Translations under genes and position numbers: made by a program
Source: Streptomyces galbus
GTDB lineage: Bacteria > Actinomycetota > Actinomycetes > Streptomycetales > Streptomycetaceae
Direction of reading: 5' to 3'
Assembly: GCF_005280195.1 (NCBI RefSeq)
Contig: NZ_SZPR01000018.1
Coordinates: 62,001-126,000 of the forward strand
DNA length: 64,000 nt
Notes under the pieces: model-generated
What the model was told of the DNA's origin: nothing
The model's input: only the letters and a program-made list of their open reading frames with translations
Databases searched by the model: none
Shown: positions 1 through 64,000 of the stretch, in pieces
How positions within the stretch are numbered: position 1 is the stretch's first letter
Layout of the letters: each line of letters opens with the position of its first letter

Positions 1-421
1 TGTTGCCGATGAGGACGCGGCCGGTGAGGGGACCGGTCACCGCAATGACGCATACGTCGGTGCAGCCCATTTCGATGACGTGGAGGAAGAGGTCGCGTTC
101 GTGACCCCCGGGTTCTGCGTCGTCGAATCCGCGGGGTGCCCCCGGTTCCTCACGCGGGTTCATGACCAGCAGGGAACAGCGCTCCAGCGGCATGAGGCCG
201 TAAAACGGCGCGGCGCCTGAACCGCCGATGTGCGTGAGGAACTGCCGGTAGGCGTCGGGCAGGGCGATGTCGTGCTCGGCCTCGAACGCAGCGACGCGCG
301 CTTCTGCCAGCTTCGGACCGAGGCGGAACTTGTGCTGCTCTTCTCCGAAGGAGTGGCTGCGCAGTGGTTGGAACGGGATCGCTGCCAGCTTGCGACGCAG
401 GCGGGGTATGCGGGGATCCAT
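1..421 (-). CDS. SMI1/KNR4 (SUKH) family protein, C-terminus cut by window edge
   Basis: A gene runs off the left edge: 140 codons are open from the ATG at 421 to base 1. The start MDPRIPRLRRKLAAIPF, followed by an ALPDAYRQFLTHIGGSG stretch (about residues 53-69) and a YGLMPLE turn, is typical of SMI1/KNR4 folds. In bacteria SUKH proteins are often immunity proteins of polymorphic toxins or stand-alone contact-dependent factors. A GAGAGAAG purine run lies about 8 nt before the ATG. No toxin is visible beside it; upstream on the same strand is a dead transposase. The missing C-terminus and left neighbour decide whether it is an immunity gene. The family call is fairly secure, the role unknown. 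Confidence 0.75.
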   Translation of the reverse strand, partial: MDPRIPRLRRKLAAIPFQPLRSHSFGEEQHKFRLGPKLAEARVAAFEAEHDIALPDAYRQFLTHIGGSGAAPFYGLMPLERCSLLVMNPREEPGAPRGFDDAEPGGHERDLFLHVIEMGCTDVCVIAVTGPLTGRVLIGN

Positions 422-441
422 GGTGCATCTTCTCTCGTCCC

Positions 442-476
442 AGCCACCCTATGGGTGGCTCTGGCCAGCTGGCCAG
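442..476. repeat. Two adjacent perfect palindromes
   Basis: AGCCACCC-TAT-GGGTGGCT (442-460) is followed directly by the 16-bp palindrome CTGGCCAGCTGGCCAG (461-476). They sit between the SMI1/KNR4 start and the 3' end of the decayed ISL3 transposase. They may be remains of the IS end, a terminator, or an operator for the SMI1/KNR4 gene. The sequence does not decide. Confidence 0.6.
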
Positions 477-712
477 AAGAACCCTCTTCGTCAGGAGAGC
501 GAAGCCGGCGCGGCCGAACATCTGGCGATCCGGTTGACGTGTCCTTCGACGACACCGGAGTTCCAAGGCAGGGTGAGCGCGCCATGACGGCATCGCGGCC
601 ACGGTCGACGCCCGTGGCGAGAGTGTGAAGGCTGGGGGGCGTCGTGCCGGACGGCGTCGAGTGGTGGACAGTGCACAGGACGGCCTTGAGCCGAAGATGG
701 TCGATCTCTTAA
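465..712 (-). pseudogene. Decayed ISL3-family transposase, C-terminal remnant
   Basis: Reading down the minus strand, recognisable pieces of an ISL3 (DDE) transposase appear in order but in different frames. EIDHLRLKAVL (near 700) and SLHTLATGVDRGRDAVMA (about 640-590) share one frame. LTLPWNSGVVEGHVNRI (about 585-535) is in a second. RQMFGRAGFALLTKRVLLAS (about 530-470) is in a third. A 1-nt loss after the DAVMA segment and a loss of about 11 nt after HVNRI explain the shifts, and the stretch between the first two pieces is shortened. The N-terminal two thirds are absent. The element cannot be active alone and marks past IS insertion in this accessory patch. Confidence 0.85.
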
Positions 713-765
713 AGGGTCTCGGGGCGCCGGAGGATCCAGCCAGCAACGACTCGGGGTGACGGGGT

Positions 766-799
766 CGGGCTCGCATCAACGAGTGTTGATGCGAGCCCG
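766..799 (-). terminator. Intrinsic terminator hairpin
   Basis: A perfect 15-bp stem, CGGGCTCGCATCAAC / GTTGATGCGAGCCCG, with a 4-nt GAGT loop lies 12 bp past the stop of the minus-strand gene ending at 811. There is no long T-tract, as is usual in Streptomyces. It ends the two-gene minus-strand unit 1388-3637 / 811-1434. Confidence 0.8.
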
Positions 800-810
800 G
801 GAAGGGTGGA

Positions 811-1434
811 TCAGTCCGACGCAGGCCCGAGGCGGAGCTTGGAGACGCAGCTCAGTTCCTGCAGGAACTGGGTACTGCCTTGCCGGTAGTAGTACCTGCA
901 TCCGGTCAGATCGCCAGTGATCTTTCCGGTCACGCGGACCCGGGCGGCCCAGAAGATGTCACCGGGTTCGTGCGCCGGCACGCGGGACGGCCGGCTTGAG
1001 TGATCGGGCAGCTTCGTCAGGTTGGGCAACCCGGGTGAGCCCTCGATCGGCGAGGCGCTCAGCGGGTGTCCGTCAGTGTCCTCGTGGCTGATGGCCTTGT
1101 AGCCGATGATCTCGAGTCCCTTGGGCACCTGCGTGATCTCGCCGCGCAGCAGTGCCAGCGGCTGGTCGGAGACGTTGTCAGCCGTGGGCAGGGGCACCCA
1201 GTATTCGTTGCCGACCTTCAGGTGCGGACTCGTCACCTCCAGCCCTGCCTGGATGTCACCGTCGAGTGCGCTGCCAACTCGGTAGCCGTCTTCGTACCTG
1301 TCCCGGGACAGGAACCAGACGGCTGCAGCGCTGACTGCCACGACGCACACCAGCCCGATCAGGAGGAGGCGTCTGCCGCGGGTAGTCCTACTTGGAGTAG
1401 AAGACTCCGGCCCGGCCACTGCTGATAGTTCCAT
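811..1434 (-). CDS. Membrane-anchored hypothetical protein
   Basis: 207 aa, not recognised as a named family. A basic N-terminus is followed by one hydrophobic helix (RRLLLIGLVCVVAVSAAAVWFL, residues 21-42), giving an N-in, outside-facing protein. The extracytoplasmic part has four cysteine-poor beta-like stretches and ends with two cysteines (GCRYYY and LSCVSK) that could pair. The start lies inside the 3' end of the upstream secreted-protein gene (47-bp overlap), implying translational coupling and a shared role outside the membrane. A GGGG run sits just before the ATG. An in-frame GTG five codons later is an alternative start. Function unknown. Confidence 0.7.
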   Translation of the reverse strand: MELSAVAGPESSTPSRTTRGRRLLLIGLVCVVAVSAAAVWFLSRDRYEDGYRVGSALDGDIQAGLEVTSPHLKVGNEYWVPLPTADNVSDQPLALLRGEITQVPKGLEIIGYKAISHEDTDGHPLSASPIEGSPGLPNLTKLPDHSSRPSRVPAHEPGDIFWAARVRVTGKITGDLTGCRYYYRQGSTQFLQELSCVSKLRLGPASD

Positions 1435-3637
1435 TCTTGCCCCAAACCCAATGCTTGCCCGGCCTGTTGCCGGCGGTGATCTTCTGCTTGTGGTTGGAGT
1501 CGTAGCCCGTCTTGGCTCCCATGGAGACGCCGTAGAAGCTGACGGCGCCCCCGAACTTGATGCTCTTGCCCTTTGACAGTTGGGCGTTACCGCCGGGTTC
1601 GACGTAGTTGCGGAACTCCTTCTTGGAGCGGGTGAAGTTGGCTGATCCGTCCATACCGGAGACGTCCTTGCCGACCTTGCCGAGCGCTCCGCCGGCGGGC
1701 GCCTTGTAGCGCTTGGCTTCGATCTTGTACCAGGTGGAGCGGACGCTGCCGGAACAGATGTGCTGGTTCTTGACCTTCACGTACTCGATCGGGACCCTGT
1801 ACTGCTTGGCGTAGTAGGGCCCCTTGTTTGTGTATCCCACGGAGATGCTGACGCTGTGGGAGATCTCCTTGGAGCCGCCCAGGGTCCAGTTGCCGTTGCT
1901 CTTGACGGCCGTTTCGACGCTGGTGTTCATCGAGGATTCGTACTCGAAGGTGGCCTTGGCGTCCCAGCCGGCGTGGGCCTCTCCCACCACTGTGTACTTG
2001 ATCTTCGAGGAGATGGGCGTGCGGATCGTGTCGCAGGTGCCCGAATCCATAGGCGTGGTGGGGGGCCGAACGGCCTCGGCCGCCACGTTCTTGCCGTTCA
2101 CGTCGTACGGGTCGTAGTCGGCCGGCAGAGTGGCGGTGTCGCTCTGCCACTGCGGGTCATCACCGCCGGCGACGGCCGGGCTGTTCTCGGTCTTCGCCGC
2201 GTAGGTCTGTGCCTCGGTGCCGGCGGCGAAGGAGTCCTTGAGGTCGCTGGCGGCGTCGACGGTGTTGGGAATCAGTTTGACGCTGTGGCCGTTGTCGGGG
2301 CCGGCGATGCTGGTGTCAACGGCCGCCTGGTCGGTGATGGCGGACAGTGTGTCCACGGCGAGCATCTTCGTGCCGCTGGTGGTGGAGCCCATGGTGACAG
2401 CCTCGAGGTTGAGAACCCCGCCGTTGTCTTCCTTGGCCTGCTGTACCGCGCCCGGAAGGGTTTCGGGCAGGGTGAGTGACCAGGAGCCGTCGGGACCGGT
2501 GGTCGTGGTGCCGACCACGGTCTGCTTCGTCTCTCCCGGGGCGTCGATGCCGACGTCGGGTGCGGTGACGGTGACCGGCAGGCCCGGGGCGGGCTGACCG
2601 TTGCCGAGGGTGAAGGTGCCGGTCACCGTCCGGGACGGCGCGGCGATGGTGTCACCGGCAGGGTCCCCGGCAACCGGGTCGCCCGTCTCGTCGGGCGGCG
2701 TACCGAAGTACGGGGCGGCGGACGGATCGGGGTCGGTGAGGCAGGGCCCGGCGTCGGCCATGACGTCGCCGACGATGCCGGCGCGTACGTCGTCGTCCAC
2801 CTGGGTCCACGGGCCGGTGGTGTAGCTGCGGACCTGTCCGGTGGTGTCGGGGTCGCCTGTGACGGACTGGGTGCTGACGGCGCCAGGGCCGGGTGCCCAT
2901 GCCTGGGCAGCGTCGACACCGGTGGCGACCTCTGTGGTGCCCCACAGCCGGACAGTGGTGCTCGTAGTGACGTCGATGGGCAGCAGGGTGCTTTGCTGAA
3001 CGGTGCCGTCCTTGAGCCACTGCACGGTGGAGTTGACCATCCATGCATCGTCGGCTGCGCTGATCGCCGTGGAGATGGACGACGTGGTGCGGTTGATGAC
3101 GCGCGTCAGGGTGCCGTCACCTGTGGCCGGACTGGATTGCTTGTAGATGTCCACGGTCCCGTCCGAGGCGAAGACCAAAAAGTACTGTCCGTTGGTCAGG
3201 ATGCGCTTGGCGGAAGACCAGTTGAGGCTGTAGGTCTTCACCGGGGTCAGCAGGTCGCCGCCGGTGGCTGTGTTGTCCCTGTACGCCTTGACCTGACCGC
3301 CAGCGGTGGCCTCGTACAGGATGCCGTCACCGCCGCCGGTGAACACCTTGCTCCCGATCGGCAGGCTCGCCGTGTTCAGCGTGTCCAGGAGCACGGCATC
3401 GGAGCTCTTGGGACCCCACTCCATGTACTTGCGAAGAACCCGCTTGGCAGCGATGTTGGCCGTGGTGGCAGGCTCCCAGACATAGGTGGGAACCGAGTAG
3501 GTGCAGCCCCCGTCCGCAGCGGCAGCGGGCTGAGCAGGTGTGACGACCTGCGGCGCGACGGCCGCTGCGACCACGAGAACGGCGCATGCCGTCCACGTCG
3601 TGCGGGACGCGGAACGCTTGGTCTGGCCGATGGCCAT
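1388..3637 (-). CDS. Large secreted protein of unknown function
   Basis: 749 aa from the ATG at 3637, chosen because AGGGGGG precedes it at good spacing and a classic Sec signal peptide follows (charged start, hydrophobic core, cleavage near PAAAA-DGG at about residue 41). A longer open frame upstream has no such features. The first third has repeated tryptophan/beta-propeller-like stretches (YSLNWSSAKRILTNGQYFLV), as in tachylectin-like folds. Residues about 330-440 look like a carboxypeptidase-regulatory-like/Ig module (TVTGTFTLGNGQPAPGLPV). The C-terminal 240 residues contain a separate compact domain with paired cysteines and no cell-wall sorting signal. Possibly an exported adhesin or toxin-like protein coupled to the membrane protein downstream; no family function is assigned. 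Confidence 0.75.
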   Translation of the reverse strand: MAIGQTKRSASRTTWTACAVLVVAAAVAPQVVTPAQPAAAADGGCTYSVPTYVWEPATTANIAAKRVLRKYMEWGPKSSDAVLLDTLNTASLPIGSKVFTGGGDGILYEATAGGQVKAYRDNTATGGDLLTPVKTYSLNWSSAKRILTNGQYFLVFASDGTVDIYKQSSPATGDGTLTRVINRTTSSISTAISAADDAWMVNSTVQWLKDGTVQQSTLLPIDVTTSTTVRLWGTTEVATGVDAAQAWAPGPGAVSTQSVTGDPDTTGQVRSYTTGPWTQVDDDVRAGIVGDVMADAGPCLTDPDPSAAPYFGTPPDETGDPVAGDPAGDTIAAPSRTVTGTFTLGNGQPAPGLPVTVTAPDVGIDAPGETKQTVVGTTTTGPDGSWSLTLPETLPGAVQQAKEDNGGVLNLEAVTMGSTTSGTKMLAVDTLSAITDQAAVDTSIAGPDNGHSVKLIPNTVDAASDLKDSFAAGTEAQTYAAKTENSPAVAGGDDPQWQSDTATLPADYDPYDVNGKNVAAEAVRPPTTPMDSGTCDTIRTPISSKIKYTVVGEAHAGWDAKATFEYESSMNTSVETAVKSNGNWTLGGSKEISHSVSISVGYTNKGPYYAKQYRVPIEYVKVKNQHICSGSVRSTWYKIEAKRYKAPAGGALGKVGKDVSGMDGSANFTRSKKEFRNYVEPGGNAQLSKGKSIKFGGAVSFYGVSMGAKTGYDSNHKQKITAGNRPGKHWVWGKNGTISSGRAGVFYSK

Positions 3638-4065
3638 GAACCCCCCTGAAATCACAACGCGACCTCGATGCGGTCGCGCAGATGGTGCGGTCGAGCTAGT
3701 CAGGCTCGCGGTAGACGGATCCAACCACGGCTTACCGAAAGCAAAACGGACGAGATCAATCCACCCCTGAGCCCGCTTGCCCCATGCGATCAAATGATGT
3801 CCGTTATGTGAAGGACATGCGTTGAGCTTCCTCTGAGCTGCGGCATCAACTCCTTTGCCAACTCTTACCCAACCCGTCTCCTTCTTGATCAACTACTGAG
3901 ACAGGAGCGAGACAGTCGGTTCACAGCTGCGAGGCAGCTGCTGTCTGGAGAGCCGCCTTCCTGCGACGGGGGCCACGCGGTGCTGTCGATGTTGGGGCCC
4001 GGACGGACAACGGCGTTCTGTCGTTCCTTCCACAGAAGAGCGAGATCGGGTACAGCGGCGGCGGC
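3638..4065. other. Intergenic region and boundary of the accessory patch
   Basis: About 430 bp with no convincing gene. The part next to 3637 should hold the promoter of the secreted protein. An inverted repeat ATGTCC-N10-GGACAT lies at 3797-3818. Composition changes near 4060, where a truncated SPFH coding region begins abruptly, so this stretch contains the junction of an insertion or deletion. No direct repeat or attachment site was identified by eye. Confidence 0.5.
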
Positions 4066-4399
4066 CCGTATCGACCGGGTCGAGATCAAGGACGTGTCGC
4101 TGCCGGAGTCGATGAAGCGCTCCATGGCCCGCCAGGCCGAGGCCGACCGCGAGCGCCGGGCCCGGATCATCAACGCCGACGCCGAGCTGCAGGCGTCCAA
4201 GAAGCTCTCCGAGGCCGCCAAGGAGATGTCGGACCAGCCGGCCGCGCTGCAACTGCGGCTGCTGCAGACGGTGGTCGCGGTCGCCGCCGAGAAGAACTCC
4301 ACCCTGGTGCTGCCCTTCCCGGTGGAGCTGCTGCGGTTCCTGGAGCGGGCCCAGCAGCAGCTCCCGGCGAACCCCCCGCCGCCCGGGCGGGGAGCGTGA
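4066..4399 (+). pseudogene. Truncated SPFH/stomatin (slipin) family gene, 3' part only
   Basis: From about 4066 the plus frame reads IDRVEIKDVSLPESMKRSMA, then RQAEADRERRARIINADAELQASKKLSEAAKEM. This is the typical end of the band-7 domain and the helical C-terminus of slipins (membrane microdomain scaffolds). The N-terminal membrane helix and most of the SPFH domain are missing; upstream sequence in the same frame is unrelated. The stop at 4399 is intact and sits against the stop of the convergent membrane-protein gene. The frame stays open to an ATG at 3980, so a short fusion product is conceivable. I read this as a gene cut by the rearrangement that brought in the left-hand patch. Confidence 0.8.
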
Positions 4400-4400
4400 G

Positions 4401-5483
4401 CTACCGGGCGTCCGCCGCCCCGCCGACCGCCGTCCCGCCGTCCGGTGGGCCGCCGGCCGGGCGGGGTGCCCGCGGGGCCGTCCCGCCGGTGCGCAGCCGG
4501 GACGCCAGCAGGGTGATCAGCGTGCCGGCGACCGCCCACGCCGACAGCACCAGCAGGGGGCCGGTCACGGCGTTGCCCCGGAAGTAGGCGATCGAGCGGG
4601 CCGTCCAGGTGCCCGCGCCCGGGGGCAGCGCCGGGCCGATGGCCCGCCAGAACGGCGGCAGCATCGGCGGGGGCAGCGCGCCGCCCGCGCTCGGGTTGCC
4701 CAGGATCACCACGAGCAGGATGGCCAGGCCGATGCCGGCGAGCCCGCACAGCCCCTGGAGGGCGAGCGTGGCCGCGCCCACCGCGAAGACGACCAGCGCG
4801 CCCAGGCCCCACAGCGCGGCGAAGCTGCCCGGCAGCGCGCCCAGGACCGGCCCGACGATCAGCGCGCCGCCCAGGCCGCCGACGATCCCGAGCAGGGCCA
4901 TCGTGGCGAGCCGGATCACCGCGCGCCGCGGGGTGGAGCGGGCGGCGCCCGTGCTGACCACCATGACGGAGGCGCACAGGTAGCCGCCCACGCACCAGCC
5001 GACGGTCACGTAGAAGGCCGACAGGCCGTTGGCGTCCCGGGCCTCGGCCGGGGCCACGTCGACCGTGCGCACCGTGCGCCCCTGGGTCTTCTCCAGGCCG
5101 CCGACGAGGCTCTCCAGGGTGGCGGCGAGCACCTTGCCGCCGCCGGTGGCCACCAGCAGGGTGTCGGTGCGGCCGGCCGGGTCCACGACCAGGGCGCCGT
5201 AGAGGGTGCGGTCCCGGACCTGCTGCCGGGCCGTCGCCGCGTCGGCCACCGCGCGCGGGTCCAGCGGGGTGCCGGGCAGCCGCTCCAGCCGGGCCACCGT
5301 TTGTGCCGCGGCGGCCCCGGGGGCGGCCACCCCGAAGGGCACGTCCTTGGGCTCGGGGTCGTGCAGGGCGCCCACGTAGGACGTGATGAACAGCAGCGAG
5401 AGCACGGCCACGCCGAGGACCAGCAGCGTGGCACGCGGCGTGACCGCGTCCTTCACCTCGTCGAGGAAGGGGGTCTGTGTCAT
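4401..5483 (-). CDS. Integral membrane protein, ABC-2/DUF3533-like
   Basis: 360 aa. One N-terminal membrane helix (TLLVLGVAVLSLLFITSYVG, about 19-38) is followed by an extracytoplasmic domain of about 130 residues and then five or six helices (about 180-330). This is the plan of YhgE/Pip and DUF3533 relatives of ABC-2 permeases, in which a large outside loop separates the first helix from the rest. The C-terminal tail is Gly/Pro-rich. Members are often drug-export or phage-receptor-like proteins; no ATPase lies next to it. It is divergent from dnaE2 and tail-to-tail with the SPFH fragment. Substrate unknown. Confidence 0.7.
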   Translation of the reverse strand: MTQTPFLDEVKDAVTPRATLLVLGVAVLSLLFITSYVGALHDPEPKDVPFGVAAPGAAAAQTVARLERLPGTPLDPRAVADAATARQQVRDRTLYGALVVDPAGRTDTLLVATGGGKVLAATLESLVGGLEKTQGRTVRTVDVAPAEARDANGLSAFYVTVGWCVGGYLCASVMVVSTGAARSTPRRAVIRLATMALLGIVGGLGGALIVGPVLGALPGSFAALWGLGALVVFAVGAATLALQGLCGLAGIGLAILLVVILGNPSAGGALPPPMLPPFWRAIGPALPPGAGTWTARSIAYFRGNAVTGPLLVLSAWAVAGTLITLLASRLRTGGTAPRAPRPAGGPPDGGTAVGGAADAR

Positions 5484-5541
5484 GTCCCCACAGTCCCGGG
5501 GGACGGGCGTTTGCGCAGGTGGGAGGCGCCCGAACGGTTGT

Positions 5542-5600
5542 CGTACGTATGTTCGGGAAATGGTCTATGGTGGAGGTGGGCGAGTTTGGAACTGATGTTC
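5542..5600 (+). promoter_or_regulatory. SOS (LexA-type) boxes and promoter of dnaE2-imuB
   Basis: GAAC-TGAT-GTTC at 5589-5600 matches the actinobacterial/B. subtilis-type LexA box GAAC-N4-GTTC exactly. A second copy, CGTAC-GTAT-GTTCG at 5542-5555, has one mismatch. Between them TATGGT (5566-5571) is a plausible -10. LexA bound here would cover the promoter and start-proximal leader. This is the expected control for an error-prone polymerase operon. Confidence 0.7.
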
Positions 5601-5637
5601 GAGAGCCGTGTGGGGCTCACGAGTGCGGGAGGTGCGT

Positions 5638-8600
5638 GTGCCGGGTTTCACGCATCTGCACACCGTCTCCGGGTTCTCCCTGCGTCACGGCGCCTCGCAC
5701 CCGGAACGGCTGGCCGAGCGCGCCGCCGAGCGGGGCATGGACGCCCTCGCCCTGACCGACCGTGACACCGTCGCCGGCGCGGTCCGCTTCGCCAAGGCCG
5801 CCGCCGGTGCGGGGGTCCGGCCGCTCTTCGGGGTGGACCTCGCGGTGGCCCCGCCGGAGCCGCCCGAGCGGACCCCGGAGCGCGGCAGGCGCCGCACCCC
5901 CGTGCGCGGCGGTGCCTTCGTCGACGAGTCGACCCCCCGGGTCACCTTCCTGGCCCGGGACGGCGCCCGGGGCTGGGCCGACCTGTGCCGGCTCGTCACC
6001 GCGGCCCACGCGGGCGCCGGACCCGCGGGGCCGCCCGGACCGGGCGGCCCCGCGGCCGGCACCCCGCTGCTGGCCTGGGCCGACAACCACGCCGAGGGAC
6101 TGACCGTGCTGCTCGGCCCCGGCTCCGACGTCGGCCGCGCCCTCGCCGCGGGCCGCCCCGACCGCGCCGCACGGCTCCTCGCCCCCTGGCGCGAGGTCTA
6201 CGGCGACGCCCTGCGCCTGGAGGCCGTCTGGCACGGGCGCGAGGGCACCGGGCCCGGCTCGCTGCGCCTGGCCGCCCGCACCGTCGGCTTCGCCGCCGAG
6301 CAGCGGATCCGGCCCGTGCTCAGCAACGCCGTCCGCTACGCCGACCCCGGCCAGGGCCCCGTCGCCGACGTGCTGGACGCCGCCCGGCGTCTGGTGCCCA
6401 TCGACCCCACCAAGGAGCTGGACTCCGGGGAGGCCTGGCTCAAGGACCCGGAAGCCATGCTGCACGCGGCCGAGCGGATCGTGGCGGCCGCGGGCTTCCG
6501 GCGCGAGGCCGCCCACCGGCTGCTGGAGCAGACCGCGGCGACGGCCGCCGCCTGCCGCGTCGACCCCGAGGACGACCTCGGCATGGGCACCGTCCACTTC
6601 CCCGAGGCGCACCTGGTCGGCGCGGGCCGGCGCACCGCCCAGCGGACGCTCGCCTCCCGGGCCGTCGCCGGGATGGTGCGGCGCGGCTACACCGGCCGCC
6701 GCGCCTACTGGGAGCGGATGCACCACGAGCTGGACATCATCGCCCACCACGGTTTCGCCTCCTACTTCCTGACGGTGGCTCAGGTAGTGGACGACGTACG
6801 GGAGATGGGCATCCGGGTCGCCGCGCGCGGGTCCGGCGCGGGCTCCCTGGTCAACCACCTCCTGGGCATCGCCCACGCCGACCCGGTCGAGCACGGGCTG
6901 CTGATGGAGCGCTTCCTGTCCAAGGAGCGCGTCGTGCTGCCCGACATCGACATCGACGTGGAGTCCGCGCGCCGGCTCGAGGTCTACCGCGCGATCATCG
7001 GCCGGTTCGGCACCGAGCGGGTCGCGACGGTCGCGATGCCGGAGACGTACCGCGTCCGCCACGCGATCCGCGACGTCGGCGCCGCCCTGTCCCTGGACCC
7101 CGCGGACATCGACCGCATCGCCAAGTCCTTCCCGCACATCCGCGCCCGCGACGCCCGCGCGGCCCTGGACGAACTGCCCGAGCTGAAGCGGCTGGCCGGG
7201 GAACGGGACCGGTACGGCAGGCTGTGGGAGCTGGTCGAGGCCCTCGACGCCCTGCCGCGCGGGGTCGCCATGCACCCGTGCGGGGTGCTGCTGTCCGACG
7301 CCTCCCTGCTGTCCCGCACGCCGGTGATGCCGACCAGCGGCGAGGGCTTCCCCATGTCCCCGTTCGACAAGGACGACGTGGAGGACCTCGGGCTGCTCAA
7401 GCTGGACGTGCTGGGCGTGCGGATGCAGTCGGCGATGGCGCACGCGGTCGGGGAGGTGGAGCGGGCCACGGGCGAGAAGGTCGACCTGGACGGGGTGCCG
7501 CCCGGCGACCCGGAGACGTACCGGCTCATCCGCTCCACCGAGACGCTGGGCTGCTTCCAGATCGAGTCGCCGGGCCAGCGCGACCTGGTGGGGCGCCTGC
7601 AGCCGGCCACGTTCCACGACCTGGTCGTCGACATCTCGCTGTTCCGGCCCGGCCCGGTCGCCGCCGACATGGTGCGGCCGTTCATCGAGGCGCGGCACGG
7701 GCGGGCCCCGGTCCGCTACCCGCACCCCGACCTGGAGGGGCCGCTGAAGGACACCTACGGGGTGGTGGTCTTCCACGAGCAGATCATCGACATCGTGGCG
7801 ATCATGACCGGCTGCGGGCGCGGCGAGGCCGACCGGATCCGGCGCGGACTGTCCGACCCCGGGTCGCAGGCCCGGATCAAGGTCTGGTTCGCCCAGCACG
7901 CGGCGGCCCGGGGCTATGACGCGGAAACGATTCAGCGGACCTGGGAGATCGTCGAGGCGTTCGGCAGCTACGGCTTCTGCAAGGCGCACGCGGTCGCCTT
8001 CGCCGTCCCGACGTACCAGTCGGCGTGGCTGAAGGCCCATCACCCGGCCGCCTTCTACGCCGGGCTGCTCACCCACGACCCGGGGATGTACCCCAAGCGG
8101 CTGCTGCTCGCGGACGCCAGGCGGCGCGGGGTGCCGATCCTGCCGCTGGACGTGAACGCGTCCGGCGTCACCCACCAGATCGAACTGGTGTCTGAATCGA
8201 AGGAATCCGGGGAATCCGCGGGACCCGGTGGATCCGGGCGGCCGGAGGGGGCCGACGGGGTGTGGGGGCTGCGGCTCGCCCTCTCCGACGTGCACGGCAT
8301 CAGCGAGGCGGAGGCCGCGCGGATCGCCGGGGGACGGCCGTACGCCTCGCTGCTGGACTTCTGGGAGCGGGCGCGCCCGAGCCGGCCGATCGCCGCACGC
8401 CTCGCCCAGGTCGGCGCGCTCGACGCGTTCGGCGCCAACCGGCGCGACCTGCAACTGCACCTGACCGAGCTGCACCGGGGCACCCGCAGCGGGGGCGGCG
8501 GGCAGCTCCCGCTGGCCGGGGGGCGCAGGACCGCGCCGGCCGGACTGCCGGACCTGTCCTCCGCGGAACGGCTGAGCGCGGAGCTCGGCGTGCTCTCCAT

Positions 8601-9243
8601 GGACGCCTCGCGCAACCTGATGGACGACCACCGGGAGTTCCTCACCGAGCTGGGCGTCGTCCCCGCGCGCCGGCTGCGCGAGGTGCGGAACGGGGAGACC
8701 GTGCTGGTCGCGGGCGCCAAGGCGGCCACCCAGACCCCGCCGATCCGCTCCGGCAGGCGCGTCATCTTCACCACCCTCGACGACGGCACCGGCCTGGTCG
8801 ACCTCGCCTTCTTCGACGACTCCCACGACACCTGCGCGCACACCGTCTTCCACTCCTGGCTGCTGCTGGTGCGCGGAGTGGTGCAGCGGCGCGGGCCGCG
8901 CAGCTTCAGCGTCGTGGGCGCGGCCGCCTGGAACCTCGCCGACCTGATCGAACTGCGTGCCGAGGGCGGCCTCGACGAGGTCGCGGCCCGGCTGGCACGG
9001 GCGCCCGCCGCCGCCGACGGAGCCCCGCCGGCCGACGGCGGGGGCGCGGCCCGGGCCCGCGTCGCCGGGTCGGACGGCCGCCCGGCGCCCGCGGGCTCCG
9101 CGGCGCGCGACCCGATGGAGGAACGGAAGATCCGCATGTCCACGGGGTACGAGATGCACCCCTGGGCGGATCTGCGCCCCGCGGGCGAAGGGCCCGCGGT
9201 GGGAAGGAAGTTGTGGCACCAGAGTCCGGGGAGTGCGGGATGA
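5638..9243 (+). CDS. dnaE2: Error-prone DNA polymerase DnaE2
   Basis: 1201 aa from the GTG at 5638, which has GGGAGG five bases upstream and gives the usual DnaE2 start VPGFTHLHTVSGFSLRHG; an earlier in-frame GTG (5608) lacks a ribosome site. A PHP domain fills the first about 220 residues. The C-family catalytic core follows, with GSGAGSLVNHLLG and the metal-binding PDIDIDV motif (about 434-440). GCFQIES marks the palm/fingers region. A tandem helix-hairpin-helix region and an OB fold (about 1020-1060) close the protein. DnaE2 carries out SOS-induced translesion synthesis with an ImuB-type partner. The stop overlaps the start of imuB (ATGA), so both are cotranslated. Residues about 850-870 hold a short Ser/Gly-rich insert. 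Confidence 0.95.
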   Translation: MPGFTHLHTVSGFSLRHGASHPERLAERAAERGMDALALTDRDTVAGAVRFAKAAAGAGVRPLFGVDLAVAPPEPPERTPERGRRRTPVRGGAFVDESTPRVTFLARDGARGWADLCRLVTAAHAGAGPAGPPGPGGPAAGTPLLAWADNHAEGLTVLLGPGSDVGRALAAGRPDRAARLLAPWREVYGDALRLEAVWHGREGTGPGSLRLAARTVGFAAEQRIRPVLSNAVRYADPGQGPVADVLDAARRLVPIDPTKELDSGEAWLKDPEAMLHAAERIVAAAGFRREAAHRLLEQTAATAAACRVDPEDDLGMGTVHFPEAHLVGAGRRTAQRTLASRAVAGMVRRGYTGRRAYWERMHHELDIIAHHGFASYFLTVAQVVDDVREMGIRVAARGSGAGSLVNHLLGIAHADPVEHGLLMERFLSKERVVLPDIDIDVESARRLEVYRAIIGRFGTERVATVAMPETYRVRHAIRDVGAALSLDPADIDRIAKSFPHIRARDARAALDELPELKRLAGERDRYGRLWELVEALDALPRGVAMHPCGVLLSDASLLSRTPVMPTSGEGFPMSPFDKDDVEDLGLLKLDVLGVRMQSAMAHAVGEVERATGEKVDLDGVPPGDPETYRLIRSTETLGCFQIESPGQRDLVGRLQPATFHDLVVDISLFRPGPVAADMVRPFIEARHGRAPVRYPHPDLEGPLKDTYGVVVFHEQIIDIVAIMTGCGRGEADRIRRGLSDPGSQARIKVWFAQHAAARGYDAETIQRTWEIVEAFGSYGFCKAHAVAFAVPTYQSAWLKAHHPAAFYAGLLTHDPGMYPKRLLLADARRRGVPILPLDVNASGVTHQIELVSESKESGESAGPGGSGRPEGADGVWGLRLALSDVHGISEAEAARIAGGRPYASLLDFWERARPSRPIAARLAQVGALDAFGANRRDLQLHLTELHRGTRSGGGGQLPLAGGRRTAPAGLPDLSSAERLSAELGVLSMDASRNLMDDHREFLTELGVVPARRLREVRNGETVLVAGAKAATQTPPIRSGRRVIFTTLDDGTGLVDLAFFDDSHDTCAHTVFHSWLLLVRGVVQRRGPRSFSVVGAAAWNLADLIELRAEGGLDEVAARLARAPAAADGAPPADGGGAARARVAGSDGRPAPAGSAARDPMEERKIRMSTGYEMHPWADLRPAGEGPAVGRKLWHQSPGSAG

Positions 9244-10214
9244 CCATCCTCTGCGTACGTTTCCAGCTGCCGCCGATGCACGAGGCGGCCCTGCCGGGGC
9301 TGCTCGCACTGCTCGAGGAGTTCACCCCCGTCGTCGAGGCGCTGCCACCGGACACGGCGCTGGCCGATCTGCGGGGCGCCGAACGCTACTTCGGCCGCAC
9401 CGCCGTCGAACTGGCCTCGGTGATCCGGGTGCGCGCCCTCGCCCTGCACGGCGTGGACTGCGCGATCGGCGCCGGCCCCGGCCCGCTGCTGGCCCGCATG
9501 GCGCTGCGCGACGCCCGGCCCGGGCTGACCCGCGCGGTGCCCGGCGACCCGGACGGCATCGCGGAGTTCCTCGCCGACCGGCCGGTCGCCGCGCTGCCCG
9601 GCGTCGGGCCCGCCACCGCCCGCACCCTGGACGAGTACGGCCTGGACACCCTGGGCCGGGTCGCCGCCGCGCCGCTCTCCACGCTCCAGCGCCTGATCGG
9701 CGCGAAGGCGGGCCGCGAGCTGCGCGAGAAGGCCAACGGCATCGACCGCGGCCGGGTCGTCCCCAACGGGGTCTCCCGCTCCCTGGTCGCCGAACGCCCC
9801 TTCGAGCGCGACGAACTGGACCCGGACCGGCACCGCCGCGCCCTGCTCTCGGCCGCCGAGGAGATCGGCACCCGGCTGCGCGCCGTGGAGAAGGTCTGCC
9901 GCACCCTCACCCTCACCGTGCGCTACGCCGACCGGTCCGCCACCACCCGCAGCCGCACCCTCACCGAGGCGACCGCGCACTCGGCGGACCTGACGAGGAC
10001 GGCCTACGGGCTGTACGAGGCGCTGGGCCTGCAGCGGGCCCGGGTCCGTGCGCTCGCCCTGCGCGCCGAGGGGCTCGCCCCCGCCGACCGGGCCGCCCAC
10101 CAGCTCACCTTCGACCCGGTCGACGAGAAGGTCCGCCGCATCGAGGAGGTCGCCGACCGCGCCCGCGCGAAGTTCGGGCCGCGCGCGGTGATACCGGGGT
10201 CGCTGGCCGCGTGA
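9240..10214 (+). CDS. imuB: ImuB-like inactive Y-family polymerase
   Basis: 324 aa. The start overlaps the dnaE2 stop by 4 nt. It has the Y-family plan: palm, then a helix-hairpin-helix (ALPGVGPATARTLDEYGL, about 118-135), then a little-finger domain. The acidic residues needed for catalysis are not evident: the N-terminal D/E motif is replaced by MTILCVRFQLPP, and the usual SxDE pair by PPDTALADLRGAERYFG. That is the ImuB pattern, in which the protein is a clamp-binding adaptor for DnaE2. It is shorter than typical ImuB (about 500 aa) and lacks the long C-terminal tail. No imuA is adjacent. It could instead be called a DinB-like protein; the operon supports ImuB. Confidence 0.8.
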   Translation: MTILCVRFQLPPMHEAALPGLLALLEEFTPVVEALPPDTALADLRGAERYFGRTAVELASVIRVRALALHGVDCAIGAGPGPLLARMALRDARPGLTRAVPGDPDGIAEFLADRPVAALPGVGPATARTLDEYGLDTLGRVAAAPLSTLQRLIGAKAGRELREKANGIDRGRVVPNGVSRSLVAERPFERDELDPDRHRRALLSAAEEIGTRLRAVEKVCRTLTLTVRYADRSATTRSRTLTEATAHSADLTRTAYGLYEALGLQRARVRALALRAEGLAPADRAAHQLTFDPVDEKVRRIEEVADRARAKFGPRAVIPGSLAA

Positions 10215-10263
10215 ACCACGCGGGGCGCGCGTCGGCCGGGCGGGTCGGCCGGCCCGTGCCCCG

Positions 10264-10638
10264 TCAGTTGGCCCACGGCGGCACCAGGCGGGTGCCGTCG
10301 GCCAGTTCGGCCTCCAGGCCGACCGAGGTGGTGACCCAGGACAGCGCGGTGTGGCCGGTGGGGTTCTCCACGGCGAGGGTGGTGCCGGCGTGCACGATCA
10401 CCGTGTCCCCGGCGCCGATCCGCTCGGTGCGGCCGTCGAGGGTCATCAGCAGCTCGCCGACGAGCAGGTGGAAGACCTCCTCCCGGGAGACCGTGTGCGC
10501 GGGGGCCCGGGTGCCGGCCGGGATCTCCCCGCGCCAGGCGCACAGCTCCCTGCTCCCGGTCAGCGGACTGGCGTACGAGACGAAACGGGCGCCGTGCACC
10601 TCGTGGGTGACGGCCTCGGACGAGCGGACGACGGGCAT
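10264..10638 (-). CDS. Small cupin-domain protein
   Basis: 124 aa, a single beta-barrel cupin_2. Motif 1 appears as HTVSREEVFHLLVGELLMTLDG (about 47-68) and motif 2 as GDTVIVHAGTTLAVENP. One of the usual metal-binding histidines is kept; others are replaced, so metal binding is uncertain. GAAGGAG precedes the ATG at ideal spacing. It is divergent from a MarR gene, with a paired palindrome between them, so expression is probably controlled by that MarR protein. Small cupins of this kind act as ligand-binding or detoxifying proteins; substrate unknown. Confidence 0.8.
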   Translation of the reverse strand: MPVVRSSEAVTHEVHGARFVSYASPLTGSRELCAWRGEIPAGTRAPAHTVSREEVFHLLVGELLMTLDGRTERIGAGDTVIVHAGTTLAVENPTGHTALSWVTTSVGLEAELADGTRLVPPWAN

Positions 10639-10709
10639 GACGGGTCTCCTTCAGGGAGGGCGATCGGTCGGGTTCGGGAAGGGTGGATCGTCGGGTTCGG
10701 GGAGGGTGT

Positions 10710-10751
10710 TTGGTCAAGCTGCTTGTCCATATCGTCAAGCAGCTTGACCAA
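10710..10751. promoter_or_regulatory. Double palindromic operator between cupin and MarR genes
   Basis: A perfect inverted repeat has 16-bp arms (TTGGTCAAGCTGCTTG at 10710-10725 and its complement at 10736-10751) and a 10-nt spacer. Each arm holds its own 11-bp palindrome, CAAGCTGCTTG (10715-10725) and CAAGCAGCTTG (10736-10746), with centres 21 bp apart (two helical turns). This fits two MarR dimers bound on the same DNA face. TTGACC (10744-10749), a candidate -35 for the MarR gene, lies inside it. Confidence 0.8.
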
Positions 10752-10777
10752 TGCGTCAAGGGTGTTTCAATACCCGT

Positions 10778-11224
10778 GTGCAGAACTCCGACGCCATGGC
10801 CCTGTCCGCTGCCCTGCTCGCGGTGGCCGGTGACCTCACCCAGCGCATCCAGGAGGGGGTCGTGGCCCGCGGCTTCGTCGACGTGCGGCCCGCCCACGGC
10901 TTCGCCTTCGCGCGCCTCGCGCCCGGTGGCGCCACCGTCACCGACCTCGCCGCGCACCTCGGGGTGACCAAGCAGGCGGCCAGTCAGCTCGTCGACGAGA
11001 TCGTGCGCAAGGGGTACGCCGAGCGGCGGCCGCACCCCGGTGACGCGCGGGCCCGGCTGGTCGTGCTGACCGAGCGGGGGTGGGCGTGCACCCGGGCGGC
11101 CGAGGAGGCGGCCGCCGAGGTGGTGGGGGAGTGGGTCCGCACGCTCGGGGAGGGCGAAGTCGGCGCCCTGGGTGCCCGATTGGCGCGGATCGCTCCCGAG
11201 GGGCCCATTCGTCCCGCCTGGTGA
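10778..11224 (+). CDS. MarR-family transcriptional regulator
   Basis: 148 aa from the GTG at 10778. The winged helix is clear: HGFAFARLAPGGATVTDLAAHLGVTKQAASQLVDEIVRKGY (recognition helix about 62-75), then an RRPHPGDARARLVVLTERG wing. An ATG at 10751 overlaps the operator and has no ribosome site. With TTGACC at 10744 as -35 and a poor TCAATA -10 at 10767, transcription would begin about at the GTG, so a leaderless mRNA is likely. It probably represses itself and the divergent cupin gene and responds to a small aromatic or similar ligand; the ligand is not inferable. Confidence 0.85.
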   Translation: MQNSDAMALSAALLAVAGDLTQRIQEGVVARGFVDVRPAHGFAFARLAPGGATVTDLAAHLGVTKQAASQLVDEIVRKGYAERRPHPGDARARLVVLTERGWACTRAAEEAAAEVVGEWVRTLGEGEVGALGARLARIAPEGPIRPAW

Positions 11225-11234
11225 CGGAGTATCA

Positions 11235-11347
11235 GGACTTCACGGAAGTTCCCGGCAGTTCACCGGACTTCACGGCTTGCCTGCTCATCGCCGGAAGTTT
11301 TACTGACGCGTAACTTCACGCGTGGGCTACTCGCCCGTAACTTGACG
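11235..11347. repeat. Repeated ACTTCACG elements upstream of lipase
   Basis: GGACTTCACGG occurs twice, 30 bp apart (11235-11245, 11265-11275). ACTTCACG occurs again at 11313-11320 and the variant ACTTGACG at 11340-11347. They fill the region before the secreted lipase gene and look like regularly used activator or repressor half-sites. The binding protein is unknown. Confidence 0.5.
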
Positions 11348-11424
11348 AGTGAACAGCATCCCGTGATCCGGATCACAGGGCACCCCGCCATCGCATCCCC
11401 CTTGAGCCGCAAGGAGATCACCCG

Positions 11425-12288
11425 ATGCTGCCCTGGAAGAGACTGCTCAGACCCCTCGCCGCGCTCGTCCTGACCGCCGCGGTCGCCACCCTCCCCGCCG
11501 CCGGCACCGCACAGGCCGCCACCGCTCCCTCCAGCGGCTGGAACGACTACTCCTGCAAGCCCTCCGCGGCGCACCCCCGCCCCGTCGTCCTCGTCCACGG
11601 CACCCTCGGCAACTCCGTCGACAACTGGCTGGGCCTCGCGCCCTATCTGACGAGCCGCGGCTACTGCGTCTTCTCCCTCGACTACGGGCAGCTCGACGGC
11701 GTCCCGCTCTTCCACGGCCTCGGCCCCATCGACCAGTCCGCCGCGCAGCTCTCGGCGTTCGTCGACAGGGTGCTCTCCGCCACCGGAGCCGCCGAGGCCG
11801 ACCTCGTCGGCCACTCGCAGGGCGGCATGATGCCCCGCTACTACCTCAAGTTCCTCGGCGGCGCCGCCAAGGTGAACGCCCTCGTCGGCATCGCCCCCGA
11901 CAACCACGGCACGACCCTCAGCGGCCTGACCAACCTGCTGCCGTACTTCCCCGGCGCCGAGGACCTGCTCAAGGCCACCACCCCCGGCCTCGCCGACCAG
12001 ATCGTCGGCTCCGCCTTCCTGACCAAGCTCAACGCGGGCGGCGACACCGTCCCGGGCGTGCGCTACACCGTCATCGCCAGCCAGTACGACGAGGTGGTCA
12101 CCCCCTGGCGGACCCAGTACCTGAGCGGCTCCGACGTCCACAACGTCCTGCTGCAGGACCTGTGCCCGCTCGACCTCTCCGAGCACCTGGCGATCGGCCT
12201 GCTCGACCGGGTCGCCTTCCACGAGGTCGCCAACGCCCTCGACCCGGCCCACGCCACCGCCACCACCTGCGCGTCCGTCTTCAGCTGA
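11425..12288 (+). CDS. Secreted triacylglycerol lipase, alpha/beta hydrolase (lipase class 2)
   Basis: 287 aa. A signal peptide (MLPWKRLLRPLAALVLTAAV, cleavage near GTAQA-ATAP at about residue 32) leads into an alpha/beta hydrolase. The oxyanion region reads PVVLVHGTLGN, the nucleophile elbow is GHSQGG (Ser about 131), and likely acid and histidine are in SQYDEVVTP and DLSEHLAIG. Cysteines at the mature start and near the end suggest disulfides. AAGGAG lies before the ATG. It is convergent with the LPMO gene and separated from it by a shared terminator. The family hydrolyses long-chain esters outside the cell. From memory it resembles S. coelicolor lipase SCO1735. Confidence 0.92.
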   Translation: MLPWKRLLRPLAALVLTAAVATLPAAGTAQAATAPSSGWNDYSCKPSAAHPRPVVLVHGTLGNSVDNWLGLAPYLTSRGYCVFSLDYGQLDGVPLFHGLGPIDQSAAQLSAFVDRVLSATGAAEADLVGHSQGGMMPRYYLKFLGGAAKVNALVGIAPDNHGTTLSGLTNLLPYFPGAEDLLKATTPGLADQIVGSAFLTKLNAGGDTVPGVRYTVIASQYDEVVTPWRTQYLSGSDVHNVLLQDLCPLDLSEHLAIGLLDRVAFHEVANALDPAHATATTCASVFS

Positions 12289-12334
12289 ACCCCGGCTGAC
12301 CCCGGCCTCGCCCGGGCCCGCCCGGGTGACACCG

Positions 12335-12373
12335 CCGGGGTCCGGCCGGCCTGAGCCGTCGGCCGGACCCCGG
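12335..12373. terminator. Bidirectional terminator between lipase and LPMO genes
   Basis: A 14-bp perfect GC-rich stem CCGGGGTCCGGCCG (12335-12348) pairs with 12360-12373 around an 11-nt loop, between the two convergent stop codons. Confidence 0.75.
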
Positions 12374-12388
12374 AGTCCCGTCCGCCGC

Positions 12389-13429
12389 TCAGCGGCGGCC
12401 GCCCACCGCCCGCCGCCGCACCGACGCGAACAGCGCCGCCGCACCGAGGGCCAGGGCGCCCGCGCCCCCGATCGCGAGGTACGTCGTGCTGCTGTCGCCA
12501 CCGGTCTCGGCGAGGCTGCGCGGCGCACCGGCCGGTGCGGGGGCGTTGGCGTCGGCCGGAGCCGCGGGGGCCGCCGTCGCCGCCTCCGCGCCCGCCGCGC
12601 CCGCCGCGCCGCTGTCCTCACCGGTGCCGCTGCCGTCGGCGCCCGCACCGCTGTCATGGCCCGGTGTCGGGTCCGTCGTGGTGGTCGCGTCGTCGTCGCC
12701 GTGGCCGTGGTGCTCGATCGTCGACTTGTCGGCACCGGCGTCGATCTGCTCCTGCGAGGGCGCCTCGGCGGAGCCGCCCGCCGCCGCGCCGCCGAACGTC
12801 ACGTCCGAGCACGAGTAGAACGCCTCGGGACTGTCCGAGCGCTGCCACACCGCGTACAGCAGGTGCCGGCCGGAGCGCTGGGGGAGCGTGCCGGAGAACG
12901 TGTAGAAGCCGCCCGACGCGACCGGGTCGGTGGCCGTCGCCACCGGGTGCTCCAGGTCCAGGTCCGCCCAGGCGAGCGGCTTCGCCGCGTCGTACCCCGG
13001 CTTGGTGAGGTAGACCTTGAAGGTGCCCTTGTGCGGGGCGGTGACGCGGTACTTGAAGGTGTACGCGCCGCCGCGCACGCCGGTCGCCGGCCAGTCGGCG
13101 CGGGGCAGGTCCAGGCCCTTGAACTCCTCGTTGTCCGCGCTGCACAGCTTCCCGTCCGGGATGAGCTGCTGGTGCCGTCCGTTCGCGTCGCCGATGCGGA
13201 TGCCGTTCCAGTCGTACAGCGCCTGGGTGCCGCCCGCCGCGACCGCCGCCCGGCACGCGGCCGACTTCGGGTTCTCCGGGCCCTCCGCGTAGCACTGGGC
13301 GACCCGGCTGACCGGATCGCCCATCGAGCCGTGCGCCGAGGCGGGGGAGGCGCACAGCGCGGTCAGGGCGAGCGGGGCGGCACCCGTCAGGGCGAGCGCG
13401 GCAGCGGTGGTGCGGCGGCGGGCGGACAT
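12389..13429 (-). CDS. Cell-wall-anchored AA10 lytic polysaccharide monooxygenase (chitin-binding type)
   Basis: 346 aa. The signal peptide ends CASPASA so that the mature protein begins with His33 (HGSMGDP), the copper-brace histidine; a second candidate is in VTAPHKGTF. The AA10 domain spans about 33-225 with cysteine pairs (QCYAEG/SAACRA, KLCSAD, YSCSDV). A disordered Gly/Ala/Asp linker with HHGHGDDD follows. The end is a class E/F-type sorting signal, LAETG at 306-310, then a hydrophobic helix and a basic tail. Oxidative cleavage of chitin or cellulose at the cell surface is inferred. GAGGAG precedes the ATG. Most actinobacterial AA10 enzymes are freely secreted, so the wall anchor is notable. 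A class F sortase gene lies 27 kb away. Confidence 0.92.
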   Translation of the reverse strand: MSARRRTTAAALALTGAAPLALTALCASPASAHGSMGDPVSRVAQCYAEGPENPKSAACRAAVAAGGTQALYDWNGIRIGDANGRHQQLIPDGKLCSADNEEFKGLDLPRADWPATGVRGGAYTFKYRVTAPHKGTFKVYLTKPGYDAAKPLAWADLDLEHPVATATDPVASGGFYTFSGTLPQRSGRHLLYAVWQRSDSPEAFYSCSDVTFGGAAAGGSAEAPSQEQIDAGADKSTIEHHGHGDDDATTTTDPTPGHDSGAGADGSGTGEDSGAAGAAGAEAATAAPAAPADANAPAPAGAPRSLAETGGDSSTTYLAIGGAGALALGAAALFASVRRRAVGGRR

Positions 13430-13597
13430 GCGGAACTCCTCGGAACGGTCCTGGAAACCGGGCTGGATCCCGTGGGGGTGATCAGCAAACTAGCCCCGCG
13501 GGACCGGGAAATCGCCTGCTGGGAGCCGGTGGAGGAGATCCTTATGGTGCCGTTAAGGGAGTGTTGGGACTGCGCTGAGGTAGGTACCGTGCGCGGC

Positions 13598-14047
13598 ATG
13601 ACGAACGACGAGATCCGGCCCGCCGTCGCCGCCGACGTCCCCGCCGTGCGGGCCGTGACCGACGCCGCCTACGAGCCCTACGTGGCGCGCATCGGGGTGC
13701 GGCCGGTGCCCATGGAGGCGGACCACGCGGCGGACGTGGCCGCGGGGAAGGTGTTCGTCACCGGACGGCCCGTGGTCGGCCTGGTGGTCGTGGAGGCCCG
13801 CGCGGACCACCTCTTCCTCGACAGCATCGCCGTCCACCCCGACGCGCACGGCCGGGGCGTGGGACGGCGGCTGCTGGAGTGGGTGGAGGCACACGCGCGT
13901 GCGCTGGGGCTGCCCGAGGTCAGGCTCTACACCAACGCGATGATGTGGGAGAACCAGAAGATCTACCCGCGGTTCGGCTACGAGGTGGTCGAGCGGCGCG
14001 CCGAGGGGCCGTACGACCGACTGCACTACCGCAAGCCGCTCGCCTGA
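13598..14047 (+). CDS. GNAT-family N-acetyltransferase
   Basis: 149 aa with the standard GNAT order. The acceptor-side N-terminus reads IRPAVAADVPAVRAVTDAAY. Beta4 is FLDSIAVHP, and the acetyl-CoA pyrophosphate loop is HGRGVGRRLLEW (about 88-99). Motif B is NQKIYPRFGYEVVERR. The ATG at 13598 has no strong ribosome site; TAGGTA 11 bp upstream may be a -10, giving a very short leader. It probably acetylates a small amine; substrate not inferable. Confidence 0.85.
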   Translation: MTNDEIRPAVAADVPAVRAVTDAAYEPYVARIGVRPVPMEADHAADVAAGKVFVTGRPVVGLVVVEARADHLFLDSIAVHPDAHGRGVGRRLLEWVEAHARALGLPEVRLYTNAMMWENQKIYPRFGYEVVERRAEGPYDRLHYRKPLA

Positions 14048-14062
14048 GCGCCCGCCGGCCGC

Positions 14063-14197
14063 TCACCCGTCGGGCCACCAGGTGCGCGCGATGTCCTTGC
14101 GGATCTCCGGGCGGCCGGCGGGGCGCTCGTCGGCCTCGTCGCGCAGGCGGCGGGAGTCGGTCTTCTTCAGGGGCTTCTGCACGAGGTCGCGGCGCAT
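14063..14197 (-). CDS. Small basic hypothetical protein
   Basis: 44 aa beginning MRRDLVQKPLKKTDSRRLRD and ending RTWWPDG. AAGGAGG sits five bases before the ATG, which makes translation likely. Highly charged with no membrane segment. I recall similar 40-50 residue proteins in other streptomycetes but no function. It is convergent with the acetyltransferase and divergent from the broken methyltransferase gene. Confidence 0.7.
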   Translation of the reverse strand: MRRDLVQKPLKKTDSRRLRDEADERPAGRPEIRKDIARTWWPDG

Positions 14198-14282
14198 GGC
14201 TGCCTCCTTCGAGGGACTACCGGGTTCCGTGTTCTCACGGAGGTAGACCCGTTTCGGGAGAGTTCCTCATCGCCCGGTGCGC

Positions 14283-14331
14283 TGTCAGTGGCGCCGGTCA
14301 CGATCGCGATGTCAGTGGCGGGTGTCACTCT
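14283..14331 (+). promoter_or_regulatory. Two RecA-NDp/PafBC-type promoter motifs
   Basis: TGTCAGTG-N8-CACGAT (14283-14304) and TGTCAGTG-N8-CACTCT (14310-14331) both follow the spacing of the mycobacterial RecA-NDp motif TTGTCRGTG-N8-TANNNT, bound with PafBC after DNA damage. Only the first T of each hexamer deviates. The second places the start of transcription at or next to the ATG at 14339 (leaderless). Confidence 0.5.
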
Positions 14332-14338
14332 GGGCGGC

Positions 14339-15115
14339 ATGACGGACGAGGGTGACACCACGACGACGAAGCGTGTCGACTGGGACGCGGCGGCCGCCGC
14401 GTTCGACGACGAGCCCGACCACGGCCTGCGCGACCCCGGGGTGCGCGCCGCCTGGGCCGACCGGCTGCGCGCCTGGCTCCCCGAGCGCCCCGCGGACGTC
14501 CTGGACTTAGGGGGTGTCTCGTCGGTCAGGCCGGGCTCGCGGCGTCCGGCACCGCGCCTCGCCGCGTTGTCGTCGGTTGGCGATGCTCCGCATCGCCGCC
14601 CTCCTCCGCCTTGCGATGCACGGCACCGGACGCCGCTCCCTGATCCGGCCTGACCGACGAGACACCCCCTCGGCTGCGGCACCGGCAGCCTGTCGCTCCT
14701 CGCGGCCGAACAGGGGCACCGCGTCACCGGCGTCGACGCCTCCGCCCGCATGGTCGACCTCGCCCGCGCCAAGCGCGCCGGGCGTGACGCGGTGTTCCTG
14801 CGCGGTGACGCCGCGGCACCCCCCGTCGGGGAGCGGCGCTTCGACGTCGTCCTCGTCCGGCACGTGCTGTGGACGCTGCCCGGCCCGGCCCGCGTGCTGC
14901 GCCACTGGCGGGCGCTGCTGCGCCCCGGGGGCCGCTTCGTGCTGGTGGAGGGCGTGTGGGGGACGGTCGCCCCGGTCGGCGTCCCCGCCGAGCGCCTCAC
15001 CGCCCTGCTGGCGCCGTTCGTGGACCACGCGCGCGTGGAGCGGCTGTCGGACGACGCACGGCTGTGGGGGAGGGCGGTGACCGACGAGCGGTACGCGGTG
15101 GTGGGGCTGGTGTGA
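14339..15115 (+). pseudogene. Class I SAM-dependent methyltransferase, disrupted by a MITE
   Basis: Without the insert the frame gives a 204-aa Rossmann methyltransferase starting MTDEGDTTTTKRVDWDAAAA. The SAM-binding motif I is split: ...RPADVLD ends at the left of the insert and CGTGSLSLLAAEQGHRVTGVD resumes at the right. The rest (motif II DASARMVDLARA, post-I VVLVRHVLWTLPGPARVLRH) is intact to the TGA at 15115. The insert is 162 bp, a multiple of three, but carries an in-frame TGA (14651-14653), so only a 104-residue fragment can be made from the original start. Precise excision would restore VLDFGCGTG. The target of methylation is unknown. Confidence 0.88.
14509..14670. mobile_element. 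MITE, 162 bp, 26-bp perfect terminal inverted repeats
   Basis: The left end at 14509-14534 starts AGGGGGTGTCTCGTCGGTCA and is the exact complement of 14645-14670. Inside, a further imperfect inverted match (GCGGCGTCCGG) and a central hairpin GGCGATG-N5-CATCGCC make the whole element foldable. It encodes no protein. No clear target duplication remains (left flank ACTT, right flank CGGC). The ends resemble those of IS5-like elements, so it was probably moved by such a transposase in trans. Confidence 0.9.
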
Positions 15116-15140
15116 GCGAGTGGTCCGCGGTCCGTGTCCG

Positions 15141-15641
15141 TCAGCGCAGGAGCGCCTCGAAGCCCCCCTCCAGGGCGCGGGTCTCCAGCTCGGCCAGGGC
15201 CGCCAGCGCGGCGGACGCGGCCGTCGGGTCGCGCTCGGCGAGACCGCTCTCCTCGAACTCGTCCTCGTCCAGCCGGCGTACGTCGCTGCCGTCGGCCGAC
15301 CGCCACAGGTCCAGGTCCAGGTCCTCCACGACCAGCTCCGCACCGCTCAGCACGGCCGGGCGCGTGATGTCGCAGTACCAGCCCTTGAGGGCGCCCGACG
15401 CGTCCCTGACCTCCTTCACGGAGTACCAGCGGTCGCGCCAGTAGTACTCGGTGAAGACGTCCCCGGCCTCGAAGCGCACGAACCCGAAGTCGCGCACCCC
15501 CTCACCGGCCCAGGGGGCGCGGACCGCGAGGCGCGTGCCGTCGTCGTGCAGCAGCTCCGCCGCGTAACGGATCTTCGTCCGCCCGGCCTTGACCAGGACG
15601 ACGTCCAGCGTGCGGGCGGCCTCAGGCGAGTTCGCGGACAT
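15141..15641 (-). CDS. DUF402-domain protein
   Basis: 166 aa. The FYTEYYW/WYSVKEVRD and KGWYCDITRPAVL stretches followed by EDLDLDLWRSADG and RRLDEDEF are the DUF402 signature. Relatives such as FomD are cytosolic (di)phosphate hydrolases that use the acidic cluster to hold metals. Its start overlaps the 3' end of the upstream acetyltransferase gene by 20 bp, so the two are translationally coupled. Substrate unknown; a nucleotide or nucleotide-conjugate phosphatase is the best guess. Confidence 0.8.
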   Translation of the reverse strand: MSANSPEAARTLDVVLVKAGRTKIRYAAELLHDDGTRLAVRAPWAGEGVRDFGFVRFEAGDVFTEYYWRDRWYSVKEVRDASGALKGWYCDITRPAVLSGAELVVEDLDLDLWRSADGSDVRRLDEDEFEESGLAERDPTAASAALAALAELETRALEGGFEALLR

Positions 15642-16551
15642 GCCGTACCTCCGTCGCGCAGATCTCGTAGCCGAACCACCGGTTGACCGCGAGCATGGGT
15701 GCGTTCTCCGCGTCGTTGCCCGTGTACGCCCACGTGTACCCGGCGGCGCGGGCGCGGTGCAGGGAGTGGCTCTTCACCAGCTTGGCCAGGCCCCGGCCGC
15801 GGAAGGCGCGGGCGGTGCCCGTCATCGCCGTCTGGTAGTGCGTCCGTCCGTTGGTGTGGGCCACGCTGAAGGCGACCGCGCGGCCGTCGGCCACGGCGAC
15901 CGAGGTCAGCTCCCGGTCCAGCATCGGGTGCCGGAAGTACTCCTCGACCCACGCCTCGTAGTCGCCCAACTCGGCCTCCACGTCGCTGGGTTCGTCCTGC
16001 ACGCACTCGGCGTCCAGCCGGAACAGCGGACGCGGGTCGTCGGCGAACTCGGCGGCGGTGCGCAGCTCCACACCGGCCGGCGGGGCCGGCAGGGGCGGCA
16101 GCGGGGCGTGGGCCAGGTCCAGGCGCAGGAAGCGGGCGGGGCGGCTCGCCCGGTAACCGTGCCGCTGCGCGAACGCCCGGTGCCCCGGCTCGTCCAGGAC
16201 CCAGGAGTACACCTTGCGCACGCCGTGGGCGGCCAGGTGCTCCTCGCCGGCGCGCACCAGCAGTGTGCCCGCGCCGCGGTGCCGCCGCCCCGGGTGCACG
16301 CACACGTTGACGGAGCCCACACCCGGCTCGGGGCTGTCGTGGGCGACGCCCACCTGCGCGGTGCCGATGATCTCGCCGTTCTCCTCGGCGACCAGCCGGC
16401 GCACCCGGGCGTCCGGGTGGGCGTGGGCGAGGTCGTGGAGCACGGACTCGGGCGTGGCGAGCAGATACGGGAGGACGAGCCGCCGCACGCGGGCGAACCC
16501 CTCCGCGTCGCCGCGCACGCCGGGACGCAGGTCCCGCACGATGACGTTCAT
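15622..16551 (-). CDS. Two-domain GNAT acetyltransferase
   Basis: 309 aa from the ATG at 16551. It holds two tandem GNAT domains. The first (about 1-150) has a good acetyl-CoA loop HPGRRHRGAGTLLVRAGEE. The second (about 160-309) has a degenerate GTARAFRGRGLAKLVKSHSL loop. This resembles mycothiol synthase-like or antibiotic-modifying double-GNAT proteins, although other mycothiol genes are absent here. It is divergent from a GntR gene (70 bp between starts) and coupled to the DUF402 gene downstream. Confidence 0.83.
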   Translation of the reverse strand: MNVIVRDLRPGVRGDAEGFARVRRLVLPYLLATPESVLHDLAHAHPDARVRRLVAEENGEIIGTAQVGVAHDSPEPGVGSVNVCVHPGRRHRGAGTLLVRAGEEHLAAHGVRKVYSWVLDEPGHRAFAQRHGYRASRPARFLRLDLAHAPLPPLPAPPAGVELRTAAEFADDPRPLFRLDAECVQDEPSDVEAELGDYEAWVEEYFRHPMLDRELTSVAVADGRAVAFSVAHTNGRTHYQTAMTGTARAFRGRGLAKLVKSHSLHRARAAGYTWAYTGNDAENAPMLAVNRWFGYEICATEVRHVRELA

Positions 16552-16621
16552 GGCAGCGCACGCTACGTCCGTCCGCGCCCGGACGCCTCCGAATTTCCGG
16601 TCCGTGCGGGACAATCGCTGC

Positions 16622-16993
16622 GTGACCTTGAAGATCGACATCGATGAGGGCGCCGCACCGCCGTACGAGCAGGTGCGCGCGCAGATCTCCGAGCAGGCGC
16701 GCTCCGGGGCGCTGCCGGTGGGCTACCGGCTGCCGACGGTGCGGGGGCTGGCGGAGTCGCTGGGGCTGGCGGTGAACACCGTCGCGAAGGCGTACCGGGC
16801 GCTGGAGGCCGACGGGGTGATCGAGACGCGGGGCCGCAACGGCACGTACGTCGCCGCCGCGGGCCAGGCCGCGGAACGCGAACTGGCCGCGGCCGCCCAG
16901 GCGTACGCCGACCGGGCCCGCCGGCTGGGCCTGGACGGGAAGGCGGCCCTGGCGGCCGTCCGCGACGCCCTGCGGGCCGCCTACGGGGAGTGA
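16622..16993 (+). CDS. GntR-family regulator, YtrA subfamily
   Basis: 123 aa. A short protein with only the winged helix (PPYEQVRAQISEQARSGAL, then LPTVRGLAESLGLAVNTVAKAYRALEADGVIETRGRNGTYV) and a helical tail of about 45 residues. That size and tail define the YtrA group, which usually controls ABC transporters. GACAAT six bases before the GTG start may be the -10, giving a leaderless mRNA. No transporter is adjacent, so its target may be itself or the divergent acetyltransferase. Confidence 0.85.
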   Translation: MTLKIDIDEGAAPPYEQVRAQISEQARSGALPVGYRLPTVRGLAESLGLAVNTVAKAYRALEADGVIETRGRNGTYVAAAGQAAERELAAAAQAYADRARRLGLDGKAALAAVRDALRAAYGE

Positions 16994-17021
16994 GGACCGC
17001 TCTCCGTGACCCGCGGGGCGC

Positions 17022-17789
17022 TCAGCCCGCCGGGGTGAACTCGACGCGCGTCGGGTCCAGGCCCGCCCGCCTCGCCGCCCGCGCGAACGTGTGGGCGTTG
17101 CGGATCGCCGCTCCGCCGGGGTCGTTGTTGAAGTAGGCGTGGACGTCGGCCGTGGAGGGCCACGTCGTGGCGATGCGGTCCAGCCAGGTCTCCAGCGACC
17201 GGCGCCCGTAGTGCGGCCAGGGCCGGGCCAGGCCCTCGTGGAAGCGGACGTAGCCCCAGTCGGTGGTGCGCCACAGCGGGGTCGTCGGGCGGGCCCGGGC
17301 GTCCGCCCAGCACAGGGCCGCACCACGGGCCTCCAGCACCGCGCGCACGGCCGGGGTCCACCAGGACGCGTGCCGCGGCTCCACGGCCACCCGGGTGGCC
17401 GCCGGGAAGCGGGACAGGCACCGGTCCAGCAGGGCGGGGTCGGCCTGGAGCGTGGGCGGGAGCTGGAGCAGGACCGGGCCGAGGCGGGGGCCGAGTCCGG
17501 CCGCGTGGGTCATCAGGCGCTCCACCGGTTCCTCGGGGTCCTTCAGCCGCTTGATGTGGGTCAGGTAGCGGCTGGCCTTGACCGCGACCACGAAGTCCGG
17601 GGGGACCCGCTCGGCCCACGACGCGAAGGTCTCCCGGGAGGGCAGCCGGTAGAACGCGTTGTTGATCTCGACCGTGGCGAAGTGCGTCGCGTACTCCTCC
17701 AGCCAGAGCCGCGTGGGCACCTCCGGCGGGTACAGCACGCCTTTCCAGTCCTTGTACTGCCATCCGGAGGTGCCGACGAACAGGGGCAT
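17022..17789 (-). CDS. DUF72/YecE-family TIM-barrel protein
   Basis: 255 aa. MPLFVGTSGWQYKDWKGVLYP, VEINNAFYRLPS, FVVAVKASRYLTHIKRL and VAVEPRHASW are the conserved strands of the YecE/DUF72 family, close to full length. The fold is a TIM barrel with a putative nuclease- or isomerase-like pocket; the biochemical role is not established. It is downstream of the AAA ATPase gene on the same strand with a 16-bp gap, so an operon is likely. Confidence 0.85.
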   Translation of the reverse strand: MPLFVGTSGWQYKDWKGVLYPPEVPTRLWLEEYATHFATVEINNAFYRLPSRETFASWAERVPPDFVVAVKASRYLTHIKRLKDPEEPVERLMTHAAGLGPRLGPVLLQLPPTLQADPALLDRCLSRFPAATRVAVEPRHASWWTPAVRAVLEARGAALCWADARARPTTPLWRTTDWGYVRFHEGLARPWPHYGRRSLETWLDRIATTWPSTADVHAYFNNDPGGAAIRNAHTFARAARRAGLDPTRVEFTPAG

Positions 17790-17805
17790 GGCCCCATGAA
17801 AGCAC

Positions 17806-18900
17806 CTACAGGTACAGGCCCGCGTCCGCGCCGCCGCGCGGTTCCGGCAGGGACGTCGGGGACGTGCCCCGGCGCAGCGCGTACAGCTCCGCCAGCGTCG
17901 CGCCCTCGCGGCCGACGCCCTCGTCCGTGCCCAGCCACCGCACGGCCTCCGCGTGGGTGAGCCGGCCGACCTCGATCCGCGCCAGGCAGCGGCCGGGCCG
18001 GACCACGGCCGGGTGCAGGCGTTCCAGGTCCTCGTTGGTGGTGACGCCGACCAGGACGTTGCGCCCCTGGCCGAGCAGGCCGTCGGTGAGGTTCAGCAGC
18101 CGGGACAGCGCCTGGCCCGCGGTGTGCTTGGCCTCGCCGCGGATCAGCTCGTCGCAGTCCTCGAGGAGCAGCAGCCGCCAGCGGCCCTTGCCGGTGGAGT
18201 CGTCCTCGCCGATGGCGATGTCCATCAGGTAGCCGACGTCGCTGAACAGGCGCTCCGGGTCCAGCACGCAGTCCACCTGGCACCACTCCCGCCAGGAGCG
18301 GGCCAGGGTGCGCAGCGCGGAGGTCTTGCCGGTGCCCGGCGGGCCGTGCAGCAGGAGCAGCCGTCCGGCGATGTCCTCGGGGGTGGTCGCCATCAGCCGG
18401 TCCATCGCGTCGGCCACGGGCGCGGTGTAGTTCTCGCGCACCTCGTCCCAGGTGCCCGCGGAGATCTGGCGGGTGGTGCGGTGCGGGCCCCGGCGCGGGG
18501 AGACGTACCAGAAGCCCATCGTCACGTTCTCCGGCTGCGGCTCGGGCTCGTCCGCCGCGCCGTCGGTGGCCTGGTCCAGCACCTTGGCGGCCAGTTCGGC
18601 GCTGGTCGCGGTCACCGTGACGTCGGCGCCGCGGCTCCAGCGGGAGATCAGCAGCGTCCAGCCGTCGCCCTCCGCGAGGGTGGCGCTGCGGTCGTCGTCG
18701 CGGGCGACGCGCAGCACCCGGGCGTCGGGCGGCAGCAGGGTCGCGCCGGAGCGCACCCGGTCGATGTTCACCGCGTGCGAGAACGGCTGCTCGCCCGTCG
18801 CGAAGCGGCCGAGGAACAGCGCGTCGACGACGTCGGACGGCGAGTCGGAGTCGTCGACGTTGAGCCGGATCGGCAGAGCGTCGTGTGGGTGCGCAGACAT
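17806..18900 (-). CDS. AAA-family ATPase with DUF5925 N-terminal region
   Basis: 364 aa from the ATG at 18900; nearby in-frame ATGs at 18909 and 18936 are alternatives. The N-terminal about 150 residues are an actinobacterial extension (DUF5925-like). The AAA core has Walker A LLHGPPGTGKTS (about 180-191), Walker B LLLLEDCDELI, sensor VGVTTNEDLERLHPA and arginine finger VRPGRC. Such proteins remodel unknown partners in the cytosol. Cotranscribed with the DUF72 gene; divergent from the GDSL lipase. Confidence 0.82.
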   Translation of the reverse strand: MSAHPHDALPIRLNVDDSDSPSDVVDALFLGRFATGEQPFSHAVNIDRVRSGATLLPPDARVLRVARDDDRSATLAEGDGWTLLISRWSRGADVTVTATSAELAAKVLDQATDGAADEPEPQPENVTMGFWYVSPRRGPHRTTRQISAGTWDEVRENYTAPVADAMDRLMATTPEDIAGRLLLLHGPPGTGKTSALRTLARSWREWCQVDCVLDPERLFSDVGYLMDIAIGEDDSTGKGRWRLLLLEDCDELIRGEAKHTAGQALSRLLNLTDGLLGQGRNVLVGVTTNEDLERLHPAVVRPGRCLARIEVGRLTHAEAVRWLGTDEGVGREGATLAELYALRRGTSPTSLPEPRGGADAGLYL

Positions 18901-19108
18901 GCCGCCCATGATCGGGCACGCGGGCCCCGAGTGCACCCGGTTTCCACGGTCCGTACGGTGTGTCGGCTTCGTCCTGACATGCCGACTATGCCAGTTGACG
19001 TGTGGTCATCTGATGATCGTTCGACATGTTTTTTGGCATGGACACTTCCTGTCAACACGCGTAGCTGCTACCAAAGTTGTGGCAGAGATCCTGCTAAAGG
19101 GAGGTTCC
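18901..19108. other. Divergent promoter region, AT-rich for this window
   Basis: 208 bp between the AAA ATPase and GDSL lipase genes. It contains TTGACG (18995-19000, plus strand) and TTGACA on the minus strand (19057-19052), so back-to-back promoters are plausible. No convincing -10 partner was found for either. A TTTTTT run and CATG repeats lie between them. Confidence 0.4.
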
Positions 19109-19915
19109 ATGAGACGTTCCCGAATCGCGGCATTCGTCAGCTCCGTCCTCCTCGCCGTCGGCGCCACCCTCACCGGCGCCCTCACGGCACAGGCATCCCA
19201 ACTCGCCGCCACCGGCGGCTACGTGGCGCTCGGCGACTCCTACTCCTCCGGCGTCGGCGCGGGCAGCTACATCAGCTCCAGCGGCGACTGCAAGCGCAGC
19301 ACCAAGGCGTACCCCTACCTCTGGGCGGCCGCCAACTCCCCCTCCTCGTTCACGTTCGCGGCCTGCTCGGGCGCCCGAACGGATGAAGTTCTGGCGAGTC
19401 AGCTCGGCGGGCTCTCCGGCTCCACCGGCCTGGTCTCGATCAGCATCGGCGGCAACGACGCCGGCTTCGCCGACGTCATGACCACCTGCGTGACCAGTTC
19501 CGACAGCACCTGCATCTCCCGCATCAACACCGCCCGCGCGTACGTCGCCTCGACACTGCCCGGCAAGCTCGACAGCGTGTACTCGGCGATCAGCTCCAAG
19601 GCCCCCGGCGCCCGCGTGGTCGTGCTCGGCTACCCCCGCTTCTACCAGCTCGGCACCACCTGCATCGGACTGTCCGAGACCAAGCGCAAGGCCATCAACG
19701 ACGCCTCCGACTACCTCGACGTCACCATCGCCGGCCGGGCCGCCGCCCACGGCTTCGTCTTCGGTGACGTGCGTTCCACCTTCACCGGCCACGAGATCTG
19801 CTCCGGCGACTCCTGGCTGCACAGCGTCAACTGGCTGAACATCGGCGAGTCCTACCACCCGACCGCGGCCGGCCAGTCGGGCGGCTACCTCCCCGTGCTC
19901 AACGCCAACGACTGA
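19109..19915 (+). CDS. Secreted GDSL/SGNH lipase-esterase
   Basis: 268 aa. AAAGGGAGG precedes the ATG and a signal peptide ends at ALTAQA-SQLAA (about residue 30). SGNH blocks are complete: block I VALGDSYSSG with the nucleophile Ser, block II CSGA, block III SIGGNDAGF with the oxyanion Gly/Asn, and block V SYHPTAAGQ with the catalytic His. Six cysteines match the three disulfides of the S. rimosus extracellular lipase family, whose length it shares. It hydrolyses a wide range of lipid esters outside the cell. The last 31 bp overlap the 3' end of the convergent kinase gene, so no separate terminator exists. From memory it matches S. coelicolor SCO1725. Confidence 0.93.
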   Translation: MRRSRIAAFVSSVLLAVGATLTGALTAQASQLAATGGYVALGDSYSSGVGAGSYISSSGDCKRSTKAYPYLWAAANSPSSFTFAACSGARTDEVLASQLGGLSGSTGLVSISIGGNDAGFADVMTTCVTSSDSTCISRINTARAYVASTLPGKLDSVYSAISSKAPGARVVVLGYPRFYQLGTTCIGLSETKRKAINDASDYLDVTIAGRAAAHGFVFGDVRSTFTGHEICSGDSWLHSVNWLNIGESYHPTAAGQSGGYLPVLNAND

Positions 19916-21546
19916 TCCGCGGCGCCAGCCGGAGCAGAGCCCGAAGCAGAGCCCGAAGCAGAAGGGGAGGCCCCGTCCGACGGGGTCTCCGTCTCGCAGG
20001 CCACCGAGAACGCCACCGCGTTCGACGTCACCCGCCGGGGCGCGCGCACCTCCACCTTCACGGCGTCGCGGTACGTCCCGTCGCCCACCCCGGTGGTCAC
20101 GACCACCCGGTCCTGTCGCGAGCGGCCGCCGCCCTCGGTGAACCGGAGCGTCCGCCAGCCGCCCTCCAGGACCCGCCCGTCGCCGGTCACCCAGCGGTAG
20201 TCCACCTCGGCCGGCAGCCGCCCCACCGTGATCGTCGCCGTGAAGGCGGGCGCCCGCCCGGCCGCGGGCGGACAGCCCCCGGAGTAGTCGGTGCGCGCCC
20301 CGGTGACCACCACCGTGACGGACTGCGGGGTGCCGGAGCCCGTGGCCGTCCCGCTCGGCGAGGGGCTCGGCTCCTCCCCGTGCCCCCTGCCCGTCGCGCC
20401 GGTCGCCGGGGCCGGACCCGTCCGCCCGGTGGGGCCGGCCGCCCCGCCCGGCCGGGAGCCGTCGCCGCCGTGCAGCACGGCGTACGTCAGCCCGGCCACG
20501 GCCAGCGCCAGGGCGAGCAGCCCGACGATCAGCACCGCCGCCGAACGCCGGTCCCGGCGGGAGTCGTCCTCGCCGTCCGCCGGATCCGCGTACACCGGCA
20601 CCGACGGGGCCGTGTACGCCGCGGGGCCCTGCCCGCGCACCGGCCCGGTGCCTGCGGCCGGCGGCCGCGGCGCGGCCCACAGGGCGTCGGCCCGCACCGT
20701 CCCCGACCGCGTGGGGGCACCGCCCGCCGCGACGAGCCGCAGCTCCCGCTCCGCCGCCTCGGCCGTCAGCCGCTCGGCGGGGTCCTTGCGCAGCAGCCCC
20801 TCGATCACCGGGGCCAGCGGGCCGGCCCGCCGCGGCGCGGGCAGCTCCTCGTCGACGATCGCCCGCAACGTGCTCAGCGGGGTGTCCTGACGGAACGGTG
20901 AGGTGCCCTCGACGGCCGCGTACAGCAGCACGCCGAGCGACCACAGGTCCGATCCGGGGCCAGGCGTACGCCCCAGCGCGCGCTCGGGCGCGAGGAACTC
21001 GGGGGAGCCGATGACCTCACCGGTCATCGTCAGCGCGGAACTCCCCTCGACGGTCGCGATGCCGAAGTCGGTGAGGACGACCCGGTCGTCGTTCGACAGC
21101 AGCACGTTGGCCGGCTTCACGTCCCGGTGCAGCACCCCCGCCGCGTGCGCGGCGCGCAGCGCGGCCAGCACCTCGGCGCCGACGCGCGCGGCCCGCGGCG
21201 CGGACAGCGGCCCCTCGGCGTCCAGCACGTCCGCCAGGGAGACCCCGCGCACCAGCTCCATCACGATCCAGGGCCGCCCGTCCTCGGTGGCCACGTCGTA
21301 CACCGTCACCACGTTGCGGTGCGCCACCCGGGCCGCCGCCCACGCCTCGCGCTCCAGCCGGGCGTACATCCGCTCCACGTCCGGGGCCGGCAGCCCGGCG
21401 GGCGCGCGCACCTCCTTGACGGCCACCTCGCGGTGCAGCACCTCGTCGCGGGCGCGCCACACCGTGCCCATGCCGCCCTCGCCGAGCGGGGACAGCAGCC
21501 GGTACCGGCCGGCGACCAGACGCTCACTGCCCGGTTCTTCGGACAC
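19885..21546 (-). CDS. Transmembrane Ser/Thr protein kinase
   Basis: 553 aa from the GTG at 21546, preceded by GAGGGGG; ATGs up to 21585 would add 13 residues. The Hanks-type kinase domain (about 14-275) is complete: GEGGMG loop, VAVKEV lysine, HRDVKPANVLL catalytic loop, TDFGIA metal site, APERALG. A Pro/Ala-rich juxtamembrane region and one membrane helix (about 340-362) follow. The outside domain of about 180 residues starts in a Gly/Thr/Pro linker and contains a beta-sandwich with a cysteine pair (GGCPPA/VACETE); no PASTA repeats. It likely senses an envelope signal. It follows the NicO gene by 45 bp and may be read from the same mRNA. Confidence 0.9.
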   Translation of the reverse strand: MSEEPGSERLVAGRYRLLSPLGEGGMGTVWRARDEVLHREVAVKEVRAPAGLPAPDVERMYARLEREAWAAARVAHRNVVTVYDVATEDGRPWIVMELVRGVSLADVLDAEGPLSAPRAARVGAEVLAALRAAHAAGVLHRDVKPANVLLSNDDRVVLTDFGIATVEGSSALTMTGEVIGSPEFLAPERALGRTPGPGSDLWSLGVLLYAAVEGTSPFRQDTPLSTLRAIVDEELPAPRRAGPLAPVIEGLLRKDPAERLTAEAAERELRLVAAGGAPTRSGTVRADALWAAPRPPAAGTGPVRGQGPAAYTAPSVPVYADPADGEDDSRRDRRSAAVLIVGLLALALAVAGLTYAVLHGGDGSRPGGAAGPTGRTGPAPATGATGRGHGEEPSPSPSGTATGSGTPQSVTVVVTGARTDYSGGCPPAAGRAPAFTATITVGRLPAEVDYRWVTGDGRVLEGGWRTLRFTEGGGRSRQDRVVVTTGVGDGTYRDAVKVEVRAPRRVTSNAVAFSVACETETPSDGASPSASGSASGSAPAGAADQSLALSTGR

Positions 21547-21591
21547 GGCCGCCCCCTCTTCGCGCCCCCGCGCCATCCTCCCCAAAGTAGC

Positions 21592-23184
21592 TCAACCGAG
21601 GACGGATGCCGCCCCCTTGAGCACCAGTCCGGCCCCGAGGACCACGACCACCAGCGCCGACCACAGCGGTGCGCCGCGGCGTACGGCCCTGACCAGCGGG
21701 TGGGCCGTCCGGCGCGGGTGCCGGTCCAGGGTCCGGGTCACGCGCCCGCCGAGGCGGACCACCGCGAAGCCCGCCGCGGTGAGCGTGAGGGCGAGCCCGG
21801 CGCCGTACGCCACGACGAGCAGCAGCCCGAACCAGGCGTGCCCGAGCGCCGCCGCGCCCACCAGCACGACGACCGCCGACGGACTGGGCACCAGCCCCCC
21901 GGCGAACCCGAGGAGCAGTGTGCCGCGGAGGGTGGGGGCGGTGGGATGGGAGTGGGTGACCCCGCCGTGGGTGTGGGTGTGGGTGTGTCCTCCGCCGTGG
22001 TGCGGGTGCGCGGGGCGCGGGCGCGGTGCGGTGGGTGCGCCGGCCAGGGCGAGAGCGCGGGGTGCGGGGGCGGGCGCCGGGGCGTGCTCCGGCTCGGCGT
22101 GGGGGTGCGGGTGGTCGTGGGGGTGCGGGTGCGACGGGCCGTGCGCGGCTTTCCGGTTGCGCCAGGCGCGGCGCAGGAGACCGGCGCCGGCCAGGAGGAC
22201 CAGCGCGCCGCTGGCCAGGCCGAGCCAGGCGATCACCGAGGGGGCCGCGGCCGAGCCCGCGGTGACGAGGAGGCCCAGGGCGACGACGCCGAGGGTGTGG
22301 GTCACGGTCACCGAAGCGGCCAGCGGCAGGACGTCCCGGAGGCGGGCCCGGCCGCCGCGAGCCGCGGCCGTGGCGGCCATCAGGGTCTTGCCGTGGCCCG
22401 GCGCGAGCGCGTGCAGCGCGCCCAGGCCCACCGCGACGACGAGGGCCAGGGCGGCGAACCCCAGCGTCAGGTCGTGGCGGGCCACGAGACCGTCGAGCGC
22501 CCGCGTCCAGCGGTCGGCGCCCCGCGGCAGCACGGAGGCGCCGGGCGCGTCACGCTCCTGTGCCACCAGGGCGGGTCCGCCGGGCCGCACCCGCAGCGCG
22601 GCGGTCGCTGTGTCGGCGGGGGAGGACAGCAACTCCTTGGGGTAGCGGGTGAGTTCGCGTGAAGCGGAGGTCGTCGGTACGTCGCTGGCGGTGAGCGTCG
22701 TCCGGTCGCCGCGGGCGGTGATCTCCCGCCAGCCGGGCCCGGTGGTGGCGCCCGCGCTGTGGAAGGCGAGGACGACGGGGGCGCCCGCGGGCAGCGGCGC
22801 GGTGAGCCGGCACTCCACGCGCAGGGTGGTCAGCCCGGCCTGCCCGGGGCGTACGACGGCACGGGCGCCCGTGGCCGTGAGGCGGACGGCGCGGCCGTCC
22901 ACGGTGAGGCGGCTGCCGGTGGCGGCCGTGGCGCACCGCCGCGCGGCCCAGGCGCTCGTGCCCAGGCGCCGGATGTCGGGCCGGGCCTGGGTGGCGGGGA
23001 TCTCGGCGAGGTCCTCGACGTGGTCGACGCGGAGCCTGCCGGGGGCGGCGACCAGGCCGTCGTAGCGGTTGACGGTGAAGTTGCCGAGGGGGTGCGCGCT
23101 CGCCGTGGTGGGCGGGACGAGCGCGAGCGCGCACCCGGTCAGGAGGACGGCCGCGGCCGAGGCGAGGAGGCGGCGGGGGTTCAC
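21592..23184 (-). CDS. NicO-family nickel/cobalt exporter with large outside domain
   Basis: 530 aa. A signal-like first helix and cleavage near TTASA-HPLGN give an extracytoplasmic domain (about 32-230). A HoxN/RcnA-type core of about six helices follows, with the metal motif LHALAPGHGKTL (about 258-269) and a second half GGLVPSPSAVVVLVGAAALG. Between them is a very His-rich loop (about 345-415; repeated HPHPHDH and HTHTH runs), typical of metal-sensing or buffering in RcnA-like exporters. It overlaps the upstream TPR gene by ATGA. The context with DUF4331 and TPR genes is seen in other actinobacteria, as I recall. Metal identity is inferred from family only. Confidence 0.85.
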   Translation of the reverse strand: MNPRRLLASAAAVLLTGCALALVPPTTASAHPLGNFTVNRYDGLVAAPGRLRVDHVEDLAEIPATQARPDIRRLGTSAWAARRCATAATGSRLTVDGRAVRLTATGARAVVRPGQAGLTTLRVECRLTAPLPAGAPVVLAFHSAGATTGPGWREITARGDRTTLTASDVPTTSASRELTRYPKELLSSPADTATAALRVRPGGPALVAQERDAPGASVLPRGADRWTRALDGLVARHDLTLGFAALALVVAVGLGALHALAPGHGKTLMAATAAARGGRARLRDVLPLAASVTVTHTLGVVALGLLVTAGSAAAPSVIAWLGLASGALVLLAGAGLLRRAWRNRKAAHGPSHPHPHDHPHPHAEPEHAPAPAPAPRALALAGAPTAPRPRPAHPHHGGGHTHTHTHGGVTHSHPTAPTLRGTLLLGFAGGLVPSPSAVVVLVGAAALGHAWFGLLLVVAYGAGLALTLTAAGFAVVRLGGRVTRTLDRHPRRTAHPLVRAVRRGAPLWSALVVVVLGAGLVLKGAASVLG

Positions 23185-24773
23185 CGGCCGCCCCCCGTCG
23201 CCCGGGGCGCCGTACGCGCCGCACGTGCTGTCAGCGCGGTCAGGGTGGAGCGGGCCGTGCGGGCGCCCGGCGGCGAGAAGCCGGGGTTCAGCTTCAGGGC
23301 GGCGGTGAGGTGGGTGCGGGCCTCGGCGGTGTGGCCGGTGGCCCGCTCGATCATGCCGAGGTGGTACAGGAAGCCGGCGTTGCGGTAACCGGTGGCGGTC
23401 GACTGCCGGGCGTACCCGAGGGCCTCGGCGTCACGGCCGTCGACGTGCAGCGCCCAGGCGAGGGCGTCGGCGGTGTGCACGGTGCGGCGGCGGGCCCACT
23501 CGGCGCGGGCGGCGCGCAGCGCGGCCGCCCGGTCGCCGTGGTCGGCGGCGGCCAGGGCGGTGTCCAGGTCGACGTCGACGCCGTTGGCGCGGGCGAGGGC
23601 GGTCCAGGCGTCGACCAGCGCGTACTGGTCGCGGGCCCGGGCCGCGTCACCGGCGCCGCCACGGGCCTCGTACAGCTCACCGAGGGCCACCAGCGGGCCG
23701 GGCAGCGGGGAGCGGGCGACGACCGCCTCCAGCCCCTTGAGCGCCTCGTCCCGTCGGCCGCTCGCCGCCTGGGCGCGGGCGCGGCCCTCCAGCGCCGGCA
23801 GGTAGCCGTCGTCGGCGGCGAGGGCGCGGGCGTAGTGGGCGAGGGCGGTCGGGTAGTCGCCCTGGTTCCAGGCGAGTTGGCCGAGCTGCGTGGCGACGTA
23901 GGCGATGTCGCCCGGGCCGGAGGCCGTGTCGAGCGCCCGGGTGAGCACAGCGCGGGCGGTGGCGACGTCCCCGCGCAGCTCGTGCACGTAGGCGTAGCGG
24001 GTGAAGACGGGGATGCCGGGACGGCGGGCGTCGGCGATCTGCGCCGCCTTCGACGCCTCGTCGTACCGGCCGAGTTCGACCAGGGCGTCGATGCGGGAGC
24101 ACAGGGCGCGCTCGTTGTAGGGGTTCTGCCGCAGGGCGCGGTCGGCGTCGGTCAGGGCGCCCCGGAAGTCGTGCCGGGCGGCGGCGAGGGCGGCCAGGCC
24201 GGCGAGCGCCTGGTCGTTGTCGGCGCGCAGGGCGAGGGAGGTGTCGAACGCCTTGCGGGCCTGCGGGTACCGGGACGGGTCGCCCTGGGTGCGGGCCTGC
24301 TCGACGTAGGCGAGCCCGAGGGTGGCCCAACTGCCGAAGTCCTTCGGCTGGGTGCGCAGGTGGGCCTGGAGCGAGGTGACCCCCGCGTCGAGGTCACCGC
24401 CGGCGAGCAGCCCCGGCGACACGGCCGCCGACGTGGTCACGGCCCGGCCCGCGCCGTCCCGCAGGGCCCCGACCGCGACCGCCCCCGCGGTCATCGCCAC
24501 GGCCAGCAGAGCGGCACAGGCGCCGAGCTGCGCGGCCCGCCACCGCCGCCCGGCGGCCCCGACCCGCCGCACGGCGGCGACCCGTGGATCGCCACCGGGT
24601 GCGTCGGGCGCCGGGGTGGCGGCGGTCCCGGCGTGACTCCCCGGCACGGGAGGCGGGTCGGCGTCGGGGCCGGCCCCGGGTGCCGGCACCGTCTCCGCCG
24701 CGGCGTCCGCAGCGGCGGACGGGCCCGGTCGTCGCCCGGGGTGCGTGTCGCCGTCGTTCATCTCGGGGGCCAT
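23181..24773 (-). CDS. Membrane-anchored tetratricopeptide-repeat protein
   Basis: 530 aa. About 75 disordered residues precede one membrane helix (AAQLGACAALLAVAMTAGAVAVGAL, about 78-102). Then come at least eight TPR-like helical pairs (for example GSWATLGLAYVEQARTQGDPSRYPQARKAFD, DFRGALTDADRALRQNP, YPTALAHYARALAADDGYLPALEGRARA) to the C-terminus. TPRs are scaffolds, so a role in assembling the neighbouring envelope proteins is likely. The stop overlaps the start of the NicO gene. AGAGGGC precedes the ATG at 24773; an ATG four codons later is also possible. Confidence 0.85.
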   Translation of the reverse strand: MAPEMNDGDTHPGRRPGPSAAADAAAETVPAPGAGPDADPPPVPGSHAGTAATPAPDAPGGDPRVAAVRRVGAAGRRWRAAQLGACAALLAVAMTAGAVAVGALRDGAGRAVTTSAAVSPGLLAGGDLDAGVTSLQAHLRTQPKDFGSWATLGLAYVEQARTQGDPSRYPQARKAFDTSLALRADNDQALAGLAALAAARHDFRGALTDADRALRQNPYNERALCSRIDALVELGRYDEASKAAQIADARRPGIPVFTRYAYVHELRGDVATARAVLTRALDTASGPGDIAYVATQLGQLAWNQGDYPTALAHYARALAADDGYLPALEGRARAQAASGRRDEALKGLEAVVARSPLPGPLVALGELYEARGGAGDAARARDQYALVDAWTALARANGVDVDLDTALAAADHGDRAAALRAARAEWARRRTVHTADALAWALHVDGRDAEALGYARQSTATGYRNAGFLYHLGMIERATGHTAEARTHLTAALKLNPGFSPPGARTARSTLTALTARAARTAPRATGGGR

Positions 24774-24823
24774 GCCCTCTCCGCCCTCTCCTGGGTCTGC
24801 CTGCCTGCCTGCGGTGGTCCGGT

Positions 24824-24867
24824 GGCGCGGCCCGCGCCGTGGGGGATGACGTCGCGCGGGCCGCGCC
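24824..24867. other. Strong hairpin in the leader of the TPR gene
   Basis: GGCGCGGCCCGCGC (24824-24837) pairs perfectly with 24854-24867 across a 16-nt loop, about 50 bp before the TPR start. It could attenuate read-through from the DUF4331 gene or stabilise the mRNA end. The rest of the 223-bp gap holds the terminator listed separately. Confidence 0.55.
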
Positions 24868-24925
24868 GGTCCTGGGCCGGTCCGGCCGTTCCGCCCTGCC
24901 GGGCGGCGTCTGGCAGACCGGCCCG

Positions 24926-24957
24926 GGGCCGGGGAGGTGCAGGAGGCTCCCCGGCCC
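24926..24957 (-). terminator. Terminator-like hairpin after the DUF4331 gene
   Basis: GGGCCGGGGAG (24926-24936) pairs with 24947-24957 around a 10-nt loop, 40 bp past the stop at 24997. Together with the second hairpin it suggests the DUF4331 gene is made at a higher level than the downstream genes. Confidence 0.6.
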
Positions 24958-24996
24958 GGTTCGCGGGGGCCGGTCGGGACCGGCCCGGAGCGGTGT

Positions 24997-26511
24997 CTAG
25001 TAGGCCCGGCTCCGCGTGCGGCGCCACCACAGCAGGCCGCCGCCGACGAGGAGGATGCCCGCCGCGCCGGCGCCGGCGGACGCGGCGATCAGCGGGGTGT
25101 CCGAGGTCGAGGAGCCGGTGAGCGCGTCACCGAGCTGGCTGCGCACGGCGGCGTCGGTCTTGGCGGTGGTGCCGCGCGAGCCCTCGGTCGGCAGGGCGAC
25201 GTAGGGGAAGGACTTCTCGAAGTCCTTGTCGTTCTTGTCGACGGCGTCGCCCAGATCGTTCTTCGAGCCGACCAGTTCGCCCTCGACGACCTGGAGCGAG
25301 GCGTCGACCACGTCGTCGGTGAGCCGGCGGCCGTTGGGGAAGCCCGCGTTGTCGCCGTCGAGGACACCGAGCCGCTTGGGGTGCGTGGTCGGCTTGACCG
25401 ACGTGTTCAGGCGCAGTTCCTCGGCCGGCTTGCCGTACGGCGGCTGGTTGAGGCCCTTGACGCCCTTGAGGAACACGTCGACGAGGTCGTTGCGCGGCTC
25501 GGCCGGGGCCTTGATCTTGTAGATCGCCTCGATGAGCTTGGGCAGCTCCGGTTCGGTGACGTTCTTCAGGAACTGTGCGTCCTGCGCGGGCACGGACGCG
25601 TTGAACTTGTCCTTGTCCTTCAGCGGGTTGACGACCTCGTTGACCAACGGGTTGCCGAGGCGCGAGACCTGCGAGTAGTACCCCTGCGCGTTCCTGCGCT
25701 GGGTCGTGGACCAGATGCCCACCACCGGCTGGTGCGCGGACTCGGTGATCAGGTCCGTCGGCACCTGCAGGGCGATCGAGTTGACGTTGTAGCCCTTGAG
25801 GGTGTCGTTGCCGACCTCGGAGAGGTCACCGCCGTACAGCAGGTCGAAGACCCGCAGGTCCAGGAAGAACGGGTCGTCGGCCTGGCCGGCGAAGGACCGG
25901 GCGCCGTTGGGGAGGTGGTACACCGCCTGGTCGCGCAGCTTGCGGTAGTCGGGCATGGACGCCTTGCCGACGTTCGACGGCGCGACCGGCACGTCGTCCG
26001 CGAGCTTGGTGCGGTGCACCTCCTTGCGGCCCTTCAGCTTGACCAGTTCCAGGTCGTACGTCTGCGTCACGTTGAGGTCGGGGTCGTCCAGGCTCTCGAC
26101 CGCGCCCGTGTTGTACAGGAACGTCTTCGCGTTCTTCACATGCGTCTTGAACGTGTAGCGGAACAGCAGGTCGCCCTGGGCGTCGCCGTCGTTGTCGACG
26201 TGGATGTCGTACTGCGCGTCCTCGGCGAACGGGAAGAAGTTCGGGCCGCCCGCGGGCTCCTCGAACGGGATCCAGTTCGCGACGATCGTCGTGGTGTCCG
26301 GGTGGTCCGGGCTGACGAACGCGTAGAGGTCCGTGTTGTCGTACTGCGGGGTCCCCGAGATCAGGGGGGCCTCCCGGTGGCTGGAGGCGGCCGCCTCCCC
26401 GGGGGCCAGCGTGGCCACGCCGGCGGCGGCGAGCGTCCCGGCGGTCAGCGCCCCGCAGATGAGGGTCGCGACGCTGCCGCGTCCCGCGCCGCTCCTGGAT
26501 ATAGGTGTCAT
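24997..26511 (-). CDS. Secreted/membrane-anchored DUF4331 protein
   Basis: 504 aa. The signal peptide ends at GEAAA-SSHREAP (about residue 42); SSHREAPLISGTPQYDNTDLYAFVSPD is the DUF4331 hallmark. Further blocks are NWIPFEEPAGGPNFFPF, YDIHVDNDGDA and DDPFFLDLRVFDLLYGG. A C-terminal helix (AGILLVGGGLLWWRRTRSRAY) anchors it in the membrane, facing out. The conserved acidic and histidine residues suggest a bound metal, but no reaction is known. It is first gene of the minus-strand set DUF4331-TPR-NicO and is divergent from an ECF sigma factor whose predicted promoter lies directly upstream. Confidence 0.88.
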   Translation of the reverse strand: MTPISRSGAGRGSVATLICGALTAGTLAAAGVATLAPGEAAASSHREAPLISGTPQYDNTDLYAFVSPDHPDTTTIVANWIPFEEPAGGPNFFPFAEDAQYDIHVDNDGDAQGDLLFRYTFKTHVKNAKTFLYNTGAVESLDDPDLNVTQTYDLELVKLKGRKEVHRTKLADDVPVAPSNVGKASMPDYRKLRDQAVYHLPNGARSFAGQADDPFFLDLRVFDLLYGGDLSEVGNDTLKGYNVNSIALQVPTDLITESAHQPVVGIWSTTQRRNAQGYYSQVSRLGNPLVNEVVNPLKDKDKFNASVPAQDAQFLKNVTEPELPKLIEAIYKIKAPAEPRNDLVDVFLKGVKGLNQPPYGKPAEELRLNTSVKPTTHPKRLGVLDGDNAGFPNGRRLTDDVVDASLQVVEGELVGSKNDLGDAVDKNDKDFEKSFPYVALPTEGSRGTTAKTDAAVRSQLGDALTGSSTSDTPLIAASAGAGAAGILLVGGGLLWWRRTRSRAY

Positions 26512-26551
26512 GGCGTCCGTCCTCGATCCCGACTTGCCTGTCTGACCGGGC

Positions 26552-26579
26552 ATTCGGAGAGGCCGCGGGACCGGATTGG
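26552..26579 (-). promoter_or_regulatory. SigK-type ECF promoter of the DUF4331 gene
   Basis: Read on the minus strand, CCAATCC (26579-26573) and CCGAAT (26557-26552) are 15 nt apart. This closely follows the M. tuberculosis SigK consensus CCATCC-N16/17-CCGAAT. The start of transcription would fall about 35 nt before the ATG at 26511. The adjacent ECF factor is of SigK type, so self-module control is likely. Confidence 0.6.
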
Positions 26580-26718
26580 TCGGCGGGGAAATTTTTTCCC
26601 GGCCGCCTCCGACCCGCTTTTCGGGGCCGCCGATCCGTAACACCGTCCGGAGGTGTGTGCGTTGCGAATGCCTGGTGTGACGGGACGGGCCGGATGCGGC
26701 CGCGGAGAGGGGGACCGC

Positions 26719-27261
26719 ATGGAGGCGGACGAGCTCCTGGTGCTCGTGGCGGGAGGTGACCAGGCGGCGTTCGAGCGGCTCTACGCACTGGTGTCGGGGC
26801 CGGTGTTCGGCCTCGTGCGCCGGATGGTGCGCGACCCGGCACAGTCGGAGGAGGTGGCCCAGGAGGTGCTGCTGGAGTGCTGGCGCACCGCCGGCCGCTA
26901 CGACCCGGGCCGCGGCAGCGCCCTGTCCTGGGTCCTCACCCTCGCCCACCGCCGCGCCGTCGACCGGGTGCGCAGCGCCCGCGCGGCCGGCGAACGCGAG
27001 CAGCGCGAGGCCCAGCGGGCCCACCACCCCGCCTTCGACCACGTCACCGAGGAGGTCGAGGCGGGCCTGGAACGGGAGTGGGTGCGCCGCTGCCTGGACC
27101 GGCTGACCGCCCTGCAACGGCAGTCCGTCACCCTCGCCTACTACGACGGCTACACGTACCGTGAGGTCGCCGAGCGGCTCTCGCTGCCGCTGGGCACCGT
27201 CAAGACGCGGATGCGCGACGGACTCACGCGGCTGCGCAACTGCCTGGGAGGTGCCGCATGA
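26719..27261 (+). CDS. ECF RNA polymerase sigma factor, SigK/ECF19-like
   Basis: 180 aa from the ATG at 26719, preceded by GGAGAGGGGG. Region 2 is DQAAFERLYALVSGPVFGLVRRMV and then AQEVLLECWRTAGRYDPGRGSALSWVLTLAHRRAVDRVR. Region 4 is LDRLTALQRQSVTLAYYDGYTYREVAERLSLPLGTVKTRMRDGLTRLR. The wording of both regions and the overlapping anti-sigma gene of RskA type point to the SigK group. It redirects RNA polymerase to an envelope-stress regulon probably containing the divergent DUF4331 gene. The stop overlaps the next start (ATGA). Confidence 0.9.
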   Translation: MEADELLVLVAGGDQAAFERLYALVSGPVFGLVRRMVRDPAQSEEVAQEVLLECWRTAGRYDPGRGSALSWVLTLAHRRAVDRVRSARAAGEREQREAQRAHHPAFDHVTEEVEAGLEREWVRRCLDRLTALQRQSVTLAYYDGYTYREVAERLSLPLGTVKTRMRDGLTRLRNCLGGAA

Positions 27262-28067
27262 GCCTGCTCGACCGGCTGCGCCGCGAGGACCTGCACTCGC
27301 TGGCCGCGCCCTACGCGCTGGACGCCCTCGGACCCGACGAGCGGCGCCGCTTCGAGCGGCACCTGAGGACCTGCGAGCGGTGCGCCGCCGAGGTGCGGGC
27401 GCTGGCCGAGGACGCCGTCCGGCTCGCCTGGTCCACGGCCGCGCCGCCGCCCGCCGCGCTGCGCGACCGGGTGCTCGCCGCCGTGCGGGTCACCCCGCAG
27501 GAGCCCGCCGCGCCGGTGCGCGAGCACGCGCCCCGGCTGCCGCCGCACGTCTGGGGGAGCCAGCCGCCGCCGCGCGCCCGCACGGCCCGGCCACGACCGC
27601 TGTTCGTGCCGTTCGCCACGGCCACCGCCGCCGCGGCCCTCGTCGTCGCCTCGCTCTTCGCCGTGCAGGCGGGCCGCACCCAGGACGACCTGGACGCGGC
27701 GCAGGCCCGGGCACGTGAGATCGCCCACGTTCTGGCCGCCCCGGACGCCCGGGCGACCGCCGGCCGGGACGCGCAGGGCCGTGGCATCGGCGTGGTCGCC
27801 TCCGCGTCGGAGGGACAGGCGGTCGTCACGCTGAGCGGATACGGCACCCCGCCGGGCGGCAAGGTCCACCAGCTCTGGCTACTGCGTCCCGCCGGGCCAC
27901 CGCGCTCCCTGGGCCTGTTCGAGGGCGACACGCCCTTGGTCGCCACGGGTCTGGACACGTCGGCCACCTCACTCGCTGTGACCGTCGAACCCGACGGCGG
28001 GTCACCACAGCCCACCAGCCAGCCAGTTGTCCAACTCGCCCTGGATTCGGTCGGATTCGGAGAGTGA
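27258..28067 (+). CDS. RskA-type anti-sigma factor with zinc-binding N-terminus
   Basis: 269 aa. The N-terminal anti-sigma domain carries HLRTCERC (HxxxCxxC, about residues 34-41), the zinc-associated ZAS motif. One membrane helix (PFATATAAAALVVASLFAVQAG, about 116-137) leads to an outside RskA C-terminal domain (about 150-269). It should hold the SigK-like factor at the membrane until redox change or proteolysis releases it. Overlapping start with the sigma gene supports fixed stoichiometry. Confidence 0.9.
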   Translation: MSLLDRLRREDLHSLAAPYALDALGPDERRRFERHLRTCERCAAEVRALAEDAVRLAWSTAAPPPAALRDRVLAAVRVTPQEPAAPVREHAPRLPPHVWGSQPPPRARTARPRPLFVPFATATAAAALVVASLFAVQAGRTQDDLDAAQARAREIAHVLAAPDARATAGRDAQGRGIGVVASASEGQAVVTLSGYGTPPGGKVHQLWLLRPAGPPRSLGLFEGDTPLVATGLDTSATSLAVTVEPDGGSPQPTSQPVVQLALDSVGFGE

Positions 28068-28193
28068 CCGGAAAGGAGTCGTCAACCCCCTTGTGGGGAA
28101 GGTGAATCCTGTGACCGTGATACACGCGTGCCCCGAGGGAGCGATAGGGTTAACCTGCCCGGGCCGGGTGGACTCGTACGGGTGGGGAGTGAC

Positions 28194-28469
28194 ATGGAAC
28201 AGATAACGATGCACAGCAGGGCGCGGGTCCCTGCGATCACCTGCGGGAGCAGCGCGACCAGCTCGCGGCTCGACCGCCACCTCTCGGTGCTGGCGGGTCC
28301 CGCCATACCGCAGCGGGAGACGGTCGAGGCGACGTCACTGATGCGGGAGCTGACCGCCCGCGACCGGCCGCACCAGCGCAGCGACCGGGGCAGGAGGGTG
28401 AGCCGCGTCTCGCTGTTCGCCCCGCTGCGCCGACTGCGCCGCTCGCTGTTCGGCGGCCACCGGCACTGA
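28194..28469 (+). CDS. Small hypothetical protein, Arg-rich
   Basis: 91 aa from the ATG at 28194, with GGGGAG seven bases upstream; the frame is open further up but without a ribosome site. MEQITMHSRARVPAITCGSS is followed by a mostly polar, Arg-rich chain ending SLFAPLRRLRRSLFGGHRH. One cysteine, no membrane helix. TAGGGT at 28145-28150 could be a -10. It lies after the sigma/anti-sigma pair but has its own spacing. Function unknown. Confidence 0.65.
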   Translation: MEQITMHSRARVPAITCGSSATSSRLDRHLSVLAGPAIPQRETVEATSLMRELTARDRPHQRSDRGRRVSRVSLFAPLRRLRRSLFGGHRH

Positions 28470-28505
28470 CGGGCCGCGCCCGGCGGCCACGCCCCCGGTC
28501 CGCGC

Positions 28506-29768
28506 TCAGGCCGCCACGCCGTCCCGGCGCAGTGCTGCGATCTCGTCGTCCGTCATCCCCACGGCGCGCAGCACCGCTCCGGTGTGCTCCCCGAGCGCGG
28601 GCACGTCACCCATCCGTGCCTGCCCACCCGGCAAGGTGATCGGTGGCAGGAGTGCCCGCAACGGCCCGGCCGGCGTCCCCACCTGCCGCCACCGCTGACG
28701 GGCCGCGAGCTGCGGGTGCTCCGCCACCTCGTGCAGGTCCCGCAGGCGTGCGCACGCGATGCCCGCGGCCTCGAGGCGTGCCAGCGCCTCGTCGGTGCCG
28801 AGCGCGCCGAGCGCCCGGCCCACCAGGGCGTCGGTGCGCTCCCGGTGGACCACCCGGGCGGCGTTCGTCGCGAAGGCCGGGTCCGTCCCCGACTCCGGCC
28901 GGCCCAGCACCTGTTCCGCCAGCCGCCGCCACTCCCGGTCGTTCTGCACCGCCAGCAGCACCCGCCCGCCGTCCGCGGTGGGGTACGCGTCGTAGGGCGC
29001 GATCACCGCGTGCGCGAGCCCGGTGCGCGCCGGGGCGGCGCCGCCGTGCATCGTGTGGTGCAGGGGGTGCCCCATCCACTCGGTGAGCGCGTCCAGCATC
29101 GACACCTCCACCGGGCCGCCCCGCCCGGTCACCCCGCGCCGCACCAGCGCCGCCAGCACCCCCGAGAAGGCGTACATGGCCGCCGCGATGTCCGCCGCCG
29201 GGATGCCCGCCTTCACCGGCAGCTCCGGGGTCCCGGTCACCGACACCAGCCCCGCCTCGCACTGCACGAGCATGTCGTACGCCCGCTTGTGCGCGTACGG
29301 TCCCGACGGGCCGTAGCCCGAGATGTCGACGGCGACCAGCCGCGGGTGGGCCGCGCACAGGGTGGCCGCGTCCAGGCCGAGCCGGGCCGCCGCCCCCTGG
29401 GCGAGGTTCTGCACGAACACGTCGGCGTCCGCGACGAGGCGCCGGACGACGGCGAGGCCGCGCGGGTCCTTCAGGTCCAGCGCGACGGACTCCTTGCCGC
29501 GGTTGCACCACACGAAGTGCGAGGCCAGGCCGCCGGCGGCGGTGTCGTAGCCGCGCGCGAAGTCACCGCCGTCGATCCGCTCCACCTTGACCACCCGTGC
29601 GCCGAGGTCGGCGAGCTGCCGGGTGGCGAACGGCGCCGCCACCGCCTGCTCGACGGCCACGACGGTGACGCCCTCCAGGGGCAGCGGCTCCGGGGCGGGG
29701 CCCGCCCCGGCGGGGTCGTGGGCGCGCGGTCCGGCGGCGGTGGTGTCGGTGTCCATGGGGTGGATCAT
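28506..29768 (-). CDS. Family III CoA-transferase (CaiB/BaiF)
   Basis: 420 aa, normal length. LEGVTVVAVEQAVAAPFATRQLADLGARVVKVER is the CoA-binding start. KRAYDMLVQCEAGLVSVTG holds the Asp that forms the glutamyl/aspartyl-CoA anhydride intermediate (about 183). GPSGPYAHK and the C-terminal HPQLAARQRW region match the family. It moves CoA between carboxylic acids in the cytosol; the acids are not inferable. An ATG four codons later is an alternative start. It stands alone between unrelated genes. Confidence 0.88.
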   Translation of the reverse strand: MIHPMDTDTTAAGPRAHDPAGAGPAPEPLPLEGVTVVAVEQAVAAPFATRQLADLGARVVKVERIDGGDFARGYDTAAGGLASHFVWCNRGKESVALDLKDPRGLAVVRRLVADADVFVQNLAQGAAARLGLDAATLCAAHPRLVAVDISGYGPSGPYAHKRAYDMLVQCEAGLVSVTGTPELPVKAGIPAADIAAAMYAFSGVLAALVRRGVTGRGGPVEVSMLDALTEWMGHPLHHTMHGGAAPARTGLAHAVIAPYDAYPTADGGRVLLAVQNDREWRRLAEQVLGRPESGTDPAFATNAARVVHRERTDALVGRALGALGTDEALARLEAAGIACARLRDLHEVAEHPQLAARQRWRQVGTPAGPLRALLPPITLPGGQARMGDVPALGEHTGAVLRAVGMTDDEIAALRRDGVAA

Positions 29769-29813
29769 GGCCGTCGGCGGGGCGTTTGTCAGCAGCGTGC
29801 CGCCCGGCCCCCC

Positions 29814-30971
29814 TCACAGCAGGGTGAACTGGCCCGCCGGGCCTTCCTCCTGGTGGTCCAGGACCGACGCCGGGCGGTGGGCCCGCTCCGGGACGGGCAG
29901 GACGCCCGCCGCCGTCAGCTCCGCCGCCGTGACCGGGTCGGTCACCTCGATCTCCGCCAGCCGTGGGCGCAGTTCCGCCAGCAGGGCCAGGACCGTGATC
30001 AGCTCCAGCAGTTCCGACGTCCAGTGCTGCGGCCAGGCCGCCGGCCGGAGCGCCGCCAGGGTGCCCGCGGGCGCCGGTGCCGTCCGGGCCGCCAGCCACT
30101 GCTCCAGGACCCGGACCCCGCCCGTCTCGTGGTCCCACGCCTCGGGCGGCACCGGGGAGATGCGGCCCTCGTCCAGGTACAGGGCCTCCTCCTCGCGGTC
30201 GTAGCGCACGGTCACCGGGCGCGGCGGGAGCGGGGCGCGGACATAGGGGCGGCGGCCGCCCGGCAGCCGGGGGCGGTCGCCGTCGCGGCGCAGCAGCCAC
30301 AGGACCCGGTGGCCGAGTGCGACGCCCGCGGTCCACACCTCGGGGTCGGCGGTGAGCGGCACGCGGCGGGGCGAGCCGGGGCCGGGCCGGGCCGTCGCGA
30401 GGATCCAGGCGGGCACGTCCGCCGGGCCGGGGCGCCGGCCGAGGCGTGCGGCGAGGTGGTCCAGCAGGCCGGGCGCCAGGTTGGGCTCCGCGCCGCCCGG
30501 CCGCCGGTACAGCGGGTGCACCCGGCCGGGCCGCAGCAACGGCAGGTGCGAGGTGGCGTGCACCCCGTCGCCGTGCTCCACGAGGAACACCTGCCGGTCG
30601 TCGGCCACCCGCCACAACTCCGGCCTGGCGGTGTCGATCAGCCGGTGGTCGGGGATCAGCCACTGCTCGTCGAAGGGGGCGAGGAGTACCCGCACCGGCT
30701 CCGGGCACGGGCCCGTGGCCCGCGCGAGGGGCTCGGTGCCGGTGGACCGGCCCGGAAGCTGCCCGACCGCCGAGTGGAGCGTGCGGGAGCGGGTCGGCTC
30801 GAACAGCGCCTCGCGGTCGGGTCCGTCGGCCTTCAGCAGGGCGTCCCAACGGGCTTTCAGGGACGCCGTGTCGGGGGCCGCCGGCCAGCCCCGGCCCAGC
30901 CGCGGCGGTGCGACGGACCACGGCATGAGGTCCGCGAGCAGCGGAGCGTCGTCGTGCGTCACGCACCGCAT
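29814..30971 (-). CDS. Orphan type ISP restriction-modification specificity-domain protein
   Basis: 385 aa. VRVLLAPFDEQWLIPDHRLIDTARPELWRV, VHPLYRRPGGAEPNL, YVRAPLPPRPVTVRYD and WPQHWTSELLELITVLALLAELRP are blocks of the LlaBIII-type C-terminal specificity domain of type ISP enzymes. The nuclease, translocase and methyltransferase domains of a full enzyme (about 1500 aa) are absent and no such gene is adjacent. So it is a stand-alone domain common in streptomycetes, with no proven restriction role. The start is uncertain: ATG at 30971 or GTG at 30962, neither with a ribosome site. Confidence 0.7.
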   Translation of the reverse strand: MRCVTHDDAPLLADLMPWSVAPPRLGRGWPAAPDTASLKARWDALLKADGPDREALFEPTRSRTLHSAVGQLPGRSTGTEPLARATGPCPEPVRVLLAPFDEQWLIPDHRLIDTARPELWRVADDRQVFLVEHGDGVHATSHLPLLRPGRVHPLYRRPGGAEPNLAPGLLDHLAARLGRRPGPADVPAWILATARPGPGSPRRVPLTADPEVWTAGVALGHRVLWLLRRDGDRPRLPGGRRPYVRAPLPPRPVTVRYDREEEALYLDEGRISPVPPEAWDHETGGVRVLEQWLAARTAPAPAGTLAALRPAAWPQHWTSELLELITVLALLAELRPRLAEIEVTDPVTAAELTAAGVLPVPERAHRPASVLDHQEEGPAGQFTLL

Positions 30972-31075
30972 CGTACGGCAGGGGGCCCGGCCCCCGGCGG
31001 GGCGCGGGAGCAGCCCGCGGCCGGCCCCGGCGGTCCGCCGCCGGGGCGGGAGGACGCCCGGCGTGACCGCCCGGA

Positions 31076-31822
31076 TCACGCGTCCAGCGTCACCGTGAAC
31101 GAGAACCGGTCCCCCCGGTAGTGGATGACGACGACGTCCAGCACCCGGCCGTCCCCGTCGTACGTCACGCCCGTGTAGTGCAGGATCGGGCTGAGCAGCG
31201 GCACCGCGAGCAGCCGGGCCGTCTCCGGGTCGGCGAGCCGGGCCTCGACCGTGTCCGTGATCCGGCCGATGTCCGCCCCGACGACGTCCCGCAGCACCTT
31301 GGTCATCGGCCAGCGCAGCAGGTCCTGCGGGTCGATGCGGCCGGCGAGTTCGGGACGCACCCAGTTGCGGGCGTGGTTGGTCGGCTCGCCGGTCTTCTCG
31401 TCGCCGCGCAGCCGGTGGTACGTCGCCGTCTCGGCCAGGTCCGGGTAGTACTCGGCGATCTCGGGCGGCAGGGGGGCGTTGCCGTGGCCCAGCAGGGTCG
31501 TGACCATGCCGGACTGCTGGGCCACGATCGCGTCGACCGAGCCGAGGAGGCGGACCGGGGCGCCGCGCCGCGCGTCCGGCTCGATGAACGTGCCACGCCG
31601 GCGGTGCCGGGAGATCAGCCCCTCGTCCTCCAGCTCCTTCAGCGCCTGGCGCATGGTCAGCACGCTCACCCCGTAGTGCTCCGCCAACTGCTCCTCGGTG
31701 GGCAGCCGCAGTGGGTCCTGGGCCGACCGCCCGAGTATCGAGGCGCGCAGCGACTGCGACACCTGGTACCAGAGCGGCAGCTTGCGGTTCAGGACGATCG
31801 AGTCCGGGGCGAAGGAGGTCAC
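31076..31822 (-). CDS. GntR-family regulator, HutC/UTRA type
   Basis: 248 aa from the GTG at 31822. The winged helix is LPLWYQVSQSLRASILGR ... LPTEEQLAEHYGVSVLTMRQALKELEDEGLISRHRRRGTFI (about 13-80), and a UTRA ligand domain fills about 95-248. It lies 47 bp downstream of hmgA on the same strand, which suggests it controls homogentisate or aromatic amino acid breakdown, perhaps through the inverted repeat at the hmgA promoter. Ligand not known. Confidence 0.87.
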   Translation of the reverse strand: MTSFAPDSIVLNRKLPLWYQVSQSLRASILGRSAQDPLRLPTEEQLAEHYGVSVLTMRQALKELEDEGLISRHRRRGTFIEPDARRGAPVRLLGSVDAIVAQQSGMVTTLLGHGNAPLPPEIAEYYPDLAETATYHRLRGDEKTGEPTNHARNWVRPELAGRIDPQDLLRWPMTKVLRDVVGADIGRITDTVEARLADPETARLLAVPLLSPILHYTGVTYDGDGRVLDVVVIHYRGDRFSFTVTLDA

Positions 31823-31869
31823 GGGCCATCCGTACCGGGAGCGGATCTCCGGCGCAACCGGCCGGGACG

Positions 31870-33231
31870 CTACGCTTCCGGGCGGAAGTGCCGCTCCAGG
31901 CCCCGCCAGACGTCGTCGTAGCGCGGCTGGAGGTGGTCGGCGCCGGCCGCCTGCCCGGTGAGCGTGACCGGCCAGCGCGTCTCGAACATGAACGCCAGCC
32001 CGTCGTCGACCTTCTGCGGCCGCAGCTCCGCCGCGCTCGCCCGGTCGAACGTCTCCCGGTCCGGGCCGTGCGCCGACATCATGTTGTGCAGCGAGCCGCC
32101 GCCGGGCACGAACCCGCCCTTCCCGGCGGTCTTCGCGTCGTAGGCGCCCTCGACCAGCCCCATGTACTCGCTCATCACGTTGCGGTGGAAGTACGGCGGC
32201 CGGAAGGTGTCCTCGCCCACCAGCCAGCGCGGCGCGAACACCACGAAGTCGACGCCGGCCAGGCCCGGGGTGTCCGACGGCGAGGTCAGCACGGTGAAGA
32301 TCGACGGGTCCGGGTGGTCGTAGGAGATCGTGCCGATGACGTTGAAGCGGCGCAGGTCGTACACGTACGGCACCAGGTTGCCGTGCCAGGCCACGACGTC
32401 CAGCGGCGAGTGGTCGTAGGTGGCCGTCCAGAGGTTGCCGCAGAACTTGTTGACCACCTCCACCGGCCCCTCGACGTCCTCGTACGCGGCGACCGGCGCC
32501 CGGAAGTCCCGGGGGTTGGCGAGGCCGTTGGCGCCGATCGGGCCGAGGTCGGGCAGGCGGAACGGGGCGCCGTAGTTCTCGCAGACGTAGCCGCGGGCCG
32601 TCGCGTCCAGCAGCTCCACCCGGAAGCGGACCCCGCGCGGGACCAGCGCCACGTCGCCCGGCTCGGCGTGCAGCAGGCCGAACTCGGTGCGCAGCAGCAG
32701 TCCGCCGTGCTCCGGGACGATCAGCAGCTCGCCGTCGGCGTCGCTGAAGACGCGCTCCATCGAGGTGTCGGCGTGGTAGAGGTGCACGGCCATGCCGGTG
32801 CGCTGGGTGGCGTCGCCGTTGCCGCCGAGGGTCCACAGCCCGGCCAGGAAGTCGGTGCCCCGCGGCGGTTCGGGCAGCGGGTCCCAGCGCAGCCGGTTGG
32901 GGTCGGGCACCGTCTCGGTGAACGGCGCCGTGCGCAGTGCGCCGTTGCCGGTGCGGGTGAACGCCGGGTGCGCGGCGGAGGGGCGGACGCGGTACAGCCA
33001 GGAGCGGCGGTTGTGCGCCCGCGGCTCGGTGAACGCCGTGCCGCTGAGCTGCTCCGCGTACAGCCCGAGCGGGGCGCGCTGCGGCGAGTTGCGGCCCTCG
33101 GGCAGGGCGCCGGGCACCGCCTCGGAGGAGTGCTCGTTGCCGAAGCCGGACAGGTACGTCAGCCCCTCGGCGGCCTTGCGCGCGTCCTCGCGCTCCGGCC
33201 CGCCCGCGCGGGGGGTGCCCCCATCGCTCAT
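31870..33231 (-). CDS. hmgA: Homogentisate 1,2-dioxygenase
   Basis: 453 aa from the ATG at 33231 with AGGGAG upstream. [29 protein letters not shown] is the family start. The iron site is in [16 protein letters not shown] (His and Glu) and the following NMMSAHGPD (His). The enzyme opens homogentisate to maleylacetoacetate in tyrosine/phenylalanine breakdown. The next pathway genes are not in the window. A GntR/UTRA regulator follows directly. Its loss in other bacteria causes brown pigment from homogentisate. Confidence 0.96.
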
Positions 33232-33268
33232 CGTCGCTCGCTCCCTTGCGATCCGATTCCTGTGCCAC

Positions 33269-33297
33269 ACCATAGGATTGCGATTTCCGTCGCGCAA
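33269..33297 (-). promoter_or_regulatory. hmgA promoter with overlapping inverted repeat
   Basis: On the minus strand TTGCGC (33297-33292) and TATGGT (33274-33269) are separated by 17 nt. An inverted repeat TTGCG-N10-CGCAA (33278-33297) covers the -35, and TTGCGAT recurs at 33246-33252. This is a fitting site for the GntR regulator. Confidence 0.6.
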
Positions 33298-33407
33298 GGG
33301 CCGCACACGGGCTCCGGCCCTCCTCCTCTGGGAGGACGATCACCGGCCGCCGAGAACCCGACTTCAGGCGGATCCGGGCTGTCGGACCCGTGTTCTAGGC
33401 TCCCGCC

Positions 33408-33977
33408 ATGTCGTGGACGCGCGCCCTCCCCGCCGCGCTCGCGGTCTGTGTCCTGCTCCTGACCGGATCCACGGGCTGCGACTCCGGTGGGGACCGGCAC
33501 ACCAACCAGCAGCAGGGCCGGCAGGAGAGCCCGGGGAGCCGGGGGACCGGGGAGTCCACCGCCCCCGTCGGCAAGGTCCTGCAGGACACCGACGAGGACG
33601 GCCGGCACTACCGCCAGGTCGAGGGCGCCCGGGCGCCCGAGGTCGGCATCGAGGTGCAGCCGGACACCGACGGCAGCTGGGACGTCCGGCTCACCCTGCG
33701 CCACTTCCGCCTCTCCCCGCAGGGCGCCCCCGCGCGGGCCGTCGCCGGCCGCGGCTTCGCCCGCCTCTACGTGGACCACGCCCCGGTCGCCGACCTGCGC
33801 GCCCGCGCCCACCGCATCCCGGCCGGCTACCTCCCGCACGGCATCCACCACGTCACGGCACGCCTGTACGCCGACGACGGCACGGTGTGGGCGGTGGACG
33901 GCAAGCCGGTGGAGAGGACGGCGGACATCACCGCGTCCGGGGAGGGTTCACCGGGGTCCGGCGGACCGGCATCATGA
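33408..33977 (+). CDS. Secreted lipoprotein of unknown function
   Basis: 189 aa. The signal peptide carries a lipobox LTGSTGC (Cys about 25), so it is lipid-anchored outside the membrane. The mature part has a polar linker, then a beta-rich domain (about 65-165) with VGIEVQPDTDGSWDVRLTLRHFRLSP and GYLPHGIHHVTARLYADDG, resembling small copper- or ligand-handling sandwich domains. TAGGCT six bases before the ATG is a good -10, so the mRNA is probably leaderless. Its stop overlaps the start of the TetR gene (ATGA), tying the two functionally. Confidence 0.78.
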   Translation: MSWTRALPAALAVCVLLLTGSTGCDSGGDRHTNQQQGRQESPGSRGTGESTAPVGKVLQDTDEDGRHYRQVEGARAPEVGIEVQPDTDGSWDVRLTLRHFRLSPQGAPARAVAGRGFARLYVDHAPVADLRARAHRIPAGYLPHGIHHVTARLYADDGTVWAVDGKPVERTADITASGEGSPGSGGPAS

Positions 33978-34606
33978 ACGCCGTGCCCCCAGCCCCCCTG
34001 CGTCGCGCGCCCATGCAGCGACGCAGCGCCGAACGCCTGACCCGGATCCTGGACGCCTGCGCCGCCTTGCTCGACGAGGTCGGCTACGACGACCTGAGCA
34101 CCCGTGCCGTGGCCCAGCGCGCCGGCGTCCCGATCGGTTCGGTCTACCGCTTCTTCGGCAACAAGCGGCAGATGGCCGACGCGCTGGCCCAGCGCAACCT
34201 GGAGCGCTGGTCGGAGCGGGTCACCGAACGGCTGACGGCGTCGGGCGGCGCCGACTGGCGGGCGGCGATGGACGCGGTGCTCGACGAGTACCTCGCGATG
34301 AAACGCACCGCGCCCGGCTTCTCCCTGGTCGACTTCGGCAACCAGATCCCGGTCGGCTCCCGCCAGGCCGAGCCCAACACCCGGGTCGCCGACCGGCTCG
34401 CCGCCCTGCTCTCCGGCTACCTCGACCGTGCCGTCGACGAGGACCTGCGCCGCACCTTCCTGGTCGCCGTGGAGACCGCCGACACCCTCATCCACCTGGC
34501 CTTCCGCAGGGACCCGGAGGGCGACGAGAAGATCATCGCGGAGATGCGGGCGCTGCTGCGGGCGTACCTGGAGCGCGCGCTGGGGGGACCGCGGGCGGCG
34601 GGCTGA
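33974..34606 (+). CDS. TetR-family regulator coupled to a lipoprotein gene
   Basis: 210 aa; the ATG at 33974 overlaps the lipoprotein stop, with an internal ATG at 34013 as alternative. The HTH (RILDACAALLDEVGYDDLSTRAVAQRAGVPIGSVYRFFGNKRQMADAL) is canonical, followed by a helical ligand domain. From memory it occupies the place of S. coelicolor SCO1712, a TetR protein affecting antibiotic output; this needs checking. A palindrome 50 bp after its stop, before the molybdopterin enzyme gene, is a candidate target. Confidence 0.88.
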   Translation: MNAVPPAPLRRAPMQRRSAERLTRILDACAALLDEVGYDDLSTRAVAQRAGVPIGSVYRFFGNKRQMADALAQRNLERWSERVTERLTASGGADWRAAMDAVLDEYLAMKRTAPGFSLVDFGNQIPVGSRQAEPNTRVADRLAALLSGYLDRAVDEDLRRTFLVAVETADTLIHLAFRRDPEGDEKIIAEMRALLRAYLERALGGPRAAG

Positions 34607-34656
34607 CCCGGACGCAGGGCTCGCGCAGGCCCGCCGTCGGGGGGACTGTCGCCCAT

Positions 34657-34674
34657 GCATACCGGTCGGTATGC
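34657..34674. promoter_or_regulatory. TetR-type operator before the molybdopterin oxidoreductase gene
   Basis: GCATACCG-GT-CGGTATGC, 8-bp perfect arms with a 2-nt centre, lies 122 bp before the GTG of the oxidoreductase. The core ATACCGACCGGT, read on the other strand, recurs at 59722-59733 before the SDR/acyl-CoA synthetase operon. Confidence 0.65.
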
Positions 34675-34795
34675 TCGCGCCAGGCGCCGGCGCCGGTCCC
34701 CGCCGCCGCGGGCGTCCGGCCGTGCCCGCCATGACCGCCGTGCCCGCCGCAACCGCCGTACCGCCCACCGTCGCCGCGTCCCACCGGGAGGACCC

Positions 34796-37060
34796 GTGTC
34801 CCGCACCGCCCTGCGAATCTGCCCCCTGTGCGAGGCCACCTGCGGGCTGACCCTGACCGTCGAGGGGACCCGGGTCACCGGAGCCCGCGGCGACCGCGAG
34901 GACGTCTTCAGCAAGGGGTTCCTGTGCCCCAAGGGCGCCGCCTTCCCCGCCGTCGACGGGGACCCGGACCGGCTGAGCGGCCCCCTCGTCCGGCGGGACG
35001 GCGAGCTGCGCGAGGCGACCTGGCAGGAGGCGTTCGACGCGGTCGCCGCCGGGATACGCCCGGTCGTCGAACGGCACGGGCCGCACGCCGTCGGCGTGGT
35101 CCTCGGCAACCCCAACGTGCACACCGTGGCCGGCGGCCTCTACCCGCCGGTGCTGCTCGCCGGCCTCGGCACCCGCAGCGTGTTCACCGCCTCCACGCTC
35201 GACCAGATGCCCAAGCACGTCTCCAGCGGGCTGCTGTTCGGGGACGCCAACGCCATCCCCGTACCGGACCTCGACCGCACCGACCACCTGCTGCTGATCG
35301 GCGCCAACCCCCTGGAGTCCAACGGCAGTCTGTGCACCGCCCCCGACTTCCCCGGCCGGCTCAAGGCGCTCAGGGCCCGCGGCGGCACCCTCACCGTCAT
35401 CGACCCGCGCCGCACCCGCACCGCACGCCTCGCCGACCGGCACGTCGCCATCCGCCCCGGCGCCGACGCGCTGCTGCTCGCGGCCACGGCCCACGTGCTC
35501 TTCGAGGAAGACCTGGTCCGCCTCGGGGAGTTGGCGCCGCACGTCCAGGGCCTCGACGAACTCCGCGCCGCCCTGGCGGACTTCACGCCCGAGAGCGTGG
35601 CCGCCGCCTGCGACGTCGACGCGGACACCGTCCGGGCGCTGGCCCGCGAGCTGGCCGCCGCGCCCACCGCCGCCGTCTACGGCCGCATCGGGAGCTGCAC
35701 GGTGCCGCACGGCACGCTCGCGAGCTGGCTGGTGGACGTGCTCAACGTCCTCACCGGCAACCTCGACCGGCCCGGCGGCGCGCTCTTCCCGCAAGCCGCC
35801 ACCGACCGCACCCCGCGGCCCGCCGGACCCGGCCGCGGCTTCGCCCTCGGCCGCTGGCACTCCCGGGTGAGCCGGCACCCCGAGGCCAAGGGCGAGCTGC
35901 CGCTGTCCGCCCTCGCCGAGGAGATCGACACCGCGACCGAGCAGGGCGAGCCGATCCGGGCCCTGATCGCCGTCGCCGCCAACCCGGTGCTGTCCGCTCC
36001 CGACGGCGACCGGCTCGACAAGGCCCTGGACTCGCTGGAGTTCATGGTCAGCGTCGACCCGTACCTCAACGAGACCTCCCGCCACGCCCACGTCGTTCTG
36101 CCCCCGCCGCCGCCCTCCCAAGCCCCGCACCACGACTTCGCGTTCAACACCCTGGCCGTGCGCCACCAGGTCCGCTACAACCGCCCCGCCGTGCCGCTCG
36201 CCCCCGGCCGCATGGCCGAGACCGAGATCATGGCCCGGCTGGTCCTGGCCGTCACCGGCCTGCACGGCACCGACCCCTCGGCCGTCGACGACACGGTCGT
36301 CGCCCAGACCCTCGGCCGGGCCGTCGGGGACCCGCACTCCCCGGTCCACGGCCGGGACCCGAAGGAACTCGCCGCCGCGCTGACCGGCGAGGACGGCCCC
36401 GAGCGCCGGCTCGACCTGATGCTGCGCCTCGGCCCCTACGGCGACGGCTTCGGCGCACGGCCGGACGGACTGACCCTCGCCCGGCTGCTGGAGCACCCGC
36501 ACGGCATCGACCTCGGACCGCTGCGCCCGCGCCTGCCGCAGCCCCTGAAGACCGTCAGCGGCAAGGTCGAGCTGCTGCCGGAGCCGATCGCCGCCGACCT
36601 GCCCCGCCTGCGGCAGGCGCTCACCGCGAGCCCCGCCGCGCTGGTCCTCGTCGGCCGCCGCCACCTGCGCTCCAACAACAGCTGGCTGCACAACGTCCCG
36701 GCCCTCACCGGCGGTTCCAACCGCTGCACCCTGCACGTCCACCCCGCGGACGCCGAGCGGCTCGGTGTGCGCGACGGGCAGCCGGTGCGCGTCCGGGGCG
36801 CCGGGGGAGAGGTGACCGCCCCCGCGGAGGTCACCGAGGACGTACGGCCCGGGGTGGTGAGCCTGCCGCACGGCTGGGGCCACGACCGCCCCGGCACCCG
36901 GCTCGGCCACGCCTCCGCCGAGCCCGGCGTCAACGTCAACCAGCTCCTCGACGGCAGCCTGCTGGACCCGCTGTCGGGCAACGCGGTCCTCAACGGCTTC
37001 CCCGTCGAGGTGGTCCCGGTGGCCGAAAAGATCGAGGCGCTGAGCAGCGCAAAGCCGTGA
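34796..37060 (+). CDS. Molybdopterin-dependent oxidoreductase with N-terminal 4Fe-4S
   Basis: 754 aa from the GTG at 34796, with GGGAGGA upstream. Cysteines 9, 12, 16 and 44 (CPLCEATC ... GFLCPKG) bind one 4Fe-4S cluster. The bis-MGD domains follow, with NPNVHTVAG, GANPLESNG, DPRRTRTA, AVAANPVLSAPD and SNNSWLHNVPAL, and a C-terminal molydopterin-binding domain (LHVHPADAERLGVRDGQPVRVR). At the usual molybdenum-ligand position (about 140-155, TASTLDQMPKHVSSG) there is no Cys or Sec. No Tat signal, so it is cytosolic. Substrate unknown; it resembles formate dehydrogenase/nitrate reductase-like enzymes of unassigned role. Confidence 0.87.
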   Translation: MSRTALRICPLCEATCGLTLTVEGTRVTGARGDREDVFSKGFLCPKGAAFPAVDGDPDRLSGPLVRRDGELREATWQEAFDAVAAGIRPVVERHGPHAVGVVLGNPNVHTVAGGLYPPVLLAGLGTRSVFTASTLDQMPKHVSSGLLFGDANAIPVPDLDRTDHLLLIGANPLESNGSLCTAPDFPGRLKALRARGGTLTVIDPRRTRTARLADRHVAIRPGADALLLAATAHVLFEEDLVRLGELAPHVQGLDELRAALADFTPESVAAACDVDADTVRALARELAAAPTAAVYGRIGSCTVPHGTLASWLVDVLNVLTGNLDRPGGALFPQAATDRTPRPAGPGRGFALGRWHSRVSRHPEAKGELPLSALAEEIDTATEQGEPIRALIAVAANPVLSAPDGDRLDKALDSLEFMVSVDPYLNETSRHAHVVLPPPPPSQAPHHDFAFNTLAVRHQVRYNRPAVPLAPGRMAETEIMARLVLAVTGLHGTDPSAVDDTVVAQTLGRAVGDPHSPVHGRDPKELAAALTGEDGPERRLDLMLRLGPYGDGFGARPDGLTLARLLEHPHGIDLGPLRPRLPQPLKTVSGKVELLPEPIAADLPRLRQALTASPAALVLVGRRHLRSNNSWLHNVPALTGGSNRCTLHVHPADAERLGVRDGQPVRVRGAGGEVTAPAEVTEDVRPGVVSLPHGWGHDRPGTRLGHASAEPGVNVNQLLDGSLLDPLSGNAVLNGFPVEVVPVAEKIEALSSAKP

Positions 37061-37184
37061 CCAGCGGTTTTGCGCTTATTGCTCGCACGTCAACGTCTTG
37101 TTAACGCCGGACGACGGGTCCTAACGTCAACGCACCGCCGACCCCCAGGTGGGATGTTCAAGGGCGAACGTTAGGTATCCACTC

Positions 37185-38627
37185 ATGCTGACCCTCCTCG
37201 GCTTCGCCATGATCGCGACCTTCCTGGTCCTGATCATGCTGAAGAAGATGTCGCCGATCGCGGCGCTCGTGCTCATACCCGCGCTGTTCTGCGTGTTCGT
37301 GGGCAAGGGCGCCCGGCTCGGCGACTACGTCCTCGACGGCGTCACCGGGCTCGCCCCGACCGCGGCGATGCTCATGTTCGCGATCGTCTACTTCGGCGTG
37401 ATGATCGACGTCGGTCTCTTCGACCCGGTCGTGCGGGGCATCCTGAAGTTCTGCCGGGCCGACCCGCTGCGCATCGTCGTCGGGACCGCGGTGCTCGCCG
37501 CGATCGTCTCCCTGGACGGCGACGGCTCCACCACCTTCATGATCACCGTCTCGGCGATGTACCCGCTCTACAAGCGCCTGAAGATGAGCCTGGTCGTGAT
37601 GACGGGCGTCGCCGCGATGGCCAACGGCGTGATGAACACGCTGCCGTGGGGCGGCCCCACCGCCCGCGCCGCCACCGCGCTCAAGATCGACGCCAGTGAC
37701 ATCTTCGTGCCGATGATCCCCGCCCTCGCCATGGGCCTGCTGTTCGTCCTCGCGCTCTCGTACGTCCTCGGCCGCCGCGAGCGCAAGCGGCTCGGCGTGC
37801 TGACGCTGGACGAGGTCCTGGTGGAGGAGGCGGAGAAGGAGCCGGAGGCGGAGACGGTGCTGGTCGGTGCCGGGTCCGGCGCCGGCGGTACCGCGAAGGG
37901 CTCGGGTGCCGGCGGCCCCGCCGCGGGCTCCGGCCCCGGCGCCGGTGCGCACCCGGGAGAGTCCGGGCAGCCGGAGGACGACACCTTGCAGGGCCTCGAC
38001 CCCCACCGCGCCACCCTGCGCCCCCGGTTGTACTGGTTCAACGCGCTGCTCACCGTCGCGCTGCTCACCGCCATGATCATGGAGTGGCTGCCCATCCCGG
38101 TGCTGTTCCTGCTCGGCGCCGCGCTCGCCCTGACCGTCAACTTCCCGCACATGCCCGACCAGAAGGCCCGCATCGCCGCGCACGCCGAGAACGTGCTCAA
38201 CGTCTCCGGCATGGTCTTCGCCGCCGCCGTCTTCACCGGGGTCCTGCAGGGCACCGGCATGGTCGACCACATGGCGACCTGGCTGGTCGACAACATCCCC
38301 GCCGGGCTGGGCCCGCACATGGCCGTGGTGACGGGCGTGCTGAGCATCCCGCTGACGTACTTCATGTCCAACGACGGCTTCTACTTCGGCATCCTGCCGG
38401 TGCTCGCCGAGGCGGGGCAGGCGCACGGGGTCTCCGCCGTGGAGGTGGCCCGCGCCTCGATCATCGGCCAGCCGCTGCACATGTCCAGCCCGCTCGTCCC
38501 GGCCGTCTACGTCCTGGTCGGCATGGCCAAGGTGGAGTTCGGCGACCACACCCGGTTCGTGGTGAAGTGGGCGGCGCTGACCTCGCTCGTGGTGCTCGGC
38601 GCCGCAGTCCTGTTCGGCATCGTCTGA
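37185..38627 (+). CDS. Citrate-metal:proton symporter, CitMHS family
   Basis: 480 aa from the ATG at 37185 (MLTLLGFAMIATFLVLIML); an ATG/GTG earlier in frame lacks membrane character. About twelve helices in two halves, with SLDGDGSTTFMITVSAMYPLYK and GVMNTLPWGGPTARAATAL in the first and YFMSNDGFYFGILPVLAE and IIGQPLHMSSPLVPA in the second. These are CitM/CitH signature loops. A long Gly/Ala-rich cytosolic loop (about 215-285) splits the halves. It takes up citrate complexed with Mg or Ca. The leader contains ACGTCAACG twice, perhaps a response-regulator site; no two-component system is adjacent. Confidence 0.92.
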   Translation: MLTLLGFAMIATFLVLIMLKKMSPIAALVLIPALFCVFVGKGARLGDYVLDGVTGLAPTAAMLMFAIVYFGVMIDVGLFDPVVRGILKFCRADPLRIVVGTAVLAAIVSLDGDGSTTFMITVSAMYPLYKRLKMSLVVMTGVAAMANGVMNTLPWGGPTARAATALKIDASDIFVPMIPALAMGLLFVLALSYVLGRRERKRLGVLTLDEVLVEEAEKEPEAETVLVGAGSGAGGTAKGSGAGGPAAGSGPGAGAHPGESGQPEDDTLQGLDPHRATLRPRLYWFNALLTVALLTAMIMEWLPIPVLFLLGAALALTVNFPHMPDQKARIAAHAENVLNVSGMVFAAAVFTGVLQGTGMVDHMATWLVDNIPAGLGPHMAVVTGVLSIPLTYFMSNDGFYFGILPVLAEAGQAHGVSAVEVARASIIGQPLHMSSPLVPAVYVLVGMAKVEFGDHTRFVVKWAALTSLVVLGAAVLFGIV

Positions 38628-38695
38628 CCTCCCCTCCCGGACACCCCACGGACCACCGACGGACCACCGACGGTTCACCCCACGGAGGAAGACCC

Positions 38696-39925
38696 ATGGC
38701 GCCCGGTGGGAACCGCGGCTGGCTGCTCCGCCTCGTCATCGCCTTCGGCTGCGCGCAGGGGGCGGTGTCGATGGCCCGGCCCGCCGTCTCCTACCGGGCG
38801 CTCGCGCTGGGCGCCGACGAGCGGGCGGTCGGCGTCATCGCCGGTGTCTACGCCCTGTTCCCGCTGTTCGCGGCGGTCCCGCTGGGCCGGCGCACCGACC
38901 ACGGCCGCTGCGCGCCCCTGCTGCCGGTGGGCGTGGTCCTCATCGCGGGGGGCTGCGCGCTCAGCGGCCTCACCGGGTCCCTCGTGGCGATGGCCCTGTG
39001 GAGCGGGGTGATGGGGCTGGGCCACCTGTGCTTCGTGATCGGCGCCCAGTCACTGGTCGCCCGGCAGTCCGCGCCGCACGAACAGGACCGCAACTTCGGG
39101 CACTTCACCATCGGCGCCTCCCTCGGCCAGCTGGCCGGGCCGATCGCCGCGGGCGGGCTGATCGGCGGGCCGGACCGGGCCGGCAGCAGCGCGCTCGCCC
39201 TGCTGGTCGCGGGGGCGGGCGCGGCGGTGGCGTTCACCTCGCTGTGGCGCATCGAGGACGACACGGCCGCCAAGAACCGTACCGCAGGCGGCAGTCGGGT
39301 CCCGGTGGGCCGCATCCTGCGCACCCGGGGCGTGCCCGCCGGCATCCTGGTGAGCCTGTCGGTGCTGTCCGCGACCGACATCCTCACCGCCTACCTGCCG
39401 GTGGTCGGCGAGCACCGGGGCATCGCCCCGTCGGTGGTGGGCGTCCTGCTGAGCGTGCGCGCGGCGGCCTCGATCGCCTGCCGCCTGGTCCTCACGCCCC
39501 TGCTGCGGCTGCTCGGCCGCACCGCGCTGCTGGTGGTGACCTGCGCGCTGGCGGCCCTGTTGTGCGCGGGCGTCGCGCTGCCCGTGCCGGTGTGGGCGCT
39601 GGGCGCGATGCTCGCGGTGCTGGGCTTCTGCCTCGGGGTGGGGCAGCCGCTGTCGATGACGACGGTCGTGCAGGCCGCGCCCGAGGACGCCCGGTCCACC
39701 GCCCTCGCGCTGCGGCTGACCGGCAACCGGCTCGGGCAGGCCGCCGCCCCCGCGGGCGCGGGCCTGATCGCCGGCCTCGCGGGCGTGGCGGCCCCGTTCG
39801 TGCTGCTGGGGGCGCTGCTGCTCCTGTCGGCGGGGGTGGCGCTGCGCGCGCCGGGGACGGCGCCGCGCCCGGAGGCGGGGGAGCGGCGCGGGCGGCCGGG
39901 ACTGCGCCGTACGAGCGATATCTGA
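38696..39925 (+). CDS. Major facilitator superfamily transporter
   Basis: 409 aa with about twelve helices. The A motif appears as GRRTDHGRCAPLL (about 62-74), and R/G-rich loops fit the drug:H+ antiporter group. GGAGGAA precedes the ATG. It starts 68 bp after the citrate symporter and probably shares its transcript. Substrate unknown; an exporter of small molecules is most likely. Confidence 0.87.
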   Translation: MAPGGNRGWLLRLVIAFGCAQGAVSMARPAVSYRALALGADERAVGVIAGVYALFPLFAAVPLGRRTDHGRCAPLLPVGVVLIAGGCALSGLTGSLVAMALWSGVMGLGHLCFVIGAQSLVARQSAPHEQDRNFGHFTIGASLGQLAGPIAAGGLIGGPDRAGSSALALLVAGAGAAVAFTSLWRIEDDTAAKNRTAGGSRVPVGRILRTRGVPAGILVSLSVLSATDILTAYLPVVGEHRGIAPSVVGVLLSVRAAASIACRLVLTPLLRLLGRTALLVVTCALAALLCAGVALPVPVWALGAMLAVLGFCLGVGQPLSMTTVVQAAPEDARSTALALRLTGNRLGQAAAPAGAGLIAGLAGVAAPFVLLGALLLLSAGVALRAPGTAPRPEAGERRGRPGLRRTSDI

Positions 39926-39931
39926 CGGCGT

Positions 39932-39959
39932 GCCGCGCGTCGCTGCCGCGACGCGCGGG
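39932..39959 (+). terminator. Hairpin terminator after the MFS gene
   Basis: CCGCGCGTCGC pairs with GCGACGCGCGG around a 4-5 nt loop (39933-39958), seven bases past the MFS stop. Confidence 0.65.
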
Positions 39960-40027
39960 GGTGCATGGCAGAGAGTCCGAGGCGAAAGAGCGATTTGTAT
40001 GAAAATCGTCCTGACTCGGAGGAATGC

Positions 40028-40681
40028 ATGCCCACCCTGACACTTCCACGCCCCCACGGCTCCCGCGTCGGTGCCGCCGTCCTCCTCACCGCCCTCGCGG
40101 CCTCCGGCGCGTCGTTCCTCGCGGCGCCCGCCGCCGTCGCCCAGGGCGAGGCCGGTGACATCCGGGTCCACCGCGAGCAGGTGCCCTTCGGCGTCTCCAA
40201 GGACGACCCGCTGGTCTGCCGCTTCTACCTGGACGCGGTCAACTTCGACACGCTGCCGACCATCGCGTACACGATCCTCGCGCAGCCCCCGCTGCCCACC
40301 GCCGCCACCGTCACCGGCACCATCCCGCTCGCGGGCGGCGCCGGGCACACCGACCCGCTGGGGCTGGCCGACGGCCAGTACAAGATCACGTGGATCGTCG
40401 CGGGCGTCCCCAAGGAGAAGGTCTTCCGGGTCAACTGCCACGACGGCAAGCACGAGGGCGAGCAGGGCCCCGGGGAGATCCAGGACAAGCAGGGCGACGC
40501 GGGCTGGGGCCAGGGCGAGCAGGGCGGCCCCAAGGGCGGTGTGCACGCGGGCGGCGGCGGCCTCGTCGACACCGCGGCCGCCTACAGCCCGGTGGCCGCC
40601 GCGGCGGGGGTCGGTGTCGTAGCGGTCGGCGCCGCCCTGTACGTCCGCAAGACGCGCCGGCGCACCCATGGTGCCGCCTAG
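40028..40681 (+). CDS. Secreted, C-terminally membrane-anchored protein
   Basis: 217 aa from the ATG at 40028 (GGAGGAA upstream). The signal peptide ends near PAAVA-QGEAG (about 40). The outside domain (about 45-140) has one cysteine pair (LVCRFY/RVNCHD) and beta-sandwich-like strands. A Gly/Gln-rich linker follows, then a helix (SPVAAAAGVGVVAVGAALYV) with a basic tail. There is no LAXTG motif, so it is anchored by the helix rather than by the downstream sortase, with whose gene it overlaps by 14 bp. Function unknown; coupling suggests a surface role with the sortase. Confidence 0.8.
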   Translation: MPTLTLPRPHGSRVGAAVLLTALAASGASFLAAPAAVAQGEAGDIRVHREQVPFGVSKDDPLVCRFYLDAVNFDTLPTIAYTILAQPPLPTAATVTGTIPLAGGAGHTDPLGLADGQYKITWIVAGVPKEKVFRVNCHDGKHEGEQGPGEIQDKQGDAGWGQGEQGGPKGGVHAGGGGLVDTAAAYSPVAAAAGVGVVAVGAALYVRKTRRRTHGAA

Positions 40682-41744
40682 GCCGCGTCCGCAGGGTCCC
40701 TCGCCCGGAGGAGGCGGCCCCGGCCCCGCGGCGTCCGGCAGCCGCTCCCGCCGCCCCGGGCGAACCTCCGAGTACGGCCCGTACGCGGGCGTCCGCCCGG
40801 CACGCCGGGAGTACGCACCGGACGCGGCGGAGCCCGTCCTGCGGGCGGACGACGCGACGTCACGGACCCGGCCTCGGCGCAGACGCCGGCCGTGGCACCG
40901 GACGCGTGCCTTCCGCCTCACCAGGACGGCCGTGCTGGCGGTCGTCCTGGTGACGGCGGGGGTGCGGTGCGGGGGTGACGACCGGCCGTCCGTGCCCCAG
41001 CGGGCGGAGGCCGCGGGCGCCCCGGGCCGCGCCGACGCCCGCGGGGACCCGCTCCCCGGGGAGACCGACGACGACGGCGCGCGGCCCACCCGGGCCGGTT
41101 CGGCGTCCCCCGCGCGGGGCGCCGCGGCGAGCCGTTCCCCGGCCGGGACGGCGAGCCCCTCCCCGGCGCCGTCCGCGTCCCGGTCCAAGGCCGGCCCGAG
41201 CACCGGTGCCACCGCGTCCGGCACCGCGGCGGGCGGCAAGGGGCGGGCGGACGCGAAGGCCGCGGGCAAGCCCCCCGCGACCCCGCTGCCCCCGTCCCGG
41301 CCGACCACCTTCGGCGTCCCCGCGCTGGGCATCAAGGCGCCCGTCATCGGCCTGCGGCTCGACGACCACCGGCAGTTGTCGACACCGCCGGTCGACCGGC
41401 CCAAGCTCGTCGGCTGGTACCAGGCCGGGCCCACCCCCGGCGCACCCGGCACCGCCATCGCCGTCGGCCACCGCGACACCACGACGGGACCCGCCGTCTT
41501 CGCCGCGCTGGCCGAGGTGAAGCCCGGCAACCACATCGAGGTCGGGCGCGCGGACGGCCGGACGGCCGTCTACACGGTGGACCGCGTGCGGGTGTTCGAC
41601 AAGTCCGGGTTCCCCGACAAGGAGGTCTACGGCCCGTCCAAGCGCGCCGAACTGCGGGTGATCACCTGCGGGGGCCTGTTCACCCGGCGCACCGGCTACA
41701 CCAGCAACGTGGTGGTCTTCGCCCACCTGACCGCCGTGAAATGA
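40668..41744 (+). CDS. Class F sortase with repeat-derived N-terminal tail
   Basis: 358 aa. A cytosolic Arg-rich tail (1-83), one membrane helix (AVLAVVLVTAGVRCGG, about 85-100), a Pro/Ala/Ser linker, then the sortase domain (about 205-358). Catalytic residues are His in TAIAVGHRDT, Cys in LRVITCGG and Arg in LFTRRTGYTSNVVVF. Class F sortases of actinobacteria are solitary and cleave LPXTG-like signals. Residues about 19-67 are encoded by sequence 86 percent identical over 147 gapless bases (counted by hand) to a MITE at 59541-59687, so the tail appears recruited from a repeat. The start overlaps the upstream gene. Confidence 0.9.
   Translation: MVPPRPRPQGPSPGGGGPGPAASGSRSRRPGRTSEYGPYAGVRPARREYAPDAAEPVLRADDATSRTRPRRRRRPWHRTRAFRLTRTAVLAVVLVTAGVRCGGDDRPSVPQRAEAAGAPGRADARGDPLPGETDDDGARPTRAGSASPARGAAASRSPAGTASPSPAPSASRSKAGPSTGATASGTAAGGKGRADAKAAGKPPATPLPPSRPTTFGVPALGIKAPVIGLRLDDHRQLSTPPVDRPKLVGWYQAGPTPGAPGTAIAVGHRDTTTGPAVFAALAEVKPGNHIEVGRADGRTAVYTVDRVRVFDKSGFPDKEVYGPSKRAELRVITCGGLFTRRTGYTSNVVVFAHLTAVK
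40723..40869. repeat. MITE-related repeat inside the sortase coding region
   Basis: Aligns without gaps to 59541-59687 (126 of 147 positions identical by hand count). The right terminal repeat is degenerate (GACGTCACGGACC instead of GACATCGCGGACA) and the left terminal repeat is missing. It is in frame with the sortase and has no stop in that frame. Confidence 0.8.
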
Positions 41745-41893
41745 CCGGACGGTGGGGACGGTCCCGCGCCGCCCCACCGCCCCGGCCCGCCGAACCACGG
41801 CGTCCGCTTTCTCATCCCTCGGACCGGACCGCCCGATTCCTCGTCGCCTCTCTTCCCCGGCCGCGCACAGTCCGTTAACTTCCGTGACTCATA

Positions 41894-41918
41894 CGCCCCG
41901 TACGACCCGCACGGGGCG
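41894..41918. promoter_or_regulatory. Inverted repeat before the ABC ATPase gene
   Basis: CGCCCCGT-N9-ACGGGGCG, 8-bp arms, in the 226-bp gap between sortase and ATPase genes; could be an operator or leader hairpin. A weak stem GGTGGGG/CCCCACC at 41751-41778 may end the sortase mRNA. Confidence 0.45.
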
Positions 41919-41970
41919 GCCCAGACCGCGGAGCACCAAGGGTCTGTCGTTTGGATCGGGGACGACTCTC

Positions 41971-43308
41971 ATGACACGCGCCATCTCTCTGCACGACGTG
42001 AGCAAGGTCTACGCCAAGGGCGTCCGCGTGGTGGACCGGCTCACCCTGCACATCGAACCCGGGGAGTTCCTGGTCCTGCTGGGCCCCTCCGGCTGCGGCA
42101 AATCGACCGTCCTGCGCATGATCGCCGGCCTCGAGGAGATCACCGAGGGCGAGCTGCTGCTGGACGGCGAACCCGCCAACGACCTGCTGCCCTCCGCCCG
42201 CGACATCGCGATGGTCTTCCAGAACTTCGCGCTGTACCCCTCGATGAGCAGCCGGGACAACATCGGCTTCCCGCTGCGCATCGAGGCCCCCGGCGCCGAC
42301 CCGGCCCCCCGGGTGGACGCCACCGCGCGCATGCTCGGCATCGAGGACCTGCTCGACCGCTTCCCGGCCCAGCTCTCCGGCGGCGAACGGCAGCGCGTCG
42401 CCATGGGCCGGGCCATCGCCCGCCACCCGTCGGCCTTCCTGATGGACGAGCCGCTGTCCAACCTGGACGCCAAGCTGCGCAGCCATCTGCGCGCCGAGAT
42501 CTCCCACCTCACCCGGGACCTCGGCGTCACCACGGTCTACGTCACCCACGACCAGGCCGAGGCCATGTCCCTGGGCCACCGGGTGGCCGTCCTGCGCGGC
42601 GGTGTCCTGCAGCAGGTCGGCAGCCCGCGCGAGGTCTACGCCCTGCCCCGCAACATCTTCGTCGCCGCCTTCATCGGCACCCCGCGCATCAACCTGCTGC
42701 GCGGGGTGGTCCGCGCCCCGCTCGACGGTGCCATGACCATCAGCCTCGGCAAGCAGGCGCTGCGGTTGCCCGAGCCGCTGTCGGTCGACCACAGGCTGCT
42801 GCGCGTGCAGCAGGGCCGGGAGGTGATCGTCGGCCTGCGCTCGGAGGCGGTCCGCATCGCCGACCCCTCCACCGCCCGGCCCGGCGAGACGCTGATCACC
42901 GGGCTGGTCGAACACGTCGAGTTCCAGGGCCACGAGGCGCTGGTCCACTTCGACACCGGCTCGCGCCCCGCCGTCGTCCCCGAGCTGGAGGCGCCCCGCC
43001 CGGCGTCGCGGCCGTCGCGCCGCCGGCGCCGCGACGGCTCCGTGCTGGACCGGCTGCGCGAGCGCGCGGGCAGTCTGCGGGCCGGCCCCGTGGTGGTCCT
43101 GGACGAGCCCCCCGAGGCGGACCCGGCCCCGGTGGCCGCCGACGTCCGCCTCCCCGGCGACCTGGTGGTGCGCACCACACCCGACCTGGACCTGCGGCAC
43201 GGCATGCAGGTGCCGCTGCTGGTCGACGTCGCCCACCTGTTCGTCTTCGACCAGCACGGAGAGCGCATCTGCCCCACCCCGGCCCGGCTCCCCGATCTGG
43301 AAGAGTGA
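41971..43308 (+). CDS. ABC transporter ATPase of sugar/polyamine (UgpC/MalK-like) type
   Basis: 445 aa. Walker A GPSGCGKST (about 37-45), Q-loop FQNFALYPSMSS, signature LSGGERQRVAMGRA, Walker B FLMDEPLSNLDAK, H-loop VTHDQAEAM. A C-terminal TOBE-type regulatory region (about 240-445) is longer than usual and contains a Pro/Arg-rich insert (RPASRPSRRRRRDG). No permease or binding-protein genes are adjacent, so it may serve distant transporters, as MsiK does in streptomycetes. Substrate not assigned. Confidence 0.87.
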   Translation: MTRAISLHDVSKVYAKGVRVVDRLTLHIEPGEFLVLLGPSGCGKSTVLRMIAGLEEITEGELLLDGEPANDLLPSARDIAMVFQNFALYPSMSSRDNIGFPLRIEAPGADPAPRVDATARMLGIEDLLDRFPAQLSGGERQRVAMGRAIARHPSAFLMDEPLSNLDAKLRSHLRAEISHLTRDLGVTTVYVTHDQAEAMSLGHRVAVLRGGVLQQVGSPREVYALPRNIFVAAFIGTPRINLLRGVVRAPLDGAMTISLGKQALRLPEPLSVDHRLLRVQQGREVIVGLRSEAVRIADPSTARPGETLITGLVEHVEFQGHEALVHFDTGSRPAVVPELEAPRPASRPSRRRRRDGSVLDRLRERAGSLRAGPVVVLDEPPEADPAPVAADVRLPGDLVVRTTPDLDLRHGMQVPLLVDVAHLFVFDQHGERICPTPARLPDLEE

Positions 43309-43352
43309 TCCCGAAGCGGCCCGTCCGCGCCCCGGTCACCCCTGGTGCCAGA

Positions 43353-43371
43353 AAACTAACACCGCTAGTTT
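43353..43371. promoter_or_regulatory. TetR operator before the ALDH-ADH operon
   Basis: AAACTAACACCGCTAGTTT is an imperfect 19-bp palindrome that matches the site AAACTAGCAGTGCTAATTT at 48598-48616 in 14 of 19 positions. It lies 38 bp before the aldehyde dehydrogenase start, where it would block transcription. Confidence 0.65.
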
Positions 43372-43408
43372 GGGGTGCGGACCACGAGGACCGCCCGGAG
43401 GGAACGCG

Positions 43409-44797
43409 ATGAAGGCACACGACGGCATCTACCTCGACGGCGCCTGGCGCCCGGCCCTGAGCGGGGAGGTGATCGACGTCGTCGACCCCGTGGACGAGCA
43501 GGTGATCGCCCGGGTCCCGGCGGCCGGCGCCGAGGACGTCGACGCGGCCGTACGGGCCGCCCGCGCCGCGCTGCCCGGCTGGGCGGCCACCGCCCCCGCC
43601 GAGCGGGCCGCCCGGCTGTCCGCCCTGCGGGACGCGCTGGTGGCCCGCAAGGACGAGATCGCCGAGACGGTCACCGCCGAACTCGGCGCTCCCCTGGCCT
43701 TCTCCCAGGCCGTCCACGCGGCCGTCCCGATCGCCGTCGCCGGCTCCTACGCCGACCTGGCCGCCCGCCACGCCTTCGAGGAGAAGGTCGGCAACTCGAC
43801 CGTCTTCCACGAGCCGGTCGGCGTGGTCGCCGCCATCACCCCGTGGAACTACCCGCTCCACCAGGTCGTCGCGAAGGTCGCCCCCGCCCTGGCGGCCGGC
43901 TGCACGGTCGTCCTCAAGCCCGCCGAGGACACCCCGCTGGTCGCCCAGCTCTTCGCCGAGGCCGTCCACGACGCGGGCGTCCCGGCCGGGGTGTTCAACC
44001 TGGTCACCGGCCTCGGCCCGGTCGCCGGGCAGGCCCTCGCCGAGCACCCCGGGGTGGACCTGGTCTCCTTCACCGGCTCCACGGCCGTCGGCCGCACCAT
44101 CGCCGCGACCGCGGGCGCCGCGATCAAGAAGGTCGCGCTGGAACTCGGCGGCAAGTCCGCCAACGTCATCCTGCCGAGCGCCGACCTCGCCAAGGCGGTC
44201 AACGTCGGCGTCGCCAACGTGATGTCCAACTCCGGGCAGACGTGCAGCGCCTGGACCCGCATGCTGGTCCACCGCGACCAGTACGACGAGGCGGTCGAGC
44301 TGGCACGCACGGCCGCCGCCAAGTACGGCGACCGCATCGGCCCGCTGGTCAACGCCAAGCAGCAGGCTCGGGTGCGCGGTTACATCGAGAAGGGTGTCGC
44401 CGAGGGCGCCCGGCTCGTCGCGGGCGGCGCCGAACCCCCGCGCGAGCGCGGCTACTTCGTCAGCCCCACCGTCTTCGCCGACGTCACCCCCGAGATGACG
44501 GTCGCCCAGGAGGAGATCTTCGGCCCCGTCCTGTCCGTCCTGCGCTACGAGGACGAGGAGGACGCCCTGCGCATCGCCAACGGCACGGTCTACGGCCTCG
44601 CCGGCGCGGTCTGGGCCGGCGACGAGGCCGAGGCCGTGGCCTTCGCCCGCCGCATGGACACCGGCCAGGTCGACATCAACGGCGGCCGCTTCAACCCCCT
44701 CGCGCCCTTCGGCGGGTACAAGCAGTCGGGCGTCGGCCGGGAACTCGGGGCCCACGGGCTCGCCGAGTACCTGCAGACCAAGTCCCTCCAGTTCTAA
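43409..44797 (+). CDS. NAD(P)-dependent aldehyde dehydrogenase
   Basis: 462 aa, GGAGGGAA upstream. The catalytic Glu is in [10 protein letters not shown] (about 249) and the nucleophilic Cys in [12 protein letters not shown] (about 283). [18 protein letters not shown] and [10 protein letters not shown] are standard blocks. It oxidises an aldehyde to the acid; the ADH gene 15 bp downstream would supply the aldehyde. Under the same predicted TetR operator as the acyl-CoA dehydrogenase gene at 48.7 kb. Confidence 0.93.
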
Positions 44798-44812
44798 GGG
44801 AGTCCACCAGAC

Positions 44813-45895
44813 ATGGCCGTACGTGCCGCCGTCCTGCCCGCCATCGGCGCCCCGCTGGACATCACCGGGATCGAGCTGCCCGCACCGGGCCCCGGGCAGG
44901 TCCGGGTCCGCCTGGCCGCCGCCGGGGTCTGCCACTCCGACCTCTCGCTGGCCAACGGCACCCTGCGGGTGCCCGTCCCGGCCGTCCTCGGGCACGAGGG
45001 CGCGGGCACCGTCGTCGCCGTCGGCGAGGGCGTCACCGGCTTCGCCCCGGGCGACGGGGTCGTCCTCAACTGGGCGCCCTCCTGCGGCCGCTGCCACGCC
45101 TGCGGGCTCGGCGAGGTCTGGCTGTGCGCCGACGCGCTCAGCGGCGCCGCCGAGGTGTACGCCCGCACCACCGACGGCACCGACCTCCACCCCGGCCTCA
45201 ACGTCGCCGCGTTCGCCGAGGAGACCGTCGTCCCCGTCTCCTGCCTCCTGCCCCTGCCCGAGGGCATCCCCCTCACCGACGCGGCCCTCCTCGGCTGCGC
45301 CGTCCTCACCGGCTACGGCGCCGTCCACCACTCGGCGCGGGTCCGCGAGGGCGAGACGGTGGCCGTCTTCGGCGTCGGCGGGGTGGGCCTCGCGGCCCTC
45401 CAGGCGGCCCGGATCGCCGGCGCCTCCAAGATCGTCGCCGTCGACGTCTCCCCGGAGAAGGAGGAGCTGGCCCGGGCGGCCGGCGCCACGGACTACCTCG
45501 TCGCCTCCTCCGACACCGCCCGCGAGATCCGCGCCCTCACCGGCAAGCAGGGCGTCGACGTCGCCGTGGAGTGCGTGGGCCGCGCCGTGACGATCCGCAC
45601 CGCCTGGGAGTCCACCCGGCGCGGCGGCCGCACCACGGTCGTCGGCATCGGCGGCACCGACCAGCAGGTCACCTTCAACGCCCTGGAGATCTTCCACTGG
45701 GGCCGCACCCTCTCCGGCTGCGTCTACGGCAACTCCGACCCGGCGGCCGACCTCCCGGTCCTGGCCACCCACATCCGCGAGGGCCGCCTGGACCTGGCCT
45801 CCCTGGTCACCGAGCGCATCACCCTGGACGACATCCCGACGGCGTTCGACCACATGCTCGCGGGCAAGGGAGGCAGGGCCCTGATCGTCTTCTGA
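44813..45895 (+). CDS. Zinc-dependent alcohol dehydrogenase (MDR family)
   Basis: 360 aa. Catalytic zinc ligands are in [12 protein letters not shown] and [13 protein letters not shown]. The structural zinc lobe [15 protein letters not shown] has four cysteines. The nucleotide fold [18 protein letters not shown] with VAVDVSPEK indicates NAD. It is close to class III/aryl-alcohol dehydrogenases. Forms an operon with the aldehyde dehydrogenase, making a two-step alcohol-to-acid route. Confidence 0.93.
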
Positions 45896-45901
45896 CGACG
45901 C

Positions 45902-46831
45902 TCAGGTGACCTTCTCGGGCCGCGGCTCCCGCGCCGCGGCCCGCTCCCGCGTGCGGCGCCGCGACCGGGACACCGCCACACCCGCCAGGCACAGCGCCCC
46001 GCCCACCAGCGTGAGCACCCCGGGCACCTCGCCCAGCGCCAGCCACGACATCACCACGACGAGGGCCGGCACGGCATAGGTGGTCGCGCCCATCCGGCTG
46101 GCCGTGGTGCGCGCCAGGGCGTAGGCCCAGGTGGTGAAGGCGAGGGCGGTGGGGAAGACGCCCAGGTAGAACATGTTGAGGGTGGCGGACACCGGCGCCT
46201 TCGCCGCCTCGTGCACCAGCTGCCCGGCGAACGGCAGACAGGCCACGGCCCCGACCAGGCACCCGAACGTCGTCACCTGCAGGGCGCTCGCCGTCGCCAG
46301 GGCGGGCTTCTGCGCCACCACGCCGGACGCGTAGGCGACGGCGGCCAGCAGGCACAGCACCACGCCGAACACGGAGGACCCGCCCCCGCCCGACATCGAC
46401 AACCCGACGGTCACCGCTCCGGCGAACGACACGGCCATCCCCGCCAGCAGCCGCGGCGGCATCGGGTCGCCGAGCAGCCGGGCCCCGAGCAGCGCGATCA
46501 GCAGCGGCCCCACGTTCACCACGAGCGCGGCCGTCCCCGCGTCGACCTGCTGCTCGCCCCAGTTCAGGGCGACCATGTAGAACCCGAACCACAGCACCCC
46601 GGACAGCAGGATGCCCCGCCACGCGGACCTCGGCGGCAGCCCTTCCCGCCGCACGGCCCACAGTGCGCCCAGCACCACGGCCCCCGACACCAGCCTGCCG
46701 AGCGCCAGCGCACCCGGTGAGTAGGCACCGCCCGCACTCCGGATCGACACGAAGGCGGAGGCCCACGCCACGACGGTGACACAGGCGGCCCCCGCCGCGA
46801 GAACCCGGGTCCGGTCGGACTGGCTGCGCAT
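45902..46831 (-). CDS. EamA/DMT-family transporter
   Basis: 309 aa, ten helices in two EamA repeats (about 10-140 and 155-290), ending in a basic tail. CAGGAG lies before the tandem ATGs at 46834/46831; the second has better spacing. DMT carriers of this type export amino acids or metabolites. It is tail-to-tail with the alcohol dehydrogenase (6 bp between) and not obviously linked to it. Confidence 0.87.
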
Positions 46832-46920
46832 CATGCTCCTGAAGGGTAGACACCGGAACGCCTCGATCCCGGCGGACATCGGACAAGAAGGGCGAAGGGC
46901 CCTGTGTGATCAGGTCGAGG

Positions 46921-47050
46921 TGACCCACCTAAGGGCGCGGGGCCCTGCGCGACCGGGCTGGGGCTGACCCACCTCAGGGGCGCGGGTTCCTGCGCGACCG
47001 GGCTGGGGCTGACCCACCTCAGGGGCGCGGGGAACTGCGCGACCAGCCCC
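46921..47050. repeat. Tandem repeat, three units of about 45 bp
   Basis: Units at 46921-46964, 46965-47009 and 47010-47050 each begin TGACCCACCT and contain GGGCGCGGG and TGCGCGACC; the third ends in GACCAGCCCC. The unit holds the GGGGCGCGGG...CTGCGCGA hairpin element that I recall as a common intergenic repeat in Streptomyces. It lies upstream of the EamA gene and after the ArsR gene. No gene was seen in it. Confidence 0.85.
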
Positions 47051-47077
47051 CACGCACCCGCACCCGGCACACCACCA

Positions 47078-47157
47078 GCACCCCCACCCCCGACGCCGCA
47101 TCCCACGGCCCCTCACCGCACCCCCACCCCCGACGCCGCACCCCAGGCCCCTCACCG
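47078..47157. repeat. Second tandem repeat, two units of about 40 bp
   Basis: GCACCCCCACCCCCGACGCC begins both units (47078 and 47118); a partial third starts at 47157. The array runs into the stop codon of the ArsR gene at 47152, so it has nearly reached coding sequence. Confidence 0.8.
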
Positions 47158-47862
47158 CACCCCCTCCACCGACACCCCCAACACCGCGAAGAACTCCCGC
47201 TCCCCGGCCGCCGTCACCACGACCGCCCGCTCGGACCCCACCCGCACGCACCACCCCGCCTCCAGCGCATGCCGGCACAGCGCCGCCCCCGCCACCCCCG
47301 CCAGGTGCGGCCTGCGTTCCGTCCAGTCGAGGCAGCCGCGGGCGAGCGGGCGCCGCCCGGACCGGTCCAGCGCGATGCCCACCCGCCCGAACCACTCCAC
47401 GCCCGCGTCCGTCAGCGCGAACCCCGTGTCCTGCCGCAACAGCCCCCGCTCCGTGAGCGCGTCGGTCACCGCGATGCCGAGCCGCCCGGCGAGGTGGTCG
47501 TAGCAGGTGCGGCCGCGGGCCATCGCGGACCCGGCGCTCGCCTCCCGCAGCGTCCGGGGCCGTACGGCCTCCCCGGGCGCGACCTGCGCGGCCAGGTCCT
47601 CCACGAGCTGGGCGACCCGCGCGTCGGCGAGCCGCACGTACCGGTGCCGCCCCTGCCGCTCCTCCGCGAGCACCCCGCCCGCGACGAGCCGGCTCAGGTG
47701 CTCGCTGAGCGTGGAGGCGGCCACGCCGGCGTGCCGGGCCAGCTCACCCGCCGTCCAGGCCCGCCCGTCCAGCAGTGCGAGCAGGCACGCGGCCCGTGTC
47801 TCGTCGGCGATCAGCGCGGCCAGCCGGGCGAGGCCCGGTACCCGGGGGTCCCTGGTGGTCAT
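47152..47862 (-). CDS. ArsR-family winged-helix regulator
   Basis: 236 aa from the ATG at 47862; a GTG at 47886 would add eight residues. The HTH domain is ARLAALIADETRAACLLALLDGRAWTAGELARHAGVAASTLSEHLSRLVAGGVLAEERQGRHRYVRL. The C-terminal about 140 residues form an extra domain (TCYDHLAGRLGIAVTDALTERGLL) found in long ArsR proteins, with no metal-binding CxC motif, so it probably senses an organic signal. The next gene on the same strand upstream is a TetR gene 66 bp away. Confidence 0.85.
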   Translation of the reverse strand: MTTRDPRVPGLARLAALIADETRAACLLALLDGRAWTAGELARHAGVAASTLSEHLSRLVAGGVLAEERQGRHRYVRLADARVAQLVEDLAAQVAPGEAVRPRTLREASAGSAMARGRTCYDHLAGRLGIAVTDALTERGLLRQDTGFALTDAGVEWFGRVGIALDRSGRRPLARGCLDWTERRPHLAGVAGAALCRHALEAGWCVRVGSERAVVVTAAGEREFFAVLGVSVEGVR

Positions 47863-47928
47863 GGACCCAGCATCGCGCACGGACACTTCGGCGACCGCCG
47901 AAGCATGGGCACGGGGACGGTGCCGGTC

Positions 47929-48570
47929 TCACCGGCCCCGGGCGACCTGCTCGTACTGCGCCACGAGTCCGTCCAGCAGCGCGGTCAGCCCCGTCTCGAA
48001 CGCCCGCTCGTCGATCTTCTCCTGCTGTTCGGCCAGGAGGTGGGCCTGTCCGAGGTGCGGGTAGTCGGCCGGGTCGTAGGCGCTCGGGTCCTCCACGAAG
48101 CCCCCGGCGAACGAGCCGAGTGCCGAGCCCATGATGAAGTACCGCATCAGTGCCCCGATGGAGGTCGCCTGTGCGGCCGGCCAGCCCGCGTCGACCATCG
48201 CGCCGTAGACCGCGTCGGCCAGCCGGAGCGCGGCCGGGCGCCGGCCGGGGCCGCGTGCGAGCACCGGGACGATGTTGGGGTGGTCGCGCAGGGCGGCCCG
48301 GTAGGAGACGGCCCAGTCGTGCAGCGCGGTCCGCCAGTCCCGGCCGTCCTCGAACATCGACAGGTCCACCTGCGCGCTCACCGAGTCCGCCACCGCCTCC
48401 AGGATCTCGTCCTTGGTGCGGAAGTGGTTGTAGAGCGAGGGCCCGCTCACCCCCAGCTCGGCCGCGAGCCGCCGGGTGGAGACGGCCGCCAGCCCCTCCG
48501 CGTCCACGAGTTCCCGGGCCGTCTCGACGATCCGGTCGGTGCTCAGCAAGGGCTTGCGCGGTCGGGCCAT
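47929..48570 (-). CDS. TetR-family regulator of an acyl-CoA/aldehyde regulon
   Basis: 213 aa from the ATG at 48570. The HTH (STDRIVETARELVDAEGLAAVSTRRLAAELGVSGPSLYNHFRTKDEILEAV) is clear. The C-terminal TetR_C domain contains FIMGSALGSFAGGFVEDP, as in tetracycline-repressor-like members. It is divergent from an acyl-CoA dehydrogenase gene across a 100-bp region with a 19-bp palindrome 28 bp before its ATG. The same palindrome precedes the ALDH/ADH operon, so all are probably its targets; the inducer may be an acyl-CoA or aldehyde. Confidence 0.87.
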   Translation of the reverse strand: MARPRKPLLSTDRIVETARELVDAEGLAAVSTRRLAAELGVSGPSLYNHFRTKDEILEAVADSVSAQVDLSMFEDGRDWRTALHDWAVSYRAALRDHPNIVPVLARGPGRRPAALRLADAVYGAMVDAGWPAAQATSIGALMRYFIMGSALGSFAGGFVEDPSAYDPADYPHLGQAHLLAEQQEKIDERAFETGLTALLDGLVAQYEQVARGR

Positions 48571-48597
48571 GGCGCACATAGTAGGGCTGCGCACTGG

Positions 48598-48616
48598 AAA
48601 CTAGCAGTGCTAATTT
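48598..48616. promoter_or_regulatory. TetR operator in the TetR/acyl-CoA dehydrogenase divergon
   Basis: AAACTAGCAGTGCTAATTT is a 19-bp palindrome with one mismatch. See the related site at 43353-43371. Confidence 0.7.
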
Positions 48617-48670
48617 AAAAGTACGGCATTCAAGATCCGCCGTCCGGCCCGACCTCTGTGGGGTGATCTC

Positions 48671-49825
48671 GTGGTGAACCTGGAGCTCAGCGAGGAGCAG
48701 ACCGCCGTGCGGCGGCTCGCCCGGGACTTCGTGGAACGCGAGGTCGCCCCGCACGCCCTCGCCTGGGACCGGGCCGAGGAGGTGGACCGTTCGATCGTGA
48801 AGAAGCTCGGCGAGGTCGGCTTCCTGGGCCTGACGATCGACGAGGAGTACGGCGGCTCCGGTGGCGACCACCTCGCGTACTGCCTGGTCACCGAGGAACT
48901 CGGCCGCGGCGACTCCTCGGTGCGCGGCATCGTCTCCGTCTCGCTGGGCCTGGTCGCCAAGACCATCGCCGCGTGGGGCAGCGAGGAGCAGAAACGGCAG
49001 TGGCTGCCCGGCCTGACCTCCGGCGCGTACGTCGGCTGCTTCGGCCTGACCGAGCCCGGCACGGGCTCCGACGCCGGCAACCTCACGACCCGGGCGGTGC
49101 GCGACGGCGACGCGTACGTCCTCGACGGCAGCAAGATGTTCATCACCAACGGCACCTGGGCCGACGTGGTGCTGCTGTTCGCGCGCTCCACGGACGCCCC
49201 CGGCCACAAGGGCGTCTCCGCGTTCCTCGTGCCCGCCGACACCCCCGGCCTGACTCGGCGCGCCATCCACGGCAAGCTCGGCCTGCGCGGCCAGGCGACG
49301 GCGGAACTGGTGCTGGAGGACGTGCGGGTGCCCGCCTCCGCGCTGCTCGGCGAGGAGGGCAAGGGGTTCTCCGTGGCCATGTCGGCCCTCGCCAAGGGGC
49401 GGATGTCGGTGGCGGCCGGCTGCGTCGGCATAGCGCAGGCGGCCCTGGACGCGGCGGTGCGGCACGCGGGCGAGCGCGAGCAGTTCGGCCGGACGATCGC
49501 CCACCACCAGCTGGTGCAGGAGCTGATCAGCGACATCGCCCTCGACGTGGACGCGGCCCGGCTGCTGACCTGGCGGGTCGCCGACCTGATCGACCGGGGC
49601 CGGCCCTTCGCCGTCGAGTCGTCCAAGGCCAAGCTGTTCGCCTCGGAGGCGGCCGTGCGCGCCGCGAACAACGCCCTGCAGGTCTTCGGCGGCTACGGCT
49701 ACATCGACGAGTACCCGGCCGGCAAGCTCCTGCGCGACGCCCGCGTGATGACCCTCTACGAGGGCACCAGCCAGATCCAGAAGCTGGTGATCGGCCGCGC
49801 CCTGACCGGCGTCTCGGCCTTCTGA
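48671..49825 (+). CDS. Acyl-CoA dehydrogenase
   Basis: 384 aa from GTG 48671 (or the next codon, also GTG). CFGLTEPGTGSDAGNLTT and KMFITNGTWADV are the FAD-binding strands; REQFGRTIAHHQLVQE and FGGYGYIDEYPAGKLLRDARVMTLYEGTSQIQ hold the catalytic Glu (LYEGTS). It introduces the 2,3 double bond into an acyl-CoA, passing electrons to ETF. Short- to medium-chain or branched-chain substrate likely. Predicted to be controlled by the divergent TetR. Confidence 0.93.
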   Translation: MVNLELSEEQTAVRRLARDFVEREVAPHALAWDRAEEVDRSIVKKLGEVGFLGLTIDEEYGGSGGDHLAYCLVTEELGRGDSSVRGIVSVSLGLVAKTIAAWGSEEQKRQWLPGLTSGAYVGCFGLTEPGTGSDAGNLTTRAVRDGDAYVLDGSKMFITNGTWADVVLLFARSTDAPGHKGVSAFLVPADTPGLTRRAIHGKLGLRGQATAELVLEDVRVPASALLGEEGKGFSVAMSALAKGRMSVAAGCVGIAQAALDAAVRHAGEREQFGRTIAHHQLVQELISDIALDVDAARLLTWRVADLIDRGRPFAVESSKAKLFASEAAVRAANNALQVFGGYGYIDEYPAGKLLRDARVMTLYEGTSQIQKLVIGRALTGVSAF

Positions 49826-49904
49826 GGACGGGGGCCGCGTTCTGAGTACCCCCTGAGTACCCGGGCGGATGTGCCCCGCCCGGCCGGGCGGCGATGCTCC
49901 TGCC

Positions 49905-50192
49905 ATGAGCGACACACCGGTCAAGCAGCAGAGCACGGCCGCCTTCTACGGGCAGGCCGTCGCCTCCTTCGCGGTCGCCATGGCGGCCACCGCGGTCGGG
50001 ATCGTCCGGCTCGACGCCGACGCCTGGGTGCGGGGTTTCCTGGCCATCGCGGTCCTCTACCTCGTCACCTCCGCCTTCACCCTCGCCAAGGTCATCCGGG
50101 ACCGGCAGGAGGCCGGGCAGATCGTCAGCCGGGTCGACCAGGCCCGCCTGGAGAAGCTCCTCGCCGAGCACGACCCCTTCGAGAAACTCTGA
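49905..50192 (+). CDS. YiaA/YiaB-type two-helix inner membrane protein
   Basis: 95 aa. Two membrane helices (YGQAVASFAVAMAATAVGIV, about 16-35, and VRGFLAIAVLYLVTSAFTLAKV, about 43-64) joined by a short turn with a cytosolic acidic tail. This is the YiaAB domain, a small membrane protein of unknown role. It follows the dehydrogenase by 79 bp. Confidence 0.82.
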   Translation: MSDTPVKQQSTAAFYGQAVASFAVAMAATAVGIVRLDADAWVRGFLAIAVLYLVTSAFTLAKVIRDRQEAGQIVSRVDQARLEKLLAEHDPFEKL

Positions 50193-50238
50193 CACCACCA
50201 CCGGGTCGGGGGCGCCCGCAAACCCTCCCCGACCCCGC

Positions 50239-50269
50239 GGTGAGCGGCCGCCCTAAGCGGCCGCTCACC
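50239..50269. terminator. Perfect 13-bp hairpin, terminator or TetR operator
   Basis: GGTGAGCGGCCGC (50239-50251), 5-nt loop CCTAA, complement to 50269. It lies 47 bp after the YiaA-like stop and 48 bp before a TetR start. CTAAGC-GGCC-GCTCAC (50253-50268) inside it resembles CTAAGC-AACT-GCTTAG at 51473, so it may double as that TetR protein's own operator. Confidence 0.65.
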
Positions 50270-50316
50270 TTCGGCGGTATGGTGGTGCCTCTGTCATCGG
50301 AAGGGGCGAGCGAGCG

Positions 50317-50940
50317 ATGAGTACGGCGGAGGAGACGGCCGGCGGCGAGATCGAGCCGTGGGAAGAGGTCACCCCGGACGCGGCCCGGCGGCTGCTCGTC
50401 GCCGCCGTGGAGGCCTTCGCCGAGCGCGGCTACCACGCGACGACGACCCGTGACATCGCGGGCCGCGCCGGCATGAGCCCGGCGGCGCTCTACATCCACT
50501 ACAAGACCAAGGAAGAGCTGCTCCACCGGATCAGCCGGATCGGGCACGACAAGGCCCTGGACATCCTGCGCACGGCCGCCCGGCGCGAGGGCACCGCCAC
50601 CGAGCGCCTGGCCGACGCCGTCAGCTCCTTCGTCCGCTGGCACGCCGGGCGGCGCACCACGGCCCGGGTCGTGCAGTACGAACTGGACGCGCTCGGCCCC
50701 GACGCCCGCGCCGAGATCCTCGAGCTGCGGCGCCAGGTGGACGCCGAGGTGCGCGGGATCGTCGAGGACGGCGTGGCCTCGGGCGAGTTCCGGGTGATCG
50801 ACGTCAAGGGCACCACGCTCGCCGTGCTGTCGCTGTGCATCGACGTGGCCCGCTGGTTCAACGTCGACGGGCCGCGCACCCCCGAGGAGGTCGGCGCGCT
50901 GTACGCCGACCTCGTGCTGCGGATGGTGGGCGCGGAGTAG
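50317..50940 (+). CDS. TetR-family regulator, fatty-acid type
   Basis: 207 aa; GGAAGGGG upstream of the ATG. HTH: RRLLVAAVEAFAERGYHATTTRDIAGRAGMSPAALYIHYKTKEELLHRI. The ligand domain (VVQYELDALGPDARAEILELRRQVDAEVRGIVEDG) resembles KstR2/FadR-type TetR proteins that bind acyl-CoAs. TATGGT at 50278-50283 is a likely -10. It is convergent with a MaoC gene and shares an operator-like motif with that gene's promoter. Confidence 0.87.
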   Translation: MSTAEETAGGEIEPWEEVTPDAARRLLVAAVEAFAERGYHATTTRDIAGRAGMSPAALYIHYKTKEELLHRISRIGHDKALDILRTAARREGTATERLADAVSSFVRWHAGRRTTARVVQYELDALGPDARAEILELRRQVDAEVRGIVEDGVASGEFRVIDVKGTTLAVLSLCIDVARWFNVDGPRTPEEVGALYADLVLRMVGAE

Positions 50941-50978
50941 CGCGTGGTGCGCGTGGCGCCGTGCCGTACGGCCGTGGC

Positions 50979-51440
50979 CTACAGGTAGTACCGGGAGACC
51001 GACTCGGCGACGCAGACCGGCTTGTCGCCGCCCTCGCGCTCCACGCTGAAGGCCACGGCCACCTGGACGCCGCCCGGGACGTCCTCGACGCCGGTGATCG
51101 TCGCGGTGGCGCGCAGCCGGGAGCCGACGGGCACGGGGGCGGGGAAACGGACCTTGTTGGTGCCGTAGTTGACGCCCATCTTCACGCCCTCGACGCTGAT
51201 GAGCTGCGGGCCGAACAGCGGGAGCAGGGACAGGGTGAGGTAGCCGTGCGCGATGGTGGTCCCGAAGGGGCCCGCGGCGGCCTTCTCCGGGTCGACGTGG
51301 ATCCACTGGTGGTCCCCGGTGGCCTCGGCGAACAGGTCGATCCGCTTCTGGTCGACCTCCACCCAGTCGGTGTACCCCAGCTGCTCGCCCACGGCCGCCT
51401 TCAGCTCGTCGGGGGAGGTGAAGGTCCTCGGTTCTGCCAT
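50979..51440 (-). CDS. MaoC-like enoyl-CoA hydratase
   Basis: 153 aa from the ATG at 51440 (GAGAGG upstream). A hot-dog fold with the hydratase signature FAEATGDHQWIHVDPEKAA (catalytic Asp/His about 40-45) and TTIAHGYLTLSLLP. Single-domain MaoC proteins hydrate trans-2-enoyl-CoA or act in polyketide/fatty acid routes. Its promoter holds a palindrome matched near the TetR gene at 50.3 kb. Confidence 0.9.
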   Translation of the reverse strand: MAEPRTFTSPDELKAAVGEQLGYTDWVEVDQKRIDLFAEATGDHQWIHVDPEKAAAGPFGTTIAHGYLTLSLLPLFGPQLISVEGVKMGVNYGTNKVRFPAPVPVGSRLRATATITGVEDVPGGVQVAVAFSVEREGGDKPVCVAESVSRYYL

Positions 51441-51472
51441 GTTCCCGGCCTCTCGCTCGGTCTCCGCGATGT

Positions 51473-51488
51473 CTAAGCAACTGCTTAG
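51473..51488. promoter_or_regulatory. TetR-type palindrome in the MaoC/SoxR divergent region
   Basis: CTAAGCA-AC-TGCTTAG, perfect 7-bp arms, 33 bp before the MaoC start. Confidence 0.7.
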
Positions 51489-51553
51489 CATGCTCGGGTG
51501 GCGGGGCGATGTCAACGGACGGCGGCCCCGGCGCGGTGGGTAGGCTCCGGTGA

Positions 51554-52027
51554 GTGCCCCAGATTCCGGAGAAGATCCACGAGCTGACCGTCGGCCAGGT
51601 GTCCGCGCGCAGCGGCGCCGCGGTCTCGGCCCTGCACTTCTACGAGGCCAAAGGCCTGATCAGCAGCCGGCGCACGCCCGGGAACCAGCGCCGCTACAGC
51701 CGCGACACCCTGCGCCGGGTGGCCTTCATCCGGGCGGCCCAGCGGGTCGGCATCCCGCTGGCCACGATCCGCGAGGCCCTGGCCCGGCTGCCCGAGGAGC
51801 GCACCCCGACCCGCGAGGACTGGGCCCGCCTGTCGGAGGCGTGGCGCTCGGAGCTGGACGAACGCATCAAGCAGCTCAACCGGCTCCGCGACCACCTCAC
51901 CGACTGCATCGGCTGCGGCTGCCTGTCGCTCAGCACCTGCGTGCTGTCCAATCCGGACGACGTCTTCGGCGAACGCCTGGTGGGCTCCCGCCTGATGGCG
52001 GAACGCAGGCGTGAGCAAGGTGACTAG
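51554..52027 (+). CDS. soxR: Redox-sensing MerR-family regulator SoxR
   Basis: 157 aa from the GTG at 51554. The MerR HTH is [49 protein letters not shown]. The cluster motif [12 protein letters not shown] (Cys about 120, 123, 125 and 131) binds the [2Fe-2S] centre, as in all SoxR. In Streptomyces SoxR responds to redox-active antibiotics rather than superoxide. TAGGCT seven bases before the GTG suggests a leaderless mRNA. No SoxR box was recognised in this window, so its targets lie elsewhere. Confidence 0.95.
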
Positions 52028-52074
52028 GGGCGGGCGGGATGCCGGAGTTCCGCACCCCGCCCCACCCCCGGCGC

Positions 52075-53142
52075 TCACTCGTACTCCGTCCCGCCCTTCC
52101 GCGTCAGGTACGCCGCGCTGACCGCCTTGGCGATGGCCCGGCCCCCCGTCACCGGGCTGTACCGCTCCACCGCGGGCCGGATCACGACGCCCTCCCGCAG
52201 GTGCAGCCCCCGGCCGGACACGGTCTCCCGGCCACTGGCGTGCCCCAGGACCGTCGCGCTGTCGTACGGGCCCTCGAACAGCCGTGGCACCAGCGGGAGT
52301 TCGCCGCCCAGCGCCTCCGCCGGGTCCAGCCACGTCACCGTGCCGCCGATCTCCGCGGAGACGTCGAACACGGCGTACCCGAGGGTGTCGCGCCGCCCGT
52401 CCGCGCCGTACGTCAGGTCCTGCACGCCCGCCCCGTACACCTCGCCGAAGACACCGACCCGTCGCGCGCCCAGCCGCTCGGCGAGCCGGGCCGCGGCCTC
52501 GGCGACGCGGTGACCCCGTACCGCGCGCCAGTACAGGTTGCGCGGATCCTCCTTCAGGGCCAGGGACCTGGCGCCGAAGCCCTTGGAGGAGACGTACACC
52601 CGGTCCTCGTCGGCGACGTAGGTGAGCAGGCAGGCCGAACCGTGCAGCTTCTCGGTCAGGACGACCGGCTCGCCGGGAGCGAAGATGTCCGGATACCGCT
52701 GGACGTTCTCGATGTCGACCCACGGCAGCAGCGCGGGCGCGGACTCGACCTCGCCGTTCATGGTCGGCGGGATCGGCGGCACCCACTTGGTGATGCCGAG
52801 TCGTTCCGCGAAGTCGGTGCCCTCGGCCGCGGCCCGGGCGAGGTCCACGTCCGCCAGCGCCGCCGGCCGGCAGACGATGCCCTGCGACAGCTCGCCCCGC
52901 AGCCGGACCGCCTTCACCCGGTCGGCGTTCCCGCCCGCGAGCCGCCCGGTCAGCCCCAGCTCCTCGATCAGCCCGGCCGGCAGCACCGCCTGCTCGGGGA
53001 TGTACACGGCCACGTCACCGGTGCGGTACACGCCCTTCGCCACGACCGCGCGGTACAGCCCGACCTGCGCCAACTCCAGCGCATCGGCGTTCGGGTGCTC
53101 GTGCACGGTCAGCACTTCGGCGGTGACGCGCAGCGTCGACAT
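52075..53142 (-). CDS. ATP-dependent RNA ligase, DraRnl (DRB0094) type
   Basis: 355 aa. The N-terminal part (about 1-130) is an OB-like domain (STLRVTAEVLTVHEHPNADALELAQVG) as in the Deinococcus enzyme. The nucleotidyltransferase core has motif I EKLHGSACL (adenylated Lys about 163), motif IIIa FGEVYGAGVQDL, motif IV HLREGVVIRP and motif V RAIAKAVSAAYLTRK. Such ligases seal 3'-OH/5'-phosphate RNA nicks with a template strand, hence a role in RNA repair. It stands alone, 47 bp from the convergent soxR stop; no RtcB, Pnkp or Hen1 is nearby. Confidence 0.88.
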   Translation of the reverse strand: MSTLRVTAEVLTVHEHPNADALELAQVGLYRAVVAKGVYRTGDVAVYIPEQAVLPAGLIEELGLTGRLAGGNADRVKAVRLRGELSQGIVCRPAALADVDLARAAAEGTDFAERLGITKWVPPIPPTMNGEVESAPALLPWVDIENVQRYPDIFAPGEPVVLTEKLHGSACLLTYVADEDRVYVSSKGFGARSLALKEDPRNLYWRAVRGHRVAEAAARLAERLGARRVGVFGEVYGAGVQDLTYGADGRRDTLGYAVFDVSAEIGGTVTWLDPAEALGGELPLVPRLFEGPYDSATVLGHASGRETVSGRGLHLREGVVIRPAVERYSPVTGGRAIAKAVSAAYLTRKGGTEYE

Positions 53143-53298
53143 GGCCTTCTCCCAGGGGTGTTCATCAGTTCGTCGGAAGTGTCCGCCCCACTGTCCCGCC
53201 GCCGAAATCCCTGGAACCACCGGATTACCCGCTGCTACCGTCACGCTCTTCGGCCGACGCGAGGAACGCGCCGCGCACGGAGTCATGACGGGAACCCC

Positions 53299-53793
53299 AT
53301 GCGTTCACCCGCCCTCACCGCGGCTCTCGCGGACATCGACACCGTCTTCGACGGCTTCGCCAGCCCGACCGAGACCGGCTGCGGCCGGTGCCGCCTTCCC
53401 GAGGAGACCGCCCACCTGCGCTCGCCGTACACGCGGGACGGCACAGGTCTCGAAGACGTCCTCGACGGGGTACGGCGGGTCGGGCGACCGCACCACGTCC
53501 GCCCACCACGCCGTCACCCACGCCTCGACGGCGTCGGCCTGTTCGACCGGCCAGCTCCCCCAGTCGGCCCGGGCCAGCCCGTGGAACCCCTCAGGGGTGT
53601 CTTGTCGATCAGGATCCCGCACGCCGAGGACGAGCTGCCGGCCGCGCTGCGCTCCTGGGTGGCGGCGCACGCTCCCGTCCGGCTGCGGGCCCTCGGCGAG
53701 CCCGACCTCGCCGAGCGCGCCGGACTCCTCGCCCTGTCCTACGACGACCGCTGGGCGCACCCGTACTGGCGCACCGCCTCCGCCACCAGCTGA
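53299..53793 (+). pseudogene. Hypothetical gene scrambled by an internal inversion
   Basis: The start (53299 to about 53435, plus strand) reads MRSPALTAALADIDTVFDGF ... TETGCGRCRLPEETAHLRSPYT. The end (about 53618-53793, plus) reads LRSWVAAHAPVRLRALGEPDLAERA ... RWAHPYWRTASATS. The middle segment of what I recall as one streptomycete protein family lies on the minus strand (about 53590 down to 53446): FHGLARADWGSWPVEQADAV ... SPDPPYPVEDVFETCA. So the central part is inverted, and segments on either side of it appear deleted. An IS/MITE end sits at the right breakpoint. A plus-strand frame stays open through the block, but the middle of that product is antisense noise. Original function unknown. 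Confidence 0.78.
53593..53613. mobile_element. IS/MITE terminal-repeat remnant at an inversion breakpoint
   Basis: GGGGTGTCTTGTCGATCAGG at 53594-53613 differs from the start of the MITE at 14510 (GGGGGTGTCTCGTCGGTCAGG) by one gap and two substitutions. No second end or internal sequence is present. Confidence 0.65.
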
Positions 53794-54470
53794 GCGTTGG
53801 ACACCGCCCGTCGGCCGTCCGGCAGGACGAGGGTGTCCTCCAGACCGATGCGGGTCGGGTGGCCGAGGCGCACGGCCAGGCCGAGGACCGGCCAGGCGGA
53901 CGCCTCCTCGCCGTGCAGGAGGACCGGGCGGCCGTGGGGGATCGCGGCGAGGTCCGCGAGCAGGTGGCGGGCCGACCGCACGGCCGTCGCCGGGCCGGGG
54001 TCCGTCACCTCGGCCAGGACGCGCAGGACCCTCGGTGCGAGGGGCGAGGCGGCGAAGCGGGCCGCGCCGTCCGTGCCGGACCAGATGCCGGCCTCCACGC
54101 CGACGCCCCGGTCGAGCAGCGCGGCGGCCAGTTCCTCGGCGCCCGGCTCGTGCCAGTTGACCGACGCGTGGTCGGGCAGCACCGTCCAGCGGCGGACCCG
54201 GTCGAGCCGTGCCGGCGGACCGTCCTCCGCCCACGCGCCCGTGGTCACGCCGACGGGCACGTCCACGCGCTCCCGGATCGCCTCCAGCGTCGCCGCGACC
54301 GCGTCCGGCGCGAGCGTGTCCCGGCCGCACGGTGTCTTCGGGTGGACGTGGAGGTCCGTCGCCCCGGCCGCGACCGCCTCGGCGGCGGACCGGGCCAGCG
54401 CCGCGGGCGACAGGGGCACCGCCGGGGAGTCGGCGGCCGTGCGCGCTCCGTTCAGACAGACCTGCACCAT
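53739..54470 (-). CDS. Beta-keto acid cleavage enzyme family protein (BKACE, DUF849)
   Basis: 243 aa, TIM barrel. MVQVCLNGARTAAD, LHVHPKTPCGRDTLAPD (two zinc-binding His), VGVTTGAWAED, SVNWHEPGAEEL, LLHGEEASAWPVL and TRIGLEDTLVLPDG are the DUF849/Kce blocks. Family members condense a beta-keto acid with acetyl-CoA to give acetoacetate and a CoA ester; 3-keto-5-aminohexanoate is the founding substrate. It is somewhat shorter than usual (about 270-300). The 3' end overlaps the scrambled gene by 55 bp. Confidence 0.87.
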   Translation of the reverse strand: MVQVCLNGARTAADSPAVPLSPAALARSAAEAVAAGATDLHVHPKTPCGRDTLAPDAVAATLEAIRERVDVPVGVTTGAWAEDGPPARLDRVRRWTVLPDHASVNWHEPGAEELAAALLDRGVGVEAGIWSGTDGAARFAASPLAPRVLRVLAEVTDPGPATAVRSARHLLADLAAIPHGRPVLLHGEEASAWPVLGLAVRLGHPTRIGLEDTLVLPDGRRAVSNAQLVAEAVRQYGCAQRSS

Positions 54471-54535
54471 GCCCCGATGGTGACACGTCCCGGGGAACAG
54501 GGGTGCGGCATCCCCGGCGCACCCCCGCCGTGCGG

Positions 54536-55138
54536 TCAGGCCGACATCAGCAGCCGTCCGCGCCGGGCGGCACCCAGCGCCCCGGGCGTGAGCACCGGCC
54601 GCGGGACGAGAATCCCGCAGTCCGCGCAGACCGGCCCGGCGGACGGCTCGTGGTCGAGGTCGTCCCTCCAGTCCAGCCGCTCACCGTCGCACACCGGGCA
54701 GCACGAGCCCGGTGCCCGCTCCAGCGCGGCGATCAGCCGGCGCAGCACCTCGGCCAGCGGTTCACGGGGGTGGACCCGCGGGTCGTCGCACCACGCCACA
54801 CCGAAGCCGCCCCAGGTCATCCGGTGCCAGTCGTCGACACTGCCGGGCCTGCGCAGCCCGTCGTGCTTCTCCTTCCTCCGCCGCTCGGCGAACCCCACCT
54901 CGTACGCGAGCCACACCGCGCGGGCCTCCTCCAGCTCCTCCAACGCGGCCACGAGCCGCGCCGGGTCGGGGGATCGGTCCTCGGGTCCGAACCCGGCCCG
55001 CGAGCACAGGTGGTCCCACGTCGCCCGGTGCCCGTAGGGCGCGAACCGCTCCAGGCACTTGCGCAGCGAGTACCGCCGCAGTGCCAGATCGCACCGCGGG
55101 TCGCGCACCTGTCTCGCCAGACTCCGGAAACCGGCCAT
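54536..55138 (-). CDS. Hypothetical protein with zinc ribbon
   Basis: 200 aa, not recognised. A helical, charged N-terminal two thirds (EELEEARAVWLAYEVGFAERRRKEK) precedes a CPVC (about 150) and CADC (about 175) pair that would form a zinc ribbon. GAGGTGCAAGGCG precedes the ATG at 55138. A small reading frame lies 38 bp upstream on the same strand. Role unknown; zinc ribbons of this kind often bind nucleic acid or act in complexes. Confidence 0.7.
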   Translation of the reverse strand: MAGFRSLARQVRDPRCDLALRRYSLRKCLERFAPYGHRATWDHLCSRAGFGPEDRSPDPARLVAALEELEEARAVWLAYEVGFAERRRKEKHDGLRRPGSVDDWHRMTWGGFGVAWCDDPRVHPREPLAEVLRRLIAALERAPGSCCPVCDGERLDWRDDLDHEPSAGPVCADCGILVPRPVLTPGALGAARRGRLLMSA

Positions 55139-55176
55139 CGCCTTGCACCTCCGTCACATCTGCACCTGTATTTCGG

Positions 55177-55320
55177 TCACTTCGGCGCCGCCGCGCCACC
55201 GACGCGCGACGTCGTCGAAGAGACGTACCGACAGGCGATTCGGCTCCACTCGATCTCCGTGCCGTCGTAAGAGCTGTCGCAAAGCCGCCGTAGGGACCTG
55301 GAAAAGTGACGCATGCTCAT
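55177..55320 (-). CDS. Possible 47-residue protein
   Basis: MSMRHFSRSLRRLCDSSYDG ... ending VGGAAAPK, with GGAG four bases before the ATG. In this frame about 84 percent of third positions are G or C over its 3' part; the alternative overlapping minus frame has far less, so this frame is the more gene-like. It is divergent from the acylase gene (60 bp) and may be cotranscribed with the zinc-ribbon gene. No family recognised. If not translated, the stretch is simply the leader of that gene. Confidence 0.35.
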   Translation of the reverse strand: MSMRHFSRSLRRLCDSSYDGTEIEWSRIACRYVSSTTSRVGGAAAPK

Positions 55321-55380
55321 CTTCACTCCGTGCGATACCGGCGGTAACCTTCCGGCCACCCCAGTCGCTAGGAGCTGCCC

Positions 55381-58170
55381 ATGCCACGGCGAACCTCCCG
55401 CGCAACCCTCGACAGACTGAGAACTCCCGGCAGATTCCCCGGGTTCCTGAAGAGCGCCTCGGTATGCGTCCTGATTGCGGGGCTGTTGTCCCCGCTCACC
55501 CAGACGGCCGCCTCGGCCGCCGGAACCGCCGCCCCGAACGACCTGTGCGGCGGCCAGTGTTCCGACATCCTGCCGCCCGGCGAGAACGGCAACGCCACCC
55601 TCGCCCAGATCCTGCTCAACCAGGCCTTCGGCACCCAGCCCGGGCACGCCGAGGACCAGCTCGGCCCCTACGCCAACCTGGCCAAGGGCTACCCCTCCCT
55701 GACCAACGCGACGATCAACACCTTCTTCAACGACGCCTCGTTCGGCGTCCCCTCCGACCAGGTCGCCTCCACCGAGAAGCCCGCCGGGCGCGGTGACGTG
55801 ACGATCGTCCGCGACAAGAAGACGGGTGTGCCGCACATCACGGGCACCACGCGCTACGGCACCGAGTTCGGCGCCGGCTATGCCGCCGCCCAGGACCGGC
55901 TGTGGCTGATGGACGTCTTCCGGCACGTGGGCCGCGGGCAGCTGACCGGCTTCGCGGGCGGCGCGCCCTCCAACCAGGGCCTGGAACAGCAGTTCTGGCG
56001 CAACGCCCCCTACACCGAGGCCGACCTCCAGGCGCAGATCGACAACGCCGTGGCGAACAACGGCGCCCGCGGTCAGCAGGCCCTCGCCGACGTCAGGGCC
56101 TACCTCGACGGCATCAACGCCTACATCGACGCCTCCGACAGCGGCCGCTACTTCCCCGGCGAGTACGTGCTGACCGGCCACAAGGACTCCATCACCAACG
56201 CCGGCACGATCGACCACTTCAAGGTGACCGACCTGGTGGCGCTGGCCTCGGTCGTCGGCGCGCTGTTCGGCTCCGGCGGCGGGGGAGAGGTCGACAACGC
56301 CCTCTCCCTGCTCGCCGCCCAGGAGAAGTACGGCGTGGCCGAGGGCACCAGGGTCTGGGAGTCCTTCCGTGAACGCAACGACCCCGAGGCCGTCCTGACC
56401 GTCCACGACGGCCGCAGCTTCCCCTACGCCACCCGGCCCGACACCCCCCAGGGCGAGGCCCTGCCCGACGCCGGCTCGGTCGCCGAGGAACCGCTGGTGT
56501 ACGACCGCACCGGCAGCGCGGCGACGGCCACCGCGAGCACCGCGTCCCGCACGGCCGCCGCGACCGCCCTCACCTCCGCGCGGCGCGGCATGTCCAACGC
56601 CCTGGTGGTCAGCGGGACGTACACGGCGAGCGGCCACCCGGTCGCCGTCTTCGGCCCGCAGACCGGCTACTTCGCGCCGCAACTGCTCATGCTCCAGGAG
56701 ATCCAGGGCCCCGGACTGAGCGCCCGCGGCGCCTCCTTCGCGGGCCTGAGCATGTACGTCGAACTGGGACGCGGCCAGGACTACGCGTGGAGCGCCACGA
56801 CCTCCGGCCAGGACATCATCGACACCTACGCGGTCGAGCTGTGCCAGGACGACTACCACTACCTGTACCGCGGCACCTGCACGGCGATGGACAAGGTAGA
56901 GCAGAAGAACGCCTGGAAGCCCACCACGGCCGACGGCACCGCGGCCGGCTCGTACACGATGCGGGTCTGGCGCACCCGGTACGGTCCGGTCGAGTACCGG
57001 GCCACCGTCGGCGGCAAGAAGGTCGCCTACACCACCCTGCGCTCCTCCTACCTGCACGAGGCCGACTCCATCATCGGCTTCCAGATGCTGAACGACCCGG
57101 ACTACGTCAAGGGCCCCGACAGCTTCCAGGGCGCGGTGCAGCACATCAACTACACCTTCAACTGGTTCTACGCCGACGCCGCGCACACCGCGTACTACAA
57201 CAGCGGCGACAACCCGGTGCGGGCGAGCGGCGTCGACGCGGAGTTCCCGGTCTGGGCGCAGCCGGCGTACGAGTGGCGCGGCTGGGACCCGGCCACCAAC
57301 ACCGCCGCCTACACCCCGGCCTCGGCGCACCCCCACTCCACCGACCAGGACTACTACATCTCCTGGAACAACAAGCAGGCCGAGGACTACACGACCGCGC
57401 CCTGGGGCGACGGCTCCGTGCACCGCGGGAACCTGCTGGAGGACCGGGTGAAGAAGCTGGTCGCCGCCGGCGGCGTCACCCGCGCCGCGCTGGTCAAGGC
57501 CATGGGCGAGGCGGCCCTCGCCGACCTGCGCGCCGAGGACGTCCTGCCGGACCTGCTGAAGGTGATCACCAGCTCCCCGGTCACCGACGCCACGGCCGCG
57601 GCGGCCGTGGGCAAGCTGCAGACCTGGCTCACGGCGGGCGGCCTGCGCACGGAGACGTCGGCCGGCTCCAAGACGTACGCGAACGCCGACGCGATCCGGC
57701 TGCTGGACGCCTGGTGGCCGCTGCTGGTGAAGGCCGAGTTCCAACCGGGCCTGGGCAGCGACCTGTACACGGCGTTCACGCACAACCTGCCCGTCGACGA
57801 GGCCCCTTCGGCCGGCCACGGCCCGACCGGCTCGCACGCCGGGAGCTCGTTCCAGTACGGCTGGTGGAGCTATGTCGACAAGGACATCCGCGCGGTGCTC
57901 GGCCAGTCCGTGCGGGGACCGCTGGCGCGGACGTACTGCGGCGGCGGCAGCCTGGCCGCCTGCCGGGACGTGCTGATCGGCTCCCTGAAGGAGGCGGCCG
58001 GCGCGACCGCGGCCCAGGTCTACCCGGGCGACGACCAGTGCTCGGCGGGCGACCAGTGGTGCGCCGACTCGATCGTCCAGCGCACCCTGGGCGGCATCAA
58101 GCACTACCGGATCAGCTGGCAGAACCGCCCCACCTACCAGCAGGTCGTGGAGTTCACCTCGCACCGCTGA
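55381..58170 (+). CDS. Secreted penicillin-acylase-family Ntn hydrolase
   Basis: 929 aa preproprotein. The signal peptide (ASVCVLIAGLLSPLTQTAASA, ends about 46) is followed by the alpha chain (FGAGYAAAQDRLWLMDVFRHVGRGQLTGF), a spacer ending near GM-SNALVVSG, and a beta chain whose new N-terminal Ser (about 405) is the nucleophile. VFGPQTGYFAPQ, YAWSATTSGQDIIDTYAVEL and FNWFYADAAHTAYYNSG are beta-chain blocks. Family members cleave amide bonds of penicillins, acyl-homoserine lactones or echinocandin-type lipopeptides. The length (over 900) fits the quorum-signal/lipopeptide acylases. Two cysteine pairs near the end suggest disulfides. Confidence 0.92.
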   Translation: MPRRTSRATLDRLRTPGRFPGFLKSASVCVLIAGLLSPLTQTAASAAGTAAPNDLCGGQCSDILPPGENGNATLAQILLNQAFGTQPGHAEDQLGPYANLAKGYPSLTNATINTFFNDASFGVPSDQVASTEKPAGRGDVTIVRDKKTGVPHITGTTRYGTEFGAGYAAAQDRLWLMDVFRHVGRGQLTGFAGGAPSNQGLEQQFWRNAPYTEADLQAQIDNAVANNGARGQQALADVRAYLDGINAYIDASDSGRYFPGEYVLTGHKDSITNAGTIDHFKVTDLVALASVVGALFGSGGGGEVDNALSLLAAQEKYGVAEGTRVWESFRERNDPEAVLTVHDGRSFPYATRPDTPQGEALPDAGSVAEEPLVYDRTGSAATATASTASRTAAATALTSARRGMSNALVVSGTYTASGHPVAVFGPQTGYFAPQLLMLQEIQGPGLSARGASFAGLSMYVELGRGQDYAWSATTSGQDIIDTYAVELCQDDYHYLYRGTCTAMDKVEQKNAWKPTTADGTAAGSYTMRVWRTRYGPVEYRATVGGKKVAYTTLRSSYLHEADSIIGFQMLNDPDYVKGPDSFQGAVQHINYTFNWFYADAAHTAYYNSGDNPVRASGVDAEFPVWAQPAYEWRGWDPATNTAAYTPASAHPHSTDQDYYISWNNKQAEDYTTAPWGDGSVHRGNLLEDRVKKLVAAGGVTRAALVKAMGEAALADLRAEDVLPDLLKVITSSPVTDATAAAAVGKLQTWLTAGGLRTETSAGSKTYANADAIRLLDAWWPLLVKAEFQPGLGSDLYTAFTHNLPVDEAPSAGHGPTGSHAGSSFQYGWWSYVDKDIRAVLGQSVRGPLARTYCGGGSLAACRDVLIGSLKEAAGATAAQVYPGDDQCSAGDQWCADSIVQRTLGGIKHYRISWQNRPTYQQVVEFTSHR

Positions 58171-58198
58171 CCGGCCGCCCCGGCCGGCACCGCGCGAC

Positions 58199-58238
58199 GG
58201 CGGCGGGCCCGTCCCCCAGGGGACACGGGCCCGCCGCC
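58199..58238. terminator. Bidirectional terminator between acylase and NamZ-like genes
   Basis: GGCGGCGGGCCCGT pairs with ACGGGCCCGCCGCC (58225-58238); the loop can form an inner CCCC/GGGG stem. It sits between the two convergent stops. Confidence 0.8.
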
Positions 58239-58243
58239 CACGG

Positions 58244-59464
58244 TCACCGGTACAGCAGGTACTCCTTCCGCACCCGGCGGAACGCCTCCAGTTCCGCCTG
58301 CCAGCCCGCCACCACCTCGTCGGGGCCGGCGCCCGCGTCGATCGCCGTGCGCACCCACGTCGAGCCGGTCAGCTTGTCGATCCAGTGGTCCGCGCGCCAG
58401 GCGAACCCGCTCCACACCCGCTTGGCCGTGACCAGCAGCGCCACACCGGTGCGGACCGGGTCGAAGGCGTCCCGGTCGTGGACGTGGATCTGCACCCCGC
58501 CGACGGTCCTGCCCTGGAACTTGGAGAAGGTCGGCGCGAAGTACGCCTCCCGGAAACGCACCCCGGGCAGTCCCAGCGCGTTCGCGGCGGCGGCCCAGCG
58601 CCCGTCGAGCCCCTCGGCGCCCAGCAGTTCGAACGGCCGGGTCGTGCCGCGGCCCTCCGACAGGTTCGTCCCCTCGAACAGGCAGGTGCCGGAGTAGACG
58701 AGCGCGGTGTCGGGCGTGGGCATGTTCGGGCTCGGCGGCACCCACGGCAGCCCGGCCGTGTCGTACCACTGCGACCGCCGCCAGCCGGTCATCGCGACCA
58801 CGTCCAGCTCCACCGGCGCGGTCAGGAACTCGCCGTTGAACAGGCGGGCCAGCTCCGCGACCGTCATGCCGTGCGACTGGGCGATCGGCTGCCGGCCGAC
58901 GAACGTCGCGAACTCGAGGTGCAGCACCGGACCCGTGGCCGCCCGGCCGGTCACCGGGTTCGGCCGGTCCAGCACCACGCACCGCAGACCGGCCGCCGCC
59001 GCCGCCTCCATGCAGTCGTACAGCGTCCAGATGTAGGTGTAGAAGCGGGCGCCGACGTCCTGGATGTCGAAGACGACCGTGTCGACGCCGGACGCGGCGA
59101 AGACGTCGGCGAGCGGCCGGCCGCTCTTGAGGTAGGTGTCGTAGACCGGGAGGCCGGTCGCCGGGTCGTCGTAGCGGCCCTCCGAGCCGCCGGCCTGGGC
59201 GGTCCCCCGGAAGCCGTGCTCCGGGCCGAAGACCGCCGTCAGCCCGACACGGGGGTCGCGGTGCATCACGTCGACGATGTGCTCGGCGTCCCGGGTGACG
59301 CCGGTGGGGTTGGTGACGACCCCCACCTTCTGCCCGGCGAGCAGCGCGTAGCCGTCCGCCGCGAGCCGTTCGAAGCCGGTGCGCGGGCGTTCGCGGTGCC
59401 GGGGTGCCGCCGGGACCGCCGCCAGCGAGGTGGAGGCGAGCAGGCTTCTTCGGGACAGGTGCAT
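58244..59464 (-). CDS. Exported DUF1343 protein, NamZ-like exo-beta-N-acetylmuramidase
   Basis: 406 aa from the ATG at 59464 with a Tat-like start (MHLSRRSLLASTSLAAVPAA). KVGVVTNPTGVTRDAEHIVDVM, GLTAVFGPEHGFRGTAQAG, VFDIQDVGARFYTYIWTL, LDRPNPV and LFEGTNLSEGRGTTRPFEL are DUF1343 blocks; the Glu in GPEHG and in EGTNLSEG are candidates for catalysis. NamZ enzymes release MurNAc from the ends of peptidoglycan fragments. It probably acts in cell-wall recycling outside the cell. No other recycling gene is adjacent. Confidence 0.88.
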   Translation of the reverse strand: MHLSRRSLLASTSLAAVPAAPRHRERPRTGFERLAADGYALLAGQKVGVVTNPTGVTRDAEHIVDVMHRDPRVGLTAVFGPEHGFRGTAQAGGSEGRYDDPATGLPVYDTYLKSGRPLADVFAASGVDTVVFDIQDVGARFYTYIWTLYDCMEAAAAAGLRCVVLDRPNPVTGRAATGPVLHLEFATFVGRQPIAQSHGMTVAELARLFNGEFLTAPVELDVVAMTGWRRSQWYDTAGLPWVPPSPNMPTPDTALVYSGTCLFEGTNLSEGRGTTRPFELLGAEGLDGRWAAAANALGLPGVRFREAYFAPTFSKFQGRTVGGVQIHVHDRDAFDPVRTGVALLVTAKRVWSGFAWRADHWIDKLTGSTWVRTAIDAGAGPDEVVAGWQAELEAFRRVRKEYLLYR

Positions 59465-59516
59465 GGATCCTCCGATGGGTCGTCGCATGCCGGCCGGACG
59501 GGCGCTGTTCCCCCGA

Positions 59517-59691
59517 GGGGGTGTCCGCGAAGTCGCGCCTGCCCCGCAACGCCCGGCACGCACTCTCGCCGCACCGGGCGAACACCCGAGTACGGCCAGT
59601 ACGCGGGCGTCCGCCCGGCACGCCGAGAGCACGCACCGGACGCCGCAGGGCCCGCCCTCCGGGCGGACGACGCGACATCGCGGACACCCCC
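59517..59691. mobile_element. MITE, 175 bp, 21-bp terminal inverted repeats
   Basis: GGGGGTGTCCGCGAAGTCGC (59517-) pairs with ...CGCGACATCGCGGACACCCCC (to 59691), one mismatch in 21. The inside is GC-rich with CGGGCGTCCGCCCG palindromes and codes nothing evident. It shares the GGGGGTGTC end with the MITE at 14509 but not the interior, so it is a second family. It lies between the NamZ-like start and the SDR operon and may affect both promoters. Its 3' 147 bp match the sortase-internal repeat. Confidence 0.85.
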
Positions 59692-59721
59692 CAGGTTCGG
59701 TCACTTCCCCTTCCCTCACAC

Positions 59722-59736
59722 ATACCGACCGGTTAG
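59722..59736. promoter_or_regulatory. TetR-type operator before the SDR-acyl-CoA synthetase operon
   Basis: ATACCGACCGGTTAG, a partial palindrome (ACCG-AC-CGGT core), 51 bp before the SDR ATG. The core matches 34657-34674. The operon's own TetR (62233-62835) is the natural binder. Confidence 0.55.
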
Positions 59737-59786
59737 TCTGTCCCGGCACAGCCGCGCCCGCGCGCAAGTCGTGTCGAAGGAGACCG

Positions 59787-60551
59787 ATGGTGGAAGCCCT
59801 GCACAACGCCGGAGTCGTCGTCACCGGAGCCGGAGGGGGGATCGGGGCGGCGCTCGCCCGCCGGTTCGCCGCCGAGGGGGCCCGGGTCGTGGTCAACGAC
59901 CTGGACGCGGACAAGGCGGAGGCCGTCGCCGCGGAGATCGGCGGGACCGCCGTGCCGGGCGACGCCTCCGCGGTCGTCGACGCCGCCCGCGACGCCCTGG
60001 GCGGCACCGTCGACGTGTACTGCGCCAATGCCGGGGTCGGCTCCGCCGGGAGCGAGGCCGCCGGCGAGGACGTGTGGGCCCGGGCCTGGGACGTCAACGT
60101 GATGGCGCACGTCCGCGCCGCCCACGCCCTGCTCCCCGGCTGGCTGGAGCGCGGGCACGGGCGGTTCGTGTCGACCGTGTCCGCCGCGGGACTGCTCACC
60201 ATGATCGGGGCCGCGCCGTACAGCGTCACCAAGCACGGCGCCTACGCCTTCGCCGAGTGGCTGTCGCTGACCTACCGCCACCGGGGCCTCAAGGTGCACG
60301 CCATCTGCCCGCAGGGCGTGCGCACCGACATGCTCTCCGCCACCGGCACCGCCGGCGACCTGGTGCTCAAGCCCACCGCCATCGAACCGCAGGACGTCGC
60401 CGACGCGCTGCTCAAGGGCATGGCGGAGGACCGGTTCCTGATCCTGCCCCACCCCGAGGTCGCCGCCTACTACCAGGCCCGCGCCGCCGAGCCGGACCGC
60501 TGGCTGACCAGCATGAACCACCTCCAGCAGAAGTGGGAGGCCACCCGGTGA
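59787..60551 (+). CDS. Short-chain dehydrogenase/reductase
   Basis: 254 aa; AAGGAGA before the ATG at 59787. NAD(P) motif VVTGAGGGIGAALARRFA, VVNDLDADK (Asp favours NAD), CANAGVG, and the active site Ser ... YSVTKHG (Tyr and Lys about 149-153). It oxidises or reduces a hydroxy/keto acyl or alcohol substrate. Stop overlaps the next start (TGA/GTGA), so it is coupled to the acyl-CoA synthetase. Confidence 0.92.
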   Translation: MVEALHNAGVVVTGAGGGIGAALARRFAAEGARVVVNDLDADKAEAVAAEIGGTAVPGDASAVVDAARDALGGTVDVYCANAGVGSAGSEAAGEDVWARAWDVNVMAHVRAAHALLPGWLERGHGRFVSTVSAAGLLTMIGAAPYSVTKHGAYAFAEWLSLTYRHRGLKVHAICPQGVRTDMLSATGTAGDLVLKPTAIEPQDVADALLKGMAEDRFLILPHPEVAAYYQARAAEPDRWLTSMNHLQQKWEATR

Positions 60552-62215
60552 CCGCCTCCCGCTACGCGGCCCGGCCCTGGCTCGCCCTCCTCGACGACGC
60601 CCAGCGGGCCCCGATCGACCCGGCCGACTCCCTGGTGCACGCCCTGCGCCGGGCCGCCGCCGAGGCACCCGAACGGCCCTTCCTGGCTTACTTCGACGGA
60701 CGGCTGACCTACCGCGAGGTGGACCGGCTCAGCGACTCCGTCGCCGGGCACCTGGCCGCCCGCGGGCTGGGGCGCGGCGACCGGGTGGCCGTCCTGCTGC
60801 AGAACTCCCCGCACTTCGTGCTCGCCCTGCTGGGCGCCTGGAAGGCGGGCGCGACCGTCGTGCCGGTCAACCCGATGTACAAGTCGGCCGAGGTCGGCCA
60901 CGTCCTGCGGGACGGCGAGGTGGCCGCGCTGGTCTGCGCCGACCGCGCCTGGAAGTCGTACCTGCGCGCCACCGCCGCCGACTCGCCCGTGCGGATCGTG
61001 CTCACCGCCTGCGAGCTGGACTTCCAGACCCGCGACGACCCGCGCGTGCTGACCTTCGAACGGCTCCCGCAGGCCGGGGACGCCGACGACCTCGCCGCCG
61101 TCGCCCGCGCCGGGCGCCCCGCGCCCGAGGGACGCGACCCGGCCCCCGACGACATCGCGCTCATCAGCTACACCTCCGGCACCAGCGGCACACCCAAGGG
61201 CGCCACCAACACCCACCGCAACATCATGGTCAACGCGGAGCGCCAGCGCACCGGCCTGCGGCTGCCCGAGGCGCCCGTCTACTACGCGCTCGCGCCGCTG
61301 TTCCACATCACCGGCATGGTCTGCCAGCTCGGCGCCTGCCTGAACAGCGCCGGCACCCTGGTGCTGACGTACCGCTTCGAGGCCGGCGTCGTCCTCGACG
61401 CCTTCGCCGAGCACCGCCCGCACTACACCGTCGGCCCCTCCACCGCCTTCATGGCGCTGGCCGCCCACCCGGCCGTCACCCGCGAGCACTTCGCGTCCTT
61501 CGTGAACATCTCCTCGGGCGGCGCGCCCCTGCCGCCGGCCCTGGTGGAGAAGTTCCGGGCCGGCTTCGGGCCGTACATCCGCAACGGCTACGGACTCACC
61601 GAGTGCACGGCGCCCTGCGCGTCCGTCCCGCCCCACCGGGAGGCACCCGTCGACCCCGTCTCCGGGACGCTCGCCGTGGGCGTGCCGGGCCCGGACACGG
61701 TCGTGCGGATCGTGGACGACACGGGCGAGGAGGTGCCCTTCGGGGAGCAGGGCGAGATCGTCGTCCGCGGCCCCCAGGTCGTCCCCGGCTACTGGCGGCG
61801 GCCCGACGCCACCGCCGAGACCTTCCCCGACGGCGAACTGCGCACCGGGGACATCGGCTTCATGGACGAGCAGGGCTGGCTGTACGTCGTCGACCGCAAG
61901 AAGGACATGATCAACGCCTCCGGCTTCAAGGTGTGGCCGCGCGAGGTGGAGGACGTGCTCTACACCCATCCGGCGGTACGGGAGGCGGCCGTCGTCGGGG
62001 TGCCCGACGGCTACCGCGGCGAGACCGTCAAGGCGTACATCAGCCTGCGCCCGGGTGTCGACACCGACCCGGATGAACTCGCGGTGTACTGCAAGGAGAG
62101 ACTGGCCGCCTACAAGTACCCGCGGCAGGTCGAGATCCTCCCCGACCTGCCCAAGACGGCGAGTGGGAAGATCCTCCGGCGGGAACTGCGTTCCCGCACG
62201 CACGACGGCCGGTAA
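60548..62215 (+). CDS. Acyl-CoA synthetase (AMP-binding enzyme)
   Basis: 555 aa from the GTG at 60548. P-loop-like motif ISYTSGTSGTPKGATNTH (about 203-220), NGYGLTECTAP, GELRTGDIGFMDEQGWLYVVDRKKDMINASGFKV (hinge Asp/Arg about 443) and the C-terminal Lys in LPKTASGKILRREL. It activates a carboxylic acid, probably a fatty or aromatic acid, to its CoA ester for degradation together with the SDR and neighbouring acyl-CoA dehydrogenase. Confidence 0.93.
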   Translation: MTASRYAARPWLALLDDAQRAPIDPADSLVHALRRAAAEAPERPFLAYFDGRLTYREVDRLSDSVAGHLAARGLGRGDRVAVLLQNSPHFVLALLGAWKAGATVVPVNPMYKSAEVGHVLRDGEVAALVCADRAWKSYLRATAADSPVRIVLTACELDFQTRDDPRVLTFERLPQAGDADDLAAVARAGRPAPEGRDPAPDDIALISYTSGTSGTPKGATNTHRNIMVNAERQRTGLRLPEAPVYYALAPLFHITGMVCQLGACLNSAGTLVLTYRFEAGVVLDAFAEHRPHYTVGPSTAFMALAAHPAVTREHFASFVNISSGGAPLPPALVEKFRAGFGPYIRNGYGLTECTAPCASVPPHREAPVDPVSGTLAVGVPGPDTVVRIVDDTGEEVPFGEQGEIVVRGPQVVPGYWRRPDATAETFPDGELRTGDIGFMDEQGWLYVVDRKKDMINASGFKVWPREVEDVLYTHPAVREAAVVGVPDGYRGETVKAYISLRPGVDTDPDELAVYCKERLAAYKYPRQVEILPDLPKTASGKILRRELRSRTHDGR

Positions 62216-62232
62216 GGCGAACGGAAAGGCAG

Positions 62233-62835
62233 GTGGCGGCAGTGCCAAGGACGACGGACGGTGACGGGACACCCGTGCCGCAGCGGCTGCTGGCCGCCGC
62301 CACCCGGCTCTTCGCCGAGCAGGGCTACGACCGCACCTCGGTGCAGGAGATCGTCGAGGCCGCCGGCGTCACCAAGGGGGCGCTGTACCACTACTTCGGC
62401 TCCAAGGACGACCTCCTGCACGAGGTCTACGCGCGCGTGCTGCGCGTCCAGCAGGAGCGCCTGGACGCGTTCGCCGGCGCCGACGAGCCCGTCGAGAAGC
62501 GGCTGCGCGACGCGGCGGCGGACGTCGTGGTGACCACCATCGACAACCTCGACGACGCCTCGATCTTCTTCCGGTCGATGCACCACCTCAGCCCCGAGAA
62601 GAACAAGCAGGTGCGCGCCGAGCGCCGCCGCTACCACGAACGCTTCCGCGCGCTGATCGAGGAGGGCCAGCGCGAGGGCGTCTTCTCCACGGCCAACCCG
62701 GCGGACCTCGTGGTCGACTACCACTTCGGCTCGGTCCACCACCTGTCGACCTGGTACCGCCCCGACGGCCCGCTCAGCCCGCAGGACCTCGCCGACCACC
62801 TGGCCGACCTGCTGCTGCGCGCGCTGCGCCCGTGA
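62233..62835 (+). CDS. TetR-family regulator of the acyl-CoA operon
   Basis: 200 aa from the GTG at 62233. HTH: QRLLAAATRLFAEQGYDRTSVQEIVEAAGVTKGALYHYFGSKDDLLHEV. The ligand domain (IFFRSMHHLSPEKNKQVRAERRRYHERF) resembles KstR2/FadR-like TetR proteins sensing acyl-CoA. It lies 17 bp after the synthetase, is part of the operon, and probably represses it through the site at 59722. Confidence 0.88.
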   Translation: MAAVPRTTDGDGTPVPQRLLAAATRLFAEQGYDRTSVQEIVEAAGVTKGALYHYFGSKDDLLHEVYARVLRVQQERLDAFAGADEPVEKRLRDAAADVVVTTIDNLDDASIFFRSMHHLSPEKNKQVRAERRRYHERFRALIEEGQREGVFSTANPADLVVDYHFGSVHHLSTWYRPDGPLSPQDLADHLADLLLRALRP

Positions 62836-62863
62836 CCGTCCTGAACCGTCCGTGACGCGACGA

Positions 62864-62898
62864 CGGCCGGCCGGGGCGCCCGTGGCCCCGGCCGGCCG
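62864..62898. terminator. Bidirectional terminator
   Basis: A 14-bp stem CGGCCGGCCGGGGC pairs with its complement around a 7-nt loop, between the convergent TetR and acyl-CoA dehydrogenase stops. Confidence 0.85.
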
Positions 62899-62903
62899 GT
62901 CCG

Positions 62904-64000
62904 TCACAGGTACTTCTTCAGCTCCCGGCGCGCCAGCGACCGCTGGTGCACCTCGTCGGGCCCGTCGGCGATCATCAGCGTGCGGGCCCCTGCGTACAGC
63001 TCGGCCAGCGGGACGTCCTGGCTCACCCCGCCCGCGCCGTGGAGCTGGATCGCCCGGTCGATGATGCCCACGACCGCGCGCGGCGTGGCGATCTTGATGG
63101 CCTGGATCTCGGTGTGGGCACCGCGGTTGCCGACGGTGTCCATCATCCACGCGGTCTTCAGCACCAGCAGCCGCAGCTGTTCCACGGTCACCCGGGCGTC
63201 GGCGATCCAGTTGTGCACCACGCCCTGCTGGGCCAGCGCCTTGCCGAACGCCGTCCGGGACACCGCCCGCCGGCACATCAGCTCGATCGCCCGCTCGGCC
63301 ATGCCGATCAGCCGCATGCAGTGGTGGATGCGGCCGGGGCCGAGCCGGGCCTGGGCGATGGCGAAGCCGCCGCCCTCCTCGCCGATGAGGTTCGTGACCG
63401 GCACGCGCGCGTGGTCGAAGACCACCTCGGCGTGGCCGCCGTGGTAGTGGTCCTCGTAGCCGAAGACCTTCATGGCGCGCTGCACCGTGACGCCCGGGGT
63501 GTCGCGGGGGACCAGCACCATGGACTGCTGGCGGCGCACGTCCGCGCCGTCGGGGTCCGTCTTGCCCATCACGATGAAGATCCTGCAGTCGGGGTTCATC
63601 GCCCCGGAGATGTACCACTTGCGACCGGTGATCACGTACTCGTCGCCGTCGCGCTCGATGTGCGTGGTGATGTTGGTGGCGTCCGAGGAGGCCACCTCCG
63701 GCTCGGTCATGGCGAACGCCGAGCGGATCTCACCGGCCAGCAGCGGCTCCAGCCACTGCTTCTTCTGCTGCTCGTCGGCGAACTGGGCCAGCACCTCCAT
63801 GTTCCCGGTGTCCGGGGCCGCGCAGTTCAGCGCGGTCGGCGCGAGCTGCGGGGAGCGGCCGGTGATCTCGGCGAGCGGCGCGTACTGGAGGTTGGTGAGT
63901 CCGGCGCCGTACTCCTCGTCCGGCAGGAAGAGGTTCCACAGGCCCTGGCGGCGCGCCTCGGCCTTCAGCTCCTCCACCACCGCCGGGGTGTCCCACGGCG
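62904..64000 (-). CDS. Acyl-CoA dehydrogenase (ACAD10/11-like), 5' end beyond window
   Basis: 365 codons are visible; the frame runs past 64000 ([20 protein letters not shown] at the edge), so perhaps 30-50 N-terminal residues are missing. [59 protein letters not shown] and the end region [42 protein letters not shown] are typical of the FadE group with the ADGPDEVH end. It desaturates a long-chain acyl-CoA and fits the adjacent acyl-CoA synthetase/SDR operon in a degradative pathway. Confidence 0.9.

Follow-up and report, generated by a model that had tools for sequence, protein, structure and literature searches.

Local inversions and deletions with an element end at a breakpoint are known among the products of Tn5 and Tn10, for which inversions, deletion-inversions and adjacent deletions are described in the relevant passages of PMC2723962. 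According to the same passages, replicative inversions made by a transposon leave a second copy of the element and adjacent deletions start at the element terminus. Short inversions, two-sided losses and strong palindromes feature in work on template switching in yeast (extracts of PMC8604942) and on palindrome fragility (extracts of PMC7999016). Intragenic inversions, or invertons, in which part of a coding sequence is inverted and the frame is still open, are also discussed in the available portions of the literature. Among the open-licence papers listed for Streptomyces MITEs, IS5 with CTAG, or internal inversion and pseudogenes, no matching case was found.

The locus described here lies in a window of 64,000 nucleotides, the whole stretch of Streptomyces galbus DNA that was analysed, and contains a scrambled gene at 53299-53793. 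As in the Tn5 and Tn10 products, the inversion is local, sequence has been deleted and one breakpoint carries an element end, but in contrast to those products, as the cited passages of PMC2723962 present them, no second copy is present, the element terminus adjoins the gene and the break lies 20 bp inside the element. The short inversion, loss on both sides and strong palindrome also resemble the yeast and palindrome cases, although the scramble greatly exceeds in size the small multinucleotide changes treated in the extracts of PMC8604942, and such a mechanism would here be a proposed one. Bacterial MITE insertions and truncated relics share the tip sequence and the presence of hairpin-forming complete relatives in the same genome, whereas here only 20 bp remain and the host gene has been rearranged too. 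Unlike the invertons of the sources available, this locus had no flanking inverted repeats that could be found, and its flank loss is irreversible.

Layout of the scrambled gene

The segment 53299-53793 is the orthologue of a Streptomyces gene of approximately 244 aa and consists of three pieces (i.e. N, M and C), with the middle third, M, inverted between the gene's own N- and C-terminal thirds in the order plus, minus, plus. A tblastn comparison with an intact homologue of 244 aa (L041) matched residues 1-46 (72% identity, E 6e-17) and 197-244 (58% identity, E 1e-13) to the plus strand of the window and residues 94-142 (53% identity, E 6e-17) to the minus strand. The N part (53299-53436, plus strand) contains codons 1-46 in the native orientation with the native start, and its joint to the far end of inverted M was placed within a few bases at 53437-53439. 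The M part (53440-53593, minus strand) is homologous to residues 92-142, approximately, of the intact protein. Next comes the 20-bp tip of a palindromic MITE (53594-53613, plus strand), whose outer end, on the left, is joined to M and whose inside end, on the right, is joined to C. The C part (53612-53793, plus strand) runs from about residue 189 to residue 244 in the native orientation and ends at the native stop; its first GG is common to the end of the MITE tip. Measured against an intact gene (L105), about 130 bp are missing on either side of M. The inverted middle and the lost flanking pieces had both been proposed in an earlier note, and both were borne out by these comparisons.

A switchable intragenic inversion, flipping within the population, would also place M on the opposite strand, and the portions of the literature available discuss invertible segments in bacteria, intragenic ones among them. 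Of 26 inverted-repeat pairs, however, the 25 longest include none that flanks M and none that pairs 53437-53439 with 53590-53613. Gene sequence has also been lost on both sides of M, so re-flipping would not restore the gene, and a switch of this type is considered so improbable as to be negligible. An assembly error was very improbable. The source genome is a 7.83-Mb draft, and its 111 contigs leave room for such errors, but the locus lies well inside a contig of 440,822 bp, the joints are unique sequence, the N part matches the genome only once, and the flanking pieces are absent rather than misplaced nearby.

An RNA ligase gene of the DRB0094 type (TIGR02306, 479 bits) is located divergently upstream at 52075-53286. 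A 584-aa plus-strand open frame at 52039-53793 covers the RNA ligase gene in antisense and extends, without a change of frame, into the scrambled gene; this long frame is probably an effect of high G+C. A search of 52500-55500 for structured RNA gave no Rfam match.

Comparison with relatives

DNA matches to the scrambled gene at E <= 1e-15 were obtained for 39 of 392 genus genomes, its own included. Alignment of each segment to intact homologues, as the earlier note had advised, detected all three pieces in 27 of the 31 loci compared in detail (26 distinct genomes) and one or two pieces in the remaining four. The pieces were collinear in those 27 loci, whereas in the window M is on the opposite strand between N and C. 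Among the named loci, N and M were collinear on one strand in 35 of 35 and C likewise in 34. A divergent RNA ligase gene was present upstream in 27 of these 35 loci (one only in part) and a convergent BKACE gene downstream in 31; most relatives thus share the neighbours of the scrambled gene, which therefore represents the same locus and an orthologue.

The frame was open for at least 225 aa from the match start in 30 of the 35 loci; one relative (L118) had an in-frame loss and three (L124, L136 and L138) a shortened gene. These four and two further relatives (L066 and L064) each have deletions or changes of frame of their own in this gene, which thus seems prone to decay. Among the loci compared, the inversion is, as judged from the alignments, confined to the window's copy. 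The earlier note had named homologues with the same layout as a finding that would refute its reading, and no match spanning the scramble joints was found among 392 genus genomes or 395 relatives (overlapping sets, each of them a sample), indicating a lineage-specific accident. The exact MITE/C joint was absent from the genome contigs scanned, a set from which records near the source genome were possibly excluded.

The element end and its family

The tip at 53594-53613 was identical at 20 of 20 bases to CTAG-flanked tips in other Streptomyces and, equally, to a tip elsewhere in its own genome (L088). Its 19-bp core had one match in the window, with none expected from 100 shuffles, and a looser tip pattern added only a related, complete 158-bp MITE of the same family at 14511-14668, with flanks TTAG and CTCG. 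This complete copy splits a gene at 14339-15115 just before a glycine-rich motif; by that motif, the gene presumably encodes a SAM-dependent methyltransferase. Complete copies in the genome were 157-158 bp long, strongly palindromic and, in most cases, bordered by CTAG or a sequence close to it, and the complete MITE is predicted to form a strong hairpin (z -9.5). The four bases outside the 20-bp tip (53590-53593) are CTCA, differing at two of four positions from the CTAG of most intact family members; several other copies in the same genome deviate too.

Searches for an inverted partner end about 158 bp from the tip found none and the tip is single, which marks it, by its sequence, as a relic and not a complete member of the 158-bp family. 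Tip-like hits in the source genome numbered 40, of which 34 were examined and six without a locus were left out. Sixteen of the 34 were the ends of eight complete copies, two were the ends of a 63-bp form, two belonged to short forms with degenerate partners (L085 and L099) and one (L007) was probably a chance hit. The other 13, including the tip in the scrambled gene, were single and truncated, most being broken within 35 bp; with twelve other single tips, truncated copies are common in this genome. The CTAG-flanked tip pattern was present in eight of 150 sampled genus genomes, its own included. Thirty loci were fetched, 23 of them from other genomes, where 22 had a partner 47-197 bp away and one did not; CTAG was present on both sides in 16 of the 22.

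No partner at an IS-like distance was detected in the examined loci within about 1.5 kb, the sole exception being a weak hit with five mismatches beside a complete copy (L092). Transposase loci with PF13359 (one match) or PF01609 (eight matches) were found in the source genome and none bears these ends, and PF13358 (DDE_3) had no match there; this genome is a draft, so copies at contig ends may be missed. With neither a partner at IS distance nor a DDE transposase locus with such ends, the 20-bp tip was assigned as a MITE relic. The family with CTAG flanks (in the source genome L075-L104, L008, L011 and L012; in other genomes L140-L169) is apparently an orphan. Elements of the IS5 family make a short target duplication of the YTAR type and IS630-like elements duplicate TA; we take the CTAG flanks to fit IS630 as well as IS5. 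The earlier note had described the right breakpoint as carrying a 20-bp IS5/MITE-like end related to the MITE at 14.5 kb. The MITE tip and its kinship with 14511-14668 held, whereas the IS5 label is a guess from the CTAG flank only and was not confirmed.

Origin of the rearrangement

M borders the tip at its outer end, with homology reaching to within a few bases of the tip, so this side looks like a plain insertion. The favoured reading, held at a probability of about 0.57, is that a MITE inserted and that a later deletion-inversion-deletion by repair altered the gene, most likely leaving a pseudogene. In a first step, the MITE would have inserted between the first and middle thirds of the gene, a position suggested by the tip adjoining the edge of M. 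In a second step, N would have been joined to the far end of M, while M was flipped, carrying the terminal 20 bp of the MITE with it, and C was connected to the interior of the element. Chemically, the most likely route would be either the end-joining of two breaks, in which the fragment between them was flipped, or template switching during replication at the hairpin formed by the MITE. The two events (i.e. MITE insertion and one deletion-inversion-deletion) would account for all four ends. No intermediate stage was seen in sister genomes, and the gene region of relatives lacked a MITE tip at up to four mismatches in 68 loci (a few of them weak or partial homologues); the insertion step is therefore one that we infer. 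What the sequence shows directly is the layout, the missing flanks and what the tip is; how the events were ordered, what part the hairpin played and which repair route was taken are likewise inferred.

The earlier note had taken the locus as direct evidence of intramolecular transposition. The sequence does not show this: the break falls 20 bp within the element, rather than at its terminus, and no further copy was found close by. A MITE-like end does mark the right breakpoint, as the note had stated. Inversion by a transposase could nevertheless have started from a MITE at the edge of C, whose left tip would attack, within the one molecule, a site at M's edge and so invert M with the piece that follows it; one later deletion would then remove both lost pieces and another would take most of the MITE. 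This route yields the same final order, would place the lost pieces next to each other, within reach of a single deletion, and has the tip adjoining M where the new transposition joint would be. Against it, no second element copy was found in the window, the inner break is not at a terminus as it would be in the adjacent deletions described in passages of PMC2723962, more events are required, and the genome has no transposase locus bearing these ends. Later deletions could hide a terminal break or a second copy of the transposition product, and the transposase route is judged unlikely.

A series of separate accidents is rather improbable. M would have been inverted first, the inverted piece would then have received a MITE, and a deletion would have run from inside the MITE to C. 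Single truncated MITE tips do occur commonly in this genome with no known inversion, but this series requires that a MITE happened to insert where M now ends.

Dead gene or chimeric protein

Following insertion and repair, as in the favoured reading, the gene is most likely a pseudogene, in which M can no longer be read in sense and some 130 bp have gone from either side of it. The intact protein (residues as encoded by L105 3001-3732 and its relatives) has invariant C28 and C140 and nearly invariant C31 and C167. It was modelled with confidence as all-helical (pLDDT 93), and it matched no Pfam or NCBIfam family, no PDB sequence and, convincingly, none of the solved folds (best E 0.47). M and the lost pieces supply many helices of this model, which makes it unlikely that the native function has been retained.

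A 164-aa open frame (53299-53793, plus strand) runs from the native start to the native stop through N, antisense M, the MITE tip and C, and the antisense reading of M keeps the codon register. When scrambles of 42 homologues were simulated, 19.5% were open on average (range 8-34%); with about 20% open by chance, the openness of this frame alone says little. Constraint was examined in a set of 42 homologues and the window, from which near-duplicates and L055, L066, L124, L136, L137 and L138 (gaps) had been removed. The mean nonsynonymous difference in N was 0.162 as compared to 0.163 for the homologues, 22 of 42 being at or above the window. For M, the values were 0.262 and 0.187, with 0 of 42 homologues at or above the window, and for C 0.251 and 0.212, with 5 of 42. 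With duplicates still in, the window was reached by 2 of 59 homologues in M and 12 of 56 in C, and the direction was the same for N and M.

At columns of 90% conservation, changes were found in 1 of 24 for N, 4 of 20 for M and 2 of 17 for C. These differences hint that N may have kept constraint while M lost it. Against this hint, M versus N plus C gave a p of 0.26 at 80% conservation, the M/N ratio of one homologue (L056) exceeds that of the window and that of another (L057) equals it, and C is somewhat raised. Since N has no excess of change, C a slight one and M the largest, and since the frame is open, a constrained chimeric protein is possible on weak evidence. The surviving frame and the unraised change in N are unexpected for a long-dead pseudogene. 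A single-sequence fold of the chimera gave a pLDDT of 37, a value that is uninformative without a single-sequence control of the intact homologue. That the scramble is a new gene, encoding a 164-aa protein with native ends and an antisense-coded middle under constraint, is considered quite improbable.

Implications

The locus is a well-resolved plus, minus, plus gene beside a MITE relic, and collinear orthologues in dozens of Streptomyces polarise the change. It also cautions that an element end at a breakpoint does not by itself prove transposition. The scramble is ordinary but instructive and pseudogene-like, though a single, weak hint points to a chimeric frame that is still live. Should the frame prove to be expressed and under constraint, antisense-coded sequence would here form part of a protein, which would be unusual, and a MITE-linked rearrangement would have made a usable product and not a dead protein.
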